From assembly GCF_038396675.1 (NCBI RefSeq), contig NC_088926.1, positions 16,409,501 to 16,473,500 of the forward strand: a DNA stretch of 64,000 nt, written 5' to 3'. The DNA comes from Hydra vulgaris (lineage: Eukaryota; Cnidaria; Hydrozoa; Anthoathecata; Hydridae). Position 1 is the stretch's first letter, and the number at the start of each line of letters is the position of its first letter. Below, one piece after another: positions 1 through 64,000 of this stretch. A program made the translations under genes and the position numbers. The notes beneath the pieces were generated by a model. The model did no database searches. It was given only the letters and a program-made list of their open reading frames with translations, and had not been told where the DNA came from.

Positions 1-239
1 TAAGTTAAATCAACATTTTATTATAAAGAGTATTTTATGTTTACAATGTTTAATTATAAGAAGCAATGATTTTTTTGTTCATACTTTTTTATCATTAATA
101 ACTTTTTATTGCAAAGAATTATTGTTTCTTTAAAATTTAATCCGGGCGTAAAATAAATTTTTAAGTAATATAAAATAGTTTTTATTTTATTAACTTTTTT
201 GTAAGCTGAAGTTGATGAAGTAATAACTGGATTAAACGT

Positions 240-475
240 TAATGTGGTTTAGTGCTAACGTATCCATCGCTAAGCGTGTTTCATTCGTTAACATTCGATT
301 GTTAACGCGTTTCAGTGTTAATGTGTTTGGCTTTAACATGTAAGCTCTAAAATATAATGAAACATAATTATACTTACCATATTAACATGTTCGATTACGT
401 GTTTCAGTGCTAATATGTTTTAGTGCTAACGTTTTCTAGTGCAAACGTGTTTAGCCTTAACATGTTTGCGCTATG
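240..475. repeat. Degenerate tandem repeat (about 15-20 bp motif)
   Basis: Variants of a motif like TTTAGTGCTAACGTG recur about a dozen times with irregular spacing and many substitutions. It looks like an old minisatellite. No coding potential is visible; the flanking 1-239 is AT-rich with nothing recognisable. Confidence 0.55.
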
Positions 476-574
476 TACTTTTATTTTACTTTCATTGCTT
501 TCATAAATGAAGAAAAATCTGCAATAATTTCAAATAAAATATTACCTAAAGAGTTTAATTGCTAAAGAAATATT

Positions 575-665
575 TTTGCTTCAAGAATACATCGTTGCTA
601 TAAAAATAGTGTTGCTACAAGAATACATCGTTGCTATAGAAATGTTGTTGCTTTAAGAAGATATG
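575..665. repeat. Imperfect tandem repeat (about 36 bp, two to three copies)
   Basis: The phrase AAGAATACATCGTTGCTAT appears twice, each followed by a related GTTGCT-containing stretch. It is a short, diverged minisatellite. Confidence 0.5.
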
Positions 666-1210
666 CTGTAATATGCTAAAATGTTGAACAAGGTATTTTG
701 TGATCTATTTCTCTCTTTTGATAATGGCAAATATTTTCTAAAATTTGAAATGCTTGTCATTGTTAAGAGCTTAAGGTTGGGAATTTTGTTTTTTATTGTC
801 AGAAGCTTTGTACTTTTCATTTAGTTTTTTTGAACTTTTTTTTTTTCAATATTGGAGTAATTTCAATTTATTATAAAAGTAAACACTTTTTCAATATATT
901 GAAATTAATACAATATTGAAAAAATTCAAAACACAATATTTTCAATTTGTTTTGTTAGCAAATTACGTAATATAGTTGTTTAGTTTTAATAATATTATTT
1001 AAATAATTTAGATTATGTAAAATTATAATGTGCCACAAAATTTATACGTAACTTAGGGAGTTAGTTATAAATTTGAAACGACCTTTGCAGAAAAATATTA
1101 AATACAATAAAAAAATGCTATATATATATATATTGTTATATTTATATAAATTTATTTGTTATATTTTTTTTACTTTATATGCATATTTTTATTCGATAAA
1201 AAAAAGTTCT

Positions 1211-1270
1211 CAATCAAACGTTGCTAATATCAATCAAACGTCGTTAATATCAATCAAACGTTGCTAATAT
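1211..1270. repeat. Three 20-bp tandem copies upstream of the SDR gene
   Basis: Three adjacent 20-bp copies begin CAATCAAACG; the middle copy differs at two positions. They end 57 bp before the SDR start codon, so they sit in its promoter or 5' intron region. No regulatory role can be read from the sequence. Confidence 0.85.
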
Positions 1271-1280
1271 TAAGCTGTAA

Positions 1281-1294
1281 ATTTTTTTCATTAG
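1281..1294 (+). promoter_or_regulatory. Candidate splice (possibly trans-splice) acceptor before SDR
   Basis: A T-rich tract ending in ATTAG stands 33 nt upstream of the SDR ATG, in an otherwise A-rich leader. The gene has no internal intron. In Hydra, many mRNAs receive a spliced leader at such acceptors close to the start codon. This could equally be the 3' end of an ordinary 5'UTR intron. Confidence 0.4.
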
Positions 1295-1327
1295 ATTCAA
1301 ATAAAGTGATGAAACAAACTAAAAAAA

Positions 1328-2311
1328 ATGTCAGAACACTTTAATGAAAATTCAACAGCTTTGGAAGTTGTTGAAAATATTGATTTAAAAGGTTATGAGG
1401 TCATTGTAACCGGTAGCAGCTCTGGTATTGGTGTTGAAACAGTAAGAGCATTAGCAAAAGCAGGTGCAAGATGCATTATGTGTTGCAGAGACATAAATAA
1501 AGGTAAACAAATTGCAAATGAAATCATTTTGTCGACTAAAAATGATAAAGTTGAAGTAGAAAATCTGGAGCTTAACTCTTTAGATAACATAAACAGATTT
1601 GTACAAAGATTTCTTGCTAAAAACAGACCATTAAATATTTTAATTAACAATGCTGGGATCATTGAAGAATCTCAATCTTTTACTGAAAATGGGTTTGAAA
1701 CTCAGTTTGGCGTTAACTACCTTGGTCATTTTGCTCTGACAATTGGTTTATTACCATCTTTAAAAGAAGGAGCAAAAATTTTGAAAAAAAAGTCAAGAGT
1801 GATTAATTTAACATCAGCAGTGCATGCCGGAGCAAACATAGATTTTAACGATTTAAACTTTGTTAACGGTCGACAGTATGATCCTTTTATTTCATACAGC
1901 CAATCCAAAGCATGCATCTCTCTGTTTTCATTGGCTTTAACAAATCGATATTTTGATGATGGTGTTGTGTCAAACTCAGTAATGCCTGGTGTAACAATGA
2001 CCAATTTAATGAATTCTTTTAGCAAGGAAACAATGATTAGAAAGGGATGGATAAATCCTGATGGATCAGCTACAATGAAGATGAAATGTGTTGAAAATGG
2101 TGCAGCTACGACAGTTTGGACTGCTACTGCTGTTGACTTAGAAGGCAAAGGAAAACTTTATTTAGAAGATTGCGGAATCGGTAAAGAAACTTTTAACGCA
2201 GAAGAAGTACTTTTAAAATTACGTGGGTTTGTACCTTATATCATGAATAACGAACTAGCTGATAAACTATGGGACATTTCTGAAAAATTTATTCAAAGAA
2301 AATCTCCTTAA
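1328..2311 (+). CDS. Short-chain dehydrogenase/reductase (retinol dehydrogenase/WWOX-like)
   Basis: This is an intact 327-residue, intronless reading frame. Seen: a cofactor-binding TGSSSGIG at residues 28-35; CCRD at 52-55 at the end of the second strand, typical of NADP-preferring members; NNAG at 107-110; the catalytic serine in NLTSAVH (S163); and YSQSK with Tyr190 and Lys194. A QGAATT-like segment (ENGAATTVW) followed by LYLEDC is characteristic of the retinol dehydrogenase/WWOX branch of classical SDRs. The family performs NAD(P)(H)-dependent oxidation or reduction of alcohols and carbonyls; the substrate cannot be read here. No signal peptide or clear membrane anchor is seen. The first ATG after an A-rich leader was chosen as the start. 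The lack of introns could mean an old retrocopy, but the frame is undamaged and all catalytic residues remain, so it is probably functional. Confidence 0.9.
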   Translation: MSEHFNENSTALEVVENIDLKGYEVIVTGSSSGIGVETVRALAKAGARCIMCCRDINKGKQIANEIILSTKNDKVEVENLELNSLDNINRFVQRFLAKNRPLNILINNAGIIEESQSFTENGFETQFGVNYLGHFALTIGLLPSLKEGAKILKKKSRVINLTSAVHAGANIDFNDLNFVNGRQYDPFISYSQSKACISLFSLALTNRYFDDGVVSNSVMPGVTMTNLMNSFSKETMIRKGWINPDGSATMKMKCVENGAATTVWTATAVDLEGKGKLYLEDCGIGKETFNAEEVLLKLRGFVPYIMNNELADKLWDISEKFIQRKSP

Positions 2312-3049
2312 TTATTTATCGGAATAATACAGACTTATTAAGTATCAATATGTTTTAGTTTTTAAACTTTTGGGCAATCGTAATTGTTTATAATATAGTA
2401 TTTTTGTATTTTCGTGATATAAGTAGTTAGAAGGCATGATAATTGTAAATTCAATTATAATTTAGAATATAATCTAAAAATTGATCTTTTTTATTTTATA
2501 ACACTTGTTTATTCCGTAAAATCTTTTTAGTTATAATTTAATACGTTTTTTATAAAGCATTTTATGATATTTTGAAATACTAGCGAGTAACATTTCAGTC
2601 GAGTAATTATTTCAATCTTTGTGTTTTAAATCAACAGTTAAGGTTTTTGGGTATATGTAACGTTTACGACATTTCAACATAAATACTGCGACAAATTTTT
2701 GTTGAAGTTTTGTTTAAATAATAGCTCTCTGGTTTCTTTCAGTTACTTGTAAAAAAAAAAGTTATATTATTAAAAATCTATTATTTACACACCATTTTAA
2801 CAGTTGTTATATTATCCGATTTTATATCATTATAATGATATAACATTCTACAGCGGAATTTCAGTGGACCTATATAAGCATTTTAAGCGGTCCGTTGTTG
2901 TTTTACTTATCGCTTATTTAGTGGACCATTATAGCAGTCGCCAAAAGTGGCCACTTTCACTTTTTTTTACTTGTAATTTTTTTTTGTAGTTGTATATATT
3001 TGTATTTGTAACTTAAATATTGTTAAAAATTGGTTAAAAACTCATGTTT
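2312..3049. other. AT-rich intergenic stretch, nothing recognised
   Basis: This holds the 3' flank of the SDR gene and AT-rich sequence. No coding similarity, structured repeat or RNA gene was seen. Short open frames near 2804-2989 have no recognisable family features. Confidence 0.5.
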
Positions 3050-3446
3050 TTTGTTTATATAAATGACTTCGTAATGCATCTTTAAAACTGAATTCAGTCA
3101 TGTTTGCGAATGACGCTAATCTATTTAATAATAACAAATATCAAAAAGTTATATATACGGATATGAATATTGAACTAAATAAAGTAAATAATTAGTTTAG
3201 AGCTAACAATCTCTTGATTAATGCAGAGAAAACAAATTATATACTATTTCATAAAAAAACAAAAGAAGAAAATCTTTCTCTTAAGTTGCTTGACCTATTG
3301 TTAAATGATAAACTAATTAAAAAGGAATCTAGTATAAGATTTTTAGTATTTGTTGATAAAAGTTATCCTGGTTACCTCATATAAAATAGTCAAAAATAAC
3401 CAAAAACATAGGTTTGTTGCATAGAGTTTGCTCTTACATCAATACA
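3050..3446 (+). pseudogene. LINE reverse transcriptase fragment (palm to thumb)
   Basis: The translation matches the RT part of the larger LINE at 17060-20092, from the VNDF stretch after box B through the KTNYTLF and LNDKLIK segments. It contains in-frame stops and frameshifts. Box C reads FANDAN rather than FADD, so the first of the paired catalytic aspartates is replaced. The fragment stops where the GACGTC-rich repeat begins at about 3448. It is a dead scrap of the same LINE family. Confidence 0.8.
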
Positions 3447-3447
3447 C

Positions 3448-3731
3448 TCCCAGCGGGCATACTGACGTACTGAGGACGTCCATAAGACGTCTCATTTCTT
3501 GCCCATAAGACGTCCTTAGTTGGTCTCAAATGAAAGAATTGAGGTCGTCTATTCCAGACGTCCTAAATACGTCTTTTCAAGACGTCCTAGAGATGTCTTT
3601 TCAGCCGTCTTATGGACGTCTTTGGCTGGTCTCATGTAAAAGACTTAAGGACATCTTATTCAGACGTCCTAGAGACGTTCTAATTCTACCTAGACACTCT
3701 TTTAAAAGTTATATAAAAATGCAATGATATA
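3448..3731. repeat. GACGTC-rich interspersed repeat
   Basis: GACGTC or one-base variants occur about every 15-25 bp on both strands; the element starts near CCCAGCGGGCA. It interrupts the LINE scrap on its left. An 8-bp direct repeat, CAATACAC, occurs at 3440-3447 and 3732-3739 and could be a target duplication, though chance is possible in such sequence. A second copy lies at 15828-16075 and a remnant at 28180-28245. Confidence 0.6.
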
Positions 3732-3739
3732 CAATACAC

Positions 3740-4700
3740 ACTTTAGATTTGATTTAATCTAGGCAAGGGAAGGTATAAAGAGAATTCAAGTGAAAAAATA
3801 AGTAAATAAAGTGTAATTTGATATATTCAAACTAAATTATTAATTTTACAAAAAATTTGAAAAATTTTTCAAAGTTACACTATCCAAATTAAAAACTAAT
3901 ATATTCTGTAGAGTATAATCGATAGTATATTATAAATAGAAGAAAATTACTGAAAAATGCAAAATAAATAAAAAATACAACAGATGATTAGAGTTAATTA
4001 AGCCATCATTGATTGATATCGATATTAGTGGATGTTCTCTTTAATCAGTCGGAAGAATGCCCAAATACTCTCCGAATAAGTTGCATGGCATCCATTTTGG
4101 TTAAGTTTTTATACGAATTTAAAGCAGCATCTAATAAAAACAACACATAGTTCAATAAGATCATATAATAAAATATACTTAAATACATGTCATGAACCAT
4201 AGCCAAAGAAATTTAAATTTTTTTTTTTTTTTTTAAATTAAAACATCGTTTTTAATTTTAAAAATTATTCAAACACAATAATAAGCTAATAAGAATACGA
4301 GTGATTATATGTTGATATCATCAATATAGCATGATATGATTGCTTTATTTATTTATCATTAGATGATAGCATTACATCGACTTGTCAACTCTTTCAACTT
4401 TTTTTCTTCCTTAGACCATTCATGCTGTATTCTGACAAAATAGTGTCTGTTGTCAGTCTACATATATAAAAAGGATAATAAATGTTATACTGTCAAACAT
4501 AAATGTTAAAATTGTAACTTTTTTTTGAATTATGAAAAATTATAATATTTATTATAATTAGCAAAACATTTTTAATTGTATCAGCTGGATTTTTACCGCC
4601 AATTAATGATAACTATCTTACCTAAAAAGAAACAATTCAATAAACATTTTGAAAATGTTCATGGCAATTTAAAAAAAATATTGTAATAAAATATAACGTA
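3740..4700. other. AT-rich non-coding stretch
   Basis: No coding similarity, tandem array or inverted repeat of note was seen; there are homopolymer runs such as T15 near 4220. Confidence 0.45.
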
Positions 4701-4702
4701 TA

Positions 4703-4919
4703 AGGGTTTGTTCATAACTTACGTTTAATGATTAAAGAGATTTAATTATTAAATGTAAGTAATTTTTAAGTTAAGCTCTTTTATGCGGCAATTTTAATTA
4801 AACTTAATGGGCTGTATTGATTTTTTATATGATTGAGGCTCTGCAAAGGAAAACTCATAATCTTTGTTTTGTTTATTAGCTAAATTTAGCATTGTGTAAT
4901 TTATGGACGATCCCTAAAC
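4703..4919. mobile_element. Possible MITE related to the element at 41741
   Basis: The left edge reads AGGGTTTGTTCATAACTTACG. The right edge is an imperfect inverted version ending TTATGGACGATCCCT. The right end matches the terminal sequence of the clear MITE at 41741-41944. The termini are diverged, so this is tentative. Confidence 0.35.
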
Positions 4920-4968
4920 TATAAAGATACATGCATCCAAAAGAGATGTATTGGATATCTCCACTTAC

Positions 4969-5111
4969 AATTTTGCTTTTCAAAACATTAAGTTCATCTG
5001 AACTTTTATGTTGTTCAAAACTTTCTTCTGGATCATTAGAGAACTGTGCAGTTCTATCTACCAACATGTTTTTTATTTCAGCAAGTTGGAACATAACTTT
5101 TCTCTGAAACT
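4969..5111 (-). CDS. Isolated exon with DUF4806-like sequence
   Basis: On the minus strand an acceptor (TTTTTAG, ending at 5112) opens a frame reading FQRKVMFQLAEIKNML, and a consensus donor GTAAGT follows position 4969. The FQR-V-x-QLAEIK pattern resembles the start of DUF4806, a small domain of unknown function that is abundant in Hydra and in some arthropods and is often carried on repeated or transposon-like genes. Upstream and downstream exons were not located, so this may be a stranded exon of a broken gene. A fragment resembling the domain's second half lies at 39950-40090 on the other strand. Confidence 0.45.
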
Positions 5112-5340
5112 CTAAAAAGAAAAATATATATGCGAAGCCATATAAAGCATAGTACTTTCTATATATGGTTGAAAAGAGGTAGAGTTAAACTAAATAATGC
5201 AAAAAATCTCAAGTTTCATGCTTTACTTTAAAAAAAAGATATAAGCAAATAAAGTTCAAGTTGTCTAATGTCAATAACTATAAAGAATCGCAACCAATCG
5301 CAATGACAAAGTTAAAAGAAATTATAAATGAATATGTATA

Positions 5341-7365
<2,025 letters not shown>

Positions 7366-7529
7366 TACGCATTATGTATACATTATAACATAAAGTATAC
7401 ATCATGCATATATAAATAATTATATATACAACCCAGGATGGAACAATCATCAAATTGAATGAAACAACACAGGTATCAACCGGTATCAATATAAGTAACA
7501 ATCTGAATAATTATATATACAATCCATGA

Positions 7530-7935
7530 TGGAACAATAATCAAATTAAAAAACTTAAAAGAGTTCAGCAAAGAGCTACAAAGCCTTTACCAGTTTTAAA
7601 TCACAACTCATGCGGAAATTATTATTTGAGCTTAGGGTTTGAAAGTCTTGAAACCAGAAGAATTAGAAGGGAACTTCATCCAATATTTTAAAATAAAAAC
7701 TAATTTAAACAAAGTAAACTAATGTCATCCAATCTTAAAAACATTTTTTTTATTTCGAAAAGATTCATCTTTAGATATCAGAGAAGAACCACACAAAGAT
7801 AATGCCTTATTGGTAAAATTTACCAAATAACTTATTAACACCAAAAACAATTAACAAATTAAAATAAACAATAATTCTACTCTGCAAAGATTTGTAATAT
7901 CTATGCTGTAGAAATAATTTTTAAAAAGTAAATAA
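7530..7935 (+). pseudogene. LINE C-terminal relic
   Basis: The translation reads KLKRVQQRATKPLP followed by LGFESLETRRIRREL. This matches the conserved segment downstream of the RT thumb in jockey/CR1-type LINEs (VQRRATK... LETRRIRGD). Frameshifts and stops are frequent. It belongs to a different LINE lineage from the 16-20 kb element. Confidence 0.75.
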
Positions 7936-7962
7936 ATCCATCCAGTCAGAATCAAGTGATTA

Positions 7963-8885
7963 CCGTCAACCGGGGTGACTTCGGACAATTTTCGTAGAAA
8001 ATATTAAACTGTTTCATTAAAATAAATACAAAATGGAAATATTTTTGCGGATCGTTTCACTGTAATTATAAAGAACATGAAAAAATTTTGGTTTTCAGGT
8101 TCCCTATATGATATTAGCATAAATAAACGATCTGAAAATCGAAAAATCAAAATCGGGAAATGGGGTGACTTCGGACACTTGAAGCTTGGGATTTTTAAAG
8201 TTGAAATTTCAACATCAAGAATTTTAAAATGAATGTATAATTATGTAAAAAAGCTGCTTAATTAAAATTTTTTTTATTTCAAATAAAAAACAAAACAACT
8301 ATTGATAAACTATTTCAAATACACATATAATTAATGATAAAACTACAATGATTATTTATCATTTCTATTCTTAACTTTGATCTCGATCGTTTAATGTTAG
8401 AAGCATTTCTGCCAGAAATATTGTTTCGTTTCATAAATGAATTTAACCAGTCAATTCCAGGTATCTGCAAATTACAGCTGTTTTACCCATTACAATTTTT
8501 GAGGAAATCAAAAGCCATCATTCTGACATCTAATCTTCCGATAGGAAAGCCCAAATCAGCAACAGCTTCTAGTATTTGAGCTATGAGTACCTCATCTGCT
8601 TATAATTGTCTGACCTCCAACCTTCTTCAAGGTGGGTTTTCTAATGTGATCATGCAATGTTGATTTTTTGACTTTATGCTTATCAGCAGCTTTTCGAATA
8701 CTCATGCCTTTACTGTGATCTTCTATAGCTTTTTTTATATCTTCTTTAGAGCTTGTTCCACACAAAACTTTTAAGTTTAGTTAACGTTTGTTGCTTCGCG
8801 CCATCGCTAAAAGAAACTGAAATAGAATAATAAGTAATGCTCTGTCCGAAGTCACTCCACTGTCTGAAGTCACCCCGGTTGACGG
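7963..8885 (-). mobile_element. pogo-type DNA transposon, internally deleted
   Basis: Terminal inverted repeats beginning CCGTCAACCGGGGTGACTTC lie at both ends, with flanking TA at 7961-7962 and 8886-8887. The GTGACTTCGGACA motif is repeated inside each end (near 8163 and 8840), which suggests duplicated transposase-binding sites. At 923 bp it keeps only the DNA-binding half of the transposase. Confidence 0.85.
8370..8804 (-). pseudogene. pogo transposase N-terminus (psq HTH plus CENP-B-like part)
   Basis: The frame starts MARSNKR at 8804, is interrupted by a nonsense codon seven residues in, and continues KEDIKKAIEDHSKGMS and KKSTLHDHIRKP, the psq-type helix-turn-helix of pogo/Tigger transposases. 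A frameshifted stretch resembling the CENP-B-type DNA-binding domain follows (AVADLGFPIGRLDV). The DDE catalytic domain is absent. Confidence 0.8.
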
Positions 8886-9006
8886 TAAATCGCGAAATCA
8901 AAAGTAACCATATTGAATTGGGGGAAAACAAACTATTCTTTCTTATACGCAAAGATAAGAAAACATTTCTTAAAAAAAACTTTTTGTACTACAATTACTT
9001 TAAAAG

Positions 9007-9125
9007 TCAAAAGAAACAGCGAATCAAAAGAAACAGCGAATCAAAAGAAACAGCGAATCAAAAGAAACAGCGAATCAAAAGAAACAGCGAATCAAAAGAA
9101 ACAGCGAATCAAAAGAAACAGCGAA
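9007..9125. repeat. Seven perfect 17-bp tandem copies
   Basis: TCAAAAGAAACAGCGAA is repeated seven times without a mismatch, which implies recent expansion. Open frames across it are artefacts of the repeat. Confidence 0.97.
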
Positions 9126-9301
9126 TAGATGACTGCAAAATATAAGTTTTTTAGGTAATTTTACTTTATTTTTACATACTTTTAGATCTCTGTTTAAATA
9201 AAATGACGCCTTACATTGCTGTCTACATATTTTTTTTGTTATTTTAGGGTATAAAAAGTACTGATATTTTGATATTTATTTACCAATACTAAATTTAAAA
9301 T

Positions 9302-9462
9302 GCAAATTAAAAGTAACCCACCAGTAATAAAGTGTGCCGAACAAACATAAACATTACAAGATTTTAGGAAACCATTGTTTACTCCATGCACTACTATCTA
9401 CAGCACGATTTATCATATTCAACCACTTTCTTTTAAGTAATTCATCTTTAGGAAGACTTAAG
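9302..9462 (-). pseudogene. THAP-domain scrap
   Basis: The minus-strand translation gives LPKDELLKRKWLNMINR. After a small frameshift it gives VCSAHFITGG. FP.D..L..KW...I and VCS.HF are the core of the THAP zinc-binding DNA-binding domain, which occurs in P-element-type and other transposases. The N-terminal cysteines were not identified. Confidence 0.6.
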
Positions 9463-9648
9463 TTTTTATTTTTTATTTTATTTTGTTAGTGAAACCAACT
9501 GCACAACAACTTTTTAGGATTTAAAAAAAACATAACTCTACAAACCGCAACTGGTTTTTTAGTTTGATTTACCCGAATTCAAGATGGTTAATTTTAAAAC
9601 AATACTTTTAATACGGAGTGACGTCACGCCGACTGGATGGATAATTAC

Positions 9649-9995
<347 letters not shown>

Positions 9996-10005
9996 TAAAA
10001 AAAAG

Positions 10006-10015
<10 letters not shown>

Positions 10016-10072
<57 letters not shown>
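10016..10072. repeat. (TA)n microsatellite
   Basis: A pure TA run ending exactly at the CACTG terminus of the next transposon. Confidence 0.95.
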
Positions 10073-13086
<3,014 letters not shown>

Positions 13087-13358
13087 CCGTACCGTGAAAT
13101 TTTTAGGGGGGTCGTTTTTGAAAAAAAGGCAGTTTTAAAACACCAAACAAATATCTTACTAAATTTACTTAATAAAATTTTCGTGAAACATAGCTATATT
13201 TGTTTAAACAATGTTTACATAAACGAATTTATTGTTCTCCGAATGTTTTTTCTATTTTTATGCTACATAGGCGTATAAGCAAGCTCCTTGTTAGAAAATG
13301 GATATCGATACAAAGATTAATAATACTTTGATAAATGGTTTAAATTTTTATTCAAAAG

Positions 13359-15126
13359 CTAAACTTTTTCACACAATTTTCTAGGATGTAAAGTAAAAAA
13401 TAGTTTTGAGACTTGTTTATAATCAACAATTTCATTGTAGTGGATATTCATGATGGCTAATGAACCAAGTCGATCTGCAGTCTTACTGGCTCTCAACCAT
13501 TTTCGTAATCTTCGCCTTGCTGAAAAGCTGCGTTCATATTCTGTGGACGTTACGGGTAGTGTACATCCGATCTTTAGATGCTCAAAGAGATTAGGACATT
13601 GATTTTCATTGCAGGTTTTAATAGCTTTAGCTAGAATATTAGGCCTATCTTCAGGTTTAATAACAGACCATTTTTTTTTCCAAAACATGAATTCTTGATC
13701 TACAGCTTCTGAGTTTGGTAGATCACTTTTATACATTTCAACTAACAGCTGGAAAGCAGTTATCTCTTCACTGCAAATTATTGAGGGAACCAAGCATAAA
13801 ACCTTAGCAGGAATGTAACTTGTCTTTTGGAATCGTATTTTGATTTCTGAAATGATGGTGCATTTGTTGGTTCTACAAATAATTTACTTGCCATAAGAGT
13901 AGCTTGTTGGCAAATTGTGTAAGTTTCTTTTTCAACATTTTTGTTGATAGTTCAAATTGTCGATTGTTTCTTGAATGTTGATACACAATATCAGTTGTGC
14001 GCCCTTGTAACCTCTCTGTTATATACGACAACGGGTGAAGTAAGCGGTACAAAGTTATAATTCCAATTATGAATTTAAACTTAATGAGTGCATTAAGGAG
14101 TGAGTTGGCCTCTCTTTTTCCTTGTGCGTTCCAATCCGTACTAAACGCTATATTGAACTGTTCTATATTAGAGTGTATTCCTAAAATAATCTCTAATGCC
14201 TCTGCCATATATGGTATAGCTAAATAAAAGTGTTCATATGTGGCATCTCTTTCTGACCATCTTGCACATCTCTATCAAAATCTTTTTCCTTTCAGTTGAT
14301 TTACAACGGATCTCTGCAACATGCTCCAGCAAGCGCTCTCTTTTCGGAGAGGTATTGAAATAAATGGATATATTTCTGTATACCTCCAAAATGTTATCAA
14401 TGATTGGTATTTTTGATGTTGCAGTAGTTGATAAATTCAAACTATGTGAGCTACAATGTGAGCTACAATGTGTTACAATTACAATGTGTTACAATTGCAA
14501 TGTGTTACAATTGAAATGTATGTGAGCTACAATGTGTCACAATTGCAATGTGTTACAATTGAAATGTATGTGAGCTACAATGTGTTACAATTGCTTTTGG
14601 TGATCCTTATAGCAACTATATTTTAATCCTTATTAAAATATAGCTGGCAACACCATTTAAAGTACTATTGCTTTGTAATGGAATGGTTTATCTTGGATCT
14701 TCAAAACGACAACAAATGCCATTAGCTTGTTTGATAGCTTCTTTACGGTATCTATTGCTTATATGATGTGTTTTTTTTTTCTCTAAAACATTGTGCCATT
14801 CCTTATATCCACGGTTAACAAAAACTCCTAAAGTTTTTTTTTGGGTCGTTTTAAAAATAAAGTGCAGTATATGCAGTAGACTGCGTCTTCACTTTTGCGG
14901 TAGACAAATCCATTTTGTAAATATTTTTTTACAAGCGTGTTTGCAACCATGTTTTAATGTTTTGGGAAATTATAAAGTGTATCTTCTGTTTTAAGTTATT
15001 GGTAAACATTTTGTATATTTCATGTGGTGATAATTCTTGATTTCCGCGAAAGAGTTCGTCAATATCATATCGTTTTTCTTCTTCTTTAAAATCACATTCT
15101 TTTAAATTTGTTTGGTCTATTTGCAT
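13359..15126 (-). pseudogene. hAT transposase (TTF-finger/ZMYM type), broken
   Basis: The N-terminal piece (15126-14929) is acidic and lysine-rich and includes IDELFRGNQELSPHEIYKMF. It is followed by a damaged TTF-type segment (GYKEWHNVLEKKK). Central pieces (14440-14234, 14208-13873) match the hAT core, with STDWNAQGKREANSLL. The C-terminal piece (13793-13359) is the dimerisation region: LPVTSTEYERSFSARRRL, then LGSLAIMNIHYN, the most conserved stretch of hAT proteins. Stops and frame changes separate the pieces. A decayed minisatellite (14441-14592) lies inside the coding region. Confidence 0.85.
14441..14592. repeat. Minisatellite within the hAT coding region
   Basis: Alternating GTGAGCTACAAT and GTGTTACAATTG motifs recur about nine times with slight changes. 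They expanded inside the transposase sequence and contribute to its disruption. Confidence 0.85.
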
Positions 15127-15316
15127 GACAAACTTTTGTTAACATTATTATCATCTTTAATGACTTCCTCTTTTTCTTCTACTTCGGTTAATGTTTTATC
15201 GGTTACCTTTTGACATCGAAAAGAGTCTAGAAATAATTTTTTGCGTCAAATTAAAAAAAGCACTTTGCATAAAAAGAGGGGTCGATCGCACCCAACGACC
15301 CTTCCACGCTTCGGGC

Positions 15317-15453
<137 letters not shown>

Positions 15454-15507
15454 CACAGACACACGAAATATCATTATTCTATAAAATCATACTATTCTGT
15501 AAAATAC

Positions 15508-15541
15508 AAAGTGAAATGTCGTGTTGTAACATTTCACTTTG
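15508..15541. repeat. Short perfect inverted repeat (12-bp arms)
   Basis: AAAGTGAAATGT and its complement are separated by 10 nt. The sequence could form a small hairpin. Confidence 0.8.
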
Positions 15542-15616
15542 TATCTTTTATCAAAATTTCCTCACTATACTAGCAACTTATTTACACTTAATAACTAAGC
15601 TCAATTGTTTTTGCTA

Positions 15617-15714
15617 GGTTATTTATTGTTTAAAGTTACTTTCCAATTTTCTATACAAATTTTATTTAAAAATTGTATAGAAAATTGGAAAGTAACTTTA
15701 AACAATAAATAACC
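15617..15714. repeat. Perfect 42-bp-arm inverted repeat (hairpin)
   Basis: Arms 15617-15658 and 15673-15714 are exactly complementary, with a 14-nt AT-rich spacer. No flanking target duplication or coding sequence is seen. It may be a tiny foldback element, a replication-generated palindrome or a hairpin RNA locus; the sequence does not decide. Confidence 0.9.
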
Positions 15715-15827
15715 AACCAAAATTAATAATCAACCAAACAAGCAGACATTAATTAACCGAGTTAGCGCATTATGTTTTATGCGCTAAGTTTATATATAAA
15801 TTTATCTACTTACTTTTTAAATTTTTT

Positions 15828-16075
15828 TGAAGACGTCCTTTAAACGTCTTTTAGACGACTTTTTTCTAAGGTAGTTAGGACGTCTAGAGTAGGTCTTAGG
15901 GACGTCAATAGGACGTCTAAATATAGAGGTCCTTATAACGGCTTAATGTAAACGTCACTAGGATGTCCTAAAAAAGACGTCACCAGACGTCTTTAGGACG
16001 CCTTTATGTTGTGACGTCTCAGACCAAAATGGTCTGAGACATCTTAATTATGTCGCGACGTCTTGACATTAATTA
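15828..16075. repeat. GACGTC-rich interspersed repeat, second copy
   Basis: GACGTC and variants (GACGTCC, AGACGTCT) recur on both strands, as at 3448-3731. An 11-bp-arm palindrome (GTCTCAGACCA and complement) lies at about 16015-16040. It ends just upstream of the LINE's putative 5' end (GACAGTGT at about 16077). Confidence 0.65.
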
Positions 16076-16083
16076 TGACAGTG

Positions 16084-16126
16084 TATAAAAGAGTAAAAAG
16101 CATGCTCAAAACTCTGATCGGACGTG
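16084..16126 (+). promoter_or_regulatory. Possible LINE promoter (TATA-like box and DPE-like motif)
   Basis: TATAAAAG lies at 16084-16091 and GGACGTG at 16120-16126. The latter matches the downstream promoter element of jockey-type LINEs, normally 28-34 nt after the start, which would place a start near 16092. The TATA-like box belongs upstream and may be coincidental. Confidence 0.35.
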
Positions 16127-16217
16127 TTTTTTCTTTTCTTTGCATGGATAAATTTAGGAAATTTTAAATCTACAAATTTATTCATTTCTTATATATTTAA
16201 ATATTAACATAAATAAA

Positions 16218-16985
16218 ATGAGCAAATCAATTGAATATTTCTCCCTTGTAATGATGAGAGAACTACTTAATAATCAAAAAGAAACCATAATGTCGTTTTT
16301 CAAAGAAACAGTGAAAGACTTTAATTTAAAAATTGAAACTCTGCAACATAATATTAACAGTTCAAGTAATGAACTTCAAGAAATAAAAACTGGTATGAAT
16401 TTTGTTGGTGATTTGTGCGTTGAAAAAATAAAGACTCACGAAGAAAAAGTTAAACGAGTAAGTGATAAATTATCTAATATTAAAAAAATACAAGGAATAA
16501 TTTCGTCGGATAATAGAGTTAAAGCTAAAAAGTGTGGACATAGAGGACAGGAATAGAAGGTGTAATTTACGAATTGACGGTCTTAAAGAGAGCAGTGACG
16601 AAAAAGAATGGGAATTTACGAAAGAAAAAGTTAAAAAACTTTTTAATGAAAATCTCGGGATTGAACAGAATATTAAAATTGAACGTGCGCATAGAGTTGG
16701 TTATGCTAATAACGAGCGTGCGCGAACAATTGTACTCAAACTACGCGACTTTGAGAACAAAAAAATAATCTTGAATAAAGCTTCCTATCTTTAAGGTACC
16801 AACATTTATATTAATAAAGACTTTAGCGAAACCACAAGGAAAATTCGAAAAGAACTTTTTGCTAAAGCAAAAATCCATAGGCAAAACGGATACTTCGCGA
16901 AAGTGATATACAACAAGCTCGTAGTACACGAGTTTAATAAAAAGAAATCCGACGATGCTCAAAATTTAAAATCTGGATTGATTTG
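16218..16985 (+). pseudogene. LINE ORF1 (coiled coil plus L1-ORF1-like domain)
   Basis: Residues 20-100 form a probable coiled coil rich in K, E, L and N. An L1-ORF1-like nucleic-acid-binding domain follows: DIEDRNRRCNLRIDGL, IKIERAHRVG and, after a stop, GTNIYINKDFSETTRKIRKEL. A one-base frameshift lies near 16530. A probable AAA-to-TAA nonsense change lies at 16792-16794, in YLKGTN of the family. Such proteins bind LINE RNA as oligomers. Confidence 0.78.
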
Positions 16986-17059
16986 ATCTAAATTTATACT
17001 TATATATAAAGTAAAATTATTGAAACTATTTCTTTAATCTAAATTCTTTATTTTCAAAA

Positions 17060-20000
17060 ATGGAAATGAAAACTCTTAAAAATAGAGATTTTGAAAATCT
17101 AAACTTTGACCCATTTCGGGAGGTTATTGTTAATAACTTATCTAATGAAAACATAAATATTTTTCAAGAAACTCAAATGAACTTAATCGACACACCGTAT
17201 TTTAGTCCTTTCGACTTCAAAGTATCAAAATATCTTAATTCATTTTCTATATTACACGTAAACATTAGAAGCATGCAGCAAAATATTGAGAAGTTGAAAT
17301 AATTTTTAAGTATTTTAAATTACGCGTTCGATGTCATAGCTCTTACAGAGACTTGGCATGATACAGAAAGTTCTGTTGAATTGAATTCAATCTATAGTTT
17401 GCAATCTTATAAATTAGTTAGCCAACCAAGAGCCAGCGGGAAAAAAGGTGGAGGATTAGGGTTTATGTCTCCGATAAATATTTGTATAAAATTAAAAAAG
17501 TACAATGTTTCTCTAATTCTAACTACGAAAGTCTTTTCATCGAAATTATAAACAAAAAATATGGTAATATTTTAGCAGGATGTATTTATCGTCCGCCAAA
17601 TGGTAAAATTAAATCATTTGAAAATTTTATGAAAAATCATAAAAATTAATATTGAAAATAAAAACCTATATATTATTGGGGACATAAACATTGATGCTCT
17701 GACTTATCAAAAATTTCCTAAAATAAAATCCTTTTATGAAATGCTATTTAAACTCAACGTCTTATCAATAATTAATAAACCCACACGTGTTACAAAAAAC
17801 TCAGCAACTGCGATTGACAATATCTTCATTAATAACCACCTAAAATCAACATTTGAAACTGGAATTTTCCTTACAGATATTAGTGATCATTTTCCTATCT
17901 TCTTAAAAGTAAATTATTTAAAAACTGCGTCTGATAATCAACTATTAATTTGAAAAAACGCAACATTAAATTATGTAATATTAATAAACTAACGTGTAGA
18001 TTAAAACAAGAACCATGGAGTAATGTATATAAATGCAATGATACTAACGAAGCTTTTAATAACTTTTAATAGCTTTTTAAGTACATTATTAAAACACTTC
18101 AATGAAACCTGTCCATATGTGGATATTAAAGTTAAGGCAAAAGCTATTGCTAACCCATGGATGACCAAATCGCTATTAAAATGCTCAAAAAAAAAGCAAA
18201 AACTATATAACAAATTTCTAAAAAATAAAAACACAAAAAATGAACTAAATTACAAAAAATATAAATACTTTTACCAATCACTAATCAAAAACGCAAAAAA
18301 AAGTTATTTCAGTAGGCTAATTTCGAATTGCCAATTTAATAGTAAAAAAACATGGTCCATAATTAATAACATCATCGGAAAAGACAAAAATATTACTCCT
18401 TCACTGCCTAAGAGAATTAATATTAACAACACCGATATATTCTGTCAAAACCGTATCTCAAAAGAGTTCAACAAGTATTTCACAAATGTTGGACCTAAAC
18501 TTGCCAACAAAATATTGGCAACATCAGAATCATTTAAAAACTATCTAAAACCCTCAAATAACGAAATATTAAATGATAATGAATTGAGTTATAAAGAATT
18601 CGAAACAGCATACTCTTCTTTAAAAAAAAAAAAATCCCCAGGGTATGATGAAACCTCTTGTAATATAGTAATTTTTAACAAAACTAGTTTAGGCAAACCT
18701 TTGTTTCATATACTGAAACTTTCATTAAAGTTCGGTATTTTCCCTGATGCTCTTAAAATAGCTAAAATAATCCCAATTTATAAATGCAACGATCATTCGG
18801 ACATTAAAAACTATAGACCTATATCATTACTTTCTGTATTCTCAAAATTGTTTGAACGCGTAATTTATAATAGAATATTTGAGTATTTCACTATAAACAG
18901 TTTGTTTTACCCAAAGCAATTCAGGTTCCAGAAAAATCACTCAACTGAACATGCAATTATTGAACTAGTCAACCATATAACTAATGGTTTTAACAATAAC
19001 AAATATACTTTAGGAATAAATATAAAAAATAGGAATAGATCTATCTAAAGCATTCGATACAGTCTACCATTGCATTTTCTTAGAAAAAATTAAGCATTAC
19101 GGTATAAATAATACAACATATTCCTGGATAAAAAGTTATCTTACAGATAGAAAGCAATATGTTCATAATGAACAATCTGGAACATTAAATGTCGTATGCG
19201 GAGTTCCGCAGGGATCAATCCTTGGTCCGCTCCTATTCCTTATTTATGTTAATGACTTTTGTAATGCATCATTAAAACTAAATTCAATAATATTAAACAT
19301 CTCTATTCTGATATGAATATAGAATTAAATAAAGTTAATATTTGGTTTAGGGCAAACAAACTGTCACTTAATGTTGAGAAAACAAATTATACTCTATTTC
19401 ATAAAAAAAAACAAGAATTAAACATTCCACTTAAGTTGCCTGAACTTTATTTAAATGATAAATTAATTAAAAAACAAACGAGTATAAAGTTCCTAGGAAT
19501 TCTTGTCGATGAAAGTTTATCCTGGCTTCCCCAGATAATATATATTCAATCAAAAATCGCCAGAACTATTGGCGTAATGTATCGAGTCCGCCCATACGTG
19601 AATATTTAAAGTCTCAAATTGATATATTTTGGGCTGATTCACTGTTTCATTAATAAAACTAATATATCATGGGCAAGTACGCATAAAACAAAACTTGAAA
19701 AAATTTATAAGCTACAAAAACACGCTTGCCGAATCATATAGTCTAAATTTAAACGTGAACATGCAAAACCTCTAATGAAAGATATGAAAATGATGGATAT
19801 ATTTGAAATAAATATCTATCAGCATCTAATTTTTATGTATAGATACTACAACAATCTTTTACCTGTAAATTTTAATAATAAGTTCGAAATAAAACTAAAT
19901 GATAAGTATAAACGAAGATCAAATAGAAACATTAACTATAAATTGCCTCGGAAATGTAACAAACTCTCAAAATATTGTGTATCTTATCGAGGACCTAAAT

Positions 20001-20092
20001 TATGGAATCAATGTCAAAAGGATTTTAAGTTTACGGTAAAGTCCTTAAGTTCATTTAAGTTTCAAGCAAAAAAAGAAATTTTTAAAATGTAA
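17060..20092 (+). pseudogene. LINE ORF2: endonuclease and reverse transcriptase
   Basis: The endonuclease shows ILHVNIRSM, VIALTETWHD, GCIYRPPN, IIGDINIDAL and ISDHFPIFL. The reverse transcriptase shows IIPIYKCNDH.DIKNYRPISLLSV, then IDLSKAFDTVYH (box A), GVPQGSILGPLLF (box B), and KLSLNVEKTNYTLF with KFLGILVDESLSW beyond box C. Box C itself (FADD) is missing: relative to the copy at 3050 about 40 bp are deleted near 19290, removing the paired aspartates and shifting the frame. Other breaks include a stop at 17300-17302, frameshifts near 17470 and 19020, and stops in the tail. The C-terminal segment (19775-20092) has NYKLPRKCNKLSKYCVSYRG.KLWN, common to this LINE group. Confidence 0.9.
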
Positions 20093-20524
20093 TAATCTCA
20101 ATAATAAAAAAATTATTTTTATTTTAACTAATAAATTTTTTGTTTGTTTGACTATTTTACCGGTAACTTTGCTACTTATTTGCTTCTTAATACGAACTTT
20201 ATATTATACGTGTTATATACTTCTTAATACGATCTCTTTAGTATATTTATTATAAATTTTATATTTACATTATACTCGATATTGATGCTGTATGTTTACG
20301 ATTTATTAAAACGATTTATTACTCTTCTTATTTATTACATAAATCTACGATTTATTATTCTTTTATAAAGGAACTCTATGAAAAGATTGCGATAACGCAA
20401 TGTTATCCTTATCTTCTTTAAGTTTCTATCTGCTTTAACCTTATTTTATTGTAATACTAGTGTATACTCTTGTAACTGAATTTATTTTATATATATTTAA
20501 ATTTTAATTTTAAAAATTTTTAAA

Positions 20525-20531
<7 letters not shown>

Positions 20532-20566
<35 letters not shown>
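20532..20566 (+). other. LINE poly(A) tail
   Basis: Thirty-five consecutive A residues mark the 3' end of the LINE. Confidence 0.85.
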
Positions 20567-20570
<4 letters not shown>

Positions 20571-20589
20571 TATAGTTGAGTTAATTAAT

Positions 20590-21125
20590 GTTTTTTTAAA
20601 AAGCTTTTTACTTTATATAAAATTTCCAATATGTTTTGCAATTTTTCATCAAAAATGTCCGATGTGAATCTTCCACAACTTTTACCTATAATGATACTTA
20701 TAAAGTTTGTGGTTGTGTTTGTACTCTTTTTAACTCTTTTTAATTGAATGTTATTAAAATAAAGAAGAGGCATATCACTTAGAAGTTAATTTTTTTTAAA
20801 CTTCGATAAAAGAGTGTCTATTTAACTTGATCAATATTGAGTGAAAGTTTATTAGGTTTAAACCAGTCGGAGATTTTTGATAGCTCAACGTTCATATTAT
20901 AAAAAAGTTTATTGATAGGAAAAAGTTTGTATCATCAGCAAATATAAATATTGTTAATTTTGAGACTTTATAGAGATCATTAACATAAATCAAAAATAAT
21001 AAGGGTTCTAGTATAGATCCTTGTAGAACCCCACAGTTTATATTTAAAAAATCATGTGAAGAAGATCCTTTGACGTGAACATATGGCGGATGCCACTATT
21101 GGTCCACTAAGTAACCAATGAGTAA
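20590..21125 (-). pseudogene. LINE reverse transcriptase relic
   Basis: Minus-strand translation gives YVHVKGSSSHDFLNI, NCGVLQGSILEPLLFLIYVNDL, FADDTNFF and WFKPNKLSLNI: boxes B and C plus the thumb. It then continues into LLYFNNIQLKRV. Box C is intact, but stops and shifts surround it. It is a diverged relative of the adjacent LINE, inserted in the opposite direction. Confidence 0.85.
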
Positions 21126-21129
21126 AACA

Positions 21130-22079
21130 GACTAAATGAAAAGAAGAAGTATTTTTGTCGATGTGAACAAAGTTTTTGAAAAAACAAAAAGTATACTAAT
21201 TAATTGATTAGTTTTTATTGAGAAACAATACTTTATATTACTCTGACAACCGCTGATCATTAAACATGACATTAATTAGGTAAAAACTGTAATTCTGTAT
21301 TTGATACGCACACAGCCGTGCCTTTTTGTTTTCTTGTTATTGCAGTTTTATTAATAAGATTGCTATTTATAAAATCCAACGCCGCAGTTTATATCACATC
21401 TTGTAATGATGCACCTTACCTTACCTTGCATCATTACAATCCTTGTATTACATCAGTGGCATCATTTGCTAAATAAACTTTTGTTAGAGCAATATTCACC
21501 AAAAAAGCTTGGCAGAGTTTGATTGGCTGAAAGTTAAACGAGTTCAACTATTGTTGCACGTAAAACCCATTAAAAGCTTCAAAAAAAAAGCTTTGTGTTT
21601 AGTTTTAATACAAAAATAAAATCTTTAAAAAAATTTATGTTGATTCATTTTCAATGTTTTAAAGGTAACGGTTATAAATGTTATAAAAGTTATAAAAACA
21701 GGTAACGGAGTTATAAACAAGTTATTCAAATCGAATCAAATCAAAATCAAATCTATTCTCAAATAGATTTTACATTTCATAGAATATTTACATATAGTAC
21801 AAGTACTAATTTTAAGTAAACACCAAAACAAGAAACTTAAATAAAAAAAAACCAAGAGAACTTCTTGTTTATAATTTTTTTTACATAGTTTTTTTACATA
21901 GCAAGATAACTTAAAAAACAACGGTTGCTAAGGGGCAGTTTTTTACAGCCATAGTAACTTAAAATATTTGAAAAGTGCATACTTTTGAACTTCGATATGT
22001 ATTTTTTTGGATTCCAGGTAAAATTTTTGACAATATTTTACTAAAATCAAAAAATCAAAAGAAAAACTTTTTCATTACG
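21130..22079. other. AT-rich non-coding stretch
   Basis: No gene or repeat family was recognised. A short direct duplication (GTTATAAATGTTATAAAAGTTATAAA-like) lies near 21670-21715. Confidence 0.4.
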
Positions 22080-22228
22080 GCATTAGCGTGAGCAGCCACG
22101 GCGAAATGGTTAGAGTTCTGGCTCAGAACCAAGTGTTTGTGGTTCGATCCCGGCTCTAGCTCAATAAGCGACATTGCTTTGTCATAAGATCAATAAAGCA
22201 AAAAGTAAGTAAATAAGTAAAAAAAAGT
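22080..22228 (+). mobile_element. tRNA-derived SINE
   Basis: An A-box-like GGCGAAATGGTTAGAG (from about 22100) and a B-box GGTTCGATCCC (22141-22151) have correct RNA polymerase III spacing. An unrelated body and a tail of AAGTAAGTAAATAAG type follow. The anticodon arm does not form a proper 7-nt loop with U33, so it is not a functional tRNA gene. Confidence 0.75.
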
Positions 22229-22552
22229 TTATTTAATGGTAGAGAATTACTTTAAGAAAATAACAAAAAACATTATTTATTAATACTACTTATAAAACAG
22301 GTATAGTTAAGGCAGACTGATACAATTTCTTACTTTTCTAATTACTAACAGTATAACAACTAATAATATTTTTTCTAACTCCACTACATATATACTATAA
22401 AAAAAACTTTTAGTAGATGGTAAAATAGCATGTGATAAATCAACACATTTGAATAATTTGAAATAAATAACAATAACTTACATTGGTTTATAGTATATTG
22501 ATTAAAAAGACTTTATTTCAGAATTTAGTCTCATAAGGGTTTTAAACCACTC

Positions 22553-22591
22553 CACAGTTGGGCAGAATTGCTTCAAAATTGGACATTTGAC
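22553..22591 (+). repeat. Left terminal inverted repeat of the RAG1-like element
   Basis: It starts CACAGTT, one base from the V(D)J heptamer CACAGTG. Position 31 begins ACATTTGAC, a poor nonamer match. Confidence 0.8.
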
Positions 22592-23202
22592 GAATATGAA
22601 ATAAGAAATGAAATAAATTTTCATTTCTTATTATGAAATTTTTTTTAGTAGTAATGGATAAAAGAGTCTCTGGCCCATCTTATCCACGTCTTTTTTTTTA
22701 GGTTTGGACTGACCTTTAACCCTGTGAAACCCATATTTTAGCCATATTCTTTTGTCTAAAAAATGACTCGCTTGCGCGAGTTAAAAGTACCACTTTGTTT
22801 ATATAGTGCTTATGAGAAGTTTGTTAAAAGTTTTTTTAGGTATTCTTTAATTTTAGGCTATCTTTTGGTAATAACAAAATATTATTTAAGTGCTTGCACT
22901 ATATATTATTATGCCCTTACAAAAATAGCGTTTTAAATATTTCATTTTTATGTAATTCTTTTAAACAATGCACTTTTTGTTTAGGTATTCACCTAGATAC
23001 ACCTTAGATTTTTTTTTTTTATGGAATGGCTCATGATTATAGATTGTTAAACTTTTTTTTTTGGTGCACATTTTGAGCTTTTTTTGTGTAATAGAGGAGA
23101 TGTGTCATTTATATCAGTAGAAACCAGGAAACGAAACCAGGTCATTAACGCATTAAATTAATGACGTTTTTTTCCATTGCATTTTTGAGCATGCTTTGGT
23201 AA

Positions 23203-25100
23203 TTGTTTTTCAGGTTTATCTTAAAACTTTTTTATATGATTTCGGTTTATATTTATAGTAATAACATTATGTTTTTTAAAAGAAGTAAACTTGTGGCTAT
23301 TATGAGAGATTCTGGGTTTATTAAAATGAACGAACAATTTCATTTTTTGAATGAAGAAATAAAAAATCTTACAGAATGCGAAGAAACCCATTTAAATGCG
23401 TTAAGTCAGTCACTTATTTTTATAGTTAAGTCAGTCTTTATTTATGTCACAGTATAAATCTCGTTGGATAAAATCACACAGGATATATAAAGTTTTTCAA
23501 AAAAACAAAAAGTTTTGGTTAAACAGTTCCATTTGTTTAAATCAGCATACAGTGAGCGAAACTTGCTGCAACGAAAAGAAGTATAATACTTCAAATTTTT
23601 GTGAACGAACGATCCGAAGAAAATCAAAAGTTTTAAGCGAGACTCATTCTCAATCTGTTTTGACTTGTGCTACTCAAATAAGTTTAAGAGCTGAAGGAAT
23701 GTTACATGCATCAAAACTATTGAAAGAAGCTACAGAAAGTCCCAAACGTGCTAATAAATAAAGAGAAGCATATAAGAAAATACTTGAACCACAAAAACAA
23801 AAAGTTTTTTGGTGGAAGCAAAACTATCTAGATTTCAATATGATGTTTTAAGGAAAATTGTGCCTGAAAGGTTTCCCTCATACAAAAAGGTTCAAGCAGC
23901 CAAGAAATTGTGTTATCCTATTGATATTCATGTAACAGAAACCTATGCTTTGATTTCTTTGCAATCTTTACTGAAGCACACAATACAGCTCTTACTTTTA
24001 GCTGTGGAGCCTGTTATTAGGACTCTTCATAATGAAGAAATAAATCAGCTTCAATTAATTTTGAAATGGGGGTTTGATGGCTCTTCAGGCCATAGTTTCT
24101 ATAAACAATCATTTTGTGATTCCAAAGCCAGCAATTCAGCTGTTTTTCTAACATGCATCGTCCCTCTTCGTCTTGTTTCTGGTGGAAAAATTATTTGGTC
24201 GAATCCACACCCTGCATCCACAAAATATTGTAGGCTTTTAAAAATTGATTTAATAAAAGAGTCTTAGATAGAATCAATTGCTGAGAAGAATAGAGTAGAT
24301 GAGCAAATAAAAAGAATTGTTAAGACAAAGTGCCTAATCGAAGAAAGACAAGCAGAAGTATTTCACACTTTAATTTTTTGTGTGGTAGATGGCAAAGTAT
24401 GCTCTGACAGAAACTACTTCTACCCAAAGATGTTTTATATGTGGTGCAACCTCAAAGCAATTTAATGATATTGAGCAAATGGTTCAGAGGAGTATCAAAA
24501 CTGAAAACTTGGGATTTGGCTTATCTGTGCTACATGGGTGGATTAGAATGTTCGAATGCATTTTGCACTGGGCTTATAAACTACCAATCAAGAAGTGGCA
24601 AGCTCATAAAAATGATAAAGAAATTGTTGCAAACAATAAAGCTCGAATTCAGAAAGAATTTCGAGAACAGTGTGGTTTGATTATTGATAAATCAAAACCA
24701 GGATTTAGCAATACGAATGATGGAAATACAGCTAGACGCTTCTTGGCCAAGGCAAAAATTTCAGCTGCTATAACAAATATAGATATAGTTTTGATTAAAA
24801 AAATGCATACAATTATGATAGCAGTAGCGAGTGGATATGATATTGATGTAAATAAATTTAGATTATTTGCTCTTGACACAGCAAGATACTTTGTTGAAGT
24901 ATCCATGGTACAGCATGCCCCCTACATTGCATAAATACTTTATACATGGTCCTGAAATTATATCATCTGCATTGTTGCCAATAGGACAACTGACTGAGGA
25001 AGCACAGGAGGCTTGCAATAAAGACTTTAAAAGGTATAGAGAGAATTACTCTAGAAAATGTAGTCGAAAGGACACAAATGCTGATATCTTTAACTTTTGA
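23203..25100 (+). pseudogene. RAG1-like transposase core, broken into frames
   Basis: Catalytic and zinc-binding elements appear in RAG1 order across shifted frames: KWGFDGSSGHS (first aspartate, 24076-24078), FCVVDGKVC (second aspartate, 24388-24390), QRCFICGATS (CxxC, from 24431), LHKYFIHGPEII (H-x4-H, 24930-24947, close to RAG1 FHKTLAHVPEII) and LTEEAQEACNKDFKRYR (glutamate, 24996-25010, matching the SEGNESGNKLFRRFR region). The N-terminal part has KSRWIKSHRIYKVF and begins near 23272 (MFFKRSKLV) or 23203. Breaks: a stop and frame change near 23455, a stop at 23759, a stop at 24265, a shift near 24395, and a shift before 24920. A (GAT)n tract at 25098-25164 follows and could have encoded an acidic tail. 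It is probably a dead RAG1-like transposase; no RAG2-like gene is seen. Confidence 0.85.
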
Positions 25101-25132
<32 letters not shown>

Positions 25133-25552
25133 ATGATGACGATGATGATGGTGATGATGATGTTTTTTGCTAATTACTTTTGACCATTGATTGTTTTATT
25201 TACGGAAATTTACATTTATAAAAGGTTTTTTTTTAATATAAAAATAATCGAAGTTTTTCGAGTTTTCGAGTAATTTTTTTTTCGAGTTGCTTTTTACATT
25301 ATATTTGAATTGCTATAATTTATTTGATTGAATCGAGTAGAATACGTTTTATTAGTATTATTTATTGAAGTTTCTCATTTTCTTTTTCTTACTATTACTT
25401 TCCGGTTTTTTCACTCGAAATTACTCGAAAATACATTAAAAACGTCTGATATTAGTAAATAGTTATTTAAAAATTTATGGACTAATTCTTCTTAAGTCTA
25501 ACAAGACTGCCCTTAAAAAGATTATTAAACTTAAAAATCGAAAACTACAAAA

Positions 25553-25591
25553 AATTTTTGTCCAGTTTTAAAGCTGTTCTGCCCAACGGTG
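25553..25591 (-). repeat. Right terminal inverted repeat, 23-RSS-like
   Basis: Read inward on the minus strand: heptamer-like CACCGTT, 23 intervening bases, then ACAAAAATT, which matches 7 of 9 bases of the consensus nonamer ACAAAAACC. This is the layout of a 23-spacer recombination signal. Confidence 0.75.
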
Positions 25592-25596
25592 CACTC

Positions 25597-26890
25597 TTAA
25601 AAGTTTTTTTAAAATGATTAAACAAAGTAAAAAATATATTATCTATAGTAAAAAACTAAATATAATCTACTTCATAAACCAAATAAAATAGGTAATGTTC
25701 CTATAAAATTACCTGATCTTGAAATAAATAACACTATTACAAACGAACACCTCTAAAGAAGCTTAACATCAAGCAAAACATTTTCTTAGCAGTATGTAGT
25801 ATTTAATATTTCAGATATAAGACTTTTAGGTAATATTTCAGATATAAGACTTTCATGAGATTTCATACAAGCTCTCTAAAAAGAAAACTCATAGATATTG
25901 TAATAGTGTATGATACGAAACTATTATTCAACACAAAGACTTTAAAAAGTTAATATATTTCCAGATTAGAACTAGATTTGTTCAAAGCAAAAACATGTTT
26001 TCAGAATTGTATATGGAGAAACATAAGCTGTACCTAATGAGCTTCTTCTAGAAGAGGTTCACTCTTTTAGTAAAGATTCACAAAATTGTTTTTTTAAAAT
26101 TTGGTGGGATATTAAAAAAATTTAAACACTACAAGTTTACATAGATCAATGTAAACCTATAACGTTAAATGAATAGAAAACAACATAAAACTAGCTTTAC
26201 TTTTGGGGAAACTAAAATGATATTTTAGTTAAGTAAGGCCTTTAATATCTTATCCGATTTTCAAAAAACAATTTTGTCATTCCAACATTTAATATACATT
26301 TAACTTCTTATTCTATTCAGTATTGGTGACCGTGTAAATACAGCAAAATGATAATACTAAGGAAAAAAGATTTCAGCAATTTAAAGCTAAATAAAGGTGT
26401 TATTTGGATATTTAGGGGTTTTTTGCTTTCTAGTCTTGAGGTACATAAACTAAATGTCGTAAATTATAATTAATTTAACTGCTTAATATTAATAAGAAAA
26501 TCGATTAAAATATTATCAAGAATGATTCACACTTTCCCTGAAAAAAGTTATTATTAAAGTTAAATGATTCACACTTTCCTTGAAAAAAGTTGTTAAAGTT
26601 AGCTCCAAAAATTTTATTACTTTTTCTTTAATTAATTGAAATGTAGAGAATCTTTTTGTAAATTATCTTACATTTACATTATTTAAAATACTTATACGAT
26701 TTACGATGATTTTAATTCTTTGTCTTTTAATTTCTTATAGTTGTCATTTTGACATATGTCTTATATGTTACGGCTTTTAGTTTCATGTGGGGCTCGGTGA
26801 TAAAACTAATTTTTTCTATTTTCTTGCTCCTGTCATTGATTTTGTAATATTTTCACACTGTATATATTCTTTAACGGCGAAATAAACTAA
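25597..26890 (+). pseudogene. LINE 3' relic with 3'UTR
   Basis: HKPNKIGNVPIKLPDLEINN matches the post-thumb segment of LINE RTs, followed by very decayed sequence. The 3'UTR (about 26690-26890) has GTGGGGCTCGGTGATAAA and ends GGCGAAATAAACTAAATTAAA, typical of jockey-like LINE ends. Confidence 0.65.
26519..26600. repeat. Tandem duplication of about 46 bp
   Basis: AATGATTCACACTTTCC followed by TGAAAAAAGTT occurs twice in succession inside the LINE relic. Confidence 0.8.
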
Positions 26891-27008
26891 ATTAAACTAA
26901 CATATGATTAAAAAGATCTTATACCAGGGAAATTTCGGAAACATCACTATTTTGGCAGCAATTAATTATTGATAAAACTGATTTTAATTGAATATACTGA
27001 CAAATTGA

Positions 27009-27928
27009 CAGGGTCATTTTAAAGCGAGGGCATATGGGGCTGCATCCTCAGGCCCTTGGAAAAGTATAGACCGTCCGACCTAAGACTTTTTTTTTCGATA
27101 CCAGATAACTTTTTTTCCGTATTTTTTTAAATTAATTTCTTGAGAGCTTGGGAGGCGTTGCGAATAAATTAATCGAAATACAGTTTTCTATTTAAATTTC
27201 ATTTTAAATTTGATCATTGGTCATTCGTGTATTTTAAGTTGCATGAGATTTTGATTTGTATTTAATTGCAAAAGTTACAAAACCTAAAAATGGCATTAAT
27301 ATTGCATTAGGAATGGAAAAATGTAAGAAAAATAAACAAAAATTTTAAAGGAAACGATAACGATCTATACAATGTGTGAAAAACTTGATCAATTTTTCAA
27401 ACCAACAAAGATTATCACGTATGAGCATTACATTTTTACGAGCATAAAACAAAGTGAAGGAGAAAATGCTGTAAGTTTTGTTACTCGATTACAAAACCAA
27501 GCTAATATTGTGCTTTTCTTATGTCGCTGAGGGAGTAAAGGATTAATTTCTATCAGCATGTCACTTCATAAAAATAAAAGAAAAAGCTTCTATCAGCATG
27601 TCACTTCATAAAAATAAAAGAAAAAACTTTGAGCCTCGAAAATGTATTGCAATTGGTCGCTACGTGGAAATATCAAAACAACAAACAAAATAAATCTCTA
27701 AAAAAAAAACATCAGAAGATATCGACTAGGTTGACCATTTAAAAAAAAAACTATTTTTCTAAAAAAACAAAAACAAGCAACAGATTTGAAGTGAGAAGCT
27801 AAACAAAATGAATGTGACCTTGACTCTCTGGTATAGTCTTGTTTCCACTCGGCATTTATATGTGACCGCCACATTAGGCCCTTCTACATTTACAGCTGTA
27901 AGCTTAAAAATATCTTAATCCGGCCCTG
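27009..27928. mobile_element. Possible non-autonomous hAT-like element
   Basis: The left edge CAGGGTCATTTTAAAG and the inverted right edge CAGGGCCGGATTAAG are similar hAT-type termini. The flanking octamers (CAAATTGA and CGAATCGC) agree at only about half their positions, so the target duplication is unconvincing. Confidence 0.35.
27374..27720 (+). pseudogene. LTR-retrotransposon gag scrap
   Basis: The translation gives KLDQFFKPTKIITYEHY, IKQSEGENAVSFVTRLQNQA and, after shifts, IKEKTLSLENVLQLVATW. This is the pattern of Ty3/gypsy-type gag capsid segments (FKP...YERY.F....Q...E....Y...LR and TL..AL.IA). A 40-bp piece (CTTCTATCAGCATGTCACTT...) is duplicated in tandem at about 27548-27627. No pol region or LTR was found. 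Confidence 0.65.
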
Positions 27929-28179
27929 CGAATCGCATAAATTCATAACTTTTAATGTGGTACTATGGTACTAAAAAGTAACTTTTTAGACTTTTAATCA
28001 AAAAAATCTAAATAATACCAAAAACCAATATTTTTCTGAAAAAAAAAATTAAATAAAGTATTTAGAATAAAAATTTTTTTAAATAGCTTTCAGAACATCG
28101 ATAATGACGTAAAAACTCTCTAGAAAATGCGTAACATTTTATTATGCTAAAATATTATAGTTGTTTAAAATATTACGAT

Positions 28180-28245
28180 AGTGTGTTTTAGTCGTCTTTA
28201 GACGTTTAAACGTTTTCTTGACGTCTAATTACTCTTGGGTAAAGT
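28180..28245. repeat. GACGTC repeat remnant
   Basis: GTCGTCTTTAGACG, AAACGTTTTC and TTGACGTCTAA resemble the GACGTC-rich repeats at 3448 and 15828. Confidence 0.45.
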
Positions 28246-28578
28246 ATTATTTTGCCACCATTCAGTGAGACGCCGAGAGCCGTCACACCGTTTGGGACAG
28301 CAATCCTGATTCGCGCCTTTATTTATCAAAGTTTTCCTATATTATAGATGAAAAATCTTCTTTTCATTTGGCGCCCCTTGGATATCTGCCGCAACCCCCT
28401 TTATTATCTTATTAACCTTCCACGTTTATTACTTAAAAAAAAAACAAAAAAAAAACTACATATATATATAAAAAATATATATATAAGTCACTGATAAGAA
28501 TAAAAACTCTCAGTGTTATTAGGCTTTAAAAATCGTCAACCTTTAAAAAACCTCGTAAATTTCGATATTAAGGTTTTC

Positions 28579-28637
28579 GTATTATTACTGTACATAAGTT
28601 TTGTACATAGTATAAAACTTATGTACAGTAATAATAC
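28579..28637. repeat. 27-bp-arm inverted repeat (hairpin)
   Basis: Arms 28579-28605 and 28611-28637 are complementary except for one position, with a 5-nt loop. Size and shape resemble a small-RNA precursor or a palindrome scar. Confidence 0.85.
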
Positions 28638-29396
28638 TGTAAGGATAATGAATTCTATTAGAAATATATTTCTAATAAATTAGATCTGGACTAAAATTCA
28701 CACCCCTCTTTTATTCCCATCCCCTTGTATTAGGCACCCGAGAGTACTAAATCAGTTGTCTAATATTTATTGATAACGTCAAAAAAAGTAAAAATTAACA
28801 ACGTCGTCAATTATAAAACTTCTTATTGAAGCTGTTTCTATTAACCAAACAAAATAAAACTTTTGACGTCATGTAAGTCATGCAAACCTAAATTATCTAA
28901 ATTGCCAATTGAATAAACGAATTAACTTTACACAACTCACGATTTATTACTTTTCATAACAGTTTAAAAAAAGTTTAAAAAGTTTAAAAATATATATATA
29001 TATATATCAACTGTAAAAAAATAATCTTTATGACAAAATTTCTCAAGTAATACCTTTTTTTGTGTTAAATTTTTAATTGATGAAAGAAATATAATAAAAA
29101 TATTTTATAAAATTTAAAAAAAGTAATATTACAAAAATTCTTAGGTAGTAGAGTAATTCTTTTGGCTTATATCTTTAATTGATGCATGATGTCAACATTT
29201 TCAAACAAACTTCAGTTTTTACTCTATTTTCTAGAATAATCTATAACGAATTTGTTTTTTAGCAACCATTTTGTTTTCACGTTTCTGAAACTATTAAAGG
29301 CAACTTATCGTCTTTTTTTGTGGAAGTAATCACCCAATATATTCTAAATAAATAATTATTATTAATACTTATTTGTTTTCGAAGAAACTAGTTTTA

Positions 29397-29472
29397 TGTA
29401 TGTATGTATGTATGTATGTATGTATGTATGTATGTATGTATGTATGTATGTATGTATGTATGTATGTATGTA
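29397..29472. repeat. (TATG)n microsatellite
   Basis: About 19 tetranucleotide units abut the TACGAGGTGTG end of a mariner relic. Confidence 0.95.
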
Positions 29473-29844
29473 CGAGGTGTGCTTTTATAAAGAAACATTG
29501 ATTGATTCTTCAATTTTCAATTTTCCCTTTCTAAGAAAGTATTGTTAGTTCTTAAGGCGCATACGCAAATGCAGTTGCTGCGTTTGCGCATCTCCGCAAC
29601 ATTAGCGTTTTTATTTACATTTTAAATGTAAATAAAAAAAGTAATTTAAATTTAAAAAGTAATTTAAAAAGTAATTTAAAAAGCAACTCTATTAGCACTT
29701 TTTGATATAGCCTTCTTCTATATCTCTTCTAGTGATGCTATCTTTATCTCCTCAACCGTTGCAAAACCTTTGTCCTTTAATAGGTCTCTTAAATTTCAGA
29801 AATAGTCACATAGAGTCTAGTGTGGTGTTGTTTTTGAGATATTG

Positions 29845-30200
29845 GGAACAATTACAACGACAACAACAAAAAACAACAACAACAAGATATTTATTTTCCT
29901 CAAAATTTACAATCATATAATTACAATAATATATTAATAATAATAATAATAATAATAGTAATAATAACAATAATAATAATAATAATAACAATAATAACAA
30001 TAATAATAATGCTGATCAAAGGAGTAACACGAAATAATTATATTAATAATATTTATATAAAAAATAATATTAATAACAAATAAATAATAATAATAACTTT
30101 ATTTATTAATAAAGCAAAAGTAACAGCTAAAAAATTTGTATTTATAATAATTGTAATAATAATGGTAATAATAAAAACAACAGTAATAAATATTAATGAC
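29845..30200. repeat. Low-complexity (AAC)n/(AAT)n region
   Basis: Runs of CAACAA and TAATAA trinucleotides with interruptions; the leucine-rich open frame across it is meaningless. Confidence 0.9.
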
Positions 30201-30389
30201 AAATACAATAAAGTTTCTATAGAAATATAAGAAAAAAAATAAAATAAAGGAAGTTAATAATGAAAAAAACTAAAATAAATTTTTTTAAAATTTGCTTAAG
30301 TTTATTGAACATTTATTGCTATTGCTCTACAAAATATTGAGAATTTTTATTGAAATTGTCCTATTGCTTAAAAAAAAAAAAAAGAAAAA

Positions 30390-31080
30390 AGATCATTGAC
30401 TTTTACGAATTTTAAACCCATTCGGAATTCCATGATATACAAGGTGCCGTTGGGCTAGCTAACACCGTGACGACACATAACTTCAAGGTAATACTCTTTA
30501 TTGACTGTACAACCTTGTGGTAAGAACTCTTGATGCACTATGCCACAGTAATCAAAGAAAACAATAAGCAACATTGTGCTTTTTTTGCTTTTGGTTCTCC
30601 TGGGTACTTTATTTGGGACAATTGGGCTTTGGTTTTGACATCATAACCATTTTACCCATGATTCATCACTAGTTATTATATTTTTGATCAAATCTCAAAT
30701 CAGGGTCGTCATTGATGTTATTCAACAGTTCCTGAGCAATACTCGTTTGATGGTTCTTCTGGTCAAAATCATGCAGTTTTAGAAGGAATTTTGCTAACAC
30801 ACATCTTATGCCTAAATATCTAAATAAATTGCATAGCGTGAAACAACTGTTATGCCAACATCCTCAGCAGCTTCTCTAATAGTAATTTGACAATTAGTTA
30901 AAACAATTTTTTATTGCTTTAACGTTTTCATTTGTTAATGATGTGAACCTGCCATTTCGGAAGGGCTTGTAGCATTTTTAGCATTTTTTACTCATAGTAG
31001 ATTTGCGCCAATTTCAACATTTCAAGTGTTCTGAATTAATTTCATTTTTTACACAAAATTTGATGGAAACTCTTTGATTC
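30390..31080 (-). pseudogene. mariner transposase relic
   Basis: Minus-strand fragments include KCYKPFRNGRFTS (N-terminal helix-turn-helix region), SDESWVNGYDVKTKAQ after correction of small shifts (the first catalytic aspartate in the mariner SDESW motif), a GEPKAKKA basic stretch and VNKEYYLEVMCRHG. There are many stops and shifts. A C-terminal scrap (FATVEEIKIASLEEI-like) lies at 29700-29830. Confidence 0.75.
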
Positions 31081-31705
31081 ATTTTTTTATATAACAGAAA
31101 ATAGAAAAGCTATAATATATCTAAAACACTTTATTTTTATTTATCACTTTATTATTATTTATCAAAAAATATAAAAAATAAAAAAGCTATACTCTTGAAA
31201 CTGTAAAAAAATCTTTTGGACATGTCTACAAACATAACAAAACCAAAAAAAATAAGATCAAATGTAAGTTTTTTGCAATAATTTTATTAGGTTGGTTCAA
31301 AAACAACTTTTTTTGAAAATGTCTGCTGGCACTCCCTGTATTTTATATAATAAAAATGTATTTTATATAATAAAAAAACGCTGGATTCAAAAAAAAATTT
31401 TGAAATATTTTTAGGGGTTGCTACAGACCCTCAAACATTAAATGGGTCCCTAATATTTTTAAAAGTATATCATGTTGGGTCTCAAAAGAAGCAAAATTAT
31501 ATGAAAATTTTAAAAATAATCGCTATTTTATAATAAACATTGAGAAAAAAAAATTATAATAAAGAATTTTTGTTTGGCTTCAAATGAAGCGAAACTGTAT
31601 AAAAATTTTAAAAATCCTTTTATAAATAAATTATTATTTTAGATTTCAGTGAACAGAAAACAACATTTTTTAACTAAAAATGTGTATACAATAAATTATG
31701 AAGGT

Positions 31706-32422
31706 GTATTCTACAAATAGAGTGCTCAATGTTCTTAAAGAATAGAGCAATAACAAATTAGTAAACACACTTATTTAACTTTTGTTAAAAAGTTATTTCA
31801 CCATCAGTACATCAGGAAGAATGTCTAAACATCAAAAAATTCAAATTATAGAAAAAATATTTCACAGGAAGTTGGGAATTGCTATATTTAAATATGTAAC
31901 AACTGTAGTTATTTTCCCTGGTGTAAATTTAATTTATTTTTAAGAATATTATTAATTTTGTCCACTTTAATTTTGCTTACAAGTCCAATCTCACTTTTTG
32001 AGGGAAACAATAACCTACAAGGAAGTTTGTAGTGAAAATTTGGTTTATGGTCTTTAAGTGTTACAATTATGTTTTGTTAAATCAAAAGTTTAAATGGATT
32101 TCTAAATGTAGGCATGAAAATAAGTTTCTCCTAAAAAACTATAAAAATAAGTGAGCTCAAATAATAGTTACATTAAATCTCCCCTTTTTGAAAATATTTA
32201 AAAAAAAATTCTAAAAATTTTTACAGTAGTTAAAACATTACGACTTCTTGTAACTTAATTTTTGGTATAAATTGAAGTTTTATTAATTTGATCATTCATT
32301 TCTTAAGAGTCTTTATTGATGAAATACAGTGTTAAATGAAAAATTTTTGTCAAGTGATTTTCTACTAATTTACGATTGCTCTGTTCTTTTAAGAACATTG
32401 AGCACTCTATTATGTAGAATAC
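31706..32422. mobile_element. Candidate 0.7-kb DNA element with inverted ends
   Basis: Arms at 31706-31752 and 32375-32422 share GTATTCTACA.ATAGAGTGCTCAATGTTCTTAA in inverted orientation, with weaker homology extending inward. The interior has a short MSKHQKIQIIEKIF-like frame but no recognisable transposase. The outer boundaries and target duplication are uncertain. Confidence 0.6.
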
Positions 32423-32429
32423 ATTTTAA

Positions 32430-33465
32430 AAATGTTTATATATATATAATATGGATACCCAATTTGTCGGTAATGTTGGAATTTGATTACATGATGTCTT
32501 TTAATAATAATAAGGTACAAGCACTTTTTTTCTGTGTTTGGAAGATGACTACTATTTGCGCTGATGTTTTTAATTTGAACTTTTTTTAAAGATTTTTAAA
32601 CACACTATAATGTGAGATTTTTCTCACGGTAAACACACTAAGGAAAGTAAATAGATAATTTTTTCATTAAAAAACTAATTTAGTTTCTCATTTTACGATT
32701 TAAAGAATAAAATGATTATTAAATATGGTGCAAAATTAATAATTACTCTTTTTTTAAGTAAAGTTTAAAATGATAATACAGGTAATGAAGAATAAGGCAT
32801 ATTCCTAAAAGGTCTATTAATAAAGAAAAATTCCTTGTGAGGGCTACTTTGGAGAAGATGGAGAGGAATGAGTTTCCTCTGAGAAAGAACCTTATTTAAC
32901 ATTACTTGTTTCTGAGAGATTTTTAAAAATGGTACTTTTATTGGCTATCCTATCAACCCTCTAACTATCCTCTTTTAGACAAAACATTTTTTAAATCAAA
33001 ATTAGTGAGAAAAAATACTAATTTCGAATAACATCAAAATGTCTTTCATGTAGTTATACCCCATATACCCCTTTACATTATCGTGCATTGAAAATAGTCT
33101 TTAATGTTATTCTAGTTATAGTCTCTCTGGAATTCTGGTTCCATGGAGAAGGACTGGTCTCAAGGTCATTAATGATAAGAACCTGATAGTTCAAGCTGAG
33201 AAGTATATACAAAAGTACATGAAAGTAAAAAAATTGTGGTACGAAGCAGTATTTCCATTACCCAGCCAAAAATATTTACCCGGGTTATATGTAATTTTAA
33301 ATTTACCCAGGTATTACCTGGATAATTTTATCAATTAGATGATACAGCAGCCATTAAATAACCTATTGGGTGTTAATTTAGTCAACTTTGATTAAAAAAA
33401 TAACAAAAAGTTTTTGAAAGGCTAAAATGAAGAAGTTTTATAACTTTCATCTTTAAACATTTTTC
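32430..33465. other. Non-coding stretch, nothing recognised
   Basis: No family similarity was recognised. A short TTACCCGGG/TTACCCAGG repeat lies near 33280-33325. Confidence 0.4.
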
Positions 33466-33469
33466 TTTT

Positions 33470-34625
33470 TTTCAAGTTTTTTGTAGAACTGACACATTAA
33501 AATCAATGCATCAAGGGTATCATCTCCTAATATATTTCGGGGTTTCTTCTTTCTTGAATTCGGACTTCAAATACTTCTTGGAGAGCAAGGCTTATTGATG
33601 TCCCTTGATCTTTCAGCTTCTTAGCAACAAATTCAGTAACTTTTTTAGCAAGCAAAAGATCAGCATCTTCCTTGCATAAATATTCTACAGACATCTCAAT
33701 GGGAGCAAGAGCATTGCATAGTTCATTAATCTTTGCTACTTTATAAAATCATTGCTATTTTAACTTCTTTGCAAACTTCATAAAATCTTCCTAGCATTTT
33801 AATAAGGCTATTCCATCACATTACACAACTTAAAAATAAAGCTTTTGCTTTTCCAAAGGATTGAATATTTTGAGGTTGAAGATTGTCATCATTTCTGAGT
33901 TTTTTTGAAATTTAGCAACAATAGCACCAATATCAAAAACTAGGTTGGTCTCAGTGCTTAATTCATCGTATTCCTCTATTGTCTCTTCATAATCCTCTTC
34001 CTTGTCAGTTTTATCATAAATGTAATGATTATTTATCTTAAGAGGCTTATAAAGTATATTGCAAACACAAAGATGGATCGCATGTGCAAGACAGCCAACA
34101 TGAATGGGACCAGTCTTTTTTCCGAATATGATCATAACACTCACATCATCAGATTGTCGCTACAATGTCATTGTCCAAATTCAGACAACCTTGACTTAAC
34201 AAGTTGAATAACTTTTTCAGTGTTCATGGTTCCGTTGTCATTTCAAATGATTGAAAACCATCTAAGCACTGTAAATTCATAGTCATAAAACAACGTTTCT
34301 GACTGAAGTAGATTTGTCAAAACTTATAGAAAAATGACCTTCTACTTCTTGAATCTTTCAAATATCTTGCTTAATGATGGTGATAGTTTTACCATATTCT
34401 GTCATAATTGATCTCTGATATATTGAGGATTTTTTGGCAAAGTGTAACCATCTAATTTAAATGCTCTTCTAAGTAGAATACTATTTGCAATTTGGTTGAA
34501 ACTATGATAAGACCATCAGCTGCAACCAATTTGCTTATCACCTCACCAAGAGGTTCAAAGCCTTTCTTAAAGAAAGTATCAAGGCAAAAAACTTTTGATG
34601 ATGTTGAACATGTAATTAGTAATTG
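33470..34625 (-). pseudogene. hAT transposase relic
   Basis: Minus-strand pieces include GCLAHAIHLCVC (the conserved C.AH..NL motif of hAT/ZBED transposases), IVAKFQKNSE and, nearer the C-terminus, INELCNALAPIEMSVEYLC followed by KKLKDQGTSISLALQEVF, the helical region before the dimerisation domain. Frames are broken by many stops. No termini were found. Confidence 0.7.
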
Positions 34626-35335
34626 TTAATTTATCTATAAATCATTTTATTTTAACTATAATTCATTTATTTGCAACTTGCAGATGAAAGAAAAAATGTT
34701 CATAGTTAAATACATAAATTACTATATTATTATTAAAACAATATACAAAATTTTTTATTAAAATAATAATAAAAAAAGGAACTTCAATCATTTTAAAAAC
34801 AGGATTTTTTTAAAATGATTGTTTTTAAAGAAGTTAAGGGTTTAAGCAGAAAAATTTCTGGTTAATATTAATATGCTATAATAATTAGATAAAAATTTTA
34901 ACAACAATAGATTTAATATATTATAAGTAGTAGAACTAATAATATAAAATTATTATTAAATTTTAAACGCTTTAAAAACAAAGATAAAAACCTTAATCCT
35001 TTTACTTTTCAAAAGATTAAAATTAAAGAAAAAATTTGCTTTTACTTCTTTTTGCTTTGAAACTTTTTGCTTTAATGACCCGCTAGCAATTAAAGTAGTG
35101 TATCATAAATGAAAAAACTATTTTGATCACTTTTTCAAAATTTAAATGATTTTCCAAATAAAATCCTGATTATTTGATTATTTGTCAAACCTTGTTTTTA
35201 AAAACTCTGGCTTTTTTTTAACCGGTCAACCATGACTAGCAAGAATTCATTTTGGGAGGTCAAAATAGCATCTTTAGTCATTTTAAGCTATCATTAACGG
35301 TTTACTGGGCGTTATTTTCCAAGCTGTGTATATAC

Positions 35336-35345
<10 letters not shown>

Positions 35346-35423
<78 letters not shown>
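35346..35423. repeat. (TA)n microsatellite
   Basis: About 38 TA units, preceded by (CATA)3. Confidence 0.95.
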
Positions 35424-35425
<2 letters not shown>

Positions 35426-35710
35426 TTGGACTTTCCAACACGACAATGATCCAAAACAAACCTCCAAGCTAGTCACGGAATTTTTGGCTCAAAAGTTTGC
35501 ATATTGGAATGGCTATCACAATTTCCGGACCTGAACCCAATCGAACATCTTGCAGAACATATTAAGAGAAAAATTAGTGATTGGAAACCATCTAACCAGC
35601 ATGATTTATTTGAGTTGATTAAGCGCACTTGGTAGGAAATACCAATTGATGCTTTAATTAATTTGGTTGATTCAATGCCACGTAGATACCTCAATCTGTA
35701 TAAATGTTTA
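35423..35710 (+). pseudogene. Tc1 transposase C-terminal relic
   Basis: Across frames: [17 protein letters not shown] (second catalytic aspartate), EWLSQFPDLNPIEHL (glutamate), then IPIDALINLVDSMPRRYLNL, the usual Tc1 ending. There is one frameshift after AQKF and one nonsense codon. The N-terminal half is missing, its place taken by the TA tract. Confidence 0.85.
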
Positions 35711-35719
35711 TAATTTAAA

Positions 35720-36380
35720 AAGATGAATACAAACTTTTTTGAATCAAAAACTTTGACAAATGAATTTGTCACTGTTGGAAACTTTTAAATTTGTTTATAC
35801 AAAGTGAACTTAGAAAACCTTAGCAGCTCCTTATTATATTGTAAAGTAACCTATCTCAAATTGCAATCTCAGGATAAACCTCCCACCTCAACATACCACA
35901 AACATTTAATATCAAAAATGTTTTTATACGCTTGTTTTGGGCTAGTGAGGATTTAGCCATATTTCACAAAAGTTTGGAGATGCCTTCAGTCAAGAAGGAA
36001 GATTTAATTTTCATGCAGGACCAAAATTCAAGACCATAATAGGAGAACTTGATGGTTGAGAACTTGATTGATAGGAGAACTTGATGGTTGTTTTGCCAGT
36101 CAGTGTGAGAGCCAAATCAAAGAAGAGTTATGAAAAGATTATCAGGGGCTACTCTAGATCATTTTCGATGGAGTTAACTGTATTTAAACGCCGTCCAAAA
36201 AATATTGCTTTTTTTTGCAAAAAAAAAACCTACATTTGGCAATATTTTTGCTAAATATCGCCAGGAAAAGTGGGGAGGGAAGAGGTACTGCTGCCAAAAT
36301 TAGTTTCCAAGAATAGCCCCTAATTATACAAGTTATATTTTAAATAAACAATGCAAAAAAACAAAAACAAAAAACACTTA
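35720..36380. other. Non-coding stretch 3' of the transporter's last detected exon
   Basis: Contains a local duplication of AGGAGAACTTGATGGTTG (36041-36090). The terminal exon of the SLC46-like gene should lie at lower coordinates on the minus strand. None could be recognised here. Confidence 0.4.
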
Positions 36381-36381
36381 C

Positions 36382-53755
<17,374 letters not shown>

Positions 53756-53765
53756 TATTGTTCAG

Positions 53766-53779
53766 CTATAAAATTTGTA
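53766..53779 (-). promoter_or_regulatory. Candidate trans-splice acceptor before the transporter ATG
   Basis: On the minus strand an AAATTTTATAG tract ends at 53766, only 10 nt before the ATG. A leader this short fits spliced-leader addition, known in Hydra, or a first-intron acceptor. Confidence 0.4.
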
Positions 53780-54097
53780 TAAACAATGTATGAACCTATA
53801 CTTAATAAACATGTTAATTTCTATTTTACTTTATATGTATGTGCGTGTGTTAATAAAAATATCTGTCCTTGCATAAAATGACACAATACTGAAATAACCA
53901 TATGCTTGAGCTTCATAAATTTACTGAAAGTTTGAGTTTGTGAAGGTACAATCTAGAAATAAAAAACTTTAACTACAGCAAAAAATTTTTTTTGCACTTC
54001 CCTCATTCTTTTTTTTTCTTCTTAGTTTTTCTTCTTAAAGTATGCAAAATATATAAGAATAATGCTCACCAAATGCTGCTAAGATGTTTACGTGGGT

Positions 54098-54165
54098 ATG
54101 TATGTATGCATGCATGCATGCATGCATGTATGTATGTATGTATGTATGTATGTATGTATACATGT
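54098..54165. repeat. (TATG)n/(CATG)n microsatellite
   Basis: Tetranucleotide run switching from GCAT to GTAT units. Confidence 0.93.
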
Positions 54166-54169
54166 ATAT

Positions 54170-54310
54170 ATTTAAATTATGTATATATATACTTATGTAT
54201 ACATATGCATATATAATATATGTATGTATATATATGTATATATAAATTATGTATATACATAACATATATATATATATAATATATATATATTCATATAGTT
54301 TATATATATA

Positions 54311-54368
<58 letters not shown>

Positions 54369-54375
54369 TATATCT
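54170..54375. repeat. Interrupted TA/TATG-rich region
   Basis: Alternating TA with occasional TATG and TAAT interruptions, densest at 54312-54372. Confidence 0.85.
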
Positions 54376-54379
54376 AGTC

Positions 54380-55170
54380 AAGTTTACCATAATAATCATA
54401 CTAATCGTTTGAATAAATTTATTAAAAAAAAAAACTTTCATTCATAAAATGATTCATCTCCTATGATACCTTTAACAAACATAAAATACTAGACACAAAA
54501 AGTTAAGCAATATCTAGGCTCTTTAAAACATGTAGAATATTTAAACTGAATTCCTTCTAGTACTTCTAATAATTTATGTTTAAACTAAATATAAGATCAC
54601 CTTCAATAAACAGCAACTATATTGAATCACCAATAGCAACAACAAATCACTAATAGCAACAAACTAGCTGAAATATATATTATTTCATTTATATTATTAA
54701 GGATTTTGAAAGATTTTGATGTAAAAGCTTAACAAAGAAACCACCTAAAAGAACCACTACTCCAAAAATCAGCATTCAAACTGCTATTATTAATATTCAA
54801 AAATATTTTTATATTACTAGACTAAACTGATTACAGATACAATGTAAAAAATTGGACTGGAACAACTTTCAGGTCGGATTGCATTTTTAAAAATAAATTC
54901 ATAAACAAAAATAAGTCATATCAGATCATCTGGATAAAATTTTCCTTGGCTGGATAAAAATAACACTTTTATGTTTATTTGTTTAGGTCATTTATTTAAC
55001 TAAATTTTTAAAAACTTTTTACTTGTGTGATTTAATTTTAGTTCTAAAGAGGGTTCCAGTACTTTATTTATTTATAAAAAGTTCTTAATCTTTGTTAAAC
55101 ATAAAAAAAGAAAAAGAAAGAAAAAAAAGTCAAAAATATATCTTAAGGTTTTCAGTGTTTACAACTTATG
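54380..55170. other. AT-rich stretch, nothing recognised
   Basis: No open frame or family similarity; a small AATCACTAATAGCAACAA duplication lies near 54625-54665. Confidence 0.4.
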
Positions 55171-55177
55171 ATATTAT

Positions 55178-55279
55178 TACACAATAATACACAACTACTT
55201 GGTAGATATCTTACACAATAATACACAACTACTTGGTAGATATCTTACACAATAATACACAACTACTTGGTAGATATCT
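55178..55279. repeat. Three perfect 34-bp tandem copies
   Basis: TACACAATAATACACAACTA followed by CTTGGTAGATATCT is repeated three times. It is followed at about 55288 by an inverted piece (ATCTACCAAGTAATT) that could pair with the last copy. Confidence 0.95.
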
Positions 55280-55552
55280 TAACTTAGACATCTACCAAGT
55301 AATTGGGATAATGATAAACTAAATAATTCAAGCTGAATATTATACCTAATAACCATGTTCTATTTCAGTACGTTGCTTTAAACAATTTCTGAAAATGCTT
55401 ATAAAACAATTCAAGAGTTGCCAAAAACAAAAAAATAAAAGTCTTTTAAATTAAAAAAGAAAAAAAACACAAAAAAACAAAGTCTTCTTAAATTAAAAAA
55501 AAAGCAAGGTCTTTCAAAACTTTACATTACACTATAAGCTATTATAATTCAT

Positions 55553-55985
55553 TACACTAGCATGATCATAACATTATACTAGTATCATCATAACATTACA
55601 CTAGCATCATCATAACATTACACTAGCATCATCATAACATTATACTAGCATCATCATAACATTACACTAGCATCATCATAACATTACACTAGCATCATTA
55701 TAACATTACACTAGCATCATCATAACATTATACTAGCATCATCATAACATTATACTAGTATCATCATAACATTACACTAGCATCATCATAACATTATACT
55801 AGCATCATCATAACATTATACTAGCATCATCATAACATTATACTAGCATCATCATAACATTATACTAGCATCATCATAACATTACACTAGCATCATCATA
55901 ACATTATACTAGCACCATTATAACATTATACTAGCACCATTATATAACATTAGCATCATTATAACATCAGCATCATTATAACATT
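55553..55985. repeat. 22-bp minisatellite, array 1 (about 19 copies)
   Basis: Unit ACTAGCATCATCATAACATT plus AC or AT, with T/C variation at one position. Copies shorten at the right end and pass into (ATCA)n. Confidence 0.95.
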
Positions 55986-56094
55986 ATAATCAATCAATCA
56001 ATCAATCAATCATATATATTCTGAAAATAAATTTTCACGGCTATTTACAAATAGTATTGAAATACTAATCTCAAGTAAATACCTTAAAAAAATA

Positions 56095-56855
56095 GTTTAC
56101 TTATATACAATTAATCTTTGTAATAATAATAATAATATTAATAATAGTAATAAGAATAATAACAATAACAATAATAGTAATAATAATAATAAAGTAATTA
56201 TAATAATTTAAATAAATCGGTATTACTTTTCATACAGCAATCGTTTTTACTTACAAAGTTACAGTTACAAACAGTAATAACCTGACAAAACGTAACAACT
56301 TACGATGACATAAAAACGACTACTGCTAAAAAAATTATAAAGATTTAGTAAATATATTAATATAATCATAGTTGTTATAATATAATAATCAAAATAAATT
56401 GCAAATATTATGACCAAATAAATAAATACAATATAAACAGAAAAACACTGAGAAAATCAAAACAAAACAAAAGTTACAACAAACATTAAAAACAAAACAA
56501 AAAATTACCTTTGGCAAAAAAAACAAAAAACAAAAAAAAACAAAAAAAAAGGATTAAAAAAAATAATAATACACGGTAGAATAAAACATATGTAATAAAT
56601 GGCTAAAATGAAAATAAAAACAAATAATATGTAACTGTATAAAAAAAAATTTATATATCATTAAAAATAAATATTAATTAAAAATAAATAAAAGACTAAC
56701 AAAAAATAATAAGTAAAACTATATACGCTAAAAAACTGAAGAAAAATAAATGAATAATAAAATAAATAATCCTAAGAAATAAATGAAAGAAAACTAAAGA
56801 AATAAATGAAAAAATAAAAAAAAATCTTGATTTGCCGAACGTGGTTCCGTGGTTC
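56095..56855. other. A-rich low-complexity spacer between the two 22-bp arrays
   Basis: Runs of AAT, AAC and AAAT units with no coding similarity. Confidence 0.7.
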
Positions 56856-56856
56856 C

Positions 56857-57063
56857 TATACTAGCATTATCATAACATTATACTAGCATCATCATAACAT
56901 TACACTAGCATCATCATAAAATTACACTAGCATCATCATAACATTACACTAGCATCATCATAAAATTACACTAGCATCATCATAACATTACACTAGCATC
57001 ATCATAACATTAAATTTTACCCTCATATCATACACTAGTACGATCATAACATTATACTGCATT
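56857..57063. repeat. 22-bp minisatellite, array 2 (about 9 copies)
   Basis: Same unit and orientation as the array at 55553-55985, 870 bp away; ends in diverged copies. Confidence 0.93.
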
Positions 57064-57489
57064 AATATAAGTGTCCAAAATAAGTAAAATTTTAGACCTA
57101 TATTCTAATGTGTGCTATTTATAGCAATTTAAATGTAATTTCCTCATAATGTATTCTAAATCAACTTTTTTTTACATTTGCCAATAAAATACAAATTATA
57201 ATTATATAAATGTTTTAATTAACCAGCAAATAAAAAAATTAAAAAAAACTGGAATTTACTTAAAAGTCAATATTGAGTAAATTATTTTAACTATGTTAAC
57301 AAATTGAATTGCAAAATGTTTTGAAAAATCCACAGCATGCTCATCAAATCAAGATTAACCGAAATGAAATTCCTCCATTACATTATTCATCAATTAGAAA
57401 ATAAATGAAAAATAACTCATTATTATTCATTTATAATTAAATTTTGATTTATATCGATAACTTAATGCAACAACCAATTGAAATTTATA

Positions 57490-57590
57490 TTATATTCTGT
57501 TTCAACCAATTGAATATTCTGTTTCAACCAATTGAAAATAAATTGAAAATAAATTTCAAATATTCTGTTTCAACCAATTGAAAATAAATT
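57490..57590. repeat. Three copies of a TATTCTGTTTCAACCAATTGAA motif
   Basis: The 22-bp phrase recurs with an AATAAATTGAA filler between the second and third copies. Confidence 0.85.
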
Positions 57591-58179
57591 GCTCTTTCAT
57601 AACAACGAATTGAAATTGCTGCACCATAACAACTTCAGTTTCTAGTAGAACGACTCCTATTTGGTGTGTTTTCAATTGCTTCACTTAACATTGTATTAAC
57701 AACATTTTCTTTTCTGTTTCCTCCTTTTTTCGATGTCTATGTTCATTAAAATACAATCTATTAGTTTATATATAAAAAATGTAAATATTATAGTTAATAT
57801 ATATATATAAAATGAAAAATTAAAGAAAAAAAACTACAAAAGTGAACAGAAGATGTATCAAACAAACAAGACAAAATAAAAATAACAAATATTTTAATAA
57901 GAAATGAATATCACCAACAACACATAAAATTATAAATACATATACAACTACTATTAAAACTAACTTAATGACATCATAAAAATATTTATAAAACATAATA
58001 AATCTTACAAAACTAATAAAAATCATAAAAACCCCCCAAAAAAACAACACAACAACATAATAAATTTTTTTTACATTAAATTAAAATAATCATTATACAT
58101 ATAGAATTCATAAAAGTACAAACGAACTTAACTCTACAAAAAAAAAAAAAATAATAATAATGATAATAAAAAAACAAAC

Positions 58180-58365
58180 CCCACGAATTATATTTTGCAT
58201 TAACTCTGCTTGTGTCAAAGGTCTATTATCATAATCTCCCTGCGTAGAATTGTCTGAATCACTTCCTTCTACAATGGCTGGGGCTTGTATAGAAGATAAA
58301 GAAGTTAGAAGTATTGAAGATCTACCAACTAAATTCTGAAAAAATTGTTGATCACCTTCTTCTGT
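58180..58365 (-). CDS. Exon of an unrecognised gene (62 codons)
   Basis: On the minus strand, an acceptor-like TATTCAAG opens TEEGDQQFFQNLVGRSS, passes through a serine/aspartate-rich stretch (EGSDSDNSTQGDYDN) and ends RPLTQAELMQNIIRG before a weak GTTTGT donor. It joins in phase 0 to the exon at 58510-58575 with no stop. Composition and base content differ from surrounding low-complexity DNA, which supports a true exon. I do not recognise the family. It looks cytoplasmic, without membrane segments. Confidence 0.5.
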
Positions 58366-58509
58366 CTTGAATACATAAAAAAATATTTACTAAAATATTT
58401 ACTTAAGTGGTGTAAATTTTTATTTTATTTATCATAGATAATTTCAAAAAAATATATAAATTCAGAATTTTTTTTTTTAATAATTAAATAAACACTATTT
58501 TACAGCTAC

Positions 58510-58575
58510 CTGAGAAGATACAAACTCATGAACTTGTAAAAGTTCATTAATTCTTTGTTCAATAATACTAAGATT
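58510..58575 (-). CDS. Upstream exon of the same unrecognised gene (22 codons)
   Basis: Acceptor TTTTTTAG, then NLSIIEQRINELLQVHEFVSSQ-like coding of exactly 22 codons, then CAG|GTAGCT donor. The heptad-like spacing of I/L residues suggests a helix or short coiled coil. Neighbouring exons were not found. Confidence 0.5.
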
Positions 58576-58738
58576 CTAAAAAATATAAAAAAGAGCATCA
58601 TCATTGATTATATGACCAACATCAACATTGTTAAGTTAATAAAAAAAATGCATATTTAAATTAAAATTAATCAAAACTACAAAAACTTTTTTTTTTAAAC
58701 TTTACTAGTAACTACATATTTTTTATTATGAATAATAG

Positions 58739-58819
58739 TAGTTGATAGTAGAATAATAAGAATTGTAATTGATAGTAGAATAAAAAGAATTGTAGTTGAT
58801 AGTAGAATAATTAGAATTG
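58739..58819. repeat. Three 27-bp tandem copies
   Basis: TAGTTGATAGTAGAATAATA followed by AGAATTG, repeated with one or two changes. A shorter (GGGTACTAAAAAT)n run follows at 58848-58890. Confidence 0.9.
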
Positions 58820-58894
58820 TAAAAATAATGAAAAAAGGCCAAAAACGGGTACTAAAAATAGATACTAAAAATGGGTACTAAAAATGGGTACTTG

Positions 58895-59645
58895 TATCAA
58901 ATATAAAAAAATATAAAAATTGATAAAATGCTAGAAATTTCTTTTTGATGAAAAATTCCAAAATTTATTAAATTTTTTAAAATAAGTTCAAAACACTGCT
59001 GGTTTTTAATCTTATATTTTTTTGGTACATACAATGTAAAAAAAATTAATTATTTTTTTTAACTAATTTTGAACTTTTATTTCCATTTTAATCAACACTT
59101 TACATTGTGCTCTCCTGAGACCTGTTTATTTATTATAAATGGGTTTTTAAAGTATTTTAAAATAATTTTTAAACATCAAAAATTTAGATTTAATAAACTT
59201 TAATATAAAAAATAAACTTTTTATCTTAAATAGATTTAATATAAAAAGTCATTTTATTACTAAATCATCAATTTAAATTGTTAAAAAAAATTTTAATACC
59301 AGTAAAACCAATCATATAAAACTTTTTGTCAAAATGGCTGTCTAGTTTATGCTTGTTATTTTATTGTCTTTGGAAAAGGATCACATAAACTTAACAATGT
59401 AACTTCTGCAATACAACTTCATATTTAAAACTTATTTTGGAGAGAATGTGAGATACAAAAGACTGTTGACTAAAAAAACAATTGTGCTTCATGCAAAACA
59501 AATTTGTATGCATCAAAAAGAGATAAAACATCATAATAAAATTAAAAAAAGTCAAATCATTTGGTATACCTGAGAATATATAGTGAAATATCTGAATAAA
59601 GCATAATAAATAATCCAGAGATTTTTAAAAGAAACATTTAAAAAA
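58895..59645. other. AT-rich stretch, nothing recognised
   Basis: No open frame, repeat or similarity of note. Confidence 0.4.
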
Positions 59646-59649
59646 AAAT

Positions 59650-59815
59650 GTTTGCTGCCCCAACCCAAACCATTAGCCAATGCAGCAGCACTCATGTTCT
59701 CCTGCATGTTCTCATGTTCTCCTGCATGTTCTCCTTATTTAGTCAGTCAATATAATAGATATGGTTTTAATTCACTCCCAAAAGACTGCAAGCAACCACT
59801 TTTCAATTGGATTTT
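59650..59815 (-). mobile_element. LINE 3' end relic (minus strand)
   Basis: Read on the minus strand: AGTGGTTGCTTGCAGTC, TTTTGGGAGTGAATT, then a short duplication of AGGAGAACATGC. The first part matches the 3' signature at 50550. A related GCACTCCTAGCATGTTCT segment occurs at 61920. Confidence 0.6.
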
Positions 59816-60269
59816 ATTAGAAAATAAAAAATAGAGTTAAAGAGCTAGGAAAGGCTTGACAAAAGACTTGAAAAGTTGATGGTTGATTGAGTCAGTAAAA
59901 TACAAAGGTATGAGAGAGTTTCAAAGGGTTGAAGTGTTGTTAAAATAACTAAATAAATAAAAGTTTTTAAAGCGTACAGAGACAGCACAGTAAAAGGATG
60001 GGACTTTGCTTAATGACAAGTCAAGCAAGAATGAGTTTTGGTTGATAGAACTAGAGATGATAGCTCTTTTGAGCAGCAACCATGATAGTACTTGAAGAAA
60101 TTAGAAAGAGATGCAAACTTTATGACAATGGTAGAGAGACTCATTCTTAGATTATCATTCAGTAATGAATGATAATCTAAGAATACATAAAAAAGAGACT
60201 GAGTGGGAAGGTTGCCATTCATTAATAAAGGAATGTAACAGTTGCAATAGTTGTTTGCATTAAATATAT

Positions 60270-60690
60270 ATATAGGGGTTGGACAAAATAATGCGAACAC
60301 TTTCAAAAATAGAATAATGCACTTTAATATATGGTAGGACCTCCTTTAACAGTAATAACTGCTTGAATTCTGTGAGGTATAGTCTCACACAAACTATGAA
60401 AAGTTTCTAATGGTATTTTAGTCCATTCTTCTGAAGGAAAACAATTGAGCCAGCGGATTTCCATGATATTGCTACCCAGATTATCACAGTTTCCCCTCAT
60501 ACTAAAGGCAGTCTGGTTTAATTGCTTTTTTAGGCTGCCTCTAGACATAAGCCTGGCCTGAGGTGGAAAATAAAGTAAATGATGATTCATCAGACACTCA
60601 CATTTTTCCACTGCTCTATAGACCAGCATTGATTGCTTTTGCACCACTCTTAATGCTTTTCAAGGTTTGTTGTTATGAGCAGAGGTTTTA
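60270..60690 (-). pseudogene. Tc1 transposase relic with one terminus
   Basis: The left terminus TAGGGGTTGGACAAAATAATG lies at about 60276. Minus-strand coding shows SDESSFTLFSTSGQAYV (first catalytic aspartate region) in one frame. After a deletion it gives SEEWTKIPLETFHSLCETIPHRIQAVI and KGGPT, the Tc1 C-terminus. The segment with the second aspartate and the glutamate has been lost. Confidence 0.82.
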
Positions 60691-60849
60691 AGATTGGAGA
60701 GCATTAATGAAATCAACTTTTACTATTTCAATGTAGTGATCTCTGTCAGAAGATGCTAGCACCAGGCTCATATTCAGTATAACAGCACATCTGCCAATGG
60801 TCTTGTTGATCTTAAAATTGTAAATTAAAAGATAATGTTGATAAAATAA

Positions 60850-61950
60850 GGTTTAAAATGACACTGCTAAAAAATTAATACATTTAGTTTTGACAAGATA
60901 AAATCAAAGTGCTATTTCTATTGATTTCACATCTATTTCTACCGATTAAAAAAAAATTGGTTGAGAGTTATTTTATTTGTTTTTTACTTTAAACCTTTTT
61001 ACACACTACTTTTTTTAAAACAATTTGTTACTTATATTATTCTTAAATATAAACTTATGGAACTAAGTTTTACTTTAAAAACTGCAGAATCAGAAAACTC
61101 GCAGGTCAAAAAACCACAATGCCCAGGTGAGAGAAATGTAGTCAGCCATTCTAATGATCTCATTGATTTTTTTATCACTCAGAGTAAGTACCTGCCTGGT
61201 TTTGGGGAAATGCAACTTGAATTTCATGTATCAAAATGTCTTTGCCAAAAACCTGACATATGAAATAGCCTCATTTTTTTTAGTTTTTTCATAATGGTCT
61301 GATAGTTCCTAATGGTCTGATTTTTTTCCAAAAGTTCACAATAATCTTTGCAATTCTAGTCTAAATGTAAACAATTTTAAAAATTAATTAGAAACTTATG
61401 TCTTGCTTTTGCATAAAGTTATTTAAAAGTAATTATCCTTACATTATCATTTCTTAGCCTTTTATGATCTATTGACCAGGTGCCCTTAACATTCTGGTAA
61501 TCAACAGCACTCTCGTTGTTTGCATAAACATCATCTCAGCTCTAGTTTGGAGATTTAAACTGTTTATTCTCTGGCTTAACTGTTTTATTCATATTTACAG
61601 TTAAATGAAGCACTTCGACATGATGGCAGGTTTACAAGAATAATAGACAGTCATGAAATATAGCTAACCTTGCACAAACCCCTTTTTAATAGCCAGTGCT
61701 TAAAGTAGGTAAACTATCTGGTATCAAAAAAATCTAAGTTTAAAATATTGGGCCTCAATGCTATTGTGTTTGAAAATTATGTTTTTTTAATTATTAAATA
61801 ACAAATTTGTGTGTTTTTAAAATACCACCAGTTAATAAAAAAATTAAAAAAATCAAGATCAGAAATTTTTTTTTTAACAAAAAGATTTTTTGCTCTAGCC
61901 AAAACTCTGAGTCAATGTAGAGGCACTCCTAGCATGTTCTACCTATTTAA
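60850..61950. other. Non-coding stretch, nothing confidently recognised
   Basis: A 100-codon open frame at 60961-61263 has no recognisable motif. A LINE-tail-like phrase lies near 61905-61945. Confidence 0.4.
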
Positions 61951-61954
61951 GTCA

Positions 61955-62040
61955 GTTGATGTATGTACACTCTTTCCACATTTTATTTATTAAAGTAAGT
62001 TGGTCTATGTACACTCTTTGCATGTACCTATTGCAGACAA
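61955..62040. repeat. Imperfect direct duplication (about 46 bp)
   Basis: AAGTCAGTTGATGTATGTACACTCTTTCCACA and a similar copy with GTAAGTTGGTCTATGTACACTC follow each other. Confidence 0.7.
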
Positions 62041-62350
62041 TGTATGAACATTACCCTTTAAAAAATTAGTCAATGAAACAAAAATAAAATAAAAATAAAA
62101 TAAAATAGACAAATAAAAGCAGTATAAAACATTAATAAAATAAAATAAAACACATTCTGCATTAAAAAAAGAAAACAATTCAAGTCAAATAAGTTTGATT
62201 CATATTTTAAAACAACACAGAAATGTTGTACAAAAGTCAAAGTAATTAGAAGTGATGCAAATGATCCAACGTTTCTGGAAAAAATAATTCTTAAAAGTGA
62301 TAAATTTTTTAAAATCATTTTTTAAAAAGCCAACAATTTTATATATATAT

Positions 62351-63229
62351 ATACACTGGCGAGCAAAAAAAAGTGAACAGTACAATTTTTCAGTAAATTA
62401 TGTATTATTAATCAATTAAAAATATAATACATAAAATATAACATTTCGCTTATGTTAAATACATATACATACACATATATACGACTCATTTTGAAAAAAA
62501 AAATTAATATTTTGTGTGGCCACCACCATTTTTCATCACTTCATTTAATCAACACGGCATCCACTCAATTAAATTTGCTATCAAACGGTCAGGTATCGTA
62601 ACCCAAACTTGTTTTATGGCTGCCCAAAGATCATCCAAAGATGAAATATTATTTTTATGGACCTCTTTATCCATATAGTCCCACAAATTTTCAATGGTAT
62701 TAAGGTCTGGACTATGGGCAGGCCAATTTTCAAAAAGGAAGATATTGTTATCCTTGAGCCATTTTTTAACTTGTTTAGACGTATAGCAAGGAGCATTGTT
62801 ATGTTGAAATTTAATTTCATCCTCTTCTAATTCTTCCAGTGTGGGCAGCAAAGATTTTTGTAGAATACAAATGTATTCTTTGGAATTTATTCGTAATCAA
62901 TCTTCAACTCTATGCAATCTGCCCACACCTTTGGCAGAAAAACAATCCCAAACCATAATTCCAAGATTACCCTTTACCGTTTGGTGAATACAATCTGGAT
63001 TTAATTGTTCGTTCTTACGTCTAATGCACATCTGTGGACGATCTGAATGCAAACAAAATCGTGATTCATCTGACCATAATATTTTGTCCAGTCTGTGTTT
63101 TTATTATATTTTACCCAAACTAACCTTGCCTTTTTATGGCGTGCTGTAAGAAGAGGTACTTTTTTACATGGGTGTATTTTGAACCCCTGATCTTTAAGAC
63201 GCCTCGAAATTGTCTTAATTATCTACCGT
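62351..63229 (-). pseudogene. Tc1 transposon relic
   Basis: The left terminus TACACTGGCGAGCAAAAAAAAG lies at 62352. Minus-strand coding runs RRLKDQGFKIHPCKK, KILWSDESRFCLHSDRP (first aspartate), QTVKGNLGIMVWDCFS, FQHNNAPCYTSKQVKKW, NWPAHSPDLNTIENLW (glutamate) and IPDRLIANLIEWMP. The usual QQDNAP motif reads QHNNAP, so the second catalytic aspartate is asparagine. There is also a nonsense codon (RVED*) and a frameshift before the first aspartate. The DNA-binding domain is missing; the break is at a short TA tract bracketed by a direct repeat of TTAATTATCTACCGTAT (63213 and 63246). Confidence 0.87.
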
Positions 63230-63440
63230 ATATATATATATATTGACTTAATTATCTACCGTATTATGTATTTAATTTACTTTAAAAAAAACTCAATAAA
63301 AAGCAACTTATTAGATATTTAAAAAAATTCATTTCATTCATGTTTAAACAAAGTAGAAAAAACAATTATTGCTTGTTGAGCAATTGTATTGCAAATAAAA
63401 TGGAATAAAATTTTAATATATCAAAGAAAAGATTTAACAA

Positions 63441-64000
63441 TTAACTTCACATAATTTGCATTCATAATAACGTTTCTTGCTGTTATTATTATAATTACCA
63501 CATATCCACCATTGACAAGTAAAACACCAAATCTTAGCAGGCCCAATGAAACTTTTCCAGTTGCATTTGCATACTTTGCAACTATTTTGTTGTTCTTGGT
63601 TGATAAGCACATTTTTTACAGATGAATCAATTAAAAAATCTGCATCAAAGTCTTCTGTTTCTTTCATTTCTTTGAGGTCAAATTGCTTTTTTGTTTTTTG
63701 TGTTACTTCTACCAGCTTCAAAACTTTGCCTCTTAATTATTATCTTCTCTGGAGTTTTAGTAAATATAGTACTTTTACCCTGCTGTCTTTTTCTAGTATC
63801 TTTTCTTGGAGGTGCTTTATGGTAAGGCTGTATGGTTTCTGGACTAACTATTTTAACAGATGATTTGGAAGAAACTTGTTTATTTTTTTCATACAAATGT
63901 TGATTATTTATTTTTTGAATTTCTGGAAGAGGTCTGTCACTAACACTAGAAGATATAAAATCACTTTTCTCAAATATTTGTCTATTGAGTGGATAAATCC
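63441..64000 (-). pseudogene. pogo/Tigger-like transposase C-terminus with Cys-rich tail (runs off the window)
   Basis: Minus strand: IYPLNRQIFEKSDFISSS, VSDRPLPEIQ, then SPETIQPYHKAPPRKDTR, GKSTIFTKTPEK and, after a one-base shift near 63718, an acidic stretch and a cysteine-rich tail CKVCKCNW...WCFTCQWWIC...CKLCEVNC ending at 63441. SGIYP...I, TDRP and the SPE.I.P.PKAPPRK linker with STI.TDTP are the standard C-terminal signature of pogo/jerky-type DDE transposases. The eight-cysteine end resembles a zinc-binding module. The catalytic domain lies beyond 64000. The frameshift suggests inactivity, unless an intron or sequencing error explains it. Confidence 0.82.

Follow-up and report, generated by a model that had tools for sequence, protein, structure and literature searches.

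The 3,039-bp element at positions 22553-25591 of the window, by which we mean the whole 64,000-nucleotide stretch of Hydra vulgaris DNA analysed here, is almost certainly a dead copy of an autonomous Transib DNA transposon. Transib is the cut-and-paste family from which RAG1, the antibody-shuffling enzyme of vertebrates, is thought to derive. Our results demonstrate that the element has a core homologous to a known Transib transposase, the DDE triad together with the CxxC and HxxxxH motifs in the Transib order, CAC...GTG inverted ends with an RSS-like heptamer in the family form, a 5-bp target-site duplication, and a single gene. The features of the element are the following:

22548-22552, no strand: left 5-bp target-site duplication CACTC, read directly; present singly (as CGCTT) in five copies of the surrounding repeat
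22553-22582, plus strand: left terminal inverted repeat; the family form starts CACAGTG (the RSS heptamer), here CACAGTT
23203-25100, plus strand: transposase pseudogene, from the frame list and homology, in six stop-to-stop frames (23203-23457, 23426-23761, 23788-24267, 24268-24465, 24389-24934 and 24852-25100)
24076-24078, plus strand: first catalytic aspartate (KWGFDG), by alignment
24388-24390, plus strand: second catalytic aspartate (VVDGKV), by alignment
24431-24442, plus strand: zinc ligands CxxC (CFIC), by alignment
24930-24947, plus strand: zinc ligands H-x4-H (HKYFIH), by alignment
25008-25010, plus strand: catalytic glutamate (QEACNK), by alignment
25099-25164, plus strand: GAT/GAC tract, an aspartate tail in the siblings; its frame differs from that of the transposase end, and the segment before it is missing
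25562-25591, minus strand: right terminal inverted repeat, 25/30 identical to the left
25592-25596, no strand: right 5-bp target-site duplication CACTC, read directly

The element starts with CACAGTTGGG at 22553 and ends with CAACGGTG at 25591, exactly as delimited in the initial annotation, which had also reported CAC termini and the CACTC duplication, both of them present. The heptamers of the window copy itself read CACAGTT and CACCGTT, where the family form is CACAGTG. A pattern written from the ends of the family, with up to three mismatches allowed, matched twice in the window and not once in 100 shuffles of it; across the genome the pattern gave 228 matches (122 forward and 106 reverse), against none for a control in which it was reversed. 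A chance origin of the landmarks and ends is ruled out by these controls together with the homology to a Transib chain.

To characterize the duplication, the window and 20 genome regions with relatives were compared, and 10 of these 21 copies, in which both ends were in register, were counted; nine regions lacked an end, and L048 and L050, each with a small indel at an end and a plausible 5-bp repeat, were left out. Eight short elements, recognized as facing pairs of terminal inverted repeats less than 1.5 kb apart and chosen by eye among the matches listed, were added, giving 18 elements. Per-base identity of the flanks reached 0.77 for a length of 5; lengths of 3, 4 and 6-10 gave 0.14-0.24, and the value of 0.58 at length 2 arises because the target tends to start and finish with CG. 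The 5-bp repeat is exact in 6 of the 18 elements, including the window copy, and agreement is lowest in L079 (1/5), followed by L065 and L071 (2/5) and L042 and L073 (3/5). The target is CGNCG-like, with 69% G+C against 26% in the window. Mismatches between paired duplications number 21 over the 18 elements, 11 of the CG to TG/CA kind and 10 of other kinds; changes of the former kind are the pattern expected of methylated CpG decay.

The flanks of the window copy, joined without the element, match elsewhere in the genome, for the most part piecewise and with about 70-85% identity in the matched pieces; they make up one degraded copy of a repeat that is dispersed there. In the alignment, five other copies of this host repeat run through the junction and carry the 5-bp site once (CGCTT there, CACTC in the window). 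The element therefore landed in a repeat older than itself and duplicated 5 bp of it. The proposed 5-bp duplications are thus borne out both by the family-wide peak at length 5 among the 18 elements and by the empty sites in the five repeat copies.

The length of the duplication also bears on whether the element could belong to Chapaev or to another CACTA-related (CMC) group. CACTA elements duplicate 3 bp and Chapaev elements 4 bp, against the 5 bp seen here in 18 elements and at the empty sites. Homology to the Transib chain moreover extends over the full core, and a Pfam search of two N-terminal pieces returned no RING or other zinc domain; a Chapa domain likewise found no match in these pieces, in a library that may not include a Chapa model. 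What the CMC groups and Transib have in common, according to excerpts of PMC12730594, are C(2)C and H(3-4)H motifs, CA..TG termini, and duplications of 2-5 bp, and we consider a CMC origin very improbable.

The transposase of this Transib copy is broken, and its five landmarks are present in order, spread over three frames by the frameshifts. Codon positions were read by hand from the sequence and its frames, and in a joint alignment the landmarks share columns with their counterparts in the PDB chain 6pqn, in RAG1L, and in RAG1. We take 6pqn, whose PDB entry is named only 'DNA-mediated transposase', to be HzTransib of Helicoverpa zea, with five further PDB entries for the same transposase, and we likewise take 6b40 to be lancelet RAG1L and 3jbw to be zebrafish RAG1. 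The designation of the first aspartate (24076-24078) as catalytic is presumed from work on RAG1 and Transib. Both the second and the third glutamate of the LTEEAxEACNK stretch align with RAG1 glutamates, and the third is presumably the catalytic one. The initial annotation had stated that all RAG1 landmarks occur in order, and the five are confirmed by codon and by alignment with two small corrections; at the stretch that had been compared, the RAG1 chain 3jbw reads LHKTLAHVPEIV, not FHKTLAHVPEII.

Relative to its siblings, the window copy changes frame twice before 23788, meets a stop at 24265-24267, and shifts frame again near 24389 and near 24900, and it has lost the segment before the GAT tract. 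A domesticated host gene derived from Transib would hardly be compatible with a frame broken in several places, with terminal inverted repeats and target-site duplication still in place, or with a multicopy family; beyond the conserved motifs nothing speaks for such a gene, and the chance of it is vanishingly small.

The 181-aa frame of the window (24389-24934) matched 6pqn with E = 2e-32, its only PDB match up to E = 10, and a sibling frame of 467 aa between stops (P0002, from L049) matched the same chain with E = 1.7e-108 over residues 4-457 (454 residues). For P0002, the E-values were 0.022 with RAG1L (6b40) and 0.25 with RAG1 (3jbw), and because of this difference the element is assigned to Transib proper and not to the RAG1L-RAG2L elements. 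A single window piece out of six (0.0014) and P0002 (0.0023) reached the Pfam RAG1 family (PF12940), neither passing its curated cut-off, and the six pieces and P0002 brought up no Pfam family named for Transib. In a tree of seven rows, a limited choice short of a full phylogeny, 6pqn groups with the window copy, its sibling and another Hydra family on one branch (100/99), and RAG1 with RAG1L on a separate one (100/99); the fork joining 6pqn to the window family has values of 81/79.

The element might alternatively be what is left of a RAG1L-RAG2L (RAGL/TransibSU) transposon after loss of its RAG2-like gene. Excerpts of PMC7204232 give RAGL elements a DDE site, two zinc domains, heptamer-like starts of the ends, and 5-bp duplications, all of which are common to both kinds of element. 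For the sibling frame, however, the E-values with the Transib chain and with RAG1L lie more than 100 orders of magnitude apart, and the window family is not grouped with RAG1 in the seven-row tree. A stretch of about 30 residues between CxxC and the next conserved helix, found in RAG1, RAG1L, and the Hydra element L059 described below, is missing in the window family, as it is in 6pqn. Excerpts of PMC9435367 describe this stretch as the RAG2-binding alpha11-alpha12 region, lost in the Subgroup II Transibs, which are also marked by a type II C-terminal tail. A second gene was not found among the plus-strand frames of the element, inspected by eye, and its longest minus-strand frame has 90 aa; together with the Pfam search of the six pieces, this leaves a single gene, as in Transib, for which PMC4411706 reports no recognizable domain other than the transposase core. 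Pfam RAG2 and RAG2_PHD had no matches in the genome, an absence that weighs little since the control genomes were silent as well. A RAGL remnant is in our judgement highly unlikely.

The sequence, the 5-bp duplications, and the family's CACAGTG ends therefore all show the name Transib to be right. The further description of a 'RAG1 core' is justified at the level of the superfamily and not beyond it, given the E-values with RAG1L and RAG1 and the missing RAG2-binding segment, and the linked RAG2-like gene that had been suggested as a check was not seen in the element, nor in the genome by the search just described. With HzTransib, the element shares homology over the whole core, the D-D-CxxC-HxxxxH-E order, and the gap at the RAG2-binding segment of RAG1; it differs in host, in that the window copy is dead, and in the aspartate tract that precedes a VFCY-like end in the window family. 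With RAG1L and RAG1, it shares the DDE and zinc landmarks in order as well as, going by excerpts of PMC7204232, the 5-bp duplication and heptamer-like ends, whereas the E-values of 0.022 and 0.25, the absent RAG2-binding segment, and the lack of a RAG2 partner in the element set it apart. With the Hydra Transibs already published (HvuTransib-7_HMp and -9_HMp in PMC9435367, and CMC-Transib in PMC12220107), it shares genus and superfamily, as far as their published descriptions go.

A DNA search of the genome yielded at least 115 matching pieces, with the best 40 of 1,836 candidates scored. No intact transposase was present in the 21 copies read (the window and 20 sibling regions), the longest transposase frame being that of 467 aa, and the proposed search for intact copies thus came back empty for the 20 fetched regions. 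A protein search gave 150 matches among the best 150 of 4,456 candidates, and from the 14th listed row these come mostly from related families with 44-54% identity, in many of which the open frames are long. In a related family with about 44% identity, one fetched copy is open for 663 aa from stop to stop, and the longest frame among the matches listed has 716 aa, an artefact excluded. The 663-aa protein matched 6pqn with E = 5.1e-119 and RAG1L with 6.6e-7; most of the 17 such loci fetched (L022-L038) are disrupted or truncated by the locus boundary. The excluded candidate, a fusion-gene-like frame of 2016 aa round a Transib match (C7:13825309), comes from a stretch reading N. The expectation that relatives could be active is supported for the related family, which has long open frames, and also by PMC12220107, where CMC-Transib is one of 14 TE families listed as putatively active in Hydra AEP, outside the most expressed fifth; it is not supported for the window family, in which no fetched copy is intact.

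By the known biochemistry of the family, the transposase would have paired two CACAGTG-type ends, and nick-hairpin cutting at the flanks would have freed the element. The DDE site would then have joined the freed ends to target strands 5 bp apart in a CGNCG-like target, leaving the 5-bp repeat, and the copy would have decayed after insertion. In its active period the same enzyme would probably have mobilised short elements with matching ends as well. Such elements of 0.55-1.5 kb with the ends of the family were seen at eight places among the matches listed (for example, C14:23631672-23632221 and C4:38379883-38380468); their flanks agree at 1-5 of 5 positions and are similar in most of the eight, suggesting that they are probably non-autonomous passengers of this transposase.

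A search of the genome with Pfam RAG1, with 68 of 130 candidates scored, gave at least 24 matches, all over the curated cut-off and modest (best 34 bits). One of them lies in L059:

L059:580-2787 (C7:15155679-15157886), minus strand: open 736-aa stop-to-stop frame (P0003) with a Pfam RAG1 match

P0003 matched 6pqn with E = 7.6e-26, RAG1L with 1.9e-12, and RAG1 with 5.1e-8, and the sequence of L059 thus stands closer to RAG1L than that of the window family does. L059 has the ends CACAGTGGGCC of the CACAGTG type, flanked by CGTGG on both sides. A second open frame of 736 aa is 99% identical, and there are at least 84 matches in all, with the best 61 of 3,533 candidates scored. L059 is probably another Transib family; an assignment as Chapaev-like is probably wrong, since the CGTGG duplication and the CACAGTG ends speak for Transib. 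L059 retains the long stretch after CxxC, the segment called RAG2-binding in excerpts of PMC9435367, and it may, by a guess based on how names are ordered in a legend there, be Hydra Transib-9. The RAG1L tail motif Cx2Cx3GHx4C, given in excerpts of PMC7204232, was not seen by eye in the C-terminus of P0003.

A GAT/GAC tract follows the core in 19 of the 21 copies of the window family and is lacking in L047 and L055. The tracts encode from 4 (L054) to 79 (L046) aspartates, with the longest pure run ranging from 3 to 69. VFCY or a close variant follows the tract in 11 of the 21 copies, the window copy included, and the eight tract-bearing copies without such an end show decay or a frame change; upstream of the tract, LLKPPDIHIN or a near form occurs in many copies. 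The related family has no aspartate run, and an acidic tail with a DFCY end is found in 5 of its 17 loci, those whose end was read. Judged from these sequences, the acidic tail would be older than the window family, and the run an expanded repeat. According to PMC7204232, the C-terminal tail of RAG1 in vertebrates carries acidic residues, and PMC8355894 reports that removal of the acidic hinge of RAG2 raised transposition. By analogy with the RAG1 tail and the RAG2 hinge, the acidic tail might be a functional, length-tunable regulator of transposition, which we consider unlikely; drift of tract length in dead copies is the likelier reading, and the spread of lengths is well explained by it because dead copies let repeats drift. 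A narrow literature search, judged in part by the titles listed, found no published mention of a Transib aspartate tail.

The rest of the window contains a 332-aa open frame at 1313-2308 with a short-chain dehydrogenase domain (E = 8.1e-28) and two probable transposon remnants, one with a hAT dimerisation-domain match at 13359-13883 on the minus strand (8.4e-07) and one with a reverse-transcriptase match at 18005-19048 on the plus strand (1.9e-07). A minisatellite at 44579-48021, with 92 copies of a 37-bp unit and 98% matches, is on its own the source of open stretches of up to 1,114 aa in more than one reading frame. No tRNA gene and no Rfam match at the gathering score was found in the window.

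Our findings show that a reading of landmarks from the letters alone found a real Transib, whose RSS-like ends and 5-bp duplication agree with the accepted view that V(D)J recombination descends from elements of this kind. That picture is unchanged, as Transib in Hydra is already published and the window copy is dead. The element is a decayed member of a kind known from this genus, and an ordinary find for that reason. The suggestion that its relatives would inform RAG evolution is accordingly weak, Hydra Transibs having already been analysed alongside RAG1 in PMC9435367, as its excerpts indicate. More useful leads in the same genome are the aspartate tail and L059, with its segment resembling the RAG2 interface and its two near-identical open copies.
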